A stretch of 64,000 nucleotides of DNA, taken from positions 1 through 64,000 of the forward strand of contig JADBKP010000006.1 of the NCBI GenBank assembly GCA_014896315.1, given 5' to 3'. The translations under genes and the position numbers were made by a program. Shown here piece after piece: positions 1 through 64,000 of the stretch; position 1 is the stretch's first letter; every line of letters starts with the position of its first letter. The notes under the pieces were generated by a model. It was not told the origin of the DNA. It did not search any database and was given only the letters and a program-made list of their open reading frames with translations. The stretch comes from Limnochordales bacterium (GTDB lineage Bacteria > Bacillota > Limnochordia > Limnochordales > DUMU01).

Positions 1-34
1 CAATGGCGGGCCGGTCCCGGGGCTATTCGCCAAC

Positions 35-2428
35 ATGGACGTAACACAAAAGACGCTACTGATCCGGCAAGTCTTAAGTACCCAGAACCCGGCGGTTACA
101 CCCGTATTGCACGACTTAACCGTGTCCATCACGCCGGCAAGTGTTTCTCTCAACGATCCGACGCCGAGTTGGGAGATGGTCTGGTACGAGTATGACGCTC
201 TCAACCGGCCAGTGCGAGTATACACCAACCGCCTGGCGACCGAACTCTGGGATATTACGAGCTACGAATATGATTTGCCGCTGGACCAGCCCACGCGGGT
301 GGATCTGCCGGGAGAGACCGAACCGGTGCATATCTACGAGTACAACAGCCGCGGGCTGAAGACAAAGGAAGACATGGGGCGTCCGGAAGAGATCCGCTGG
401 ACCTACGATGCTGCCGGGCGGGTCAAAAGGATTGAGTACCCGAACGGCACCAGCGTCAACTACACATATAGTGGGAATGGGGAAAGCTACGTTACCATTG
501 CCGAGCTCCTTGAAAACGGAACTCTCTGGAAAGTAGAGACCCGGAAGAACCTGCGGGGCTGGGTGACACTGGAGGCCTGGGAGATAGACGGGGTAAGCTA
601 CAAGATCAGCTACACCTACGATGATGCCGGCAACCGCACCAGCATGACATACCCGGACGGCACGACGGTAAGCTTTGAGTACAACGAACGCAACCAGCTC
701 GTCCGGATTCCGGGCTTCTTCGAAGGGCCTGTGGCAGGGGCCTGGACGGACAATGCCGGTTTCCGTTACGACGCCAACGGCTTCCTGATCGGCATGCGCG
801 CGGTGAACGGAATCGAGACGACGTTCCAGCCAGATGAGCGGAATCGCCTGAAGCAGATCTCAAGCCCGCCCCTGACCTTGACCTACGCCTACACCCCGGG
901 CGGGAACGTCGCCAGCATCACGGATGCCAGCAGCGGCGAGCCGTTCACGCTTACCTACGGCTATGACGGAGCGAACCGTCTCATCTCAGCCCAGGTGCGC
1001 ATGCCTACCGGGATTGAGACGGTGCAGTACGTGTATGATGCACTGGGGAACCGGATCAAGGAGGCCTGGACGGATGCGCGGGGTGCCATCGACTACAGCT
1101 ACCTACCCGGCAATTACCTGGTCCAACGGGGGAGCACAAGCTATAGCTGGGGCACCTATGGCCAACTCATCCTCAAGGACGACCAGCCCAATGCCCTTGG
1201 CGGTGAAACGAACTACGACTACAACGTCCGCCGTCTCATGACCCAGGTTCGGGTAGATGGTTCACCCGTTGCCCAGTTCTTCTACGACCCCTACGGTCGG
1301 CGGGTGAAGATCGTCGAAGGCGATACGACCACCATCACCCTGTACTCGGGCAATGACATCGTCTACGAGGTCAAGACCAAACCCGGCCAGCCGACGGTGA
1401 CCACGAAGTACCTGGCAATCAACGGGAAGTATCTGGCGAAGGTGGTTCAGGAAGGGACAAACCCACCGCAGACCTACTTCTACCACACCGACCTGGTGGG
1501 CTCGGTGCGGGCAATCACCGACAGCCAGGGCCAGGTGGTGGCCAGGTTTGAGTATGAGCCGTTCGGGGTGACGGTGCAGGCGAGTGGGCCACTGGCTGGC
1601 AGTGAAGTACATAAGTTCACTGGCAAGCCGGAGGATGTAGCCATCGACCTGTACTACTTCAATGCCAGGTACTACGACCCGGCGGCAGGGCGATTTCTAT
1701 CTTCCGATCCAGCCCGTCAGGGTTTGAACTACTACGTTTACGTGTCTAACCGGCCTTTGTCATCGACGGATCCAACGGGACTGTGGGAGCCTAATGGCAA
1801 TGGCGGTTGGGTAAGCGAGCCAGGAGATACGCTTTGGGACCTCGCTGTCATTGTCTACGGGGATGGGACCCGGTGGAAGGAACTGGGATACCAAGGTGAT
1901 CCAACCAAACTTCCCGTTGGTTATGTTATCACTCCAAAGACCACGCAACCGATTGTCTCGGCGACGGGGACAATTGCTGCTGGGAACAAAAGTGCGGCAT
2001 CCAATGGTCCGGCATCTGGTCTGTTGGATACCATAGCTGCAGAGTTTGACAGACAATGGGATATAGGCGTAGTTTCAGGCCTAGGCACAGCAAACCAGTC
2101 AGTGACGTTGCTAAAGCACCAAATGACCGTGTTGGGTATTGACGAAGCAACGGATTTTCTCAAAGTAGAACAGTTCCTTGAGGTCGCTCCTCTGGGGATA
2201 TCCGACGGCAAGCTCCAGCTTCCCCACGTAGCTGCTGGAGTAGGAGCATATGTTGTCGATGCCGAGCTATCATTTCGCCTTCCCTTTTCTCGGTTACGAC
2301 TCACTGTGAACCCTATGCTTGGTTGGGGAGGAGAGTTGCAGCTCGGATATAATCCAAACAGCAAAAGACTCGTGGGCTTTGGTCTAGCAATGGGTGTCGG
2401 TTTGGGCATCTTTGTTGGTTGGGATTAA
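35..2428 (+). CDS. RHS/YD-repeat protein with LysM-like segment and variable C-terminal tip; 5' end probably lies outside the window
   Basis: Many YD-type repeats (YEYDALNRPVRVY, YTYDDAGNRTSMTYPDG, YDALGNRIKEAW), RHS core motif FEYEPFGVTVQ...KFTGKPEDVAIDLYYFNARYYDPAAGRFLSSDPARQGLNYYVYVSNRPLSSTDPTG, then SEPGDTLWDLAVIVYGDGTRWKELG (LysM-like). Confidence 0.93.
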   Translation: MDVTQKTLLIRQVLSTQNPAVTPVLHDLTVSITPASVSLNDPTPSWEMVWYEYDALNRPVRVYTNRLATELWDITSYEYDLPLDQPTRVDLPGETEPVHIYEYNSRGLKTKEDMGRPEEIRWTYDAAGRVKRIEYPNGTSVNYTYSGNGESYVTIAELLENGTLWKVETRKNLRGWVTLEAWEIDGVSYKISYTYDDAGNRTSMTYPDGTTVSFEYNERNQLVRIPGFFEGPVAGAWTDNAGFRYDANGFLIGMRAVNGIETTFQPDERNRLKQISSPPLTLTYAYTPGGNVASITDASSGEPFTLTYGYDGANRLISAQVRMPTGIETVQYVYDALGNRIKEAWTDARGAIDYSYLPGNYLVQRGSTSYSWGTYGQLILKDDQPNALGGETNYDYNVRRLMTQVRVDGSPVAQFFYDPYGRRVKIVEGDTTTITLYSGNDIVYEVKTKPGQPTVTTKYLAINGKYLAKVVQEGTNPPQTYFYHTDLVGSVRAITDSQGQVVARFEYEPFGVTVQASGPLAGSEVHKFTGKPEDVAIDLYYFNARYYDPAAGRFLSSDPARQGLNYYVYVSNRPLSSTDPTGLWEPNGNGGWVSEPGDTLWDLAVIVYGDGTRWKELGYQGDPTKLPVGYVITPKTTQPIVSATGTIAAGNKSAASNGPASGLLDTIAAEFDRQWDIGVVSGLGTANQSVTLLKHQMTVLGIDEATDFLKVEQFLEVAPLGISDGKLQLPHVAAGVGAYVVDAELSFRLPFSRLRLTVNPMLGWGGELQLGYNPNSKRLVGFGLAMGVGLGIFVGWD

Positions 2429-2442
2429 CTTAAGGAGCAGAT

Positions 2443-2682
2443 TTGGTAATGAGGTTGAAGAAATCTAGCACAGTTGGGATAATAATGATTATCACCGGGG
2501 AGGTTGTATACAACGTCCTGTTAAATGTTCCTCGACAAACGATACCGATGTATGATTACCTCCTGTCTGCAGCAAAAAACCTTTTTGGTGTAGGAGTTTT
2601 AATTCTCTTTTACGTACACGTGTTGCCTTGGCTTTGGGATGTAAACAAGATGATACTTCGTCGATTAGGATTTAGGCGATAA
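2443..2682 (+). CDS. Small predicted membrane protein directly downstream of the RHS tip (immunity candidate)
   Basis: 79 aa with two hydrophobic stretches (VGIIMIITGEVVYNVLL; LFGVGVLILFYVHVLPWLW); lower-GC codons than surroundings; 15 bp after the RHS stop. Confidence 0.5.
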   Translation: MVMRLKKSSTVGIIMIITGEVVYNVLLNVPRQTIPMYDYLLSAAKNLFGVGVLILFYVHVLPWLWDVNKMILRRLGFRR

Positions 2683-2768
2683 GCGACCAAGGGATTCCTC
2701 TCCTTTGTCTGGTGACAGAGTGGCATGGGCCATTACGGGGACCAGAGCTCGTTAATGAGTCGATTGTG

Positions 2769-2812
2769 TGAGACTTTACTGAGACTATTTCGAGACAATC
2801 CTGAGACATTTC
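2769..2812. repeat. Four direct repeats of (T/C)GAGAC with exact 11-bp period
   Basis: TGAGACTTTAC/TGAGACTATTT/CGAGACAATCC/TGAGACATTTC at 2769, 2780, 2791, 2802. Confidence 0.8.
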
Positions 2813-2998
2813 GGGGGTAGGCACGCTATTCTGCTATTGACGGCTGGACTGTTCACCGACCGTCAGTCGGTTACCCGCTCTAATGGTGGATGGGCGCATG
2901 CAAGCAGACCATCAGAGTCGGGCGAGGTGCCCGGCCCTTGCCGCACCCTGGGGCAAAGGGTAATAACTGTTCCGCCGTCTGGGCAGCGGGGCTTATGG

Positions 2999-3036
2999 GG
3001 CTGCAGCTTGCCCTCTTGGGCTGCAACCCCTTTTTC
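2999..3036 (+). terminator. Probable rho-independent terminator
   Basis: GGGGCTGCAGC-ttgccctctt-GGGCTGCAACCCC followed by TTTTT. Confidence 0.5.
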
Positions 3037-3250
3037 ATGCCTGCATGAAGGAGGTGTGCTGCGTTGCCGGGATGTCTGGAAGACCGACCGAATAATCGTC
3101 GAGAACAGGTTTCGCCAAGATCTGGTAGTCATTGACGGTCTGGCGTTTACACCCGCCGCCAACCCAAGGGGAGCAAATAGCGGCTGGCATGACCAGCTTC
3201 CAGGGGCCATACGGATACGAGAAAAGGGAAGCAGCAAGATATTGCGAATC

Positions 3251-3583
3251 CTAAGGCTTCCCAGAGGCTCTGAGGGCCGCTCTATCATGAGTGGCTGAGT
3301 TATCACTTGCCCTGCGAGGCGGACTGCACGTCCGGTACCCATGCCGCAGCCGTCGGCGGATGAGTGACCGAAAGGCCTTAATGGCCTCCGGCCAAGTGTC
3401 ATAGAGGTCATCCTTCTGCCGGCCTCGGGTGCCAATCCGCCCCCACTGCCGATGCAGGCGGACGTAGAAGAGACTCGGCTCAAGTGTGAGGCGGTAAAAC
3501 TTCCGGTGGGGAGGGGTGGTGTTCTCAAAGTAGAGGTCCAGCGAATCGAATGAATCGAATTCCATGGCGTTCATCCTTACCAC
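3251..3583 (-). CDS. WGR-domain protein
   Basis: KFYRLTLEPSLFYVRLHRQWGRIGTRGRQKDDLYDTWPEAIKAFRSLIRRRLRHGY is a WGR-like domain. Confidence 0.75.
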   Translation of the reverse strand: MVRMNAMEFDSFDSLDLYFENTTPPHRKFYRLTLEPSLFYVRLHRQWGRIGTRGRQKDDLYDTWPEAIKAFRSLIRRRLRHGYRTCSPPRRASDNSATHDRAALRASGKP

Positions 3584-4284
3584 TCCGCCTTGGCGAGGTC
3601 CCGGGCCACGTCTTCGTCAGTGAGCGCCAGATATTTCTGGGTGGTAGCGAGGCTCGCGTGTCCCAGCGTGCGTCGAACTGTCTCGATGTTGGCCCCCTTG
3701 CGCAGGTAGAGGGTGGCGGCCGTGTGCCGCAAAAGGTGCGGGTAAAGGCGCTTTGCCAGCCCCGCCTGTTGGCCGATCCTGGCCACCAGTTTCCGCAGGT
3801 TCCGGGAGGACATGGGAAAGAGCTTCTCGCCAGGCGGGATGGCCTTGGCATACTTTTGCAGCGGCCGAACCAGGGCTTTGTTTATCACGGGCACCCGCCG
3901 CTCTTTGTTCCCCTTTCCCTGCCTGACGCGAATAAACAGGATGTCGTCGTCCTCCACCAGGTCGAGGGTGGTTAAGGCCAGGAGCTCTGCCGCCCTCAGG
4001 CCCGTGCGCAGCATGAGCTCTACCATCAGCCGGTCCCGGTCGCCATTGCGGGTCTGGCGGGATGCCTCCAGCACCGCCTTGGCTTCCACCTCGCTCAGGG
4101 CCTCTGGCAGGCGTTGTTCGGGCCGGATCTCGGGTAGCTCAAGCTGCAGGCCGGCAAAGTGGGCATAGGCTGCCAGGGCGGTCCGCTTGCGGGCGCAGGT
4201 CTTGTTGGTCAACCCAGCTTCGTGGAGCGCGGCCAGCCACTGGGCCGCCAGTTCCGTGGAAGGTGGCCGGCCGGCGAGGAAGTC
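3577..4284 (-). pseudogene. XerC/D-like tyrosine recombinase, N-terminus interrupted by IS630 copy 1
   Basis: GLRAAELLALTTLDL...LYPHLLRHTAATLYLRKGANIETVRRTLGHASLATTQKYLALTDEDVAR (R..HxxRH..H..Y). Frame stays open upstream of the listed start (LDFLAGRPPSTELAAQWLAALHEAGLTNKTC...) up to the IS left end. Confidence 0.8.
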
Positions 4285-4372
4285 TAGTGCCGTCCCCGAA
4301 TTGCAAGGTTCGTTGTAGGAGGAAAGAGGAATTCTGAACTGCCGCGCGAATTGTCACAGCAATACCCAACAG

Positions 4373-5123
4373 TTGCTGGCAAGGGTGAGCGCGGTGCTTT
4401 GGTTGGAAGAGGTGCCTCGAGAGATCAGGAAGACGTTGGAGAAGGCGGCTCGGCGCGCTCGAGACGGGGTCGCGCGGACCAGGGCTCGGGTGATCGTCTC
4501 CATGCTTCGATTTCAGAACATACCGCGGGCGGCACGCGAAGCTGGGGTTAGCGAAAGCTATGCTCGTAGAGTGGTACGAGACTTCCGGGAGAGGAAGTTG
4601 GAGGTCCTTCCTCCTAAGCACGGCGGGGGTAGACCTCGGGCGGTGTCTGAAGATCAGGCAAAGGCCTTGGCCGACCTGGTACGTACACCTCCCACGGTAC
4701 TGAACCTGCCCTGGACTCAATGGTCGCTGAGCAAGATCCACCTCTATGCCACGAAAGCGGGAATCATCCCGAAGATCTCGCTTGAAACCCTCCGGACCAC
4801 TCTGATCCGGAACGAGATCACCTATCAGCGAACCAAGACCTGGAAGATGTCGAATGATCCCCGGTTCCAGGAGAAGTTCGCCCGGGCGAGGAGAAGAGTT
4901 CCTGGACTTCCTGCAACGTCTGCGTTCTTGTTACCCAAGCTGGCAGCGGATCTATGCGGTCCTGGATAACTTCTCGCCCCATCTGCGTCAGGACGTCCAG
5001 GAGTGGGCTGCTGCCAATCATCGTGACCTGCAACGAGCCATCCGTAGGTACTTGCACTGGCGTAATGCCGATCCTAAGGATCCCAGGATCCTCAAGATCC
5101 AGAAAAGGGTCAAGGTAGCGTAG
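4373..5123 (+). pseudogene. IS630 transposase remnant with two internal deletions (221 bp frameshifting, 108 bp in-frame relative to copy 2)
   Basis: Alignment by eye: copy 2 bases 41440-41660 and 41795-41902 are missing; this removes CVDELGPLELRPY and NASWMNRIECHFAPL but keeps YAVLDNFSPHLRQ. Confidence 0.9.
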
Positions 5124-5150
5124 ACCTCGGCGGCGAATTATATCGCCGGG

Positions 5151-5579
5151 GTGAGGTGGATGCACGCCAAGATTGGTCCTTACGAAGGCGAGCGCTTGCA
5201 AAGGCTGCTGCGCCAGGGGAGCAACCCGGTGACCGTTCGTCGTGCCGAAATCCTCCTTGAGTCCGGACTGGGAGCCAGGGTGGAGGATTTGGCCAAGCGG
5301 TACCACATCCCCGAATCGTACCTCAAGGATCTGATCAGTGAATTCAACATGCGCGGCATGGCAGCAGTAACCGCAGGGGTACGGAAGAAGCGGACGGCAA
5401 TGGTTCCGGAGGAGATCTCGATCCTCATTGAACTCATCGAGATGCCTCCGGAGGCTGTTGGGCTGCGGGAGAAACGATGGACAGCCTCCCTGCTTCGAGA
5501 GACGGCGCTGGCGCGGCGTTGGGTGGACGTCGCCGACCCTGAAGTCATCGAAAAGCTTCTGGCCCAGCATTCGCATTGA
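5151..5579 (+). CDS. IS630-associated standalone paired-HTH (homeodomain-like) protein, ORF2, copy 1
   Basis: RRAEILLESGLGARVEDLAKRYHIPESYLKDLISEF + PPEAVGLREKRWTASLLRETALARRWVDVADPEVIEKLL; identical 142-aa ORF in copy 2; lies inside the TIRs. Confidence 0.75.
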   Translation: MRWMHAKIGPYEGERLQRLLRQGSNPVTVRRAEILLESGLGARVEDLAKRYHIPESYLKDLISEFNMRGMAAVTAGVRKKRTAMVPEEISILIELIEMPPEAVGLREKRWTASLLRETALARRWVDVADPEVIEKLLAQHSH

Positions 5580-5914
5580 GCATCCACCCTCACGTCCCGT
5601 GGCGTCCAGAATTGTCTGACATCGCGCGTGTCAATCCGGGAACGGCACTAGTCCCGACCAAGTGAGAAGAGCGTTGGAAGAGAGGAGACTTCCCACGGGG
5701 AATCCGAGCATCAGTGGCAGCGGAAAGATGGAAGACGGCAGCATTGGCAGGCAGCGAGGGGGTCCCATCCGGGGGACGTATGGGTGCAGCCTGTTCCCGG
5801 TGCTCGAGGGCCAACTTCACAGTCGGGAGACAACACGCGCGTCATGTACCATCTGACATCCTCACCGGTCCACCTTCGCACCTTCGGGCCGCGTCACAGC
5901 CGTACCAAACGACA

Positions 5915-5948
5915 GGGCGTTAGCCCGCCTCCGGACTAACGCCCAACG
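5915..5948. terminator. Strong hairpin between IS copy 1 and the ECF gene
   Basis: GGGCGTTAG-cccgcctccgga-CTAACGCCC perfect 9-bp stem. Confidence 0.5.
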
Positions 5949-5962
5949 CCCCTTTACCTCGT

Positions 5963-6514
5963 TCAAGCTCTGCTGTACCTGCTATCAAACCAACTCGCCG
6001 GCAGCACCCGCCGCACCGCGACCGTAAGCAACCAGCCCAGAACTACGCTGACGCCCCCTTGCAGCGAGTTGCCCGGGATACTGCCGAGGGCGGCCCCCCA
6101 GCCGTAGATGAAGATCTCCACCACCGTGTACCCGAGCACCATCCAGACAGCTCCAAGTATGTAGACAAGGACAGTTACTATTCCCGGGCGACTTGTGGTG
6201 GTCTGACCGGTCCGGCTAAGCAGCCAGCCGACCAGCAACCCTTCCAGACCTTTGATGACCAGCGTAAAGGGCGCCCAGTGGGGGTAACCCAGAATCAGAT
6301 CCGCTAGAGCAGAACCGAATCCGCCGGCGATCAGGCCGAGCAGCGGCCCGAAAGTGGCGGCGATGAGGAAAATAAACGTGTCTCCGACGTTGACGTAACC
6401 CTCAGTACCGGGCATCGGGATGTGGATGACGATGGTGCCGACGGCTACCAGGGCCATCCCCAGTCCGCCGTAGGCAAGCAGACGCAGACGATTGTTCAGA
6501 AGACGGTCGGTCAT
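5963..6514 (-). CDS. ECF transporter S component, probably riboflavin/flavin-specific (RibU-like by context)
   Basis: MTDRLLNNRLRLLAYGGLGMALVAVGTIVIHIPMPGTEGYVNVGDTFIFLIAATFGPLLGLIAGGFGSALADLILGYPHWAPFTLVIKGLEGLLVG; RBS AGAGGAG upstream; preceded by FMN riboswitch. Confidence 0.85.
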   Translation of the reverse strand: MTDRLLNNRLRLLAYGGLGMALVAVGTIVIHIPMPGTEGYVNVGDTFIFLIAATFGPLLGLIAGGFGSALADLILGYPHWAPFTLVIKGLEGLLVGWLLSRTGQTTTSRPGIVTVLVYILGAVWMVLGYTVVEIFIYGWGAALGSIPGNSLQGGVSVVLGWLLTVAVRRVLPASWFDSRYSRA

Positions 6515-6581
6515 CAACGATCGCTCCTCTCGCAGATTCTCAGGGACGAGAGGGCGGCCGGCTGCCGGGATAGGGGGGAGA

Positions 6582-6645
6582 CCCCCCTGGAAAAACCCCT
6601 GGAGAAGACGAAACCCCTGGAGACGGGGCTCCAGGGGTTTTCCGC
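6582..6645 (-). terminator. Terminator / alternative hairpin region of the riboswitch expression platform
   Basis: On the minus strand: AACCCCTGGAG-ccccgt-CTCCAGGGGTTTcgtcttCTCCAGGGGTTTTTCC; one 5' arm and two competing 3' arms, the second followed by a T-run. Confidence 0.7.
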
Positions 6646-6681
6646 GTTCTCTTTTACGCGCGAGGAGGACAAATCTCCCCA

Positions 6682-6923
6682 ACGCCTTCGCCCATCCAGA
6701 CTTTACTGGCGGCTCCGGATTCTCACCGGATCAACTGCTGGGGCTGATGGGCTCGTCCCGTGGGTTCCCTGCTTGACCAACTGCGGTCCCGGTCCTGGTC
6801 CGGACCCGGAACTTCCGTCCCTGGCCCAAACCAAAACGCGGACGTGATCGCCGGAACCCCGGGCATCACCACCGGTCGGGAACTGACGACCCCGGCGAGT
6901 CGTCCAACCCTGCCCCGAAGGCT
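6682..6923 (-). promoter_or_regulatory. FMN riboswitch (RFN element), unusually long
   Basis: Minus strand reads GCCTTCGGGGCAGGGT...TTCCCGACCGGTGGTGAT...GTCCGCG...GTTGATCCGGTGAGAATCCGGAGCCGCCAGTAAAGTCTGGATGGGCGAAGGC, matching the 5' and 3' RFN conserved blocks. Confidence 0.88.
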
Positions 6924-7021
6924 CTTGCCTTGATGATAACCTCCCGGTTTACCGGGGTCAAGAAACCTTCGAACCTTGACGGGGATGGAATGCTCTGGCC
7001 AGCTTCCGACCGTTCGCGCCC

Positions 7022-7170
7022 ATGACCTCAATAACCTCGATGACCTCAACGGGTTCGAAGAGCTCAACAGCCTCAAAAGCCCCAACAGCCCCAACAGCCC
7101 CAACAGTCCCAGCAGCCTCAACAGCCTCGGCAGCCGCCTCTGCAACCTTAGCAGCCGCAACACTTCAACA
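7022..7170. repeat. Degenerate 9-bp-period low-complexity repeat (CCCCAACAG-type)
   Basis: aagccccaacagccccaacagccccaacagtcccagcagcctcaacagcctcggcagcc; translates as NSPNSPNSPSSLNSL or as LLGLLGLLGLLRLL on the other strand. Confidence 0.7.
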
Positions 7171-7172
7171 GC

Positions 7173-9245
7173 CTAATAGCCGCGGATCTTCTCCACAATC
7201 GCCTCCGGCGTGAAGCCGAAATGCCTGGCCACGGCCTCGGCCGGGCCGCTCTCGCCAAAGCTCTCGATGCTGATCACCTGGTCTCCGGGCCGGGCCAGCC
7301 GGTACCACCCGCTGCCGACGCCGGCCTCGATAAACACCCGCCGCCCCGATTGCGGCAGTACCGACCGTTGGTACTCGGTGGGCTGGCGCAGGAAACGCTC
7401 CCGGCAGGGCATCGAGACGACGCGGCAGTGGTAGCCGAGGCTTGCCAGCTTCTCGGCTGCGGCCAGGGCAAGCGCGACTTCGCTACCGCTGGCCACCAGC
7501 GTCAGTTTCCGTTCATCGTCGCCACCGTTACCGTTACCTGTCAGCGAATTCGAAGCCGTATGGTCGGGTCCGCGGTCGGTGGAGGCGGCAGGCAGCACCT
7601 GCAGGAGATAACCGCCCCTCCTTACACCTTCGGCGACCACCTCCGGGGGATGGGGCAGCACCGGGAGATTCTGGCGGGTCAGCACCAGAGCGGTGGGGCC
7701 GTCGGTGCGCCGGAGCGCCTCGATCCAGGCCTGCCGGCTCTCCTCGGCGTCGGCCGGACGGATGACCTCAAGGTTGGGAATGAGGCGGAGTGACTCCAGC
7801 TGTTCGACTGGCTGGTGCGTGGGACCATCTTCGCCAACGTAGATTGAGTCATGGGTAAAGACGTAGATCACCGGCTGGCCCATCAATGCGGCCAGGCGAA
7901 TCGCCGGTCGCATGTAATCCGCGAAGACCAGGAAGGTCGAACCAAAGGCCCGGAAGCCCCGGTGCAGGCTGAGACCGTTGAGAATTGCCGCCATGGCATG
8001 TTCCCGCACGCCGAAGTGGAAGTTGCGGCCGCGGAAATCTCCTCGGGCAACATCTCCTTCGCCTTTAAGGTAGGTGTAGGTCGAGGGCGCGAGGTCGGCC
8101 GAACCGCCCACTAGATAGTGAACTTTCTTCGCGCAAGCCGCCAACACCTTACCGCCCGAACTGCGGGTCGACACCATCTCGCCGGGGGTAAAGTGCGGGA
8201 GAGCCTCCTCCAGGTCCTCGGGCAGCTGCAGCTCCATGGCCTCTTGCCATTCTTTGGCCTCCTGCGGATAAGCGGCTTGCCAGGCTGCAAACCGTTCTTC
8301 CCAGTTCTGGCGGACCGCTGCCCACGCCTGCCGGCGGGAGGCGAAGAACTCGTACACCTCGGCTGGTACATAGAAGGACTCCTCCGGCCAGCCGAGCTTC
8401 TGCTTGAGCGCCGCCACCGCTTCTGCGCCCAGCGGAGCTCCGTGGGCCTCGGCACTGTCTTCCTTCAAGCTCCCTTTCCCGATGCGGGTATGGGCCACAA
8501 TCAGATGCGGCCGTTCCTCCTGGCTTTGGGCATATTCCAGCGCCTGCCGCAGCCCTTCGACATCGTACCCATCGACCTCCACCACGTCCCAGCCCAAAGC
8601 CTTGTATCTGCCGGTCACCGACTCGGTGAAAGCGAGCTCAGTGCTCCCTTCGATGGAGATCCTGTTGCAGTCATAGATCACGATCAGCCGGCCCAGTCCC
8701 AGGTGTCCGGCCAGAGATGAGGCTTCGTTGGTTATCCCCTCCATCATGTCGCCGTCGCCTGCGAGGACATAAGTCCGGTGGTCGACGATGGTGTGCCCGG
8801 GCCGGTTGTAGCGGGCGGCCAGCATCCGTTCGGCGATGGCCATTCCCACCGCCGTGCTCAGCCCCTGTCCCAGCGGTCCGGTGGTGGTCTCAACCCCGGG
8901 AGTGCGGCCGTACTCGGGATGGCCGGGGGTTCGGGAGCCAAGCTGGCGGAAGTTTACCAGTTCCGCCAGCGGGAGATCGTAACCGGTCAGGTGCAGCAGG
9001 GCATAAAGCCACATCGACCCGTGCCCTGCTGACAATACGAAGCGGTCCCGGTCGGGCCATTGCGGCTGGGTGGGATCGTGCTTCAGCACTTCACCAAAGA
9101 GCAATGCTCCGATCTCTGCCGTCCCGAGCGGTAGCCCCGGGTGACCCGACCTGGCCTTCTCTATAGCTTCGGCGCTCAGCACCCGGACCGTGTTGGCGAT
9201 CAACTCTATCATCCTCGGCTCGATCTTCCCTGCCCGCAGCTCCAT
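7173..9245 (-). CDS. tkt: Transketolase
   Basis: IELIANTVRVLSAEAIEKARSGHPGLPLGTAEIGALLFGEVL; full-length 690 aa; thiamine-binding and pyrimidine domains present. Confidence 0.97.
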   Translation of the reverse strand: MELRAGKIEPRMIELIANTVRVLSAEAIEKARSGHPGLPLGTAEIGALLFGEVLKHDPTQPQWPDRDRFVLSAGHGSMWLYALLHLTGYDLPLAELVNFRQLGSRTPGHPEYGRTPGVETTTGPLGQGLSTAVGMAIAERMLAARYNRPGHTIVDHRTYVLAGDGDMMEGITNEASSLAGHLGLGRLIVIYDCNRISIEGSTELAFTESVTGRYKALGWDVVEVDGYDVEGLRQALEYAQSQEERPHLIVAHTRIGKGSLKEDSAEAHGAPLGAEAVAALKQKLGWPEESFYVPAEVYEFFASRRQAWAAVRQNWEERFAAWQAAYPQEAKEWQEAMELQLPEDLEEALPHFTPGEMVSTRSSGGKVLAACAKKVHYLVGGSADLAPSTYTYLKGEGDVARGDFRGRNFHFGVREHAMAAILNGLSLHRGFRAFGSTFLVFADYMRPAIRLAALMGQPVIYVFTHDSIYVGEDGPTHQPVEQLESLRLIPNLEVIRPADAEESRQAWIEALRRTDGPTALVLTRQNLPVLPHPPEVVAEGVRRGGYLLQVLPAASTDRGPDHTASNSLTGNGNGGDDERKLTLVASGSEVALALAAAEKLASLGYHCRVVSMPCRERFLRQPTEYQRSVLPQSGRRVFIEAGVGSGWYRLARPGDQVISIESFGESGPAEAVARHFGFTPEAIVEKIRGY

Positions 9246-9307
9246 ATGTGACTCTCTCGCTCCTTCCGGGATGGTCTGGACTCGCTCACAAAGTTCTCGT
9301 TACCAAA

Positions 9308-10669
9308 TCATACACCCGGCAGCTTCTCCCCATTTCGGAGCGCACGCCATGCTTCCTTCCAGGAGACCCGCCGGAAGCGAAGTATGTTGGCGTGATAGAG
9401 GCGGGCCGCGAGCAGGATGGTGAGCAACGTCAGAACGATGGAGAGTGCCACCTGCCAGGCGGGTACCGGTGTCAATATCACCCGGGTGAACATTACCATC
9501 GGCGTAAAGAAGGGAATGAGTGAACCGATCACCGCCAGCAGGTTGTCAGAACGCGTGAACGAGGAGAAAGCGAGGAAGTAGGCGATGATGATTAACGTGA
9601 TAGTGGGGAACATCACCGCGTTCATCTCTTCAACCCGGCTGGCCATGGAGGCGAACCCCGCGTTGAGAACGGCATACAGGAAGTATCCCAAAAGGAAGAA
9701 GAGGGTGAAGTAAAGGAGAATCGGCAGGGGGATCGCGGCGAGGAGCGACGCCCCGTTCTCCAGAGGCAGTAACCTTTGCAGCTGCCCGGAGGAGAGAGTG
9801 ATGACCAGCCCACCCGCGGTCCAGATGCCGAACTGCAAAAGGCCGGCCAGCCCGATGCCGAGCACCTTGCCGATCAAAATATGAATGGGTCGGGCGGCCG
9901 ACACGAGCATCTCCACCACGCGGCTGCTCTTCTCCTGCACCACGCCCATGGCGATCATGTTGCCGTAGAGGATGGCGGCCATGTAGAGGGCGATCAGCAG
10001 GAAGTACGTCAGGATTTCTGAGAAAACCTGTGCGCGGTCGCTAAAGCGGGGGCTGACGTCCCGTCCCTCTACCAGCGTCGGGACGGAGATGGTCGCAATC
10101 TGCTCCGGGGAGAGCCCCGCTTCGCGGGCTCGATAGAGTGCGGCCACCGGTTCAACGACGGCCCGCACGAAGCCGATTTCGGTGTTGCTAACCTCTTTGC
10201 GCGTAAAGCGAACTTTAAGTGAACCCTCTTCTTTTCCAATCCAAATATAGGCGTCAATCCTCCCCTCTTTGACGAGGGGGTCGAGTTGTGCCTGAGTTCT
10301 TGCCCAATCGGCGCCGGGTGGGAGGCTGCGGACGGCACTCTCCTGGCTTTCGGCAGGGGATACGAAATGCCAGCTCGGGCGGAAGGCCGCAGGAATGCTG
10401 CCAAGCGCCTGCGTTAACTCCTGGACCAGCGCTCGTGGCTCTCCCGCCTCGGGTTGCCATTCGGGTCCCGTTATGACGACAACCTCCACAGGGTCGGCGG
10501 CGTCGCGAGAGGCCAGGTAGTCGATAAGCGCGGGAACGAAGGAGAGCCCGATCAAGAGCAACAAGCCGATGATGGTGGTGATGATGTAGGCACGGTTGTG
10601 TACCAGCTGACGGAACTCGCGGCTGGCGACTACCCACCAGCTGGCCGGGGCCGTTTTGAATTCACTCAT
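9308..10669 (-). CDS. ABC-2 type transporter permease (NatB-like)
   Basis: NatB-like topology; EILTYFLLIALYMAAILYGNMIAMGVVQEKSSRVVEMLVSAARP. Confidence 0.9.
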   Translation of the reverse strand: MSEFKTAPASWWVVASREFRQLVHNRAYIITTIIGLLLLIGLSFVPALIDYLASRDAADPVEVVVITGPEWQPEAGEPRALVQELTQALGSIPAAFRPSWHFVSPAESQESAVRSLPPGADWARTQAQLDPLVKEGRIDAYIWIGKEEGSLKVRFTRKEVSNTEIGFVRAVVEPVAALYRAREAGLSPEQIATISVPTLVEGRDVSPRFSDRAQVFSEILTYFLLIALYMAAILYGNMIAMGVVQEKSSRVVEMLVSAARPIHILIGKVLGIGLAGLLQFGIWTAGGLVITLSSGQLQRLLPLENGASLLAAIPLPILLYFTLFFLLGYFLYAVLNAGFASMASRVEEMNAVMFPTITLIIIAYFLAFSSFTRSDNLLAVIGSLIPFFTPMVMFTRVILTPVPAWQVALSIVLTLLTILLAARLYHANILRFRRVSWKEAWRALRNGEKLPGV

Positions 10670-11585
10670 TGCCAGCTTCTCCTCCCATGATTGTGATGTA
10701 GACGTCTTCGAGAGACGGAGGTGTTACCTCAAAGCGGGTGACCGTGGCGCCGGTCGCGACTGCCTGCCGCAGTACCTGCTGCGGGTCGAAACCGGCCGGC
10801 ACCTCGACCTCCCAGCCAGCCGGGGTGTGCCTTGGCGCAGGTAGCTCGGCAAAAGAGCGCAGGAGTTCGACCGTCCCGTCGCGCCCGCCGTCTACCTGGA
10901 GCCGCAAAAGCATCCGCCCAGTGGAACGGCGTACTTCATCCACTGTCCCTTCCACCACAATCTGACCGCCGCGGATCAGCGCCATCCGCTGGCACAACTC
11001 CTCGACGTGTTCCATGCGGTGGGTGGAAAAAAGAATGGTGGTACCTTGAGTGGCAAGGCTGACGAGCGCCTCCTTGAGTAGACGCACGTTTACGGGGTCG
11101 AGGCCGGAAAACGGTTCATCTAGAATGAGGAGTTCGGGATGGTGGAGCAGCGCAGCAACGAATTGCACTTTCTGGGCATTACCCTTGCTGAGCTCTTCCA
11201 CTTTCTTGGTGGCGTGTTCGGTCAGATCGAGCCGGGCAATCCACTCATCAATCTCACGGTCGACGCCGGGGCCGCTGATGCCGTGCAAAGCGGCGAAAAA
11301 GCGTAACTGTTCCCGGATGGTCATGTTGGGGTAGAGACCCCGTTCCTCCGGGAGGTAACCGAAGTAGCGTGATGCCACTTTACGGACGGGCTGTCCTTTC
11401 CAGGTGATCTCGCCCCGGTCCGGGTTGAGAATGGTCATGATCATTCTCATAGTGGTGGTTTTCCCGGCCCCGTTTGGTCCGATCAGGCCGTAGATCATGC
11501 CCGGTGGGACATCCAGAGAGACCTTTCGTACTGCCGCGATATCACCGAACGACTTGCTTACTTCCCTTACCGCCAGCCCCACGCT
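10662..11585 (-). CDS. ABC transporter ATP-binding protein (NatA-like)
   Basis: Walker A GPNGAGKTTT, LSKGNAQKVQF signature, LLILDEPFSGLDP; overlaps the permease start; 5' part of the ORF track is probably non-coding. Confidence 0.93.
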   Translation of the reverse strand, partial: SVGLAVREVSKSFGDIAAVRKVSLDVPPGMIYGLIGPNGAGKTTTMRMIMTILNPDRGEITWKGQPVRKVASRYFGYLPEERGLYPNMTIREQLRFFAALHGISGPGVDREIDEWIARLDLTEHATKKVEELSKGNAQKVQFVAALLHHPELLILDEPFSGLDPVNVRLLKEALVSLATQGTTILFSTHRMEHVEELCQRMALIRGGQIVVEGTVDEVRRSTGRMLLRLQVDGGRDGTVELLRSFAELPAPRHTPAGWEVEVPAGFDPQQVLRQAVATGATVTRFEVTPPSLEDVYITIMGGEAGNE

Positions 11586-11810
11586 GGCACCTCCTCGGCA
11601 ATAGGTTGCTCGACTGCCACTGCAGCAAGCGGCCGGCCCGCCGACCGCTGACACTCAAGCGTACCATACCGCTTTCCACGGCTCAACTTGACGCAATTCT
11701 ACTCTACCTGGGCTGCAGGAAGCCAGCGGGCCAGGAAGAATTGGGGGAAAACGAGGCACTGGTCAGACCACGGCAATACACGGTTCACATGCAGAAAGGA
11801 GTCCGCAGGG

Positions 11811-12620
11811 GTGAACTACGCGCAAGATAGGACCCGGGTTCAGCCACTCCGGCGCTTGCAGTTTGAGCGGTTGGCGGTAGAGGTATACAAGACGCGGGAG
11901 GATATGGGTGCGGCGGCCGCAGCACGGGTGGCGGAGGCGTTGCGGCAGACCCTGGCCGCCCGCAGCGGGCCGCACGGGGCGCGAATCATCTTTGCCGCCG
12001 CTCCCTCGCAAAACGAGTTTCTCCACTTTCTGCAGCAGGAAGGAGGTATCGATTGGTCGCGGGTAGTCGGTTTCCACCTGGATGAGTATTTGGGGCTGCC
12101 GGCCGACGCGCCGCAGAGTTTCCGCACTTATCTCCGCAACCACATCATCACCGCGGTCAAGCCGGGCGTGATGAACTGGATCAACGGTGAGTGTGCCGAT
12201 CCGGCTGCCGAATGTGAAAGGTATGCGCGGCTTCTGGACTCCAGTCCCCTGGACGTGGCCTGCGTAGGCATAGGGGAAAACGGTCATCTGGCCTTCAACG
12301 ACCCGCCGGTAGCCGATTTTGCCGATCCGGTCAGTGTCAAGGTGGTGGAGCTCGATCCCCGCGACCGCCAACAGCAGGTGAATGATGGCTGTTTTCCTGA
12401 CCTGGAGGCGGTACCCAGGTACGCCATAACGGTGACGATCCCGCCCATCATGCGCAGCCGGTTCATCTCCTGTGTAGTACCAGGGCCGCGCAAGGCGGAA
12501 GCGGTACGGGCGGCGTTGACCGGACCGATCACCACGGACTGCCCGGCTTCGATACTGCGCCGGCATCCCAATGCAGTGCTCTTCCTGGATGAAGCGGCAG
12601 CCTCGCTTCTCACCCTCTAG
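11811..12620 (+). CDS. nagB: Glucosamine-6-phosphate deaminase/isomerase family
   Basis: FHLDEYLGLPADAPQSFRTYLRNHI, GIGENGHLAFNDPP; GTG start at 11811 preceded by AGGAG. Confidence 0.9.
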   Translation: MNYAQDRTRVQPLRRLQFERLAVEVYKTREDMGAAAAARVAEALRQTLAARSGPHGARIIFAAAPSQNEFLHFLQQEGGIDWSRVVGFHLDEYLGLPADAPQSFRTYLRNHIITAVKPGVMNWINGECADPAAECERYARLLDSSPLDVACVGIGENGHLAFNDPPVADFADPVSVKVVELDPRDRQQQVNDGCFPDLEAVPRYAITVTIPPIMRSRFISCVVPGPRKAEAVRAALTGPITTDCPASILRRHPNAVLFLDEAAASLLTL

Positions 12621-12654
12621 TGGTCTCACACTGCCTGCAGGTGCCGCAGGTGGC

Positions 12655-14892
12655 TCATAGTCTTACCTGGACCACGTCCCGATCGAGCCCGGCGAGCGCT
12701 GCTGCCACGTTGGCCTGCAGCCGGCGGTCGTGGGGCAGAGCGGTTGCCATCTGGCGTAGCAGGTCGATGGCCTGCCGGCAGATGAAGAAAAGATCGCCGG
12801 GCTCAAGTCCCCATTCCTGCAGGATCTCGAGCAGGCTTGCTCCGGCGGCCCAGGCCTGTACCGGCGCGGCTACGGGGACGCAAAGGTAAAGATCCTCGTC
12901 TTCGGCAAGGGTCAGGTGGGCGGTGCGGGCGGTCCGCCGCAGGCGGTCGGCCACGGCTGACACCTCGCCCCACCAGCCCGGAGGATGCAGGCGAAGGTGC
13001 AGCCCGCCCTCGGGGTCGCTCTCCTCGTAGGCAAGGGCGGCGGAGAGCCCGGCCAGCTCAGGAGGCGTGAGCCGTTGCGGAATGCCCTCATAGAGCAGTT
13101 CTGCCACAAGCAGCTCTCTTACATAAAGGTTGCGGCTGATCTCTCCCCGGGGCAGAAGGTCGGGGAAGGCGCAGGCGTCCGGGAAGGCTATGTGGCCGAG
13201 AACTTCCAGGACGCGTAGACGCCGAAGGTACTCATTCAGCAGAGAAGTGAGTGTAGGTGGAGGACCGGAGCCGCCTTCGGTACGGCGCTGCTGGTGCACC
13301 GCCAGGGATTTTTGCAAGAGTTCCCGGACTCCCTGGACGCCCCGTTCCAGCGTCAGGTTGAGGACCAGACTGTAGGAGAGGTGGAGCTGGCTGTTGACCG
13401 GTTCGGGGAGGACGGAGTCCCAGTCGGTCAGGGGCAGGATGCGTTCGAAATCGCTGCGGGCCAGCCAGCGCGCCAGATCGGCAAAGTCGATCCTGCTGAT
13501 CACCGTTCCCACCCGATCCAGGCCGCGTCGGCCGGCCCGCCCGGCCATCTGCAGGTACTCCTGCCGAGTGAGAAACCGTGTTCCGGTCCCGGTCTGTTTC
13601 ACCAGAGAGTCAAAACAGACCGAGCGCACCGGCATGTTGACTCCTACGGCGAAGGTCTCGGTCGCATAGAGCACGCGCAGGACCCGACGCTCCAGGAGGT
13701 TCTCGACAATCCGCTTCACCGCAGGCAGGAGGCCGGCGTGATGATAGGCGATGCCCCTACGCCATAGCTCGAGCAATACCGGCAGGTCTGGTATCTGCGC
13801 CGGTTCGAGTCCCAGTTGGTCCAGGGTCTGTTTGACGGTGACGCGTACAGTCTCTTTTTCGACCGGCCGCAGGAAGTCCCGCCGGCGGGCGAGCTCTGCC
13901 GCCCGCTCCTCGGTGCCGCGGCGGCTGAAGACGAAGTAGAGGGTGGGGAAGAGCCGTTCCTGCTGGATGAACTGCACAAGGTCGAGGTGGGTGGTCCGCC
14001 TTACCGGCTCAACCTCCGGTGACAGGCGCTGCATAACCAACCGGTGGCGCAGGTGGGCAGCCATCTCCGTCCCGGGAATCGTCTCCGCTTTGGTGTCCAG
14101 TTCGTCCCGGTCGGGAAAGATGCTGTCACTGAAAGCGGTGAGCAGCCCCGGGAGGTCCACCGCTCCGCAGGCATTGTTGAAATAGAGGTGGACCAGGGGT
14201 ACGCTCCGTTCACTGGATACTACCAGCGAGCATGGCTCTCCCTGGACGGCGGCGATCCAGCCGGCCAGCTCCCGGCCGTTGGCAATGGTAGCGGACAGCC
14301 CCAGGATGTGGACACCCCGGGGCAGCAGAAGAATGATCTCCTCCCAGACCGTGCCGCGGGTTGGATGACCGAGGTAGTGGATTTCGTCCAGTATCACCCA
14401 GGCCAGACCGGACAGGCGCCGGTCCTGTTGCTTGCGCAACAGGAGGTTACGCAGCACCTCCGCGGTCATGAGCAGAAGGGGAGCGTCTGTCTGGTAGCTG
14501 ATATCGCCGGTCAGGATACCCACATTCTGCTGGCCAAAGCGCTTTCTGAACTCCCGGTACTTCTGGTTAACTAGCGCTTTGATCGGACCGGTATAGATCA
14601 GGCGGCCTCCGTCCGCCAGGGTTTTTTCCACCAGGTAGTCGGCGATCAGAGTCTTGCCGGAGCCGGTTGGAGCACACACCAGCGTGGAGGTTGCCTGGTT
14701 CAGGTGCATGATGGCCCGGGTCTGGAACTCGTCCAGGGTCAGATGGCGGTAGTGGGTTACCAGGACCGGACCGGCCTTTTCCCGGCGTCCGCGTGATGAA
14801 TGACCCACATGCATCCCCCTTCTGCCGGCCGCTTTTTCGGTAATAGTACTGCTTGCCGTTGACAAGGGGATATCCACCCGGTAGGATAGCAT
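12655..14892 (-). CDS. Ski2-like DEAD/H-box superfamily II helicase
   Basis: APTGSGKTLIADYL, ILDEIHYLGHPTRGTVWEEI, LGLSATIANG, ATETFAVGVNMPVRSV, QMAGRAGRRGLD. Confidence 0.92.
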   Translation of the reverse strand: MLSYRVDIPLSTASSTITEKAAGRRGMHVGHSSRGRREKAGPVLVTHYRHLTLDEFQTRAIMHLNQATSTLVCAPTGSGKTLIADYLVEKTLADGGRLIYTGPIKALVNQKYREFRKRFGQQNVGILTGDISYQTDAPLLLMTAEVLRNLLLRKQQDRRLSGLAWVILDEIHYLGHPTRGTVWEEIILLLPRGVHILGLSATIANGRELAGWIAAVQGEPCSLVVSSERSVPLVHLYFNNACGAVDLPGLLTAFSDSIFPDRDELDTKAETIPGTEMAAHLRHRLVMQRLSPEVEPVRRTTHLDLVQFIQQERLFPTLYFVFSRRGTEERAAELARRRDFLRPVEKETVRVTVKQTLDQLGLEPAQIPDLPVLLELWRRGIAYHHAGLLPAVKRIVENLLERRVLRVLYATETFAVGVNMPVRSVCFDSLVKQTGTGTRFLTRQEYLQMAGRAGRRGLDRVGTVISRIDFADLARWLARSDFERILPLTDWDSVLPEPVNSQLHLSYSLVLNLTLERGVQGVRELLQKSLAVHQQRRTEGGSGPPPTLTSLLNEYLRRLRVLEVLGHIAFPDACAFPDLLPRGEISRNLYVRELLVAELLYEGIPQRLTPPELAGLSAALAYEESDPEGGLHLRLHPPGWWGEVSAVADRLRRTARTAHLTLAEDEDLYLCVPVAAPVQAWAAGASLLEILQEWGLEPGDLFFICRQAIDLLRQMATALPHDRRLQANVAAALAGLDRDVVQVRL

Positions 14893-14907
14893 TTAACAAC
14901 CTTCCCC

Positions 14908-15270
14908 GTGCACAACGATGACGGAGAGGAGTAGCCGGAGAAGGCGGCGGACAGAGAGGCGGCCGCCTGCTGAGAGGTCGCCCGCCTGCCTGGCCGGTGA
15001 AGTTCGCTCCTGAGTTGCAGGCTGAAGTGGCTGACTCAAGCCATTGTAGGCCGGGCCGGTGTCCCACCGTTACAGGGGAGCGGGCCTCACAGACGCGGGG
15101 ACGGGGGTGGTGCGGGCATCAGCACGTGCCGCCCGCAGAATACGACACCCGCGGAAGTGGCGCCCGGCAGAGTGGTCCGGGTCTACTCGCCCTCGATTTG
15201 GGCAAAGAAGCCCGGGCAATTCAGGTGGTACCGCGGGAGAGACCTCGCCCTGAAACGGCGAGGTTTTTTG
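14908..15270 (+). promoter_or_regulatory. T-box leader with apparent UUC (Phe) specifier, upstream of DAHP synthase
   Basis: T-box core CAGGTGGTACCGCGGG at 15222-15237; terminator CCTCGCC-ctgaaac-GGCGAGG-TTTTTT at 15243-15269; specifier TTC at 15003-15005 by alignment to the trpS leader. Confidence 0.88.
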
Positions 15271-15342
15271 TTTTTCCCCAATGCGGGTTGGATAGCCGCC
15301 GCCGGGGTTGGGATTGTCAGGATCGCTAAGGGGGCGTTATCG

Positions 15343-16437
15343 ATGATCATCGTTATGCGTATGGGGGCAACCGAGGCTGAGATCAATGAAGTCAGTCGCC
15401 GGCTGGCCGACCTGGGGCTGCGAGCCCACCCTATTTACGGCGAGAAGCGTACGGTAATCGGCGCTGTAGGTGAGGGAAGATTCCCGGATCGGGAGTCACT
15501 TGAGGCGCTTCCGGGAGTTGAACGGGTGATTCCCATTCTGGAGCCGTTCAAGCTGGTAAACAGGGCGGTTAACCCGGCCGGTAGTATCGTGCGAGTGGGA
15601 GATGTTCCCATCGGTGGCGAAGAGGTAGTGATCATCGCCGGGCCATGCGCCGTGGAGAGCTGGCCTCAGCTTATCTCCACGGCCCGGGCGGTGAAAGCGG
15701 CGGGCGCCCGGATCCTCCGGGGCGGAGCGTTCAAACCCCGGACATCACCCTACAGCTTCCAGGGATTGGGCAAAGAGGCGCTGGAGCTTCTTGCCCGTGC
15801 CCGCCAGGCTACCGGGCTTCCGGTGGTGACCGAAGTCCTCTCGGTCCGTCAGGTTGAACTGGTGGCGCAGTACGCGGACGCTTTGCAGATCGGCGCGAGA
15901 AACATGCAAAACTTTGAACTTTTGCGGGAGGTCGGCCGTCAGAACAAACCGGTTCTCCTCAAACGGGGGCTCTCCGCCACTATTGAGGAGTGGCTGATGG
16001 CGGCCGAGTACATCGCAAGCGAGGGGAACCAGCAGATTGTCCTGGTGGAGCGGGGGATCCGCACCTACGAGAATACCACCCGCAGCACGCTGGATGTGAG
16101 TGCGGTGGTCGTGGCCCGGGGACTGACCCACCTTCCCATCCTGGTCGATCCGAGCCATGCTGCCGGCCGGCGCGACTGGGTGGCGGGGCTTGGCCGTGCG
16201 GGGATAGCGGCCGGGGCAGATGGCCTCATGATCGAGGTGCACCCCAATCCGCAGGAGGCGTTGTCGGATGGCCCGCAGGCCTTGACGCCGGAGATGTTTG
16301 CCGAACTGATGCGTGCGCTCAGACCCCTGGTGCTGGCGGTGGGCCGCACGCTGGCCCCGGCGGCGACTGTCCCGGATCAAGGACAGGTAACGCCAGTGGC
16401 AGCCGGGGCGCTAGAGGGTTTGGGTCTTTCTGGTTGA
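15343..16437 (+). CDS. aroF: 3-deoxy-7-phosphoheptulonate synthase (DAHP synthase, beta type)
   Basis: [17 protein letters not shown]... N-terminal regulatory-like domain; [41 protein letters not shown]. Confidence 0.95.
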
Positions 16438-16446
16438 GCTGGTCCG

Positions 16447-17241
16447 TTGGGCTTCTGCGAAAGGAGGAACATGAGGAGAATGATGAAAACCGGTATCATA
16501 AGCGTTGTCGGTCTTCTGCTGCTTGGGTTTACTCTTCTGGTCGATCCAGGTGCCGGCGTGATGGCTGCGGCGGCACCGGCCCAAGCCCCGCTCGAGATAA
16601 CGGTGCAGGGCGTGGGCGACTCCCGGGTGACTCCAGATATAGCCTACGTATGGATCGGTACCGAAACCAGGGCAGCTTCGGCGTCCGCGGCGCAAAAAGA
16701 GAGTGCAGCAGTGGTTGAACGGTTACTGGGCGTACTTACCCGGTATGCCCCTGGCGACCGCATCAAGACCGTGGAGTTCTCGCTCTATCGCATGGAGGTC
16801 TGGAACGAGAGAGAACAGCGGAGCGTGCCCGGGGATTTCATCATCCGCCATGTGTTTGAAGTTCCGGTGCCGGATCTATCCAAGGTGGCGGTGGTGATCG
16901 ACGAGGGGATAGCCGCGGGGGCGACCGTGGTTCACAATGTACGGTACTCCGTGAACGATCCCAGAGGCGCTCAAGATGAGGCGTTGCAGGCAGCTTACGA
17001 GGACGCCCTGCGCAAGGCACGTCTTCTGGCCGCCCGGAGCGGGTACGTTCTCACCGGAGTGACCAGGATACAGGAGAGTTCCGTTATCGAGCCTGTCTTT
17101 GCTGCGGAAGGGGGAGCTGCCCTCCGGGCTGCTCCGGATGCCTTCATGCCCGGGCAGCTGAAGATCAGCGCCATGCTGTCTGTCACCTTCCGGGCGGTTC
17201 CCGTCGGAGCGGCCGAAGCTGAACCCTCCAGCCGCCAGTAA
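16447..17241 (+). CDS. SIMPL (DUF541) domain secreted protein
   Basis: Signal peptide; ITVQGVGDSRVTPDIAYVWIGTETRAASASAAQKESAAVVERLL. Confidence 0.85.
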   Translation: MGFCERRNMRRMMKTGIISVVGLLLLGFTLLVDPGAGVMAAAAPAQAPLEITVQGVGDSRVTPDIAYVWIGTETRAASASAAQKESAAVVERLLGVLTRYAPGDRIKTVEFSLYRMEVWNEREQRSVPGDFIIRHVFEVPVPDLSKVAVVIDEGIAAGATVVHNVRYSVNDPRGAQDEALQAAYEDALRKARLLAARSGYVLTGVTRIQESSVIEPVFAAEGGAALRAAPDAFMPGQLKISAMLSVTFRAVPVGAAEAEPSSRQ

Positions 17242-17401
17242 CGTCTGGGCGGCTTGACGCGGATCCTGGCTTGCCGGCAGGAGAGAGTTGCGGCTGCGTG
17301 CGGACCAAACGGCATGAGAACGAACGAAGCCGGTCGTCATATACCCAACGACCGGCTTCCCGTTTTCGGACGTTTGTCTTGCCGCCTTTTTCGGAGTCTG
17401 T

Positions 17402-17710
17402 TCACGCCTTCCTGCCGGGCGAGCCCCACTTGGCCTGAAACTCTTCCGCCGACAGCTTGTACCAGTCAGCATTCTTCTCAATGAACGACTGCATATCCTC
17501 GGGCACGTCATCGCCAGGATAGATGGCCGACACCGGGCATACCGGCTCGCAGGCGCCGCACTCGATGCATTCATCGGGATCGATGTAGAGCTGCTCAACT
17601 TCAGCGTATTGGTCTTCCGACTTGCCGGGATGGATGCAGTCGACAGGGCATACCTCTACGCAGGCGGTGTCTTTGGTGCCGATACAGGGTTGAGTGATCA
17701 CGAATGCCAC
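17402..17710 (-). CDS. Ferredoxin with two Fe-S cluster motifs
   Basis: CIGTKDTACVEVCPVDCI ... CIECGACEPVCPVSAI. Confidence 0.95.
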   Translation of the reverse strand: MAFVITQPCIGTKDTACVEVCPVDCIHPGKSEDQYAEVEQLYIDPDECIECGACEPVCPVSAIYPGDDVPEDMQSFIEKNADWYKLSAEEFQAKWGSPGRKA

Positions 17711-17762
17711 GGGCAGTTCCTCCTTGGGTTTCTTTTAGCCTGGCTATTATAACCCAAAACTA

Positions 17763-19292
17763 CTAGACCCGGAAAGGCAAGTTGGTCGAAGAGGCATGAC
17801 CGGCACCGGTGGCGGCGGCCACTTTCTCGTCGAGCGACGCAGATCGGACCGTGCCGGGGAAGGTCGCTGCCGGACGACTCCGATAACGCCGCTGCTCGGC
17901 CGGGGGATGCTCGCTGTCATCGAGAAGCTGCAGTATGTGAACGGCCTCCGCTTTCATTCCCGCTTCGACCAGACCGTCCTCAAGCTGCATTATGCAGGCC
18001 GGGCAGGCGGTCGCCACCAGGTCTGCTCCGGTTTCGGCAATGGCCTGCAGTTTGCGACGACGGATGGCAGAAGAGAGGTCCGGATGTTCCAGGAAATAGA
18101 TACCCGCTCCGCCGCAGCAGCGGTCCGCCTCCTTCATCTCTACCAGATGGATGCCGGGCAGCCGCCGCAAGAGCTCCCGCGGCTGCCGGTGCACCGCAAG
18201 ACCCCGGACCAGGTGACAGGGGTCATGGTAGGTGACCGTCATAGATCCGCCTACTGGGAACGGGCCGGGCTGAAAATCCAGGGCGTCGATCAGGTAGGCG
18301 GTGGCGTCTTGGATACGTTCGGCGACTCGCGCAAGACGCCCGCGCACGGCCGGTTCGTTGACAAAGAGGGCAGCAGCGTGGTGGGCGAGCTGTGAACCGC
18401 AGGAGGCACAGGCGGTCAGGATCCTCTCGACTCCGGCTTCTAGCAGATCCTCCATGATCTGCAGATTGTGGAGCACCTGCCGGCGAGCGGTTGCCCAGGC
18501 CCCGTGGACCTGTGCGGGCAGGCCGCAGCAGACCCACCCGGAGGGAGTGATCATCGCCACGCCCCGCTTGGCCAGGAGGTTGTGCAGCGCAATCCCCACG
18601 TCCGTATAGGCCACGGAAAGAAGGCAACCCGGGAAAAAGGCCACCCGCCTGTGCGGGCCTTCGGGGCCGGGCAGGTGACGGAGTCGCACCGCCAGCGGCA
18701 CTCGTGCCGCCCGGGGGAGTACCCGGCGCGCGATGAGGGGTAAGCGCCACCTTGGCCGCTGGTGGCCCGTCCCGTCGGCTGATCCCCGGGAAAGGTTCTG
18801 GAAAAGGAGCCTTTGACCGAAGGAGGCAAGTCGTGCTCCGAAAACGAGGAGGGGTGAATGGGCGAGCACTCCCTGAATCGCCACGCGCTTTATCGCCGGC
18901 ATTCCATGGCGCCTGACGAAATCGGCTCGGGCGGCAGAGATAATGGTCGTGATGGGTATTCCGGCCGGGCAAGCGCTTTCGCAGGCGAGGCAGGCCAGGC
19001 AGGAGAAGAGAGGTTCCCGTAAATCACTGGCATCGACCTGCAGGCGGTACGGTGGCACGCATCCACGGTTATGCTGCCCAGCGGCGCTCGACTCCCCGGC
19101 AGCTGGCTTGGTGATGAACGGAGCGGGTAAGGGGTTGACCTGTTGCTGGATCAGGTTGAGCCGTCCCCGGGCCACGTACTCTTCGCGTGCGGTTTCCCGG
19201 TAGGTGGGACAGACCGCCATGCAAAAGCCGCAGCGAAGGCAACGGTCTAGATCGGCGAGAAAGGGGTGGATTGCCCCTGCCGCGGAGTTCAC
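17763..19292 (-). CDS. glcF: Glycolate oxidase iron-sulfur subunit-like (GlcF)
   Basis: CLRCGFCMAVCPTY, CLACLACESACPAGIP, CCG domains (PGCLLS...CCGLPAQVHG; CHLVRG...CCGGAG). Confidence 0.9.
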   Translation of the reverse strand: MNSAAGAIHPFLADLDRCLRCGFCMAVCPTYRETAREEYVARGRLNLIQQQVNPLPAPFITKPAAGESSAAGQHNRGCVPPYRLQVDASDLREPLFSCLACLACESACPAGIPITTIISAARADFVRRHGMPAIKRVAIQGVLAHSPLLVFGARLASFGQRLLFQNLSRGSADGTGHQRPRWRLPLIARRVLPRAARVPLAVRLRHLPGPEGPHRRVAFFPGCLLSVAYTDVGIALHNLLAKRGVAMITPSGWVCCGLPAQVHGAWATARRQVLHNLQIMEDLLEAGVERILTACASCGSQLAHHAAALFVNEPAVRGRLARVAERIQDATAYLIDALDFQPGPFPVGGSMTVTYHDPCHLVRGLAVHRQPRELLRRLPGIHLVEMKEADRCCGGAGIYFLEHPDLSSAIRRRKLQAIAETGADLVATACPACIMQLEDGLVEAGMKAEAVHILQLLDDSEHPPAEQRRYRSRPAATFPGTVRSASLDEKVAAATGAGHASSTNLPFRV

Positions 19293-20698
19293 GGGATCAC
19301 CCCCAGGGCTTTGCCTGGGTTGAGCAACCCTTGGGGGTCAAACACCCGTTTAATCTCACGCTGCAGCGTGATGACGGTACGATCCAGCTGACGGTGGAGA
19401 AAGCGGTTCTTGGCCAGACCTATGCCGTGTTCGCCGGAGAGCACCCCTCCGAGCGCGAGAGCAGCGTCGAAAAGCTCGGCCACCGCTGCTTCTACCCGGC
19501 TTATCTGCTCCTGGTCCCGCAGGTCGCACAGGATCGTTGGGTGCAGGTTGCCGTCACCGGCATGGCCGAAGGTGCCAATCTCCAGCTGATAACGGGAGGC
19601 GATAGACTCGATGGCGGCGAACATGGCGGGGATCTGCCCCCGGGGAACGGTAACATCTTCGAGAATGGTCGCCGGCCGTCGCCGTGAGAGGGCCGCCAGA
19701 GCCGCACGTCGCGCGGACCAGATTCGCTCACGCGTGGACTCGTCCCGTGCCGCCTGCCATTCGCTGGCGCCGCTCCGGCTCAGCACCGCTTCTACCATAG
19801 CTGCTTCTGCCTCCACCTGGGCCGGCTGCCCGTCCACTTCGATCAACAGCATGGCAGCAAGCCCGGGGGGAAGGCCGAGATGGGCGAACTCCTCGACCGC
19901 CTGCAGGGTGATCCGGTCCATGATCTCCAGCGTGGCCGGCAAGACTCCCGCTTCCACAAGAGTTGGAACGGTAACGGCGGCCCGCTCTATATCGGTGAAA
20001 TAGGCGAGAAAGCTGCGCCGGGCCGCGGGCCGTGGGAGGAGCCGCAAGATGAGTTTGGTAAACAGAGCGAGAGTTCCTTCCGAGCCGCAAAGAAGCTGCG
20101 TGAGGTTGTACCCGGTGACGTTCTTCAGAGTTTGGCTGCCGGTCTGAATGACGCTCCCGTCGGCCAGGACGGCTTCCAGGCCTAGGACATAATCGCGGGT
20201 GACCCCGTACTTCAGCCCGCGCAATCCCCCGGCGTTCTCCGCAACATTGCCGCCCAGCGTCGAGACCGACTGGCTGCCCGGGTCAGGGGGAAAGAAAAGC
20301 CCCTGAGCCTCGACAGCCTGATGGAAATGGGCGGTCACAACCCCCGGCTCAACCACCGCTGTCTGGTTGGCAAGGTCGACGGAGAGAATCTTCTGCATGC
20401 GGGTGAAACAGATCACCACGCCGCCATCTACCGGGACGGTACCGCCACTCAGGTTGGTTCCCGCGCCTCTCGGAGTGATACCGAGGCCGGCCTCCGCACA
20501 GAGGCGCACCACTTCCGCCACCTCTTCGGTGGAGGCGGGAAGGAGGACGGCGGCGGGGAAGGCCCGGTAGCCAGGGGTAGAATCGTAAGCATAGCTCTCC
20601 CGGGCGACGGGATCGGTGAGACAGTACTCAGCGCCGACAATCTTTGCCAGTTGCTGCCGCAGGCCGGGGCTCAAGCTGGGTTCGCGCTGGACGGCCAC
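19289..20698 (-). CDS. glcD: FAD-linked oxidase, glycolate oxidase subunit GlcD-like
   Basis: GITPRGAGTNLSGGTVPVDGGVVICFTRM, GSQSVSTLGGNVAENAGGLRGLKYG, HAGDGNLHPTIL, GEHGIGLAKN. Confidence 0.95.
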   Translation of the reverse strand: MAVQREPSLSPGLRQQLAKIVGAEYCLTDPVARESYAYDSTPGYRAFPAAVLLPASTEEVAEVVRLCAEAGLGITPRGAGTNLSGGTVPVDGGVVICFTRMQKILSVDLANQTAVVEPGVVTAHFHQAVEAQGLFFPPDPGSQSVSTLGGNVAENAGGLRGLKYGVTRDYVLGLEAVLADGSVIQTGSQTLKNVTGYNLTQLLCGSEGTLALFTKLILRLLPRPAARRSFLAYFTDIERAAVTVPTLVEAGVLPATLEIMDRITLQAVEEFAHLGLPPGLAAMLLIEVDGQPAQVEAEAAMVEAVLSRSGASEWQAARDESTRERIWSARRAALAALSRRRPATILEDVTVPRGQIPAMFAAIESIASRYQLEIGTFGHAGDGNLHPTILCDLRDQEQISRVEAAVAELFDAALALGGVLSGEHGIGLAKNRFLHRQLDRTVITLQREIKRVFDPQGLLNPGKALGVIP

Positions 20699-20894
20699 AA
20701 ACCCTACCTCCGTTTCGCAGGCGGATCAGATTGCACGCCCGGCGGGGATTTGCTTCCTTCTCCTACATTCCCGCACCAACCGTCTTTTCCTGCCGGAGGT
20801 AACGAGGTAAAGCAGGGGGTGCAGCTTTGCTCTCGCCTCTGCCCCCTGCCGCGCTGGTCCGGCAACATACTCTCCTGCGGCCTAGCCGTTTCTT

Positions 20895-21206
20895 TCACTC
20901 CGCTACGGCGGTGGCGTTGGCAGCGTGCGGCAGCTTCTGCCGAGCCTCTTCGAGAAGTTGCATCACTGCTGGCAGGAGATTGTCAGGGATGCTTATGCCT
21001 TTGGAAGGACGCATCTCGCCGTTGCTGCCGGGGTAGAAAGTACGGACATCTATATAGGTCCTCCCGCGTTTGGACACCCGTTTTACTCGGATGACCTCAC
21101 CTCTCGCGTTCTTGGAGACCTCGCCGATCATCTCTTCGCTGTCCCAGAAATCGCCCTCCACCGCGGGCGTGGAACGACCGTTGGTGCCCTGCTTATCCTC
21201 TGCCAC
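20895..21206 (-). CDS. PC4 (transcriptional coactivator p15)-like ssDNA-binding protein
   Basis: IGEVSKNARGEVIRVKRVSKRGRTYIDVRTFYPGSNGEMRPSKGISIPDNLLPAVMQLLEE. Confidence 0.75.
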   Translation of the reverse strand: MAEDKQGTNGRSTPAVEGDFWDSEEMIGEVSKNARGEVIRVKRVSKRGRTYIDVRTFYPGSNGEMRPSKGISIPDNLLPAVMQLLEEARQKLPHAANATAVAE

Positions 21207-21266
21207 GCACCCACACTCCTTCCCGGAAGAAGTTGCCGGGTAACGGAGAGACTCCGATCCCCGGTA

Positions 21267-22151
21267 CTAGATTAGCCCGAAGTCCGCGGCAGATTGTGTC
21301 GAAACAAGGGACCCGGTCTTCTTTCTGTAGAAGAAGGGGGCAATCGGTTCAAGGCCCAGGGCCGCAGGCTGGAGAAGCGTCTCCGTCCCCCCCACAAAGA
21401 GAACGCCTCCCGGCCGGAGGCTTTGGGCCAGTCGCTGCTGAACTTGCTGTTTGGCTTTGGGAGTGAAGTAGATGACCACGTTGCGGCAGAGGATCAGATC
21501 CATACCGGTTGGGTAGGGATCGGCCAGAAGGTTGTGCTGCCGGAATCGTACCCGCTCCCGGATCTCCGGCAAGACCTCCCATACGACTTCGGCGGTCTCT
21601 TTCCCACCCCGGCCGGGTACTGATACCTTGACCGGTCGGAAGAACCGCCTGCGGCGGCTCTCCGACAGTCCAGCCATCTCGTGGCTCCGGTAGCGGCCCG
21701 ACATGGCCTGGGCCAGGGCGTCCGGATCGATGTCGGTGGCGAGGATGCGGAAGGGCAGAGGGAGTGCAAGCTCCGTAGCCAGGATGGCCAGGCTGTATGC
21801 TTCCGCTCCGATGGAACAGCCGGCGCTCCACATGCGCAGCACCGATCTACGTTCATCTACCAGAGAAGGCAGAATCCGCTGCCCCAGGGTATCCCATAAA
21901 GCAGGGTCGCGGAAGAATTCGGAGACGTTGATGGTGAGCAAAGTCCAAAGCTCTGCCGCCCTGGCACGGTCCTGGCGGACAAGCTCGGCGTAGGCGGCCA
22001 GGTCGGTGCAGCCCACCCGCCGCAGTTGTCCGGCCAGACGGCGGTAGAGCTGCCGCGGATTGTAGGCGGTGATATCGAGCCCGAGCAGCTCCCGGACGGT
22101 CTCTGCGAAGAGCGCAAATCCCGCCGGAGGTCTTGAGACGTCCTCAGTCAT
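21267..22151 (-). CDS. cheR: Chemotaxis protein methyltransferase CheR
   Basis: ELWTLLTINVSEFFRDPALWDTL, MWSAGCSIGAEAYSLA, DLILCRNVVIYF. Confidence 0.95.
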   Translation of the reverse strand: MTEDVSRPPAGFALFAETVRELLGLDITAYNPRQLYRRLAGQLRRVGCTDLAAYAELVRQDRARAAELWTLLTINVSEFFRDPALWDTLGQRILPSLVDERRSVLRMWSAGCSIGAEAYSLAILATELALPLPFRILATDIDPDALAQAMSGRYRSHEMAGLSESRRRRFFRPVKVSVPGRGGKETAEVVWEVLPEIRERVRFRQHNLLADPYPTGMDLILCRNVVIYFTPKAKQQVQQRLAQSLRPGGVLFVGGTETLLQPAALGLEPIAPFFYRKKTGSLVSTQSAADFGLI

Positions 22152-22217
22152 GGAGCCACCTCATGCAATCTTTCGACCCTGCTACCGGACTCTGCCCGGT
22201 CTGCCCAGCTCGCCTTG

Positions 22218-23267
22218 TCAGCGGCTCAAAACCGTAACCGTCTGGATGAGGGCCGGGGCGATCTCCCCCAAAGGGCAGATGAGATCGGCATCCCCGGCTT
22301 CGGCGACCGCCCGCGGCATGCCGTAGACGACGCAGGTGGATTCGTCCTGTACGATAGCCCGCCCGCCTCGCTGGCGGATCAAGCGGACGCCCGCCGCTCC
22401 GTCCGAGCCCATTCCCGTGAGGATAACGGCGACAATGGGATCGGGATAGACCGCAGCGGCACTCTCCAACGTAACGTCGACCGCCGGGCGGACGTGGTGG
22501 CGGGGAGGGGCGGTGCTCAGGTCGACGCTGCGGCCGTCCGCCCTCAAGACGAGATGCGCTCCCCCGGGTGCAAGGAGTGCCTCCCCGGGAACGAGCCGGT
22601 CGCCGGGGGCCGCCTCCCGGACGCGAAAAGCAGAGAGGCTGTCGAGGCGTTCGGCCAGACTCCGGGTGAAGCCGGCCGGCATGTGCTGAACTACCAGCAG
22701 AGGGACGGGCAACAGGGCTGGATCGAGGACGGCAAAAAGCTCGCACAGGGCGGCCGGCCCACCGGTCGAGGCTCCCACGATGACCAACGGTCGATGGTGG
22801 CCTCCCATTGCTCTGGCGACCGCACCCGCCCTGGTTTGCTGTCTGGCCTTACTCGCCGGCACTGGCTTAGGCCGCGCCATGGCCGCCACTTTGACCTTCA
22901 GGGCCAGCTCCACACCCCAACGGGACAAGCCGCGAGAGTCCAGCGCCGTTCTCGGCTTCTGCATCACGTCGACGGCACCGCGGGCCAGCGCTTCCACAGA
23001 CGCCGGAGCTTCCTTTGCCGTCAGGTGGGAGAGCACGACAACCGGCGTCGGTCGCAGTTCCATGATGCGGGTCAACGCCTCCAGGCCGGACATGATCGGC
23101 ATCTCTATATCGAGCGTGACCACGTCCGGCTGCCGCTGCAACACAGCTTCCACGGCTTCCTCACCGTTGCGGGCGAGGCCGACCACCTCGATGCCGTGCT
23201 CCCGCAAGATCCGGCTGATCAGTTGGCGCATCAGCGCCGAGTCGTCACAGACCAAACAGCGAACCAT
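22218..23267 (-). CDS. cheB: Protein-glutamate methylesterase CheB
   Basis: Receiver domain VRCLVCDDSALMRQLIS + GASTGGPAALCELF, QHMPAGFTRSLAERL, GMGSDGAAGVRLIR. Confidence 0.95.
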   Translation of the reverse strand: MVRCLVCDDSALMRQLISRILREHGIEVVGLARNGEEAVEAVLQRQPDVVTLDIEMPIMSGLEALTRIMELRPTPVVVLSHLTAKEAPASVEALARGAVDVMQKPRTALDSRGLSRWGVELALKVKVAAMARPKPVPASKARQQTRAGAVARAMGGHHRPLVIVGASTGGPAALCELFAVLDPALLPVPLLVVQHMPAGFTRSLAERLDSLSAFRVREAAPGDRLVPGEALLAPGGAHLVLRADGRSVDLSTAPPRHHVRPAVDVTLESAAAVYPDPIVAVILTGMGSDGAAGVRLIRQRGGRAIVQDESTCVVYGMPRAVAEAGDADLICPLGEIAPALIQTVTVLSR

Positions 23268-23832
23268 CGTGCAGCACCTCATGGCGTTGTCCGCCCCGGG
23301 ATACCACGAGCAACCCGCGCTGAGGGTAACAGTAGAGCGTGCGTCCGAAAGTCCCTCCTACGGCCTCGCCGATCACCGGTATCCCCATGCGATGCAGCTC
23401 CTGGCGCAGGACCTCCACGTTGCGAGTTCCGATCGGTTCGGTCTGCTTCAGGGCCAGCACCTGCGCCCCGCCCACCAGCCAGGCGACGAGCCGGTCTTGT
23501 CTTGCTCCGCGTGCCACCATCCGTTCAACAAGGAAGGACGGTGCGGAAGTGGCATAACGGGTCAGGGGTGGCACGGGGATGTCGCCGGGGGGGTGGGGTA
23601 AGACGACATGCGCCATCGCGAGAATCCTCGTGCCGGGGTCGGCCAGGATGAGCGCTACACAACTGCCGAGGCCATAGCAGACGAATGCGGTAGCCGTGGA
23701 GGTGTTGTCACCAGATCCGGGGTTGGCGGTATACCCGGCCGTCGTTTGGGGGACGAAGATAGCGAAGTCGCCCAGCCCCACGTTACGAACCGTGGCAGCA
23801 TGGGAGTTCACAAAGAGTTCGAGATTTTGCAT
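23245..23832 (-). CDS. cheD: Chemoreceptor glutamine deamidase CheD
   Basis: CYGLGSCVALILADPGTRILAMAHVVLP; VAWLVGGAQVL; GTFGRTLYCYPQRGLLVV. Confidence 0.92.
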   Translation of the reverse strand: MQNLELFVNSHAATVRNVGLGDFAIFVPQTTAGYTANPGSGDNTSTATAFVCYGLGSCVALILADPGTRILAMAHVVLPHPPGDIPVPPLTRYATSAPSFLVERMVARGARQDRLVAWLVGGAQVLALKQTEPIGTRNVEVLRQELHRMGIPVIGEAVGGTFGRTLYCYPQRGLLVVSRGGQRHEVLHDGSLFGL

Positions 23833-24536
23833 TACGGAATGTCCCTCCGAACCAAGGACGGGTGGGAGGTGGAAAGCCAGATCAGGTAGGCCTGAACGTT
23901 TCGGTCACCGATGAGGAAAGTTGTATGAACCACCGGCACGAGATCGGCCACCGTGCCTGCCCTGCTCAAAAGGGAGGCGAGCACGGTCTCAAGAAGTGCG
24001 CCGGCCATATCGCATACGACGGATGGGGGAGAAGGTATAAGAGCTACCTCCAGCTTGTCCGCCATAACGTTCAAGAAGCTGGAGCCAACGATATTCTCCA
24101 CCTCGGCCAGCACCGACAAAGCCATATCGTCGGCGAGCAACTCGGAGATCGGTTCAGGTTCAACTGCGGGGTCAGGTGCCGCCCCGCCTGCCTCCTCATC
24201 TTCCGTGCCGAGCACCGGCCCTAGCATTCCGTACACCAGCTGACTTGCTGAGGTCGCGGGCAAAAGCAGCAGCGCCAGCCCCGGTAGCAGCCCTTCGATC
24301 TCCTGGCAGATGGCTACCACCAGCGTCTCCTCCGGCCCCACCAATCGGGGGAAGGTCGCCAGTGGGACGAAACTCTCTCCGGCCTCGGCTACCCGGACGG
24401 ATGTGCCGGTCAAGGCTGAAAGGGCCTCGCCGGCCTGCTTCAGTCCTTCGTGAACTGCCTGCTGCCACTCCGCATGGGAGAGCGTAAGTGCCGGATGGGA
24501 GTTGCACCGAGGCTTACTCTCATTGATGATTGACAT
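23832..24536 (-). CDS. cheC: CheC/CheX-type chemotaxis protein phosphatase
   Basis: LAEVENIVGSSFLNVMADKL (ExxN motif); within che operon. Confidence 0.82.
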   Translation of the reverse strand: MSIINESKPRCNSHPALTLSHAEWQQAVHEGLKQAGEALSALTGTSVRVAEAGESFVPLATFPRLVGPEETLVVAICQEIEGLLPGLALLLLPATSASQLVYGMLGPVLGTEDEEAGGAAPDPAVEPEPISELLADDMALSVLAEVENIVGSSFLNVMADKLEVALIPSPPSVVCDMAGALLETVLASLLSRAGTVADLVPVVHTTFLIGDRNVQAYLIWLSTSHPSLVRRDIP

Positions 24537-26757
24537 CGCGGCGCACCTCCATCAGCAGACCGGGTATATCCAGAATAAGAGCAATGCGGCCGTCACCAAG
24601 GATGGCGGTGCCGGCCAGCCCGGATATCTCCCCGAGGAAGCGTCCCAGCGGCTTGATAACCACTTCTTCTTCGCCTTCGAACCCATCGACAAGCAGGGCG
24701 ACTCGCTCCTGTCCGGCCTGCGCGATCACCGCCGGCAACGCGGCTGTCGTTGACGAGGTGTCGGCCGCCTGACCCCAGAGATGGTGCAGGGGGATGACCG
24801 GTAGCACCTGATTTCTGTAGCGCAGCACGGGCCGCCCCTGAATCGTGGCGAGGTTATCGGTCTGAGGGCGGAGTACCTCCACCACGTTGACCAGGGGGAT
24901 GGCACAGACCACGCCGCAAACCTCGACCAGCAACGAGCGGATGATGGCGAGCGTGAGAGGCAAGCGGATTCTGAAGGTGGTGCCCTGCCCGAGAGTGCTT
25001 TCCACCTGAACGGTACCGTTGAGCCGTTCTACCGTCCGCTGCACTACGTCCAGCCCGACGCCGCGGCCGGACACCTCGGTGACCTCCCGCCGGGTGGAGA
25101 AACCGGGACGGAAGATGAGCTGCAGTGCCTCCTCGTCGGTCAGGCGAGCGCACAGTTCGGCACTCAACTCGCCCTTCTCCAGCGCCGCCTGGCGAATCCG
25201 GTCGGGGTCGATACCGCGGCCATCGTCGGAGAGTTCAAGATAAAAGTTGCTTTCCCGGTGGTAGGCTCGGATAAGGATACGCCCGGCGGCCGGCTTGCCG
25301 CATGCCAGTCGCTCCGTTTCCGGTTCGATGCCGTGATCGATAGCGTTACGGATCAGGTGCAGCATAGGCTCGTGCAGGACCTCGATGAGGGAGCGGTCGA
25401 GCTCGGTTTCGCCGCCCACCATCTCCAGGCGGACCTGTTTGCCGGTTGCCCTGGCGGTCTCCCGTACAAGGCGCGGCAACTTGCGGAAGAGGTTGTCTAC
25501 GGGCACCATTCGCAGGTGCATCACAGCCTCTTGTAGCTGGCCGGTGAGGCGGGAGAGGTGACCGGCAAGCTGAGCCAGTTCTACGAGCTGGCCGTCGCCG
25601 TTCTTGCTGGTCAGCACCAGAAGCCGGTTACGGTCGATGACCAGCTCACCGACGAGATCCATAAGCGCATCGAGGAGGCGCACGTCGACCCGGACCACAT
25701 TGGTTGTGACGGGTGATCCCGGCGCCGTAGCCGGGGTCGTGGGGGCAGCAGGGGCGGATGCCTGACCCGGGCGGGAGGAGGGTGAGGCGGAATGATCATG
25801 GCTCTCAGATCCGGCCCGCCCGCCGAGAAGATCGCCGGGAGGGCTCTCCCCGGGCAAGGCCTGTTCAACCACCACACTTTGGACGTCCGGCAGGGCGCTG
25901 GCCGCTTCCTGCAGCTCTGTGGGGGAAAGGGAGGATCGCAACCTTAATTGCAAAGGCCGGTTCCACCAGACCTGGTCGGAGTTATCTTCGCGGGCGATCA
26001 CCTGGCGTACTTCTTCGACATCCGGATCGGCGGCCGTAATGGTCCCCCAGTTACCGGCCGCCATCAGTACTTGGTATGCGCGAACGCCTGGGAAGAGGCA
26101 ACCAGGACGCAGCTGCACCTTGATCAGCCACTCGGACCCGCCAGGTGTCTGGGTGCTCGCTCCGGACGCAGCGGCTGTCGGGGGCGCATCCGGTTCTTCG
26201 GCGGCCGGGGCTCTCTCCTCACCATGGTTGGCGCCGGCCTTCTCCAACCTAGCCAGCAGCGCCTCAGCTTCCGGTGAACTCTTCTCGGCACGAGTGGTGG
26301 AGGCGGCGGAGAGAAGCTGGTTGAGCAGATCGACCGTCTCGAGCAGAAGGTTGATCAGATCAGGGTTTTCCCGCAGGAGGAGTCTTCCTTCCCGCACGGA
26401 AGCGAAGAGTGATTCCATAGCATGTGTGAGTGCGGCCATCTGCTGGAAACCGGCGGTGGCGGCGTTCCCCTTGAGGGTATGGGCCGCGCGGAAGAGGGCG
26501 TCGATGGGCCTTTCCCCGCTGCTGCCGCTACCGCTGCTGCCGCTTTTACTACCGTCTTCCCCGCCATCGGTCCCGGTGGCGGAGGAGGCCGTTTCATCGA
26601 GGACCCCTGCCTCGAGGGCTAGCAGAATCTCTTCCAGCTGATGCAGGTGCTCGCGGCTTTCGGCTACAAAGAGCTGGAACTCTTCCTCTCCCAGCCCGCT
26701 GCCCTCTTCTCCGTCTGCAAAGATGCCCCCATCGTCATAGGTGGCTTCCATCAGCAT
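24520..26757 (-). CDS. cheA: Chemotaxis histidine kinase CheA
   Basis: HPt RAAHTLKGNAATAGFQQMAALTHAME, VRVDVRLLDALMDLVGELVIDRNRL, LIRNAIDHGIEP, CheW-like C-terminal domain. Confidence 0.97.
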   Translation of the reverse strand: MLMEATYDDGGIFADGEEGSGLGEEEFQLFVAESREHLHQLEEILLALEAGVLDETASSATGTDGGEDGSKSGSSGSGSSGERPIDALFRAAHTLKGNAATAGFQQMAALTHAMESLFASVREGRLLLRENPDLINLLLETVDLLNQLLSAASTTRAEKSSPEAEALLARLEKAGANHGEERAPAAEEPDAPPTAAASGASTQTPGGSEWLIKVQLRPGCLFPGVRAYQVLMAAGNWGTITAADPDVEEVRQVIAREDNSDQVWWNRPLQLRLRSSLSPTELQEAASALPDVQSVVVEQALPGESPPGDLLGGRAGSESHDHSASPSSRPGQASAPAAPTTPATAPGSPVTTNVVRVDVRLLDALMDLVGELVIDRNRLLVLTSKNGDGQLVELAQLAGHLSRLTGQLQEAVMHLRMVPVDNLFRKLPRLVRETARATGKQVRLEMVGGETELDRSLIEVLHEPMLHLIRNAIDHGIEPETERLACGKPAAGRILIRAYHRESNFYLELSDDGRGIDPDRIRQAALEKGELSAELCARLTDEEALQLIFRPGFSTRREVTEVSGRGVGLDVVQRTVERLNGTVQVESTLGQGTTFRIRLPLTLAIIRSLLVEVCGVVCAIPLVNVVEVLRPQTDNLATIQGRPVLRYRNQVLPVIPLHHLWGQAADTSSTTAALPAVIAQAGQERVALLVDGFEGEEEVVIKPLGRFLGEISGLAGTAILGDGRIALILDIPGLLMEVRRDVNHQ

Positions 26758-26803
26758 TCCTCCCGGACTTTCTCTCCAACTGATGACGTGCGCCAGGCCG
26801 TTC

Positions 26804-27298
26804 TCAGGCCTTCGGCAGCATCTGGCTGGCGGTAGTAGCGTTGAACTCGCCCAGGTCCGCCGCCTCCTCCGCGCTGAGCACCCTGGTCAGATCGAGCAGT
26901 ATGACGAGCCGGTCGGCCAGCTTCAGGATCCCGGTGATGTACTGAGTATCCACGCTCACCACATAGGGGGAGGGAGGCTCTACACTTGCCGGGTCGATGG
27001 TCAGAACCTCTGAGACGCCATCAACAATCATGCCGATGATCTCGCCCTGGTACTCGACCACTACGATGCGCGCCTCCCGCCCAGGCGGGTCGGCCGGCAG
27101 CCCCAAACGCCGCCGCAGGTCCAGCACGGGAATAACCCGTCCCCGCAAGTTGGTGACACCTTCGATGAAATCGGGTGTACGTGGAACCCTGGTGATTGGC
27201 TGGAGTACCGTCACTTCTCTGACAAGGCTGATGCTGACACCAAAATTCTCCTCGCCCAGCCGAAAGAGCACGATCTGGTCCGGTGCGCCCGGCGCCAT
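26804..27298 (-). CDS. cheW: CheW coupling protein
   Basis: IVLFRLGEENFGVSISLVREVTVLQPITRVPRTPDFIEGVTNLRGRVIPVLDLRRRLG. Confidence 0.95.
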   Translation of the reverse strand: MAPGAPDQIVLFRLGEENFGVSISLVREVTVLQPITRVPRTPDFIEGVTNLRGRVIPVLDLRRRLGLPADPPGREARIVVVEYQGEIIGMIVDGVSEVLTIDPASVEPPSPYVVSVDTQYITGILKLADRLVILLDLTRVLSAEEAADLGEFNATTASQMLPKA

Positions 27299-27394
27299 GA
27301 GTTATCCCCCCACAAGCAGCTGATAGACCATCTCCCTGCTTGTTTCGGCAAAGGAGGGGCGCGGCTTTAAGCGGATCGTAGCCGAAGGCGTTGG

Positions 27395-28918
27395 TTAGCG
27401 TTGGACGCCAGGTGGCTGCAGATCGGAGAGGAGGCTGGTGAGCTGCCGATGGCGGGAGCAGGCCTCCTCGTAGAGGCGGTGCTTCTCCCAGTTAGGGGTT
27501 ATGGGCTTTCCCGGAGGCGGAGCGGCCTCAGCCGTATCGAGAAGGTCGGGCAGGTTGCCCGTGGCCCACAGCGCAAGTCGGGCCGCTCCCCGCAGCGACG
27601 TTTCACCGACCGAGCAGAGGGTGACCTCCGTACCCAGGATGTCGGCCAGGATCTGCCCCCACTGCGGGAAGCGTTGCAGGGCGCCCCCGGTGGCCGTCAG
27701 GGTGAGTGGTTTACCGGTAAAGTCTTCCAACAACTGGTAGATTATCTGCAGGCGGTAGCCGATTGCTTCCAGGGCGGCGCGGAAGATCTCGATGGGGCGG
27801 GTGGAGAGGCTGAGACCGGCAATCACGCCAAAGGCGCTCCCAGGCCAGTCCGGGCTGCGCCTGCCGGCCCAGTCAGGAAGGACGAGAAGGGGGCTGGGTC
27901 CAGGAACGAGGTTGAGCTCCTCTGCCAGAAGATCCGGGTCGCCGGGCAGAAGCAGTGTCCGGCGCAGCCACTCCGCCAGACTACCCGCACTGTTGACCGT
28001 GCCCCCCACCACGGCCCAGTCCCGTAGCAGCCGATAGCGGAAAAGCCCGAACGGGGCCTGCTCCGCCGCGGCAGCCGGCAGGATAACCCGCAGTGCACCG
28101 CTCGTCCCCAACATCAGCGACCAGTTGCGCGCGGAGAGTGCGTGGGCTCCCAGATTGTCGCAGGCACCGTCGCCTACCGGCAGCAGAAAAGGTGTATCCG
28201 CCAGCCGCGGGAGCTGCTGACGGAAGGGGGAGCGAAGGCCGCTGATCACCCAATCCGCCTCCCCGAGGGACGAGAGCTGCTCCGGGGCGATCCGAAGTAA
28301 CTGCAGGAGCTCCGGCCACCAGCCAAGCGTCTGTTGATCCAGCAGTCCCGAACCAGATGCGAGCGAGAAGCTGGTGGCGGTCCGGCCAAAGAGCCGCAGG
28401 TAGTAGTACTCCGGCAGGGTGAGCCAGCGGGCTACCTTCCTGGCCCTTTCCCGGTCTTCGTCCTGCCACCACAGGATCTGGCAGGCCGGGAAACTGGGAT
28501 GGAGGAATGCACCCGTTACCCGATGGTATTCCACGGGATCGAGTTGGCGGCGGAGTCTCTCGGCCTGGACGGCGCTGCGTCGGTCTTCCCAAAGTAGACA
28601 GGGAGTGAGGGGATAGCCGTCGGCGTCGACACCGATCAGCGAATGCCAGAGCGAGGCGACGCCCACGGCGGCGATGGGAAACCGTTCCGGAGGTAGGTTG
28701 GGGTTGAGCCGAGCAAACAGCTCCGCAAGAGCGTCGAGAAGAACGGCCAGGCCGGCTTCGGGGTCGAGCTCGGCCCGGTCGCCGCTGCGTACCACGGGTT
28801 GAGGTCGCGACACGTACAGGCCGGGGAGCGGCTGCAACGTGCAGTCGAAGATCTGCGCCCGGCAGTGTGTCGTGCCGATGTCTATGGCCACAACAAAAGG
28901 AGGGGCAAACGCTTCCAT
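27395..28918 (-). CDS. FGGY-family carbohydrate kinase (gluconokinase-like)
   Basis: FVVAIDIGTTHCRAQIFD ... LLWEDRRSA ... PVGDGACDNLGAHAL; ATG at 28918. Confidence 0.88.
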   Translation of the reverse strand: MEAFAPPFVVAIDIGTTHCRAQIFDCTLQPLPGLYVSRPQPVVRSGDRAELDPEAGLAVLLDALAELFARLNPNLPPERFPIAAVGVASLWHSLIGVDADGYPLTPCLLWEDRRSAVQAERLRRQLDPVEYHRVTGAFLHPSFPACQILWWQDEDRERARKVARWLTLPEYYYLRLFGRTATSFSLASGSGLLDQQTLGWWPELLQLLRIAPEQLSSLGEADWVISGLRSPFRQQLPRLADTPFLLPVGDGACDNLGAHALSARNWSLMLGTSGALRVILPAAAAEQAPFGLFRYRLLRDWAVVGGTVNSAGSLAEWLRRTLLLPGDPDLLAEELNLVPGPSPLLVLPDWAGRRSPDWPGSAFGVIAGLSLSTRPIEIFRAALEAIGYRLQIIYQLLEDFTGKPLTLTATGGALQRFPQWGQILADILGTEVTLCSVGETSLRGAARLALWATGNLPDLLDTAEAAPPPGKPITPNWEKHRLYEEACSRHRQLTSLLSDLQPPGVQR

Positions 28919-28925
28919 GATCAAT

Positions 28926-29978
28926 CTAGACGGGTTCGACCTGGGCCAGCAGCTCGTCGATGGTAGTCTCGGCGACGGCCGTCGCCTCGTCACTCACTCC
29001 GTAGTAGATCAGCACTCTGCCGTCCTCTTCCACCACCCATCCGCATGTAAAAACGACGTTACCGTAAAAACCGGCCTTCTCGTAAGGGGCTTCCGGCCGC
29101 ATAACCGGTTCGCGGGAGCGTCCCCTGACGATGTGCGGTTCATCGGTGTCGAGCAAGAGCAGACCGAGGCAGTACGCCTTGTCGTCAGCGCCGTGGTAAA
29201 GCTCGAGCCAGCCTTTCTCGGTCAGCACCGGCGGCGTCCCGGCACCTATGCGGATGCTCTCCCAGCTACCCGGCCTGACCCCGGCCACATGACGGTGGTT
29301 ACCGAAGTGCACCATGTCGGGTGAGTAGGCGAGCCAGATATCGGGGGTACTGCCCAAAGAGCGCGTATACGGCCGGTGTAGCAGAGCGTAGCCGTGCTTA
29401 GTCTTGCCCGGGAAGAGGGCTACGTCCTTGTTTTCCGGATGGAGGATCACACCGTGCCGGGTGAAGGAGCGGAAATCCTGCGTGCTGGCCAGGGAGGCAG
29501 TGATCCCAAAGTCCGAAACGGAGGTGTAGGCAATCCAGTAAGTGTCGCCAATCTTGGTGATCCGCGGGTCTTCAATTCCGTACCGTTCGTATGGGCCACT
29601 TGGCAGCAGGGTTGGCTGTGGATCGATGGTGAAGTGGAAACCGTCCTTGCTCCGGGCAAGCCGTAAGTGTGAAATAGAACTAAGATAAGTACGTCCCTTG
29701 TATACTACAGCCCGCGGGTCGGAAGCATCCACATCCGGGTCGTCGCGCCGCAGCTCCACCCGGCGCAGTACGGGCTGGCCATCCACTTCGTCTGCTACAG
29801 GAAAGCAGACCGTATCCGGGCCACTGGGAACCGGCCGCTCCGCCACTCGCAAAAGCAGGAGTATCTCGTCGCCAAACCGTGTGGCGGCCGCATTGAACGC
29901 TCCTATCACCTCCATACCCGGTGCGGAGGGGGGCACATCAGCCGGACGGATGATGGGATTCTGCTCGTAACGGCGCAT
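28926..29978 (-). CDS. Glycoside hydrolase family 130-like (beta-mannoside phosphorylase family) protein
   Basis: NPIIRPADVPP...GAFNAAATRFGDEILLLLRVAERP...GIEDPRITKIGDTYWIAYTSVSDFG...ENKDVALFPGK. Confidence 0.88.
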   Translation of the reverse strand: MRRYEQNPIIRPADVPPSAPGMEVIGAFNAAATRFGDEILLLLRVAERPVPSGPDTVCFPVADEVDGQPVLRRVELRRDDPDVDASDPRAVVYKGRTYLSSISHLRLARSKDGFHFTIDPQPTLLPSGPYERYGIEDPRITKIGDTYWIAYTSVSDFGITASLASTQDFRSFTRHGVILHPENKDVALFPGKTKHGYALLHRPYTRSLGSTPDIWLAYSPDMVHFGNHRHVAGVRPGSWESIRIGAGTPPVLTEKGWLELYHGADDKAYCLGLLLLDTDEPHIVRGRSREPVMRPEAPYEKAGFYGNVVFTCGWVVEEDGRVLIYYGVSDEATAVAETTIDELLAQVEPV

Positions 29979-30003
29979 CCTCTCTCTTGACCCTCTTCCC
30001 TAC

Positions 30004-30147
30004 TCAAAATGTGGCTGCTAGTTGCCACCAGACGGAGGCCAGCAACCCCAGTACATATACAAAGGTCAGCAGCAGAATCCCTTCTATCACTAAGTAAAAG
30101 AAACTACCGGTTGCCCGTCGATCCAGGGTGTGACGTTTGAACTGCAT
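30004..30147 (-). CDS. 47-aa single-TM microprotein (below the ORF-track size cut-off)
   Basis: MQFKRHTLDRRATGSFFYLVIEGILLLTFVYVLGLLASVWWQLAATF*; GGGGGGAG Shine-Dalgarno about 5 nt before ATG. Confidence 0.55.
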   Translation of the reverse strand: MQFKRHTLDRRATGSFFYLVIEGILLLTFVYVLGLLASVWWQLAATF

Positions 30148-30293
30148 ACTTGCTCCCCCCAACAGTCGGTCTGCGCGGGAGGAGGTCCCGCGGCCTTCGC
30201 GGGAATCTCTATGTGGTCATCACGCCGTATATACGAACGTGCGGCCGCGTGCCGGGAGTTTATCCGCGGTGCTACCGTTCAGCGGTAGTGGAG

Positions 30294-30307
30294 TGTATAA
30301 TTATGCA
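30294..30307. promoter_or_regulatory. ARG box (ArgR operator) upstream of argGH
   Basis: TGTATAATTATGCA, near-palindrome with the TGnAT...ATnCA architecture. Confidence 0.65.
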
Positions 30308-30348
30308 AACGTGACCCGGCGTTGTCATCTACAGAAGGATGGTGCTGA

Positions 30349-31593
30349 TTGATGGGAGTTAAGCGGACTGTACTGGCCTATTCGGGCGGCCTCGATACCT
30401 CGGTTATCATCCCCTGGTTGAAGGAGCATTATGGCGGCGAAGTGATCGCCATGATCGCCGACGTCGGGCAGAATGAGGATTTGGCGGCGATCAAGGCTAA
30501 GGCGGAAGCAAGCGGTGCCGATCGCGTGTTCGTGGAAGATCTGCGGGAGGAGTTTGTCCGGGATTTTGTCTTCCCTATGCTACGCTCCGGCGCCGTGTAC
30601 GAGGGTAAGTATCTGCTGGGTACGTCGATTGCCCGGCCGATCATAGCCCGCCGCCAGGTGGAGATAGCGCTGGAGACCGGCGCGGACGCGCTGGCTCACG
30701 GCTGCACCGGTAAGGGAAACGACCAGGTCCGTTTTGAACTGACGTATAAAGCATTTGCGCCGCATCTGCGCGTGATCGCTCCGTGGAGAGAGTGGGAGTT
30801 CCGTTCAAGGGATGAGGAGATCGAGTATGCGAAAAAACACGGCATCCCGGTGCCGGTGACGCACGAGAAGCCGTATTCGATGGATTCCAATATCTGGCAC
30901 ACCAGCTATGAGGGCGGGATTCTGGAGGATCCGTGGAATGCGCCTCCGGAGGATATGTTCCTGCGCACGGTTGCGCCGGAGAAGGCACCGGATCAGCCCG
31001 AGGATATCGAGATAGGTTTTGAAAACGGTACGCCCGTCTCGGTAAACGGCGAGCGGCTGGCCCCGGTTCCGCTCCTTGCGCGCCTCAATGAGATTGCCGG
31101 CCGCCATGGTGTGGGACGAGTAGATATCGTGGAGAACCGTCTGGTAGGCATGAAATCTCGAGGGGTGTACGAGACGCCGGGAGGAACTCTGCTCTACACC
31201 GCCTGGAGAGAGCTGGAGTACCTGACGCTCGATCGGGAAGCATTCCATTTCAAGGAGATGGTAGCTATTAAGTATGCCGAACTGGTCTACTACGGTCTGT
31301 GGTGGACACCGCTACGGGAGGCGCTCGACTCGTTTGTAACCAGGCTGGTGGGCGATTTGAGCGGCACGGTAAGGCTCCGCCTCTACAAGGGTGGTGTGAC
31401 AATCCTGGGTCGCCGGGCCGAGCGGTCTCTCTACCGGACCGACCTGGCCACGTTTGCGGCCGACGATGTCTACCGTCAGGCTGATGCGGCCGGGTTTATC
31501 AACCTTTTCGGGTTGCCCCTTGCAGTGCAGGCACAAGCGTACGGGCGCGCCCGGCAGCTGGTCGACAAAGCCTGCGACACAAAGTCCGAATGA
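30349..31593 (+). CDS. argG: Argininosuccinate synthase
   Basis: [22 protein letters not shown] ... [12 protein letters not shown]. Confidence 0.97.
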
Positions 31594-31615
31594 CGGGGGA
31601 CGGGGGCACAAGGCC

Positions 31616-33061
31616 GTGAAACTCTGGGGAGGCCGCTTTGAAGGGGAGACCGCTGCCGAGCTTGCGGCATTCCAGAACTCACTCCCGTTCGATCAACGGC
31701 TCTGGCGGCAGGACATCCGCGCCAGCATCGCCCACGCTCGTATGCTGGGAAAGCAAGGGATTATTCCGCCCGAGGATGCGGACCGGATCGTGAAAGGTCT
31801 GGAGTCCATCGCTGCCGATCTCGAGGCCGGACGACTCGCCTTTCCGCAGGGCGAGGCTGCCCTGCAGGTCGAGGATGTCCATACCGCCATCGAAGGGTGG
31901 CTTGTGGAACGGATCGGTGAGGCGGGCAAGCGGCTTCATACAGCTCGTAGCCGCAATGACCAGGTCCAGGTTGATACCCGGCTATTTCTTAAGGACGCCC
32001 TCGCCGGCCCGGACGGGGTTGATGCCGCGGCAGCGGCCTTGCAGCGGGTACTGGTAGAGGTGGCCGAGAGGGACGGGGAGCTCCTGATGCCTGGTTACAC
32101 GCATCTGCAGCGCGCCCAGCCGATCTTGCTCGGTCACCACCTGCTCGCCTACTTCTGGATGCTGCAGCGGGACCGGGAGCGGCTCGCCGACTGCGTGCGG
32201 CGGGCGGATGCCTGCCCGTTGGGAAGCGGGGCGCTCGCCGGAGTCCCGTATTCGGTCGACCGGGAGGCGGTGGCGCGGGAGCTGGGCTTTGCGCGCATCA
32301 CCGAGAACAGCCTGGATGCTGTGGCCGATCGGGATTACTTGATCGAAGCCCTCGCCGCCCTGGCCATCATCATGATGCATTTGAGCCGCCTGGCAGAGGA
32401 GCTGGTGCTCTGGTCGAGCGCTGAGTTTGGTTTCGTCGAACTGGACAATGCGTATGCCACTGGGTCCAGCATCATGCCGCAGAAGAAGAACCCGGACGGC
32501 GCGGAGTTGATCCGAGGAAAGAGCGGCCGGGTCTTTGGACATCTCGTCGCGTTGCTTACCGTCTGTAAGGGGTTGCCCCTCGCCTACAACAAAGATCTGC
32601 AGGAGGATAAGGAAGCGTTCTTCGATGCGCTGGATACCGTCCGGGCGAGCCTCCGCCTGATGGCGTCAGTGCTGGCGACCGCCCGTTTCCGGGGGGAGAG
32701 GATGGCAGCGGCCGCCCGGGATGGTTTCCTCAACGCCACGGACCTGGCCGACTACCTGGTTCGCCGGGGCGTGCCCTTTCGCGAAGCGCATCGAATAGTA
32801 GGGCAGCTGGTCCGGTACTGCCTAGACAAGGGGTGCCGATTGGAGGAACTGAGCCTGGAAGAACTCAAGCGCTTCGTACCGGCGGGCGCGGTGGCCGAAG
32901 ATGTTTACGACACCCTGGAGCTGCGCAACGTGGTCGCGGCTCGCAATGTCCCCGGAGGGACCGGGTATGAGCAGTTCCGCCGGCAGCTTGCCGCGGCGAG
33001 ACAGCTCTTAGAGGAGGTAAGGACGGGTAGGAGAAAAGTGGGCATGACGGGGGTCGAGTGA
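31616..33061 (+). CDS. argH: Argininosuccinate lyase
   Basis: VKLWGGRFEGETAAELAAFQNSLPFDQRLW ... TGSSIMPQKKNPDGAELIRGKSGR. Confidence 0.97.
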   Translation: MKLWGGRFEGETAAELAAFQNSLPFDQRLWRQDIRASIAHARMLGKQGIIPPEDADRIVKGLESIAADLEAGRLAFPQGEAALQVEDVHTAIEGWLVERIGEAGKRLHTARSRNDQVQVDTRLFLKDALAGPDGVDAAAAALQRVLVEVAERDGELLMPGYTHLQRAQPILLGHHLLAYFWMLQRDRERLADCVRRADACPLGSGALAGVPYSVDREAVARELGFARITENSLDAVADRDYLIEALAALAIIMMHLSRLAEELVLWSSAEFGFVELDNAYATGSSIMPQKKNPDGAELIRGKSGRVFGHLVALLTVCKGLPLAYNKDLQEDKEAFFDALDTVRASLRLMASVLATARFRGERMAAAARDGFLNATDLADYLVRRGVPFREAHRIVGQLVRYCLDKGCRLEELSLEELKRFVPAGAVAEDVYDTLELRNVVAARNVPGGTGYEQFRRQLAAARQLLEEVRTGRRKVGMTGVE

Positions 33062-34197
33062 TGACCATTCATATAGCGGCGATCGAAGCGATTCCGCTGC
33101 GGCTGCCTTTTCGCAGGGAGTTTCGGATCTCTCGCGGGACGGTCGGTTCACCCGCCGCCGGCGCGCCGCACGTGCTGGTCCGGATCGTGACCGACACAGG
33201 GGTCGTCGGCTGGGGGGAGGCGCGCCCCAGTCCCCGGTGGTCTTATGAGACGCTGGAGAGCGTTACTACCAGCGTGGAACGGTATCTCTCCCCTGCGCTT
33301 GTGGGGGTCAATCCGTTTGACCTGGTTGAGATTCACCGTCGCATGGAGGCCGAACTGGCGCCGGCACCGACCGCCGGCCAGCCGCTGGCAAAAGCAGCGA
33401 TCGACATGGCGGTGCACGACATCATCGGCAAGGTCCTGGGCGTGCCCCTCTATCAACTGTGGGGCGTGGCGGCGGCAGGGCCTGTGCCGCTCAGCTACCT
33501 TGTGACCGCGGGAGGGGCAGAAGAGGCACGCGAGCAGGTGAGAGCCGGGCTTGAGCTGGGTTACAGGGGGTTTAAGGTCAAACTCGGCATCCACCCGGAA
33601 GAGGATCTGGCCATTGTGGCGGCGGTAAGGGAGACCGCACCCCAGAGTTTCATCTGGGTTGACTGCAATCAGAGCTACACCCTGCCTGCGGCCCGGCGGC
33701 TCGCCCGCGCCCTGGCGGAGCTTTCGGTTGACCTGCTCGAGCAGCCTGTGCCTGCCGGTGACTATCAGGCTCTGCAGCGCCTGGCTCAAGATGGTTGGGT
33801 GCCGCTGGCCGTAGATGAGAGCGTTTTCTCTCCCACCGATATGATCAACGTCGTGCGGGCGCAAGCGGCCGATTGTGTGGTTCTCAAGGTAACCAAACTG
33901 GGGGGGCTTTGGCCCGCCCGGCAGGTAGCCTTCGTCGCTCGTGCGGCAGGTCTTGGCCTTTTGGGCAGCGGGTTGACGGAGAGCCGGCTGGGGTTAGCAG
34001 CCGCGGCCCACCTCCTGGTGGCTTGCGGTGTTAGCTCGCCTGCCGACCTTAACGGGCCACAGTTCCTCGCTGATGACGTGGTGGCCTCCGGGGTGGAAGT
34101 GGCTGCCGGCCAGGTGCGCCTCTCAGGGTTGCCCGGCTTGGGAGTCGAGATAGATCAAGAAAAAGTCGAACGGTACCGGATAAGGTTGGAGATTTAG
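33058..34197 (+). CDS. Enolase-superfamily (mandelate racemase/muconate lactonizing) enzyme
   Basis: GYRGFKVKLGIHPEEDLAIVAAVRE, IWVDCNQSYTLPAA, LLEQPVPAGDYQALQRL, LAVDESVFSPTD. Confidence 0.9.
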   Translation: MMTIHIAAIEAIPLRLPFRREFRISRGTVGSPAAGAPHVLVRIVTDTGVVGWGEARPSPRWSYETLESVTTSVERYLSPALVGVNPFDLVEIHRRMEAELAPAPTAGQPLAKAAIDMAVHDIIGKVLGVPLYQLWGVAAAGPVPLSYLVTAGGAEEAREQVRAGLELGYRGFKVKLGIHPEEDLAIVAAVRETAPQSFIWVDCNQSYTLPAARRLARALAELSVDLLEQPVPAGDYQALQRLAQDGWVPLAVDESVFSPTDMINVVRAQAADCVVLKVTKLGGLWPARQVAFVARAAGLGLLGSGLTESRLGLAAAAHLLVACGVSSPADLNGPQFLADDVVASGVEVAAGQVRLSGLPGLGVEIDQEKVERYRIRLEI

Positions 34198-34319
34198 ATG
34201 CAGGGGTTGGCAGGAAAGTCTCTTTCCGGGTTGTAAAGTAACTCGATGAACCATCAGGGTTCTGCACCATTACCTGGCCTGCGTAACTCCCGGTACGAAG
34301 GCTGGAAGGAGGTCTTAGC

Positions 34320-34934
34320 ATGCAGATGGCTTCCGGTCGGGCAACGGGCATGCCAAGTTGTGGCAGGCGGCAGGGGCCTTTCGGGTCCGGCAATGTGCGA
34401 AGAGGCGTGGTGGCGCTGGTCGCTTTTCTGGTGCTCCTTGGCGGCGCGGGAGTGCCTGCTTTGGCGTCGGGATCGCTTCTCAGCAATTACAGTTTCGAGG
34501 AGCCGCGAGCCTCAGATGGCTCGATCCCGGGCTGGACTCCTTTTGCCAACGGACCGTGGATGTCGCTGGTGCGCGAGTACGCGACCGACGGGGAATGGTC
34601 GCTCAAGGTGAGTGATGTCAGTGCGAAGCAGAGTGTTGGTATGCGGAGTGCACCGGTGCCGGTAACGGCAGGAGCAAAGTACGCGGTTCTGGCCGATGTC
34701 TACATCGAGTTCGGGGCGGCTATGCTTTACCTGGAGTTCTGGGATGCTCAGGGCAAGCGCATTGAGAGTGCCCTCAAGACCGCCTCCGCGAGCGGAACAG
34801 GCCGAGCAGTTCAACTGATTGTGGAAAATACCGCTCCTGCGGAGGCGGTGACAGTTACGGTTCTGCTCTACTGCAGCGTACCGAATGAGGGCGTGGCCTA
34901 CTTCGACAACGTCTACCTGGAAAGTTGGGACTGA
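34320..34934 (+). CDS. Secreted protein with CBM-like beta-sandwich domain
   Basis: Signal peptide ...VVALVAFLVLLGGAGVPALASG then LLSNYSFEEPRASDGSIPGWTPF...GEWSLKVSD...AYFDNVYLESWD. Confidence 0.65.
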   Translation: MQMASGRATGMPSCGRRQGPFGSGNVRRGVVALVAFLVLLGGAGVPALASGSLLSNYSFEEPRASDGSIPGWTPFANGPWMSLVREYATDGEWSLKVSDVSAKQSVGMRSAPVPVTAGAKYAVLADVYIEFGAAMLYLEFWDAQGKRIESALKTASASGTGRAVQLIVENTAPAEAVTVTVLLYCSVPNEGVAYFDNVYLESWD

Positions 34935-34951
34935 CCGCCAATCAGACGCCA

Positions 34952-34984
34952 GGCTTAGGGGGGCGAGAGCCCCCCTTATTTTTG
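34952..34984 (+). terminator. Rho-independent terminator
   Basis: TTAGGGGGGC-gaga-GCCCCCCTTATTTTT. Confidence 0.8.
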
Positions 34985-34996
34985 ATGGAGGTCAGG

Positions 34997-35446
34997 CTAG
35001 CGTTCTTGCCAATCGCAGAAGCCTTGCCCCATGGGGGCAACAGGTACGAAGATGGTGTCGACGGCGACTCCCAGATCCTTGTGCAGCCATAGATCGCGAA
35101 GTCTATGCGGGCCTGAGATACCCAGCTCGCTGAGTCTGATGGAGACCTGGGAAGATGTCGCACCCGTGTTGAGGAGAGCCAGGTAGTGACTTCCGTCCCC
35201 GTCCGCAGCAGTCCAGGCGATGTGCGGTTCCTGGCGAAATAGCTGGCGGTTTGCATAGGAATGGCTGGGAAGCCGCAGGACTTCGCTGGCTCCACCGCCG
35301 GTAGCGGGAGCCGGTGGCGTTCGGCTCGTACCACTGGATGTCGACGATGCCATACTGCCAGCCATACTCCTGCAAATGCCTGGCCATATACTCGGCGTTT
35401 TCCCTGTGTTTGCTTGCCTCCGCACGGGTGGAAGGGAACGGGCAGA
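34997..35446 (-). pseudogene. GH27-type alpha-galactosidase remnant (N- and C-terminal pieces fused, middle missing, frameshifted)
   Basis: RENAEYMARHLQEYGWQYGIVDIQWYEPNATGS in one frame, then FRQEPHIAWTAADGDGSHYLALLNTGATSSQVSIRLSELGISGPHRLRDLW in another. Confidence 0.7.
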
Positions 35447-35634
35447 TTCGGGCGAAGTGAACGGGTAGGTGCTCGGGCGCAGACGGTGGACTAGTCGCGA
35501 GGGGAAGAAGGAGTGTCTCGATCTATGACGAATTAGCCGAACGGAAAGGTTTCCGGAAAGGTTTTGTGGTTCGGCGTGGCATGAGTTCAGAACCGTCCTT
35601 AGTGGCTAGGAAGACAAGGAGACAGGACAGGAAA

Positions 35635-36624
35635 ATGGCAACTGTTACCATAAGAGACGTAGCAAATGCAGCCGGAGTTGCGGTGTCGACGGCCTCCCGT
35701 GCCCTCAACAACCGGGGAGATGTGAGTGAGAGCACGAGAAAGCGTGTACTGCAGGCTGCTCGGGAACTTGGCTATGTTCCGAACTCCCTGGCACGGGGAT
35801 TGCTTTCCGGACGGACCCGGACGGTAGGGGTTATCGTCACAACCATTCTCAATCCGTTCTACGCGGCCGTCGTGGCCGGTATTCAGGAAGTGCTGGGAGC
35901 TCGAGGGTATACAGTTGTTCTGTATAACTCCGATGAAGATCAGCGCAAGGAGCTGGCCGCTATTGAGGCCTTGATGGCACAAAGGGTGGACGGGATTATC
36001 CTCGCCCCGGTGCAGAAGACGCCGGAGACAGTAGGACTCCTCGTCAGCCGCGATCTCCCCTTTGTACTGGTGGGACGGACCATATCCGGGCTGGATACGG
36101 ATTACGTCGTGTGCGATGACATCGCTGTGGGGAGAATGGCTACCGAACACCTTATCAGCAAGGGTCATCGAAGAATCATGCTGATAAACTCCTCGCGCAA
36201 CTCCAGCTCGGAGCTACGCTACCAGGGCTATGAGGCCGCCTTGAGAGCTCACGGTATAGAAGTGGACGAACGCCTGGTCAGATCAGTCGTACTGCATAAC
36301 GATGCGGAAAAGGCAGTGCTGCAGGCGCTGGATGAAGGTGTTCGACCTACAGCCATATTCTGTTTCTGCGACGCAATGGCACTAGGGGTGATGAGGGCGC
36401 TGCGAGCCCGGGGACTGCGGGTGCCGGACGATATAGCCCTGGTTGCCTGTGATAATCTGGATTTCACTGAATTACTCGAACCGGCCCTGACCACCATTGA
36501 CGTGCCCAAACATGAAATGGGTGTCAGGGCAGCGGAGATTCTTCTATCAAAGTTGCACAGACGGAAGAAGAGGACCACGCAGGTGGTACTCCGACCATCG
36601 CTGGTGGTGAGGGCATCGACTTGA
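35635..36624 (+). CDS. LacI-family transcriptional regulator
   Basis: TIRDVANAAGVAVSTASRALNNRGDVSESTRKRVLQAARELGYVPNSLARGLLSGRTRTVGVIV. Confidence 0.95.
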   Translation: MATVTIRDVANAAGVAVSTASRALNNRGDVSESTRKRVLQAARELGYVPNSLARGLLSGRTRTVGVIVTTILNPFYAAVVAGIQEVLGARGYTVVLYNSDEDQRKELAAIEALMAQRVDGIILAPVQKTPETVGLLVSRDLPFVLVGRTISGLDTDYVVCDDIAVGRMATEHLISKGHRRIMLINSSRNSSSELRYQGYEAALRAHGIEVDERLVRSVVLHNDAEKAVLQALDEGVRPTAIFCFCDAMALGVMRALRARGLRVPDDIALVACDNLDFTELLEPALTTIDVPKHEMGVRAAEILLSKLHRRKKRTTQVVLRPSLVVRAST

Positions 36625-36691
36625 CAACGCGGGGCGGGCGCGTGAGCTCTTGGGCGAGGCATCTTGCCGGATCGGTAAAGGGGGGGAGAAC

Positions 36692-39140
<2,449 letters not shown>

Positions 39141-39169
39141 GCCTCGCGCTGAGTTGGGAGGAGAACGCA

Positions 39170-40840
39170 GTGGACAGTACATACGTGTTGGGTATCGACT
39201 TCGGCACAGACTCCGTAAGGGCTGTTGTCGTCGACGCAGCTACGGGCAAGGAGGAGTCAAGCGCCGTCGCCTATTATAGGCGCTGGGCGCAAGGACTGTA
39301 CTGCAATCCGGCCGCCGCACAGTTTCGGCAGCACCCGCTCGACTACGTGGAAGGGCTCGAGGAGTGTGTCAAAGGCGCGCTGGCGAAGCTGCCGCCTGGG
39401 GTGGCGGACCGGATTGAGGGCATCGGCATAGATACAACCGGGTCGACTCCCTGCGCCATTGACGAACGGGGGGTCCCTCTTGCCTTGCACGAGGAGTTTG
39501 CGGATAACCCGAACGCCATGTTCATCCTGTGGAAGGACCACACGGCGGTGAAAGAGGCAGAAGAGATCAACAGAACGGCTCGAACCTGGGGAGGTACGGA
39601 TTACACCAGGTATGTAGGTGGCGTCTACTCGGCCGAATGGTTCTGGGCCAAGATACTGCATGTGTTGCGCACGGACGAGAAGGTAAGGAGAGCTGCCTTC
39701 TCCTGGATTGAACACTGCGATTGGATTCCCGCTCTGCTCACCGGTGTGAGGAGTTCCCGCGCGATCAAGCGCAGCCGTTGCGCGGCCGGCCATAAGGCGA
39801 TGTGGCACGAAGAGTGGGGCGGGCTGCCGAGCGAGGAGTTCCTCACCAGGGTAGATCCCCTGCTTGCCGGTCTGCGGGACCGGCTCTACGTGGAAACCTA
39901 CACCAGCGATCAAAAAGCGGGCGAGTTGACCGAGGAGTGGGCCGAGCGCCTGGGGCTTCGGCCGGGTATTGCCGTTGCCGTGGGTGCTTTTGATGCGCAT
40001 ATGGGAGCTGTAGGCGGGGGGATTTCCGCAGGAACCCTGCTCAAGATAATGGGAACTTCCACCTGCGACGTGATGGTTGCCCCGCGAGAGCTGGTCGGCG
40101 ACCGACCTGTAAGAGGAATCTGCGGACAGGTCGACGGCTCGGTTATCCCGGGAATGATAGGGCTGGAAGCAGGCCAATCAGCTTTCGGCGATGTCTACGC
40201 CTGGTTCAAGGACGTGCTTGCCTGGTCTCTTACGGAGTTTGCCCAGGAGGCGGGTGAGGAGGAGGCTTCGCGGGTTCGCGACTTCATCGACCACCGGCTC
40301 CTGCCGCGCCTTACTGAGGAGGCCGCCCGGCTTTCTATTGAAGAGACCGGGTTGCTCGCGCTGGATTGGCTGAACGGGCGACGTACGCCTTTTGCCGACC
40401 AGACGTTGAAAGGGGCAATCGTAGGCCTGACCCTCGGAACTACCGCCCCCAAGATATTCCGGGCGCTGGTTGAGGCGACTGCGTTTGGCGCGAAAGCGAT
40501 TGTGGACCGGTTCCAGGCCGAAGGCCTCAAGATCAACCAGGTCGTGGCTGAGGGCGGAGTGGCTAAGAAAAACCGTCTGGTCATGCAGATTACGGCAGAC
40601 GTGTTGAATATGCCCGTGAAGGTGGTCCGTTCCGAGCAGGCTTGCGCCCTCGGTGCCGCCATGTTTGCTGCCGTTGCGGCGGGCATTTACGGTTCGGTGC
40701 CGGAAGCCCAGACCCACATGTCCGCCGGCTATAGTGATGTGTATTATCCCAATCCCGAGAATGCTGCCAGGTACCAGAAACTGTATGAACGGTATTTGGC
40801 GGTGGGAAGCGCGCTGGAGGATCACCTGCGCGCTCTCTAG
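39170..40840 (+). CDS. araB: L-ribulokinase; stop codon lies at the IS630 copy 2 boundary
   Basis: VLGIDFGTDSVRAVVVDAATGKEESSAVAYYRRW ... TLLKIMGTSTCDVM ... GIDTTGSTPCAIDERG; TAG stop = target TA + first IS base. Confidence 0.93.
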   Translation: MDSTYVLGIDFGTDSVRAVVVDAATGKEESSAVAYYRRWAQGLYCNPAAAQFRQHPLDYVEGLEECVKGALAKLPPGVADRIEGIGIDTTGSTPCAIDERGVPLALHEEFADNPNAMFILWKDHTAVKEAEEINRTARTWGGTDYTRYVGGVYSAEWFWAKILHVLRTDEKVRRAAFSWIEHCDWIPALLTGVRSSRAIKRSRCAAGHKAMWHEEWGGLPSEEFLTRVDPLLAGLRDRLYVETYTSDQKAGELTEEWAERLGLRPGIAVAVGAFDAHMGAVGGGISAGTLLKIMGTSTCDVMVAPRELVGDRPVRGICGQVDGSVIPGMIGLEAGQSAFGDVYAWFKDVLAWSLTEFAQEAGEEEASRVRDFIDHRLLPRLTEEAARLSIEETGLLALDWLNGRRTPFADQTLKGAIVGLTLGTTAPKIFRALVEATAFGAKAIVDRFQAEGLKINQVVAEGGVAKKNRLVMQITADVLNMPVKVVRSEQACALGAAMFAAVAAGIYGSVPEAQTHMSAGYSDVYYPNPENAARYQKLYERYLAVGSALEDHLRAL

Positions 40841-40925
40841 TGCCGCCCCCGAATTGCAAGGTTCGTTGTAGGAGGAAGGAGGAATTCTGAACTACCGCGC
40901 GAATTGTCACAGCAATACCCAACGG

Positions 40926-42005
40926 TTGCTGACAAGGGTGAGCGCGGTGCTTTGGTTGGAAGAGGTGCCTCGACAGACCAGAAAGACGTTGGAGAAGGTG
41001 GCTCGTCACGCTCGGGACGGGGTCGCGCGGACCAGGGCTCGTCTGATCGTCTCCATGCTTCGATTTCAGAACATACCACGGGCGGCACGCGAAGCTGGGG
41101 TTAGTGAAAGCTATGCTCGTAGAGTGATACGAGACTTCCGGGAGCGGAAGTTGGAGGCCCTTCCTCCTAAGCACGGCGGGGGTAGACCTCGTGCGGTCTC
41201 CGAAGATCAGGCAAAGGCCCTGGCCGACCTGGTACGTACACCTCCCACGGTACTGAACCTGCCCTGGAGTCAATGGTCGCTGAGCAAGATTCACCTCTAT
41301 GCAACGAAAGCGGGAATCATCCCGAAGATCTCGCTTGAAACCCTCCGGACCACTCTGATCCGGAACGAGATCACCTATCAGCGAACCAAGACCTGGAAGA
41401 TGTCGAATGATCCCCGGTTCCAGGAGAAGTTCGCCCGGGTGCAAGCGCTCTACAAGCAGTGTCCCGAGGACGGGGTGGTGGTTTGCGTGGACGAATTGGG
41501 TCCGTTGGAGCTGCGCCCCTATGCGGGCCGGAGTTGGGCACCCCAGAAACAGCCTCACCGATTGCCGGCCACCTTCCATCGACCCTACGGGACACGGCAT
41601 TTCTTGGCGTGGTATGACGTGCATTCTGACTATCTGGGAGGCTGGTTCTATCGCCGTAAGCGAGGAGAAGAATTCCTGGACTTCCTGCAACGTCTACGTC
41701 TTTGTTACCCAAGCCGGCAGCGGATCTATGCGGTCCTGGATAACTTCTCGCCCCATCTGCGTCAGGACGTCCAGGAGTGGGCTGCTGCCAATCACGTGGA
41801 ACGGGTCTTCATTGCCACCAACGCTTCCTGGATGAATCGGATCGAATGCCACTTTGCACCCTTGCGAAAGTTCGCTCTGGAAGGCTCGTTCCCGAGAACG
41901 CATCGTGACCTGCAACGAGCCATCCGTAGGTACTTGCACTGGCGTAATGCCGATCCTAAGGATCCCAGGATCCTCAAGATCCAGAAAAGGGTCAAGGTAG
42001 CGTAG
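40926..42005 (+). CDS. IS630-family DDE transposase
   Basis: N-terminal HTH (IPRAAREAGVSESYARRVIRDF), VVCVDELGPLELRPYAGRSWAP, YAVLDNFSPHLRQDV, NASWMNRIECHFAPLRK, 359 aa. Confidence 0.95.
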   Translation: MLTRVSAVLWLEEVPRQTRKTLEKVARHARDGVARTRARLIVSMLRFQNIPRAAREAGVSESYARRVIRDFRERKLEALPPKHGGGRPRAVSEDQAKALADLVRTPPTVLNLPWSQWSLSKIHLYATKAGIIPKISLETLRTTLIRNEITYQRTKTWKMSNDPRFQEKFARVQALYKQCPEDGVVVCVDELGPLELRPYAGRSWAPQKQPHRLPATFHRPYGTRHFLAWYDVHSDYLGGWFYRRKRGEEFLDFLQRLRLCYPSRQRIYAVLDNFSPHLRQDVQEWAAANHVERVFIATNASWMNRIECHFAPLRKFALEGSFPRTHRDLQRAIRRYLHWRNADPKDPRILKIQKRVKVA

Positions 42006-42012
42006 ACCTCGG

Positions 42013-42030
42013 CGGCGAATTATATCGCCG
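42013..42030. repeat. Hairpin/inverted repeat between IS630 ORF1 and ORF2
   Basis: CGGCGA-attata-TCGCCG; same in copy 1. Confidence 0.6.
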
Positions 42031-42032
42031 GG

Positions 42033-42461
42033 GTGAGGTGGATGCACGCCAAGATTGGTCCTTACGAAGGCGAGCGCTTGCAAAGGCTGCTGCGCCAGGG
42101 GAGCAACCCGGTGACCGTTCGTCGTGCCGAAATCCTCCTTGAGTCCGGACTGGGAGCCAGGGTGGAGGATTTGGCCAAGCGGTACCACATCCCCGAATCG
42201 TACCTCAAGGATCTGATCAGTGAATTCAACATGCGCGGCATGGCAGCAGTAACCGCAGGGGTACGGAAGAAGCGGACGGCAATGGTTCCGGAGGAGATCT
42301 CGATCCTCATTGAACTCATCGAGATGCCTCCGGAGGCTGTTGGGCTGCGGGAGAAACGATGGACAGCCTCCCTGCTTCGAGAGACGGCGCTGGCGCGGCG
42401 TTGGGTGGACGTCGCCGACCCTGAAGTCATCGAAAAGCTTCTGGCCCAGCATTCGCATTGA
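42033..42461 (+). CDS. IS630-associated standalone paired-HTH protein, ORF2, copy 2
   Basis: 142 aa, identical to 5151-5579. Confidence 0.75.
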   Translation: MRWMHAKIGPYEGERLQRLLRQGSNPVTVRRAEILLESGLGARVEDLAKRYHIPESYLKDLISEFNMRGMAAVTAGVRKKRTAMVPEEISILIELIEMPPEAVGLREKRWTASLLRETALARRWVDVADPEVIEKLLAQHSH

Positions 42462-42532
42462 GCATCCACCCTCACGTCCCGCGGCTTCCAGAATTGTCTG
42501 ACATCGCGCGTGTCAATCCGGGAACGGCACTA

Positions 42533-43633
42533 GATATACCGGAAAGTGGCAACGGCATCCCCGATTTGCTGGACGAGGCCCGGGTGGGTTTGGAGTGGCT
42601 GCTGAAGATGCAGCGAACTGACGGCGCCGTCTACCACAAAGTGGGACCGGACCGTTGGCCGGGGATGATTCTGCCCGAACAGGACCGGGCCCGCCGTTAC
42701 GTATACGGGGCAACAAGCCAGGACACAGCCAAAGCGGCAGCAGTCTGGGCGATGGGGGCACGCATTTTCCGGCCCTTCGACGAGGGTTTTGCCGACCGGT
42801 TGCTCAAGGCGGCCACCCGTGCCTGGCAGTTCTTGCGGGAGCATCCCGAAACCGTGGATGAGGCGCGCCCGGGTGACGACACCGGTTCGGGGGGCTACGG
42901 AGATTCTGCTGATGCGGACGACCGTTTCTGGGCGGCCGCCGAGCTTTACGTGACCACCGGTGATCCGGACCTGCGGCGGTTTGTTACCATCCTATCCCGA
43001 ACCAGCGCTGCGAGCGTAAGAGAGATAGGCTGGACTAATGCCTCTACCATAGGCATCATCGACCTTATCATCTCTCGGGGTGCGGGCGTTCTTGCCGAAA
43101 CGGGCACCGGCTACGATGCAGATGCCGAAGTTAGGGAGGAGCTACGCCGGCGTCTTCTGGAGAAAGCTGATGAACTAGTCCGCAAGGCGGATGCTAACCC
43201 GTACGGACTGCTTCTGGGCACGGCCGACTTTGCCTGGGGGTCGAACCGAGCTGCCCTCGCCCGGGCCATGTTGCTTCTCGTGGCCGACTACCTCGACCCG
43301 GCTCCCCTCCCTTCTCCTCGTCTGGAGATAGCTCTTCGCCAGCTGGACTGGGTTCTCGGTGCCAACCCACTCGGGAAGTCTTTTGTCACTGGTGTTGGTG
43401 CCAACCCGGTTCTCCACCCGCACCACCGGCTCTCGGAGGCACTGAAGAGGGGGGTGCCCGGGTTGCTTGTAGGCGGCCCGAACAGCAGTGCCGAAGATAA
43501 GGTAGCCCCGGCGGGACTGGGGCCGAAGAGCTATGTGGACGTGGCGTCGGCCTATTCCGTCAATGAACCGGCAATTGACTATAATGCGCCGTTGGTCTTC
43601 GTGGTGGGGTACCTGCTGGCCGCCGCGAGATAA
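42533..43633 (+). pseudogene. C-terminal part of a GH9 glycosidase, truncated exactly at the IS630 right end
   Basis: DIPESGNGIPDLLDEARVGLEWLLKMQRTDGAVYHKV ... VLGANPLGKSFVTGVG ... YSVNEPAIDYNAPLVF; expected upstream DAGD-containing half absent. Confidence 0.85.
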
Positions 43634-43733
43634 ATACATGCATCCCGGAGCGGGGGGATGAGCCTATCACCACGCCGATGAAACAGCTCCCGGCTACGAG
43701 AGGGGATCGGGGGCGTGGAGTCCCGTTGGCCGA

Positions 43734-43844
43734 TCATATGCTGCCAGCTGCGGCCAGGAAGGCCAGCAGGGCTGTGGTCAATCCAACAATGGTCATCACT
43801 ACCCAGTAACGACTGCGTCCTTTCGGTCTGGTCACCCAAGGCAT
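43734..43844 (-). CDS. 36-aa single-TM microprotein
   Basis: MPWVTRPKGRSRYWVVMTIVGLTTALLAFLAAAGSI*; AGGAGG upstream (spacing about 11). Confidence 0.35.
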   Translation of the reverse strand: MPWVTRPKGRSRYWVVMTIVGLTTALLAFLAAAGSI

Positions 43845-44099
43845 AAGCAGGCCCGCCTCCTGTCCCGATGGGGAATACGGTTGCCAGGTATGCGGCGCAG
43901 AAGAATTCAATAACCAATAACTCCCTTCCTGCAACAAAAATGGTAGCGATTACTTGGCGTGTCTAAAGCGACGGAATTGACTGGCAGAAGCGTCGGACGG
44001 GCTATGATCTTCTTCCAGCTGATCACCTGAATGCTTTCCGTGCTGCGGCGGGTGCGGGCCAGGCAGCGGCAGCGCCCTTGACATGTGGTCGGCTCGCGG

Positions 44100-44420
44100 A
44101 TATAATCGCGGCCAAGTCACTGATTATCACGCTTTATCATTCTCCGGTGATGAACGGGGCGAGTAGGCCTGTGAGCGCCGGTCAAGAGAGCCGGGGCTGG
44201 TGGAAACCGGTGCGGCACGCAGGTCGAATGGGCCCGGGAGCTGACTGCCGAAACAGCTTCTGCGCCAGAAAAGCTGAAGTAGGCAGACCGGTTGACCACC
44301 GTTAGAGGTCACAGAGGGGGTCGGTGGAGTCTAGGTCGGTGTGACGATCGCATGGGCTCCCCGGCCAAGACGGGTGGTACCGCGAGTTAACCTCGTCCCG
44401 ATCGGGACGAGGTTTTTTTC
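44100..44420 (+). promoter_or_regulatory. T-box leader with UGG (Trp) specifier upstream of trpS
   Basis: CGAATGGGCCCGGGAGCTGACTGCCGAA (specifier TGG 44229-44231); T-box GGGTGGTACCGCGAG; terminator CCTCGTCCCGATCGGGACGAGG-TTTTTTT. Confidence 0.93.
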
Positions 44421-44440
44421 ATTGCGTAGGAGGAATGTGT

Positions 44441-45454
44441 GTGAAAAGGGTTTTTTCAGGCGTGCAGCCAAGTGGCGTACTTACAATAGGGAACTACCTC
44501 GGGGCTATTCGCAACTTTACCAAACTCCAGCACGAGGCTGATTGCTTCTTTTGCGTCGTCGATCTGCATGCTCTCACGGTGCCGCAGGACCCGGCCAAGC
44601 TCCGGGAGAATACCCTGAATACGGCGCGGCTTTTTATCGCGAGCGGGGTCGACCCGTCAGTGGCGACGATATTCGTTCAGTCGCACGTACCGGAGCATGC
44701 CTACCTGAGCTGGCTGATCGAGTGTAACACCTATTTTGGGGAGCTGCGCCGGATGACCCAGTTTAAGGATAAGTCAGCCAGGCACGAGGTGGTGACCACC
44801 GGACTCTTCACCTATCCGGCCCTCATGGCGGCCGATATTCTTCTCTACCAGACCGATGAGGTGCCAGTGGGCGAGGACCAGCGCCAGCATCTCGAACTGA
44901 CCCGGGATGTCGCCATCCGTATGAATAACCGCTTTGGCCAACTCTTTAAAGTTCCCGAGGCATATATCCCGCCCAAGCAGGCCGGTGGCAGGATCATGAG
45001 CTTGCAGAATCCTCTGGAAAAGATGTCCAAATCGTCGGCGGATCCGCGCAGCTTTATCGCCTTACTAGACCCACCCGACGTGATCCGCAAGAAGATCCGG
45101 AGTGCGGTCACGGACTCGGGCCGGGAGATCCGATACGATCCCGAGGAAAAGCCGGCCATCTCCAACCTGTTGGTTATCTACTCGCTGGCGACCGGTGAGA
45201 GTATTGAAAGCCTGGAAGAGCGTTACGCGGGAGCGGGCTACGGTAAGTTCAAGGCTGATTTAGCAGAAGCGGTGGTGGCTATGCTTGAGCCTATCCAGCG
45301 CCGGTTTGCGGAGTTATCAGAGCCGGGTGTGATTGAAGAGATCCTCGCCAGCGGCGCCGAACGGGCGGAAAAGATAGCCCGGGAAACAGTAGCGCGGGTG
45401 CAGGCGGCGATGGGGCTGGCCCCGCGCCCGCAGCGGGTAAAGGCACAGAGCTAG
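44441..45454 (+). CDS. trpS: Tryptophanyl-tRNA synthetase
   Basis: VFSGVQPSGVLTIGNYLGAIRNF; KMSKS motif (EKMSKSSADP). Confidence 0.97.
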   Translation: MKRVFSGVQPSGVLTIGNYLGAIRNFTKLQHEADCFFCVVDLHALTVPQDPAKLRENTLNTARLFIASGVDPSVATIFVQSHVPEHAYLSWLIECNTYFGELRRMTQFKDKSARHEVVTTGLFTYPALMAADILLYQTDEVPVGEDQRQHLELTRDVAIRMNNRFGQLFKVPEAYIPPKQAGGRIMSLQNPLEKMSKSSADPRSFIALLDPPDVIRKKIRSAVTDSGREIRYDPEEKPAISNLLVIYSLATGESIESLEERYAGAGYGKFKADLAEAVVAMLEPIQRRFAELSEPGVIEEILASGAERAEKIARETVARVQAAMGLAPRPQRVKAQS

Positions 45455-45503
45455 AAGGTGAAATACTGCGAGTGTGGAATTGTAGCTTCCGGGAGGGGTA
45501 TGC

Positions 45504-46061
45504 GTGGAGATAGGAGTGAAAACGCGGATTGGTAAGATCAGACGAATGGCGATTGCTGGGCTTGCGGCTAGTCTTGCCCTGCTGGCAGCGGCCTGCGGAG
45601 GTGAGGAGCAGCAAGTCAGCGCCGATCTGGCCCTGGGGGCAGGTCAGAGTCAGCAGCAGACGGTCGAGGGCTCTCTTGAGCGTTTGAATGGGGAGAAGAC
45701 CGAGGTAATACTCGTGGGGCCTTCTGAGGAGGAACGCCAGCAGGCCGAGCAGACCAAGCGTAAGGTGGCCCCGGTGATATTGGAGAAAGTTGTGGTCACT
45801 GTTTCCCTGCAGGCTGAGCGGGTTGAGAAGTTGCGGGAAGATGGTTCGGCTGTGGCTGTTACCCTGCAGAACCCGCAACTCAACGAACTGCAGGAAGTCT
45901 TCGACGCTTCACCGGGTGGCCAACTTCAGGTTGAGAAGACGTGGGAGTTCGGACCTGATAGCATGCTGCGCAGCCTGACCGGTGATTGGAAGATAAGTTT
46001 TGACGCCACGGACTTGCGGAACGTAAAGTATACCATTACGGTAAGTGCGGTCCGCAGCTGA
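45504..46061 (+). CDS. Putative lipoprotein
   Basis: Lipobox-like LALLAAAC; no recognised domain. Confidence 0.6.
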   Translation: MEIGVKTRIGKIRRMAIAGLAASLALLAAACGGEEQQVSADLALGAGQSQQQTVEGSLERLNGEKTEVILVGPSEEERQQAEQTKRKVAPVILEKVVVTVSLQAERVEKLREDGSAVAVTLQNPQLNELQEVFDASPGGQLQVEKTWEFGPDSMLRSLTGDWKISFDATDLRNVKYTITVSAVRS

Positions 46062-46102
46062 GAGCTGAGATAGGCAATCAGGCATGAAGACGGCTCATTG
46101 AG

Positions 46103-46139
46103 TGGACGGTGGCGCTTCTGAGTGCCACCGCCTTTTTTA
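46103..46139 (+). terminator. Rho-independent terminator
   Basis: GGTGGCGCTTCTGAGTGCCACC + CGCCTTTTTT. Confidence 0.75.
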
Positions 46140-46191
46140 ACACGCTCGGCGTGGCGGAAGCACACGCTCTGGTTTTGGCTGCAGGAGGTAC

Positions 46192-47370
46192 ATGAAGTTG
46201 TTCAACATCATCATTGCTGGGCTTACCAGCCTGCTGACTGATATATCCACAGAAATGATCTATCCACTTTTGCCCCTCTTTCTGACCACCACCTTAGGAG
46301 CAACTCCGGATATAGTAGGAATCATTGAGGGGCTGGCGGAAAGCATGGCCAGCCTGCTCAAAGTCTTCTCAGGGACGATTTCGGACCGTCTGGGACGGCG
46401 TAAGCCCTTGGCTGTGGCCGGTTACGGAATGGCGGCGGTTGGCAAAGTTCTCCTCGCCCTGGCCGGGAGTTGGGGCATGGTACTCGCCGGCCGGCTAGTG
46501 GATCGGTTCGGCAAAGGGATACGTACCGCGCCCCGAGATGCAATAATCGCCGAGTCAGCCAGCGATAGCGGTCGGGGGAGAGCTTTTGGCCTGCACAGAC
46601 TCTTCGACACTGTGGGGGCAGCGATCGGAGTTGCGCTGGCTTACTTCTTTCTTACAAACTACGAGGGCGATTATCGCCCCGTCTTCATCGCCTCGATTGT
46701 CCCGGCGGTTCTCGGCGTAGCGATCCTGTTTCTTCTGCGGGAAAAGGGGGAAGGGCAAGGGAGCGACCGTCGCCAGCTATCTTTCGATTGGCGCTGCCTC
46801 GATCCCCGCTTGCGGGCCTTCCTTATGGTTACTTTCCTTTTCACCCTTGGAAACTCGTCGAACCAATTCCTCTTGCTCCGGGCCCAGAACCTGGGTTTTG
46901 ACTCAGCAACGGTCGTCCTGCTCTACCTGGTCTACAATCTGACATACGCGCTCATCTCCTACCCAGCCGGTCGGTTGTCTGATCGAATCGGGCGCCGGCC
47001 GCTTTTGGTGTTGGGATATGCTGCGTATGGCATTGTCTACCTGGGATTTGCCCTGGCTAGCCAGCAGTCGACCCTCTGGTGGCTCTTTGCTGCTTACGGG
47101 CTTTACATCGGAGTAACCGAGGGGGTCGAAAAAGCTCTGGTTGCCGACATTGCTCCGGCAGGCCAGAAGGCTACTCTTATCGGTCTCCATGCCACCCTCG
47201 TTGGTATTGGCCTGTTGCCCGCCTCGGCCTTTGCCGGCCTGCTGTGGGATCTGTTTGGACCGGCTGCTCCGTTCTACTTCGGTGCTGCTACGGGGCTTGG
47301 AGCCTCGTTTGGCCTGTGGTGGATCTTGCGTGTTCAGCCCGCCTCGCAAACAAAAGAGTCGGGCACGTAA
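46192..47370 (+). CDS. MFS transporter
   Basis: 12-TM-like; GTISDRLGRRKPLAVAGYGMAAVGKVLLALA, RLVDRFGKGIRTAPRDAIIAES. Confidence 0.9.
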   Translation: MKLFNIIIAGLTSLLTDISTEMIYPLLPLFLTTTLGATPDIVGIIEGLAESMASLLKVFSGTISDRLGRRKPLAVAGYGMAAVGKVLLALAGSWGMVLAGRLVDRFGKGIRTAPRDAIIAESASDSGRGRAFGLHRLFDTVGAAIGVALAYFFLTNYEGDYRPVFIASIVPAVLGVAILFLLREKGEGQGSDRRQLSFDWRCLDPRLRAFLMVTFLFTLGNSSNQFLLLRAQNLGFDSATVVLLYLVYNLTYALISYPAGRLSDRIGRRPLLVLGYAAYGIVYLGFALASQQSTLWWLFAAYGLYIGVTEGVEKALVADIAPAGQKATLIGLHATLVGIGLLPASAFAGLLWDLFGPAAPFYFGAATGLGASFGLWWILRVQPASQTKESGT

Positions 47371-47402
47371 CAGTCTACCTTGCACCACCATAGATTGCTT
47401 TT

Positions 47403-47846
47403 TACCTGGCTGTGATCTTGCGACCACAGCCAGGCAGGTCACAACCTATGATGATGGGTCGTTCGACTGCACAGGATACCTGTACAGCTTCCTGCAACCT
47501 CCCGGCTGCAGGAAACCGTTAACTGGTCGCCAGAAGGCGACAGTCTGCGGCACCCTGTGCAATCTTTGCTCGACCCTGCACGGTAGGTTGGGGCGTCGCG
47601 GCAATCAAAGATGGTTCGACTGCCGCGAAGCCTTTCCCCACCGTGCAGGATCTGCCCTCCGACCGCCGACAAGCCAGGTTAGCCTGCCGGCGATCTTTGG
47701 CCGACTCCTGCCGATCCCCTATGGGAACCGGCAAGAGTCTGGGCTCGACCGTTACGTACCCGACACCTACATGATGCCGCGAACCAATCCCTTTCATACG
47801 CGGGGCAAGGAGATCTCTTCTGCCGGCGCGCAAGCGCACACGGCAG
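47403..47846. other. Hairpin-dense intergenic region with recurring ATC(TTTG)..TCGAC loop motif; candidate structured RNA or operator array
   Basis: At least seven hairpins (47405-47434, 47472-47484, TTCCTGCA/TGCAGGAA, GTCGCC-agaa-GGCGAC, 47596-47628, 47703-47739, 47820-47846) and no convincing CDS. Confidence 0.5.
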
Positions 47847-47907
47847 GAGTGCCAGGTAGGATGAGGAATATAGAGTCGAGTGTGCTGGCGAGGGATGGAG
47901 TGGTTGC

Positions 47908-50900
47908 ATGAACAGATTCTGGCACTGGTCGAGCAGCATCCTCATTGCCCTGGCAGTCGTGGCGGCTGCCTCCTTGCCTCCGTGGTGGTCGGGGAGTGGG
48001 GTCCTGGCTTCTGGCTCGCCGAAGGACGGAGTCACGCTGCTTCCCACGCCCCGCGAGCTTAACTGGCGGGGAAGTGCCGGAAGCCTTCCCGCTTACATCG
48101 AAGTGATCACCGACCGGGAAACCGGCCGGCTGCTTGGTTCCGCCCTGGACGATCTGCTTCCCCGGATGTGGGATCCGCCTGAGCACCCGCTATTCGCCCC
48201 CGCCTTCACCCAGGCAGGGGAGGGTATTCCGCCGGCGGGCAAGGGGTTGATCGTTCACAGGCTCCTACCGGAGTCTGCTGCTCCTGGCGATTCCGCCTCT
48301 TCCACGACGAGAACGTCAGTAAGTTTGCGCATCTATGAGCTCCTGGCCAAGCTGTTGCAGGAGCCGCCAGTTGACCCCGAGCGAGGCCTACCGGCCCGTC
48401 TTGTACTGCTAAACCTTAGCCGAGTGAGTGGGGGGGATGCCGGCACTCTTCCTGCTGACTTTGCCGCATATCGGGAGTTAGGGCTGGCAGCCATCCCGGT
48501 GAACCGCCTGCGTGACCTGCCGCAGGAGGCATACTTCCTTACCGCCGGATATGACGAGCAGCTGGGAGCTGTGGCCGTGGCCGCCTCCTACTCGGAGCGC
48601 GGATTGCTCTACGCCGCACTGACATGGGCGACGCTGGCGCGGCAGGTGCAGGCAGCGCCTCTCGCGACGATAACGGATTGGCCTGCCTATCGGATCAGAG
48701 GTGTTATCGAAGGATTCTACGGGACGCCCTGGTCGGCGGCGGACCGGCTGAACCAGATTGCCTTCTACCCCTGGGTCAAGATGAACACCTACGTCTATGC
48801 GCCAAAGGACGACCCCTATCACCGGGAGAAGTGGCGGGAACTTTATCCCGAGGCCGAGCTGCAACGCCTCGCCGAGCTGGTTGAGCTTGCCAACCGTTAT
48901 CAGATCGATTTTGTCTTTGCCATCAGCCCGGGCCTATCCGTTGTCTTCTCCTCCGATGCCGATTTTGCCAGGCTTGTCGCCAAGACCGAACAGTTGCGGG
49001 CGATCGGGGTTCGCCGCTTTGCCTTGCTTCTTGATGATATTCCCAAAACTCTAAACAATGCCGCCGACCGCGTTCGCTTCCGCAACGACGTGGGTGCGGG
49101 CCAGGCGTTCCTGATTAACCGGTATGCCGCTTACTTACGGGAGAAAGAGCCCGGCTATCCGCTCATAGTGGTACCGACCGAATATTACGATCTGGCAACC
49201 TCGCCCTACAAGAGCTCTTTCGCGGCTAACGTAGCTCCTGACGTGATCATCTACTGGACGGGAGAGGGGGTAGTTGCCCGCACCCTCACACTGGATCAGG
49301 GAAGGCGGGCTATCTCCCTGTGGCGTCACTCCATCCTGATGTGGGATAACTACCCGGTAAATGACTATGTGCGGGAGCAGTTGCTACTCGGTCCTTTGGA
49401 GAATCGGGACGATCTCACCTCCCTGGTAGACCAACCTGTGCCGGGCGCGGCCTCAGCCGACCACCGCTTTCTGGGCTTCACCTTCAACCCGATGAACGAA
49501 GCGGAGAGTTCTAAGCTGCCGCTGGCAACTGGCGCGGATTATGCCTGGAACCCGGCGGCCTATTCGCCCCAGGCGTCGTGGCAGGCGGCCCTCGCACAGC
49601 TTATCCCGCCTGCTGCCCGGGACGGATTCCTCCTGCTTGCCCGCTTCTATCCCACCAGTGCACTCCATCCTGCAGATGAACTGACCTCCGAGATCCAGCA
49701 GCTGTTGTTGAAACGCATGGTGGACGCCGTAGGGAAAGAGGAGGCCGACGACTTCTTTGCCCGGCTGGAAGCTCTTGACACCCTGCCGACCCGGTTGGCC
49801 AACGACCGGCTGGCCGACGAGTTGCGCCCCTATATTGAGCTGCTTTCCCTGACCGGCAACCTCGCCCGATCCTATTACCAGCTGCTCGACGCCGAGCGGG
49901 AGCGCGGCGGGCTGCCTGCCGAACCCTCCGCCCTGGCCGCAGAGTGGCTGGCGCGGGCGGACTGGCTTACGCGCTTTGAGTACTGGCAGGAGCTGGGCAA
50001 GCGAATGGGCGGGGGGATGGCCGACTATATTCGGTCTTTTGCCGCCAGAGTGGCCGAACCGTTAGGCTTTTTTGCCGGCAGTGGCGTCCGGCCCCAGACC
50101 AGCCTGAGTGCCTACGAGTCCTTCACCGTTGAGAAGCTGGCCGATGGCCGGAATGACACATTCTTCTGGAGCGGGCGGGCGCCGCGCCCGGGTGACTTCT
50201 TCGGTCTCGACCTTGGCCGGGTCGTTCCGATCGAAAGTATTACGCTCGGCATGGCTTCGACGAGCGGGTCGTATGCCCGTCCCCAGGATTATCTCGAACA
50301 TTACGAGCTCCGCATTTCCGCCGATGGACGGGAATGGAAGGTGGTGGGTCGCTTCGACAAAAAACCCAACGTCGAAGTGGCCTTGCCGCCCGGGACGCGT
50401 GCCCGATTCGTCCGGGTGGTGGCGACTGCCTCTCAGACCAGCTGGGTGCAGGTACGTGAGCTATCGGTCTCACCTTGGCCTGCCGCCTACGATATCGAGC
50501 TTTCAGGTGGTCGGGTGGAGGAACCCGGGCGGCGGGAGACTGGTGCGGTCCCCTCGCTCTCAGCAGCCCAGATGGCGCTCCCTGTGAGCTATACGTCGGA
50601 GCTTGCCGGAGTGCTGGACGGTGACCCCGCGACGGCCGTTATCCTGCGGGCTACTACGGCCCCGGTTACGCTTACCATTACGCGGCCCGATGACAGCAAC
50701 GTGGAAGAAAAACAGGTTTTTGGGGGTGTCGCGCTGATTCTTGGCGATGTGACTGCTTCCCCGGGCAGTCTGTTTCTGCAGGTACAGGATGTGGGAGGCA
50801 GCTGGTCTACCCTGGAGGATTCCTCGGCCGTCGCGGTGTCGGGAGGGACGCAGGTCCTACTCTTCCGGTTCCCACAGCCGCGTCCGCTAAGTGCCTACCG

Positions 50901-51003
50901 GATGGTATGGCAGCCAGGCCCGGCGGAGGTTGAGAGACAGAGACTGGTGGTGCGTGAGTTTTACCCGTTGCCTCCCGCGGTTGCCGTGGAGGATGGTGAG
51001 TGA
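47908..51003 (+). CDS. GH84 beta-N-acetylglucosaminidase (O-GlcNAcase/hyaluronidase type) with F5/8-type CBM-like C-terminus
   Basis: RIRGVIEGFYGTPWSAADRLNQIAFYPWVKMNTYVYAPKDDPYHREKWRELYPEAEL...FALLLDDIPKTL; signal peptide. Confidence 0.93.
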   Translation: MNRFWHWSSSILIALAVVAAASLPPWWSGSGVLASGSPKDGVTLLPTPRELNWRGSAGSLPAYIEVITDRETGRLLGSALDDLLPRMWDPPEHPLFAPAFTQAGEGIPPAGKGLIVHRLLPESAAPGDSASSTTRTSVSLRIYELLAKLLQEPPVDPERGLPARLVLLNLSRVSGGDAGTLPADFAAYRELGLAAIPVNRLRDLPQEAYFLTAGYDEQLGAVAVAASYSERGLLYAALTWATLARQVQAAPLATITDWPAYRIRGVIEGFYGTPWSAADRLNQIAFYPWVKMNTYVYAPKDDPYHREKWRELYPEAELQRLAELVELANRYQIDFVFAISPGLSVVFSSDADFARLVAKTEQLRAIGVRRFALLLDDIPKTLNNAADRVRFRNDVGAGQAFLINRYAAYLREKEPGYPLIVVPTEYYDLATSPYKSSFAANVAPDVIIYWTGEGVVARTLTLDQGRRAISLWRHSILMWDNYPVNDYVREQLLLGPLENRDDLTSLVDQPVPGAASADHRFLGFTFNPMNEAESSKLPLATGADYAWNPAAYSPQASWQAALAQLIPPAARDGFLLLARFYPTSALHPADELTSEIQQLLLKRMVDAVGKEEADDFFARLEALDTLPTRLANDRLADELRPYIELLSLTGNLARSYYQLLDAERERGGLPAEPSALAAEWLARADWLTRFEYWQELGKRMGGGMADYIRSFAARVAEPLGFFAGSGVRPQTSLSAYESFTVEKLADGRNDTFFWSGRAPRPGDFFGLDLGRVVPIESITLGMASTSGSYARPQDYLEHYELRISADGREWKVVGRFDKKPNVEVALPPGTRARFVRVVATASQTSWVQVRELSVSPWPAAYDIELSGGRVEEPGRRETGAVPSLSAAQMALPVSYTSELAGVLDGDPATAVILRATTAPVTLTITRPDDSNVEEKQVFGGVALILGDVTASPGSLFLQVQDVGGSWSTLEDSSAVAVSGGTQVLLFRFPQPRPLSAYRMVWQPGPAEVERQRLVVREFYPLPPAVAVEDGE

Positions 51004-51068
51004 TAACGGCGGTTCGCTTGCAAGGTAAGGAAAGATCTGGGTGAAAGAGGGAGACTGTCGCCGATCCG

Positions 51069-52931
51069 TCAGCAGGCCGGTGATTTGCCCGCCTCGCGCA
51101 GGTCTGTGATCTCGGGGGGGACGTCCACGGTCTTGAACGAGGTATAGGTGACAAAGCCCGGGGGCGTACCCGGTGGTTTGCGTACGAACCGGCGTTCGGT
51201 ATAATCCACTGCGACCCGGGCGTTCCCCGCCCCCCGGCTGAAGTAAGCGGCGAGCCGGGCTGCCGCCAGTATGCTTCTCTCAGGGATCGGTGCGTCGGCC
51301 GCACCCAGCCGGCGGAGGATGACGTGCGCTCCGGGGATCTTCTGGGCGTGAAACCAGAGGTCGCGGGGGCGGGCGACGTGGAAGGTCAGCTCCTCGTTTT
51401 GCCGGTTGTTACGGCCCACCAGGATTTCAAACCCGTCCTCAGTGACAAACCGCCGGAAATTGCGCGATGGCAGCTCTTCCTTCCCGGGGTGGCCCCGCCG
51501 TTGACTCCCAGACTCTCCGCGCCCGTTAGCGGCTGCGGCTGGCAGCAGGCCGGCCTGCTTTAGCTCTGCCTCGATCTCATCCAGGTCTGCTTCACTTTCG
51601 GCCCAGCTCAGCTCGGCGAGCACTCCCTCGAGGTATTCCGCTTCCGCTTCGCTCTTTTCGAGCTGCTCGCGCGCCGCCACCTGTGCCCGTTTGGCCCGGC
51701 TGTAGCGGCTGAAGTAGAGGGCGGCATTCTCCTGCGCAGAGAGTGCCGGATCAAGAGTGACCCTTATCGGCCGAGGCGGGACGGCGTAATAGTCCAGCAG
51801 TTCTACCTCGGTTGCGCCCCTGGGGACAAGATGGAGCTGCGAGAGCAGAAGCTCTCCCAGCTTGCGCCACTCATCGGCATTGGCGGCCCGCGCCACCTCT
51901 TCCCGCTGTTTCTCCCGACGTCTCAGTACGCGGGCGAGCTCGTCTTTGACCTTCCGCGTCAGGTACTGGCGGCGCTCGGCCACACGCCAGGCAACCAGCC
52001 GTGGTGCGTAGAAGAGCTGCAGAACCAGGCTGGGCGAGTCGAGCACGAGACGGTGGGTTTCCGGAAAGGAGGAAAGCTCTACGGCCGCGAAATCCACAAC
52101 CGCCTCGGGCTGCGTCCGGGTGAGTGCCCGAACCGAAGAGAGGGAGGACGATTGCAGAGGGCCCGCGAGCAGCAGCGTGGGCCGGAAGTTGCCGGCAGCA
52201 CAGGCGGTTGCCGCCTCCTCGAGAACTAATGCCAGCCGCTCCTTCTCTTCCTCCTTGAGGTGGCTGCAGCAGACCCCGGCCAGGCCCGCCCGGCCGGCAA
52301 ACTCACGGGCGACTAACGGTCCAACTCCGTCCAGCATCTCAACCAGAGCCCGCTCAACCGGCAGCTCTTGCCCTCGCTCCGAGGTGGTCAACCAGCGCAG
52401 TCGCCGTACGAACTCGTCATGCACCCCCGGCTGCAGCAAGAGCTTATCCTGGGGTGCAGGCGGTTCGTAGGGATTACCCGCCCTTCCCGGCCGTAGCGAG
52501 TCCAGCACCATGCCGGTCACGCCATCCACCAGCAGCAGGTTGGCCCTGGTTCCTATGAGTTCCGCCACGAGGTGCATAGGGTGAGCGACGCCGCCTTCCC
52601 CCCGGGTGTCGAGCTCGATACGGATGATCCTTTCCCGCCCCTTCCCCGGCTGCACTACCTGCTGCACACGCGCCCCCTCCAGGTGTTTGCGGAGCAGCTG
52701 CACGAAGGCGGTGGCGGGCAGCCGGCCGTCTGGCAGTTCTTCCTCAGGCACCAGTTGCAGGCGGGCGGCCCGGGGGTGGGCGGAGAGAAGCAGGAAATAC
52801 TGCTGGCTTCCCCGCCTGACCTCCCAGATAAGGGTGGTGGCGTCACTCATCCAGATTGCTGCCACCCGGCCCGTGCGCAGAGTTCCGTTCAACTCCCGGC
52901 TCAGAGCGTCGATGAATAGACCATCCAGCAT
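51069..52931 (-). CDS. rqcH: NFACT-family ribosome quality control protein RqcH (Rqc2 homologue)
   Basis: MLDGLFIDALSRELNGTLRTGRVAAIWM; LVGRNNRQNEELTFHVARPRDLWFHAQKIPGAHVIL. Confidence 0.93.
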   Translation of the reverse strand: MLDGLFIDALSRELNGTLRTGRVAAIWMSDATTLIWEVRRGSQQYFLLLSAHPRAARLQLVPEEELPDGRLPATAFVQLLRKHLEGARVQQVVQPGKGRERIIRIELDTRGEGGVAHPMHLVAELIGTRANLLLVDGVTGMVLDSLRPGRAGNPYEPPAPQDKLLLQPGVHDEFVRRLRWLTTSERGQELPVERALVEMLDGVGPLVAREFAGRAGLAGVCCSHLKEEEKERLALVLEEAATACAAGNFRPTLLLAGPLQSSSLSSVRALTRTQPEAVVDFAAVELSSFPETHRLVLDSPSLVLQLFYAPRLVAWRVAERRQYLTRKVKDELARVLRRREKQREEVARAANADEWRKLGELLLSQLHLVPRGATEVELLDYYAVPPRPIRVTLDPALSAQENAALYFSRYSRAKRAQVAAREQLEKSEAEAEYLEGVLAELSWAESEADLDEIEAELKQAGLLPAAAANGRGESGSQRRGHPGKEELPSRNFRRFVTEDGFEILVGRNNRQNEELTFHVARPRDLWFHAQKIPGAHVILRRLGAADAPIPERSILAAARLAAYFSRGAGNARVAVDYTERRFVRKPPGTPPGFVTYTSFKTVDVPPEITDLREAGKSPAC

Positions 52932-53078
52932 CGTGCCACCTCCGGTTCACCGGCTTAGTATAGCATCGGGTGATATATCGGCCCACCTTGTCTCATAAGG
53001 ATTACGGGCCAGTCTCCCGGCAGCAAGCCTGCTGATCCCGGGGGTCTGGGTACGTTGTCCGAGGCGAGGTGAGCGCCG

Positions 53079-55877
53079 GTGGGGGAGAGGGAGAAGCTCC
53101 ATTCCACAGTTCACACGCTGTCCGTTGCCGAACTGGCCGGCTTGCTGCACGTCGACCCGCAGGAGGGGCTCAGCCGGCAGGAAGTGGCTCGCCGCCAGCG
53201 GGAGTACGGGCCGAACCTGCTGCCGGAGAAGAAAGGGCCGCCTTTGTGGGCTCTCCTCGTCGAACAATTCGAGGATTTCATGGTGCTAGTGCTCCTTGCT
53301 GCCACCAGCATCTCCTTCTTACTGGGCGAGACAGCGGACGCCCTCACCATTCTGGCCATCGTCATCCTCAACGCGGTGCTTGGGTTCGTGCAGGAGTATA
53401 AGGCTGAACGGTCGCTGCAAGCCCTGCGTCGTCTCCACGTCCCCCACTGCCGGGTGTTGCGCGAAGGTCGCGAGGAGATCGTCCCCTCCGCCGAGATTGT
53501 ACCCGGGGACGTGATCCGGCTGGAAGCCGGAGATAGAGTGATGGCCGACGCCCGCCTGATCGAGGCATTCGGGTTGGAATGCGACGAGGCCTCGCTCACG
53601 GGAGAGTCGGTCCCGGTTGAGAAGACTGCTCACTGGATCGGCCGCGGCGATGAAGGTGTCGGAGACCGGCGCAACCTCGTCTTCATGGGGACGACCGTCA
53701 CTCGCGGAACAGCTCTGGCACTGGTCTATGCGACCGGCGAGCGGACCGAACTCGGGCAAGTCGCGCACATGCTGCAGGAGGCCGGGGAGGGGCCGACTCC
53801 CCTGCAAGTCCGACTGGAACAACTGGGGCGGTGGCTGCTGGCGGCGGCCGGGCTGACGGTAGGCGCTGTCTTCGTCGCCGGAGTCTGGCAGGGGCGTTCG
53901 GTGTACGAGATGTTCCTCACCGGCGTGAGCCTGGCCGTAGCGGCCATACCGGAGGGGCTGCCCGCTGTCGTGACGATCACCCTGGCCCTGGGGGTTCAGC
54001 GAATGATCCGGCGGCGGGCTATCATTCGCCGCTTGCCGGCCGTAGAAACCCTCGGATGCGTCACGGTGATCTGTTCGGATAAGACGGGGACGTTGACGGA
54101 AAACCAGATGACGGTAAAGAAGCTCTGGTTCGCGGATGGAACCGTCGCCACCGTCGAAGGCAGCGGCTATGAGCCTGTGGGTCGTATCCACCTCTCAGCC
54201 CACGAGGAACAAACGGCGGGAACCCTGGCACGCGCCGTGGAGATTGCGGCTCTCTGCAACCATGCGGAAGTGCGTCCCGATGATAGTGGCAGCTGGATGG
54301 CAGTGGGTGACCCAACGGAGGCAGCTTTGCTGGTCTTTGCCCGCAAGGCCGGATGGCCTAAGGGAGATGCCGCCGGCTACAGGATGGTGGGTGAAATCCC
54401 CTTTGAGTCCGAGCGCCGGCGCATGTCGGTCATAGTTAGGACCCCAGCGGGTGGCTATCGGTTGCTAATCAAGGGGGCTCCCGACACAATACTGAGCCGC
54501 TCTCACTTCGTGGAGGTGCCCGGGCTGGTGGTAGCGGGAGACGAGATGACGGCTCCAATCTGTCGCCGCCGGCCTCTGGGAGCAGGCGAAAAGCAGCGCA
54601 TAGTGAATGCGAGCAGCCAGATGGCTCAGGCGGCTCTCCGGGTTCTTGCCCTTGCCTATCGTGACCTTCCGGCTTCACCTGCGACGGAAAGGATGCTCAG
54701 GCGGCTCGACCCGGACGAGCTGGAAAGCGGTCTCACCTTTGTGGGCCTGGTAGGAATGATGGACCCGCCTCGCCCGCAGGCGATCGCCGCCGTGCGGAAG
54801 GCCCGCCGTGCCGGCATCCGGCCAGTGATGGTGACCGGTGATCATAAAGAAACGGCCCTGGCCATCGCCCGGGCCATCGGGCTGGACATCTCGACCGGGG
54901 CAGTGACCGGGCAGGAGATCGAGGCGATGGACGACCGCGCCCTGGAGCAGATCGTCCGGAAGGTACAGGTCTTCGCCAGGGTGTCGCCCCGGCACAAGCT
55001 GCGTATCGTTCAAGCGCTCCGACGGCAGGGTGAGATCGTTGCTATGACCGGCGATGGAATCAACGATGCTCCAGCAGTGAGGGAAGCACACATCGGCATT
55101 GCCATGGGGCTAATCGGTACCGAAGTTACCAAGGAAGCTTCCGATATGGTGCTGGCCGACGACAACTTCGCCACCATCGTCGCCGCCGTAGAGGAGGGGC
55201 GGGCGATTTACGAGAACATTCGCAAGAGTATCCGCTACCTTCTCTCGTGCAATGCTGGTGAGGTCATCGCCATGTTTGTCGCCGCTGTGGCCGGGTGGCC
55301 GCTTCCGTTGCTGCCCATTCAGATTCTCTGGATGAACCTGGTAACTGATGGCCTACCAGCCCTAGCTCTTGCCGTTGACCCAGCGGAGCCTGGCACGATG
55401 GAAAGGCCGCCCCGGCCACCGCAGGAGGGAGTTTTCTCCCGGGGATTGGGCGCCCGCATCCTGGGGCGGGGGCTTGTCATCGGTCTGTCTACCCTGGCGG
55501 TCTTCTTGTGGCAGCTGCTGGCATCCCCCGGCAATCTGATGCGGGCTCAGACGGTAGCCTTCAACGCCCTGGTCTTTTCTCAGCTCCTGTTTGTATTCCA
55601 GACCCGTTCGGAACGGCTCTCTTTCTTCGCCGTAGGAGTATCCGGCAATCCCATGCTGTTGCTGGCCGCACTCGGGAGTGCGCTCATGCAACTGGCTACC
55701 GTCTACTGGACTCCGCTTGCTGCCCACTTCCACACCGTTCCGCTGGGGGTTCGCGAGTGGCAGGCCATCTTCCTCGCCTCTGCCTGGCCGATTGCCTTCG
55801 ACGGTCTGATCTACCTGTGCCGGCAAGCTGCTGCCTACTTCTGGTTGCGCCTGCGCCCGAGAGGAGCTCAGTTGTGA
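53079..55877 (+). CDS. Calcium/cation-transporting P-type ATPase (P2A-like)
   Basis: CSDKTGTLTENQMTVKKLW, LTGESVPVEKT, MTGDGINDAPAVREAHIGIAMG. Confidence 0.95.
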   Translation: MGEREKLHSTVHTLSVAELAGLLHVDPQEGLSRQEVARRQREYGPNLLPEKKGPPLWALLVEQFEDFMVLVLLAATSISFLLGETADALTILAIVILNAVLGFVQEYKAERSLQALRRLHVPHCRVLREGREEIVPSAEIVPGDVIRLEAGDRVMADARLIEAFGLECDEASLTGESVPVEKTAHWIGRGDEGVGDRRNLVFMGTTVTRGTALALVYATGERTELGQVAHMLQEAGEGPTPLQVRLEQLGRWLLAAAGLTVGAVFVAGVWQGRSVYEMFLTGVSLAVAAIPEGLPAVVTITLALGVQRMIRRRAIIRRLPAVETLGCVTVICSDKTGTLTENQMTVKKLWFADGTVATVEGSGYEPVGRIHLSAHEEQTAGTLARAVEIAALCNHAEVRPDDSGSWMAVGDPTEAALLVFARKAGWPKGDAAGYRMVGEIPFESERRRMSVIVRTPAGGYRLLIKGAPDTILSRSHFVEVPGLVVAGDEMTAPICRRRPLGAGEKQRIVNASSQMAQAALRVLALAYRDLPASPATERMLRRLDPDELESGLTFVGLVGMMDPPRPQAIAAVRKARRAGIRPVMVTGDHKETALAIARAIGLDISTGAVTGQEIEAMDDRALEQIVRKVQVFARVSPRHKLRIVQALRRQGEIVAMTGDGINDAPAVREAHIGIAMGLIGTEVTKEASDMVLADDNFATIVAAVEEGRAIYENIRKSIRYLLSCNAGEVIAMFVAAVAGWPLPLLPIQILWMNLVTDGLPALALAVDPAEPGTMERPPRPPQEGVFSRGLGARILGRGLVIGLSTLAVFLWQLLASPGNLMRAQTVAFNALVFSQLLFVFQTRSERLSFFAVGVSGNPMLLLAALGSALMQLATVYWTPLAAHFHTVPLGVREWQAIFLASAWPIAFDGLIYLCRQAAAYFWLRLRPRGAQL

Positions 55878-55982
55878 AGCTCCTCACGCTTTTCCACACA
55901 TCGCTTGCCTGCTAGAATAGCGGTAGCCCGGGGTGATTCGCCTCGAGCCGAACAACGGGCGGCAGGGAAAAGAGGTACGCCG

Positions 55983-56906
55983 GTGCTCTACAGCATGACT
56001 GGATACGGGGAGGCCATGCTCCAACGGGCCGGTTACACGCTGCGGGCCGAAATCCGTTCCCTCAACCACAGGGGTTTCGATTGGTCCGCGCGCCTTCCGG
56101 CGATCCTGCTCCCAGTAGAAGATAGATTGCGACAAGTGGTGCATGGGTATATACATCGCGGACGTGTGGAAATTTCCGTTACGCTGGAGGAATTCGCTGG
56201 TCAGGGAAGAAATCTCTCTTTGAACCGGCCTCTGGCGGAAGCGCTGCTGCGGGCGGCGGGCGAGGCGATCGCCGCGGGCAAGGAAGTCTTCCTGGGACAG
56301 GGGCTTGCAGTGGAAGAGGAAGCGAGGCTGGGCCAGTGGATCTGGCCGTGGCTTCTCAGCTTTCCGGGAGTAGTGGTGGCCCGGGAAGAGAGGTGCGATC
56401 CTGACCTGGAAGAAGCGGCTGTCGAGGTAGTGGCCCAGGCAGCGGCGCGCGTGCGGGAGCGGCGGCGAGCCGAAGGCCAACGCCTCGAAGAGGAGTTGCT
56501 GCAGCGCCTGGCGGAATTGGACAGGCATTACCAGGCGATGGTCCGGAGAGCCCCGGAGCTGCCCCGGGTCTACCGCGAGCGTCTCTGGAAACGGTGGCTG
56601 GAGCTGCAACCGCAAGCTATGTCCCCGGAAGACGAACAGGCTCTGGCCCGGGAACTCGCGTTGCTCGTAGATCGCAGCGATATCCGCGAGGAAATGGTGC
56701 GCCTCGGGGCTCACCTAGCAGCTATGCGCCAAGCGTTGGAGCTTTGCGAGCCGGTGGGAAAGCGGCTGGACTTTCTCGCCCAGGAGATTAACCGGGAGCT
56801 GACGACGATTGCCAGCAAAGCCCAGGATCTGGAGATGGCGCAGCTGGTGGTGGAAGCCAAGGCCGAGGTGGAGAGAGTCCGGGAGCAACTGGCCAACGTG
56901 GAGTGA
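55983..56906 (+). CDS. yicC: YicC-family endoribonuclease/stress protein
   Basis: MLYSMTGYGEAMLQRAGYTLRAEIRSLNHRGFDWSARLP ... LDFLAQEINRELTTIASKAQD. Confidence 0.93.
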   Translation: MLYSMTGYGEAMLQRAGYTLRAEIRSLNHRGFDWSARLPAILLPVEDRLRQVVHGYIHRGRVEISVTLEEFAGQGRNLSLNRPLAEALLRAAGEAIAAGKEVFLGQGLAVEEEARLGQWIWPWLLSFPGVVVAREERCDPDLEEAAVEVVAQAAARVRERRRAEGQRLEEELLQRLAELDRHYQAMVRRAPELPRVYRERLWKRWLELQPQAMSPEDEQALARELALLVDRSDIREEMVRLGAHLAAMRQALELCEPVGKRLDFLAQEINRELTTIASKAQDLEMAQLVVEAKAEVERVREQLANVE

Positions 56907-56926
56907 CACGGAGGAGGTGCAGGCTA

Positions 56927-57235
56927 ATGGCGTTGCCCAAGTTGACCATGCAGCAGAAGCAACAAGCACTGGCGAAGGCGCAGGAGATGAGGGCTCAGCG
57001 CGCTTCACTCCGCCGGCGGCTCAAGAAAGGTGAGCTCCGGCTGGGAGACGTCCTCTCTGATGAGAACAACGAAGTTGTGGCACGGATGAAGGTTTCCTAT
57101 CTTATCCAGTCTCTGCCGCAAGTGGGCAAGGTGCGTGCACAGCAGATCATGGAGGAACTAGGTATCCATGCTAGCCGTAGAGTAAAGGGGCTTGGCAAGC
57201 GGCAGCGGTCCGCTCTGTTGGAAAAACTTGGCTGA
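56927..57235 (+). CDS. mihF: mIHF-type integration host factor
   Basis: MALPKLTMQQKQQALAKAQEMRAQRASLRRRLKKGELRLGDVL...ARMKVSYLIQSLPQVGKVRAQQIMEELGIHASRRVKGLGKRQRSALLEKLG. Confidence 0.92.
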   Translation: MALPKLTMQQKQQALAKAQEMRAQRASLRRRLKKGELRLGDVLSDENNEVVARMKVSYLIQSLPQVGKVRAQQIMEELGIHASRRVKGLGKRQRSALLEKLG

Positions 57236-57382
57236 CGGTGGGTTTTGCTCATCCAGCCACCGATGTATTATGTAGGCAGCCTTGACGATCAGGCCTGAAG
57301 TGACGGCCTGTCCGGAGTCCGGGCACAGCCACGGTCCGGATAGGCTCTTTCGTCTTCCCGATCCGGGGGGAGTATTGCTTTC

Positions 57383-57664
57383 ATGGAAATCCGGTTGATT
57401 AACATTGGGTTTGGTAATACTGTTTCTGCCCACCGGATTGTTGCAGTGGTTAGCCCCGAATCCGCGCCCATCAAGCGTATTGTTCAGGATGCCCGGGATC
57501 GGGGAAGGCTGATCGACGCCACTTACGGTCGCCGCACCCGGGCAGTGATCATAACCGACAGCGATCATGTGATCCTATCGTCGGTTCAACCGGAAACTGT
57601 GTCCAGCCGTTTGCTGCAGAAGGACCGGCCGGAGAGTCCGGCAGGATCAGAGAAGGTCGAGTAG
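57383..57664 (+). CDS. remA: RemA (DUF370) regulatory protein
   Basis: [66 protein letters not shown]. Confidence 0.93.
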
Positions 57665-57696
57665 ACGTCGGCGAGGGCGGGTTAGGGGGCAGGAGA

Positions 57697-58350
57697 GTGC
57701 GTCGCGGGTTTCTCCTTGTGGTATCCGGGCCTTCCGGAGTAGGTAAGAACCGACTCATCAGCGAGTTGCGCAAGCGGATGCCGGATATCCTCTATTCCGT
57801 ATCCGCAACTACAAGGCAGCCGCGGCCCGGCGAAGTGCATGGTGTGGATTATTACTTCATGAGCGATGAAGAGTTTACCCGCTGGGTGGAAGAGGATCGT
57901 TTCCTCGAGTGGGCGGAGTACTGCGGGCGCCGCTACGGTACTCCCCTGCTTTTTATAGAAGAGGCGCTTGCTCAAGGTCATACAGTAGCTCTTGATGTGG
58001 AGACCCAGGGGGCAGTCCGGATTCGCCAGCGCGTACCTGAAGCCGTCCTGGTTTTTGTCATGCCTCCCTCCCTGGCCGAGTTGCGCCATCGCCTGGAGAG
58101 ACGTGGTACGGAGGCGGACGAAGCGATTCTGAAGCGGTTGCAATCTGCCGCGGAAGAGCTGGAGAAGGTAAAGGACTACGACTACGTGGTTCTCAATGAC
58201 TCCTTGGAGGCTGCGGTTGGCGCACTGGCCGCTATCGTTCAGGCGGAACGCCTGCGGGTACACCGGAGTGATTACAGCGATTTGCTGGCCTCGATCCACG
58301 CCGAGGCAGAGAGGCTGAAACCATGCCCCGGTCGGATCAACTCGGATTAA
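57697..58350 (+). CDS. gmk: Guanylate kinase with atypical P-loop
   Basis: LLVVSGPSGVGKNRLISELRKRMPDILYSVSATTRQPRPGEVHGVDYYF ... RRGTEADEAILKRL. Confidence 0.92.
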   Translation: MRRGFLLVVSGPSGVGKNRLISELRKRMPDILYSVSATTRQPRPGEVHGVDYYFMSDEEFTRWVEEDRFLEWAEYCGRRYGTPLLFIEEALAQGHTVALDVETQGAVRIRQRVPEAVLVFVMPPSLAELRHRLERRGTEADEAILKRLQSAAEELEKVKDYDYVVLNDSLEAAVGALAAIVQAERLRVHRSDYSDLLASIHAEAERLKPCPGRINSD

Positions 58351-58428
58351 ATCCGCCGACTTCCTGTCTGCACTGGGGACCTTGCATCCGTCCGCCGGTG
58401 ACGATACTGATATAGAGGTAGAGGGAGC

Positions 58429-58653
58429 GTGATGCCTGTGTCCATCATCGATCAGCCTCCCATCGAGGTATTGCGGGAGAAGGTTGATAGCCGCTACACG
58501 CTGGTAGTGGCAGCGGCTAAACGGGCGCGGCAGCTGGTCAACCAGGCGCCGCCGCTCGTGAACCCGAACGGCAAGAAGCCGGTCAGCATCGCGCTGGAAG
58601 AGATCGCTCGGGATCTGGTCAAGTACGAGCGGACCCGGACGGGTATCAAATGA
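58429..58653 (+). CDS. rpoZ: RNA polymerase omega subunit
   Basis: MPVSIIDQPPIEVLREKVDSRYTLVVAAAKRARQLVNQ ... KPVSIALEEIARDLVKYERTRTGIK. Confidence 0.88.
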   Translation: MMPVSIIDQPPIEVLREKVDSRYTLVVAAAKRARQLVNQAPPLVNPNGKKPVSIALEEIARDLVKYERTRTGIK

Positions 58654-60854
58654 GCAAGGCTCGTATTGCCCGCGTGGTTCTTGACAGGGCCGGCCTGCCA
58701 GGGGCACGGCCCTTAGATTATCTCGTGCCGGAGAATTGGTCCGATGACATCCTTGGCAGGCGGGTCAGGGCGCCGCTCGGCCGGCAACAAGCACTGGGCT
58801 GGGTGGTTGAGATCACCAACACCACAGCCGTGCCCGCAGATCAACTCAAGCCCCTTCTCCGGCTGGTTGACGAAGAGCCCTGCCTGACGGTGGAGCTTCT
58901 CGAAACAGCCCGCTACGTTGCTGCCGTCACCCTTGCGCCTCTACACGAAGGCCTCAAGCTGGTCTCGCCTCCTGACCAGGGCCGCGTTCGCCGGGGCGGG
59001 CGGGCCTACTCCCGCCCTCAGTCGAAGGGTGGAGCGACCGGCGAGTCCGCAGGTCCGCAAGGGGCTGTCCACGGAGAAGCGGATGACGCGAGCATGCAGG
59101 AGTCTGGCGTCAGTGAGCTGTGCGAGGAGTGGGAGTCGGTGGCCGGGGGGCTCGTACCGGCCTCGCCGTTTGTACCGGTGCGCCCCCTCAGCCTGACGCA
59201 AGCTCAACAGCAGGCGGTCTCTCAGCTGCTGGCTGCCCTGGCGGCAGGCGAATACCAGGAGTTTCTGCTTCACGGTGTGACCGGCAGCGGCAAGACGGAA
59301 GTCTATCTCCAGCTGATGGAGGCCGTGGTCGAGCGAGGACTCGGAGCGATCATTCTCGTACCTGAGATTGCGCTGACCCCACAGACCGTAGCTCGATTCC
59401 GTGCACGTTTCGGCGCTGAGAAAGTGGCCCTGCTTCACCACCGGCTGGCGCCGGCGCAGCGGGCTGCGGAATGGTGGCGGGTACGCCAGGGTGAGGCCCG
59501 GATCGTGGTCGGCCCCCGTTCGGCAGTCTTTGCCCCCGTGGACAAGCTGGGGGTGATCGTGATCGACGAAGAGCACGAGACCTCTTACAAACAAGAAGAA
59601 TCCCCCCGCTATCATGCCCGCGACGTCGCCCGGTTCCGCTGCCGCTGGCACGGAGCTCTCCTTGTCCTTGGTACGGCCACGCCCTCCCTGGAAACCTACT
59701 ACGAGGCCCGCCGCGGGCGAATACAGTTGCTCCAGCTACCGCAACGGATAGCCGGAGGGCTGCCCCGGGTCACCCTGGTGGACATGCGCAAGGAAGCGGC
59801 GACCCGGCTAGGCAGCCCTTTCAGCGAGCGACTGCAAGTGAGGCTCACCGAAGAAGTCGAGTCGGGCAATCAGGTGATCCTTTTCCTCAACCGTCGGGGA
59901 ACAGCGGCTTTTCTACTCTGCCGCCGCTGCGGGGAGGTGGTCTACTGCACCAACTGCCAGGTTTCCCTCACATACCACGCCCGTCCGGCTACTTTACGCT
60001 GTCACTACTGCGGTGCGGTGCGAGCGGTGCCAAAGCAGTGCCCTGCCTGCGGAGAGGCAGGCGGGCTGCATCTGTGGGGCGTAGGCACGGAACGGATCGA
60101 GGCGGCAGTTCAGGAGTTGCTTCCCCATGCCCGTGTTGCCCGGCTGGACGCGGATACCACCCGCAGGCGGGGGTCGTTTGAAGAGATTCTCGGCCGCTTT
60201 GCCCGGCGCGAAGTGGATGTGCTGGTAGGTACCCAGATGGTTGCCAAAGGGCTCGATTTTCCTCACGTAACGTTGGTAGGTGTGATCGGCGCCGATATTT
60301 CGCTGGGGTTTCCCGATTTACGCTCGGCGGAAAGAACTTTTCAACTACTGACCCAGGTAGCCGGGCGGGCGGGCCGGGCGGCGGCCGGGGAGGTTATTAT
60401 TCAGACGTACAACCCCGACCAGTACAGTATCTTGCTGGCAAGCAGACAGGACTATCAAGCGTTTTACATGAAGGAGATCGGCTTGCGCCGGTTGCTCCGT
60501 TACCCGCCCTTCACAGTGCTGGCGCGCCTTGTCTTCAGCGGTGAGCAGGAAGGGCCTGTCGAAGAGCTGGCGCGTGTGACCGCGGAAGAACTGAAATCTG
60601 CCGGTGCCCGGGCGGCCGAGGGGGCGGCGATTTCGCCCCTTGACGAAGATCGCGTGGAGATCATCGGGCCAGCCCCGGCGCCGATCCCGCGGCTGAAGCG
60701 CAGATATCGATGGCACCTCCTGCTCAAGGCGTGGTCAAAGGAGAGACTGCTCGCTCTCCTGACTGCCTGGGACGGCCAGACGCGCTCCCGGGCGGCCGGA
60801 CGCGGCAAGCAAGTGAGAATCAGTATCGACATCGATCCTGTCTCAATGGTATAA
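58650..60854 (+). CDS. priA: Primosomal protein N' (PriA helicase)
   Basis: LLHGVTGSGKTEVYLQLME, VIDEEHETSYKQEESPRYHARDVA, zinc cysteines CRRCGEVVYCTNCQVSLTYH. Confidence 0.97.
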   Translation: MSKARIARVVLDRAGLPGARPLDYLVPENWSDDILGRRVRAPLGRQQALGWVVEITNTTAVPADQLKPLLRLVDEEPCLTVELLETARYVAAVTLAPLHEGLKLVSPPDQGRVRRGGRAYSRPQSKGGATGESAGPQGAVHGEADDASMQESGVSELCEEWESVAGGLVPASPFVPVRPLSLTQAQQQAVSQLLAALAAGEYQEFLLHGVTGSGKTEVYLQLMEAVVERGLGAIILVPEIALTPQTVARFRARFGAEKVALLHHRLAPAQRAAEWWRVRQGEARIVVGPRSAVFAPVDKLGVIVIDEEHETSYKQEESPRYHARDVARFRCRWHGALLVLGTATPSLETYYEARRGRIQLLQLPQRIAGGLPRVTLVDMRKEAATRLGSPFSERLQVRLTEEVESGNQVILFLNRRGTAAFLLCRRCGEVVYCTNCQVSLTYHARPATLRCHYCGAVRAVPKQCPACGEAGGLHLWGVGTERIEAAVQELLPHARVARLDADTTRRRGSFEEILGRFARREVDVLVGTQMVAKGLDFPHVTLVGVIGADISLGFPDLRSAERTFQLLTQVAGRAGRAAAGEVIIQTYNPDQYSILLASRQDYQAFYMKEIGLRRLLRYPPFTVLARLVFSGEQEGPVEELARVTAEELKSAGARAAEGAAISPLDEDRVEIIGPAPAPIPRLKRRYRWHLLLKAWSKERLLALLTAWDGQTRSRAAGRGKQVRISIDIDPVSMV

Positions 60855-60881
60855 TCGGTCGGTTCGGAAGGAGGGGCGAGA

Positions 60882-61391
60882 GTGGCGGTACTTCGCATCC
60901 GGCTCGAAGGGGACCCGGTACTGCGCCAGGTGGCTAAGCCCGTCCCCAGGGTTACCCGGCGCATACGCAAGTTGATACACGATATGAAGGAGACTATGTA
61001 CAAGGCGAACGGAGTAGGGTTGGCCGCGCCACAGGTAGGAGTCTCCGAGAGAGTGATTGTGGTGGACACCGGCGAAGGATTCCTGGCGCTGGTTAACCCT
61101 GTTATCGAGTATATGGAAGGTACACAGGTGGATGTGGAGGGCTGTCTCAGCATTCCAGGCGTCCTGGGTTATGTGGAAAGAGCAGATCGCGTCGTGGTGA
61201 GCGGATTGGATGAGGATGGTCGCAGCCGCCGGGTGGAGGCGCGCGGCTTCATGGCCCGCGCGCTACAGCACGAAATCGATCATCTCGACGGGATTCTCTT
61301 CACGGACAAGGCAACCATGGTGTGGCGTGAGGAAAGCGTGGATCGAGTGGAGCGGCCGGTCGAGGCCGCAGAGCGTCTAGAACAGAGATAG
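60882..61391 (+). CDS. def: Peptide deformylase
   Basis: GVGLAAPQVGVSERVIVVD, EGCLSIPGVLG, QHEIDHLDGILF. Confidence 0.97.
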   Translation: MAVLRIRLEGDPVLRQVAKPVPRVTRRIRKLIHDMKETMYKANGVGLAAPQVGVSERVIVVDTGEGFLALVNPVIEYMEGTQVDVEGCLSIPGVLGYVERADRVVVSGLDEDGRSRRVEARGFMARALQHEIDHLDGILFTDKATMVWREESVDRVERPVEAAERLEQR

Positions 61392-61407
61392 GGCGGGATC
61401 AGCTCGT

Positions 61408-62373
61408 ATGCGCATCATCTTCATGGGAACACCCGAATTTGCTGTACCGTCTTTGCAGCAGTTGTACCGCTCCCGCCATACCATTCAACTGGTGGTGACA
61501 CAGCCCGATCGCCCTGCCGGCCGGGGAAAGAAACTGGTTCCGTCTCCCGTTAAAGAGGCGGCTATAGCTTTCGGCCTTCCCGTGCGGCAGCCGGAACGCC
61601 TGTCCACTCCGGAGATCAGGCAGGAGATCGAAGTTCTGCAGCCGGATGCTGTTTGTGTCGTGGCCTTCGGCCAGAAGATCCCCCGCTGGCTGCTTGGTCT
61701 CCCGCGGCACGGCTGTATCAATGTTCACCCGTCCCTGTTGCCGCGCTGGCGCGGCGCATCGCCGGTGGCGGCGACGCTCCTCGCGGGTGATAGCATGACG
61801 GGCGTTACCACGATGCTCCTGGACGAGGGGTGGGACACGGGTCCGCTCCTACTCCAGGTCACCACTCCTGTTGGCCAGGACGAGAATGCCGGAGAGCTGG
61901 AGGAGCGCCTGGCACACCTAGGCGCCCGCCTTCTATTAGACACGCTGGACGGGCTGGAGAAGGGAAGCTTGGTGCCCAAGCCGCAACCAGAAGAAGGCGT
62001 CACGTATGCTCCCAAGGTGACCGACGAGGAGGGGCGGCTGGATTTCACCCGTCCCGCCGAGGAGCTGGTCCGGCGTATTCGTGCCTTTACGCCCGACCCG
62101 GGTGCTTTCACTTTCCTTGGCAGCCAGCGCTTCAAGATCTGGAAGGCTCACGCCGCGACCGATCTGCTACCCGGCGGCGGGGAGGCGGCCGAACCCGGGC
62201 AGGTAGTATCCGTTCACCCCGCGCTGACAATTCGGACCGGCGACGGGTTGCTGGTGGTCGACATGCTGCAGCCGGCGGGTAAACGACCGATGAGCGCTGC
62301 GGACTACCTGCGGGGCCATCCCCTGCCCGTGGGGGCGCGCTTTACCAGTTTTCCCGAAGGTGGCACTGACTGA
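61408..62373 (+). CDS. fmt: Methionyl-tRNA formyltransferase
   Basis: MRIIFMGTPEFAVPSLQQL, NVHPSLLPRWRGASPV. Confidence 0.97.
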   Translation: MRIIFMGTPEFAVPSLQQLYRSRHTIQLVVTQPDRPAGRGKKLVPSPVKEAAIAFGLPVRQPERLSTPEIRQEIEVLQPDAVCVVAFGQKIPRWLLGLPRHGCINVHPSLLPRWRGASPVAATLLAGDSMTGVTTMLLDEGWDTGPLLLQVTTPVGQDENAGELEERLAHLGARLLLDTLDGLEKGSLVPKPQPEEGVTYAPKVTDEEGRLDFTRPAEELVRRIRAFTPDPGAFTFLGSQRFKIWKAHAATDLLPGGGEAAEPGQVVSVHPALTIRTGDGLLVVDMLQPAGKRPMSAADYLRGHPLPVGARFTSFPEGGTD

Positions 62374-63731
62374 TGGGAGCCCGCGACGTGGCCCTGCGGG
62401 TCCTCCTGACTGTGGAGGAAGCCGATGCATTTGCCACCTTAAGCCTGCATGAAGAGTTGAAGCGGGCGCGCCTCAACGTCCGGGAAGCAGCGCTGGCTTC
62501 GCAGCTGGTGTACGGCACCCTCCGCTGGCGGGGGCGGCTAGACTGGCAGCTAGAGCTCTTCCTCAAGCGTCCGCTGGAGAAGCTCGACCCGCCGGTTCGC
62601 AATGCGCTTCGGCTCGGATTGTATCAGGCTCTCTTCTTGCACAGCATCCCGGTACCGGTAGCAGTTCACGAAAGCGTTGAACTGGTGCGGCGTTCTGGTT
62701 GCCGCGGCGCCGCCGGGTTTGTCAACGCAGTGCTGCGAAAGGCGGTACAGGCAAAGGTGCGCCAGTTGCTGCCACCGCTGGCGAAGCACCCCGCAGAGCA
62801 CCTTGCCATCCGCTACTCGCACCCGCTCTGGCTGGTGGAACGGTGGATCAACCGCCTCGGTTGCCGCGAGACCGCCCGCCTCTGCCTGGCCAACAACCGC
62901 TGGCCGCCTCTGACTTTACGCACCAACCTGCTGCGTATATCCCGGATCGAGCTGATTGCCGCCCTGGCAAGAGAAGGGGTACGGGCTGTTCCCGGGCGCT
63001 ATGCTCCCGAAGCGGTGCTGGTTGAGCATCTGCCAGGCATCGAAAGCTCGGCTGCCTTCCGGGCCGGATTCTTCCAGGTACAGGATGAAAGCTCGATGCT
63101 GGTCGCCCACTTGATGGCACCGGGGCCGGATGATCTCGTCCTCGACCTTTGCAGTGCACCGGGTGGGAAGACGACCCACCTGGCCGAGTATATGGGCGGC
63201 TCGGGCCGGGTGATAGCTTTCGACCCCAAACCCGCCAAACTACGGTTGGTTGCCTCTGCCGCCCGGCGCCTGGGACTCAGCAATATCGAGACCCGGGTCG
63301 CCGACGCCCGGCAGGTCAGCGGATATGAGGCCGACCGTGTGCTGGTCGACGCTCCCTGCAGCGGGCTCGGGGTGCTTCGCCGCCGGCCGGAGCTGCGGTG
63401 GCGCCGGTCGCGCGACGATATACGGCAACTTGTTCAGCTGCAACGGGAGATCCTTGCGGCGGCAGCCAGGCTGGTACGACCGGGCGGAGTACTTGTCTAC
63501 AGCACCTGTACCACCGAACCAGAGGAAAACGAGGAGAATGTCGGCTGGTTTCTGAATACACACTCCAATTTCCGCCTCGACGTAGCCCGGGCGTTTCTGC
63601 CCGTGCCGGCTGACGCCCTGCAGCAAGCTGTCATCCGGCTGCCCGGCTCCGGCGGCGAATGCCTGCAACTGTGGCCGCATCGCCACGGAACCGATGGCTT
63701 TTTTATGGCACGTCTTACCAGATTGGAATAG
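62373..63731 (+). CDS. rsmB: 16S rRNA m5C967 methyltransferase
   Basis: DLCSAPGGKTTHLAEYM, VDAPCSGLGVLRRRPELRWRRS, YSTCTTEPEENEENV. Confidence 0.96.
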   Translation: MGARDVALRVLLTVEEADAFATLSLHEELKRARLNVREAALASQLVYGTLRWRGRLDWQLELFLKRPLEKLDPPVRNALRLGLYQALFLHSIPVPVAVHESVELVRRSGCRGAAGFVNAVLRKAVQAKVRQLLPPLAKHPAEHLAIRYSHPLWLVERWINRLGCRETARLCLANNRWPPLTLRTNLLRISRIELIAALAREGVRAVPGRYAPEAVLVEHLPGIESSAAFRAGFFQVQDESSMLVAHLMAPGPDDLVLDLCSAPGGKTTHLAEYMGGSGRVIAFDPKPAKLRLVASAARRLGLSNIETRVADARQVSGYEADRVLVDAPCSGLGVLRRRPELRWRRSRDDIRQLVQLQREILAAAARLVRPGGVLVYSTCTTEPEENEENVGWFLNTHSNFRLDVARAFLPVPADALQQAVIRLPGSGGECLQLWPHRHGTDGFFMARLTRLE

Positions 63732-63874
63732 TCCGACTTAACTACCATTTAGTTACACTAGAGTAAGTATAGATTTTATTGTCGTCCTGTGATATCTCTG
63801 GCAGGACCGGCTGCCAGCACAGGCGAATTTTGTTATTAGCAGTTCATTCTTGCGACGTAGTCGAGGTGACACAA

Positions 63875-64000
63875 GTGGAAAAAATACGAATCCTTCTTGC
63901 TGACAATAATGTGGAACTGTGCCAGTTGCTGGCAGAGTATCTGGCCGACCAGGAAGGGCTAGAAATAGCTGGAGTTGCCTATGACGGCGTACAAGCCCTA
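63875..64000 (+). CDS. spo0A: Spo0A-like response regulator, N-terminal receiver fragment (runs off window)
   Basis: VEKIRILLADNNVELCQLLAEYLADQEGLEIAGVAYDGVQAL; GTG start at 63875. Confidence 0.75.
   Translation, partial: MEKIRILLADNNVELCQLLAEYLADQEGLEIAGVAYDGVQAL

Follow-up and report, generated by a model that had tools for sequence, protein, structure and literature searches.

Copies of an IS630-type insertion sequence in the window (the whole 64,000-nucleotide stretch that was analysed) carry a second gene, ORF2, behind the transposase gene, and ORF2 was shown to be a genuine gene under purifying selection. Judged from its sequence, ORF2 consists solely of a paired helix-turn-helix (HTH) module like that of IS630-type transposases, and it is a real element-encoded gene whose product is predicted to bind DNA. 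The same two-gene layout occurred in a distant bacterium, and the additional protein probably regulates or aids transposition. Our main reading, to which we give a probability of about one half, is that ORF2, the second gene in a lineage of two-gene IS630 elements, is a co-translated regulator of transposition. Jumping genes of the IS630 type normally carry a transposase only and, to our knowledge, characterised IS630/Tc1-mariner elements need one protein. Features of the two copies (positions, strand, description):

40840-42530, + strand: IS630-type element copy 2, 1691 bp, with TA at 40838-40839 and 42531-42532, from comparison of copies and ends
40840-40855, + strand: left terminal inverted repeat of copy 2, GTGCCGCCCCCGAATT, matching the inverted right end
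40895-40907, + strand: left-end motif CCGCGCGAATTGT in the transposase leader, from a shared-word shuffle test
40926-42005, + strand: IS630 transposase (DD34E) with its own paired HTH, alternative start GTG 40947, from Pfam and NCBIfam
42006-42034, + strand: predicted intergenic RNA hairpin; part of the presumed ORF2 ribosome-binding site lies in the 3' arm (z = -3.4)
42042-42461, + strand: ORF2, encoding a standalone paired-HTH protein of 139 aa (start ATG 42042) or 142 aa (start GTG 42033)
42499-42515, + strand: right-end dyad TGACA-TCGCGCG-TGTCA, a candidate site for protein binding, from sequence, in both copies
42515-42530, - strand: right terminal inverted repeat of copy 2, GTGCCGTTCCCGGATT as read on the - strand
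4287-5648, + strand: IS630-type element copy 1, 1362 bp, intact at both ends, with TA flanks
4373-5123, + strand: copy 1 transposase, ruined by two internal deletions and a frameshift
5160-5579, + strand: copy 1 ORF2, identical to that of copy 2

The transposase of copy 2 was intact, with 359 aa, Pfam matches to DDE_3 and to HTH_28, HTH_29 and HTH_32, and a score of 168.9 bits against the NCBIfam model transpos_IS630 (cut-off 100); the catalytic residues were D189, D272 and E307, in DD34E spacing. The transposase has an HTH region of its own, as originally predicted, so ORF2 is an additional module. Both window copies terminated in GTGCCG...CGGCAC between TA dinucleotides. TA-flanked ends of the form GTGCC...GGCAC were shared by these two, a copy on contig 14 of the source genome, the copies in the congener G400 (MAG AS04akNAM_94) and the element of G409, a genome of another family and order, the TA target being read from the flanks. 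By its transposase, ends and target, the element is classed as a member of the IS630 family. The family is defined by a single transposase gene, in one frame or as two halves; here, and likewise in G409, we found a complete transposase and a separate ORF2, so that the element breaks the one-transposase-gene rule and represents a variant within IS630.

The positions of the genes between TA-flanked matching ends confirmed that ORF2 lies inside the inverted repeats of both copies, after the transposase and a hairpin. It had also been claimed that the transposase of copy 1 is destroyed while its ORF2 is intact and identical, and this held: two deletions put the transposase out of frame and left ORF2 unchanged. 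The two copies were identical over the right-hand ~580 bp including ORF2 (most of 5019-5608 versus 41901-42490), whereas the left parts differed by about 4-5%. This contrast points to recent sequence exchange between the copies and reads as a sign of gene conversion or recombination. The identity of the two ORF2s thus reflects recent exchange and is by itself no evidence of selection, which other comparisons show. A third copy in the source genome (contig 14, positions 1447-2082 of locus L019) was a miniature that retained both ends and comprised the first ~520 and last ~120 bp, and a fragment interrupted by another insertion was found on contig 2. In the right end of the window element, TGACA and TGTCA form a perfect dyad around TCGCGCG, which was not seen in the right end of G409.

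The open frame of ORF2 spans 151 aa. The length of 142 aa in the original prediction corresponds to a start at GTG 42033; ATG 42042, giving 139 aa, is the more likely start, because the congener has GTG in place of this codon and GTG is likewise the first codon of the G409 homologue at that position. The single change at residue 4 between the window and G400, ATG to GTG, is consistent with a start codon. Pfam gave weak matches only. Residues 30-140 aligned to positions 1-108 of 299 of the NCBIfam IS630 model NF033545 (E 1.2e-5), which is its N-terminal part only, and the score was under the full-model cut-off, as expected for a partial domain. A profile of ORF2 spanned the whole N-terminal domain of IS630 transposases and stopped at the linker to the DDE domain (E 6e-22, G050), bearing out the view of ORF2 as the DNA-binding part of a transposase that has no DDE domain.

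An AlphaFold2 model of ORF2, built from a four-row alignment, had a mean pLDDT of 81 and two HTH lobes (residues 7-71 and 83-137) joined by a loose linker (72-82). The top PDB match in the structure search was the Pax5 paired domain (probability 0.98, E 0.05, not significant), followed by the Pax6 paired domain and then TnsB, MuA and Tc3 (E 0.8 for Tc3), none with a significant E-value. The two lobes and the leading match, at weak E-values, are in keeping with the paired-domain architecture proposed at the outset. Searching the PDB by sequence with ORF2 gave nothing useful. ORF2 has no GRP-type AT-hook-like linker motif, reading GVRKKRT in the window and RKRSVTF in G409 versus GGGRP in transposases; its helices 1-3 were more conserved than its recognition helices, and its identity to the HTH of its own transposase was 19-23%.

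Between the window and the congener, ORF2 showed 16.5 silent and 6.5 replacement differences (dS 0.174, dN 0.021), a dN/dS of 0.12 (Fisher p 4e-6). Between the two copies in G409 the ratio was 0.14 for ORF2 and 0.16 for the transposase. Phylogenetic analysis placed the ORF2s in one clade (99/99) and the HTH domains of their transposases in another (100/99), which indicates that ORF2 is a long-standing second module rather than one part of a split transposase. The separate single clade, together with presence in both lineages, implies that ORF2 joined the element once, before the lineages split, and was then kept. A recent duplication of the element's own HTH was ruled out as its origin by the 19-23% identity and the separate clade. 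The exact source among IS630 N-termini lies among open forks and long branches of the tree; ORF2 may descend from an N-terminus captured from a different IS630 element, which would agree with the main reading.

When 73 genomes from the class were searched with the transposase, two intact copies turned up in G409, 51% identical to that of the window, each directly followed by an ORF2 homologue (41% identical) with its start at the equivalent position. The G409 element was 1684 bp long with ends GTGCTCCTGCC...GGTAGGAGCAC, TA flanks and the same gene order as in the window. No free-standing ORF2 was found in the 73 class genomes or in 399 genomes drawn from the phylum: every homologue that formed a separate gene sat within an IS630 element of this group, which upholds the proposed linkage, and the other inspected matches were transposase N-termini. 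Plasmid matches to ORF2 were likewise N-termini of IS630 transposases, and a search of viral contigs and phages returned nothing.

Sampled relatives outside the two-gene group were compact single-gene elements in which the transposase stop adjoined or fell in the right end. Relatives on actinobacterial plasmids were 37-46% identical and, where ends could be placed, 1.19-1.37 kb long, their transposase genes stopping 8-26 bp short of the right end. The G050 element, whose DDE part was 53% identical, had HTH and DDE in two overlapping frames and ended in the right inverted repeat immediately after the DDE frame. Compared with such single-gene relatives, ORF2 represents about 490 bp added between the transposase and the right end.

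The hairpin CGGCGA-ATTATA-TCGCCG lies just past the transposase stop in both copies (42013-42030 in copy 2, 5131-5148 in copy 1). The corresponding hairpin in G400 had z -2.3, and G409 had a hairpin at the same position formed from unrelated sequence (z -3.2), with GGGAGTGAG in its 3' arm; a longer window segment around the hairpin folded less distinctively (z -1.2). In G409 the ORF2 start overlapped the transposase stop by 11 nt. The hairpin over the ORF2 ribosome-binding site and this stop/start overlap suggest, in two lineages, translational coupling to the transposase. At the left end, CGCGCGAAT started 56-57 bp from the element tip in the window, G409 and G408, and such a shared word arose in 0 of 5000 shuffles. 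The motif was not found in the single-gene relatives examined. The pattern of TAGTGC plus motif occurred in 5 of the 73 class genomes, namely four carriers of the element and one non-carrier, apparently by chance. A promoter scan inside the element found none on the + strand.

In the regulatory mechanism that we propose, ORF2 would be translated by coupling from the same mRNA as the transposase: the presumed ribosome-binding site of ORF2 lies in the hairpin, which ribosomes reaching the end of the transposase gene would unfold. The protein would bind element DNA, perhaps CGCGCGAAT in the transposase leader, and when bound would lower transposase expression and/or compete for the ends, like InsA in IS1. 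Intact ORF2 beside a dead transposase, which fits the expectation for a repressor acting in trans, was found in two genomes (copy 1 of the window and the C32 copy of G400, where the transposase was broken and ORF2 open), although such persistence may be due to chance, given the gene sizes. The hairpins in the window, the congener and G409, the left-end motif at constant position and the precedent of InsA also count for regulation. InsA shares the DNA-binding domain of its transposase and represses IS1 about 600-1000-fold (PMC12428005). Both it and ORF2 (by prediction) are small element-encoded DNA-binding proteins, and a repressor role is proposed for ORF2; however, InsA corresponds to the N-terminal portion of its transposase's own reading frame (PMC12428005), whereas ORF2 has a gene to itself and its HTH has diverged. 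With 19-23% identity between ORF2 and its own transposase HTH, shared recognition of the end sequence cannot be assumed, and the missing GRP linker and less conserved recognition helices could point to protein-protein contact. Against regulation we also counted that the motif occurs in G408, where the contig ends inside the transposase and the ORF2 region lies beyond the sequence, and that ORF2-bearing elements were found in three genomes and two families only.

A possible but less probable reading is that ORF2 is an obligate or stimulatory partner, a second protein that binds the ends or subterminal DNA and assembles the transposition complex, as the Myb-like ORF1 does in PIF/Harbinger. The long-term retention of ORF2 with an intact transposase in G409 under equal constraint, the conservation of helices 1-3 rather than the recognition helices, as would suit a protein-contact surface, and the fixed distance of the subterminal motif from the end all agree with it. 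PIF/Harbinger provides a precedent for two element-encoded proteins, one catalytic and one a separate DNA-binding protein (as predicted for ORF2), but it is eukaryotic, its domain is unrelated, and the Harbinger transposase has no obvious DNA-binding domain of its own (PMC2836001), unlike the window transposase with its complete paired HTH. Moreover, ISY100, a characterised IS630 member, codes for a single protein, the sole one required (PMC2170065), and related single-gene elements exist without ORF2. ISY100 and other IS630/Tc1-mariner elements resemble the window element in TA target, short matching ends and a DD34E transposase with N-terminal paired HTH; the window element differs by the standalone paired-HTH gene behind the transposase. 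Two points ranked regulation above partnership: the transposase comes with a DNA-binding domain of its own, and intact ORF2 accompanies dead transposases in two genomes. We propose only tentatively a two-protein lineage in which a complete transposase and a coupled paired-HTH protein with its own subterminal site act together, the latter being needed for transposition or setting its rate. That ORF2 serves the element otherwise, for example through control of host genes close to the insertion site or by blocking rival IS630 elements, appears improbable: its low identity to the transposase HTH means that its DNA target may differ, but among the genomes searched it was always inside the element and never a free host gene, and its apparent translational coupling with the transposase suggests that it acts in transposition.

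It is very improbable that ORF2 represents the N-terminal half of a transposase that is split or frameshifted, or the decayed remains of a neighbouring insertion sequence. Split HTH and DDE frames do occur in the family, as in G050 and in ISHsp2, whose ORF1 and ORF2 are halves of one transposase joined by a frameshift (PMC3606827), and ORF2 of the window lies in the transposase frame after the TAG. ISHsp2 and the window element are alike in having an open frame with the HTH part only; in the window, however, ORF2 is additional to a complete transposase, downstream of DDE, conserved and selected in two lineages, which refutes two halves of one transposase and, with the separate ORF2 clade, settles this question of the original prediction. 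An 8-bp duplication in G400 alters the frame relation of the two genes, and in G409 they overlap, so that fusion by readthrough or by frameshift is not a conserved feature; readthrough across the TAG was ruled out on these grounds.

A search of open-access papers returned none on an IS630 element with an extra DNA-binding gene, which is weak evidence of novelty. If a free DNA-binding module has indeed been kept, it would be a natural case of control of transposition in trans by a detached transposase domain. The two-gene element would offer a simple system for testing repressor against partner models, and the lineage would hint at how paired-domain regulators can arise from transposases.

Copy 2 lies directly upstream of a GH9 glycosidase gene (region 42531-43633) that misses ~85 positions at the start of the Pfam model, so the insertion was probably accompanied by loss of the gene start. 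To the left of copy 2, the terminal TAG of a carbohydrate kinase gene was created at the insertion point. The G050 element (L024, contig 26) was inserted in a CRISPR-like repeat array, with the repeat TTTCAATCCCCTATCCATCGGGTCATCTACTGCAAC on either side.
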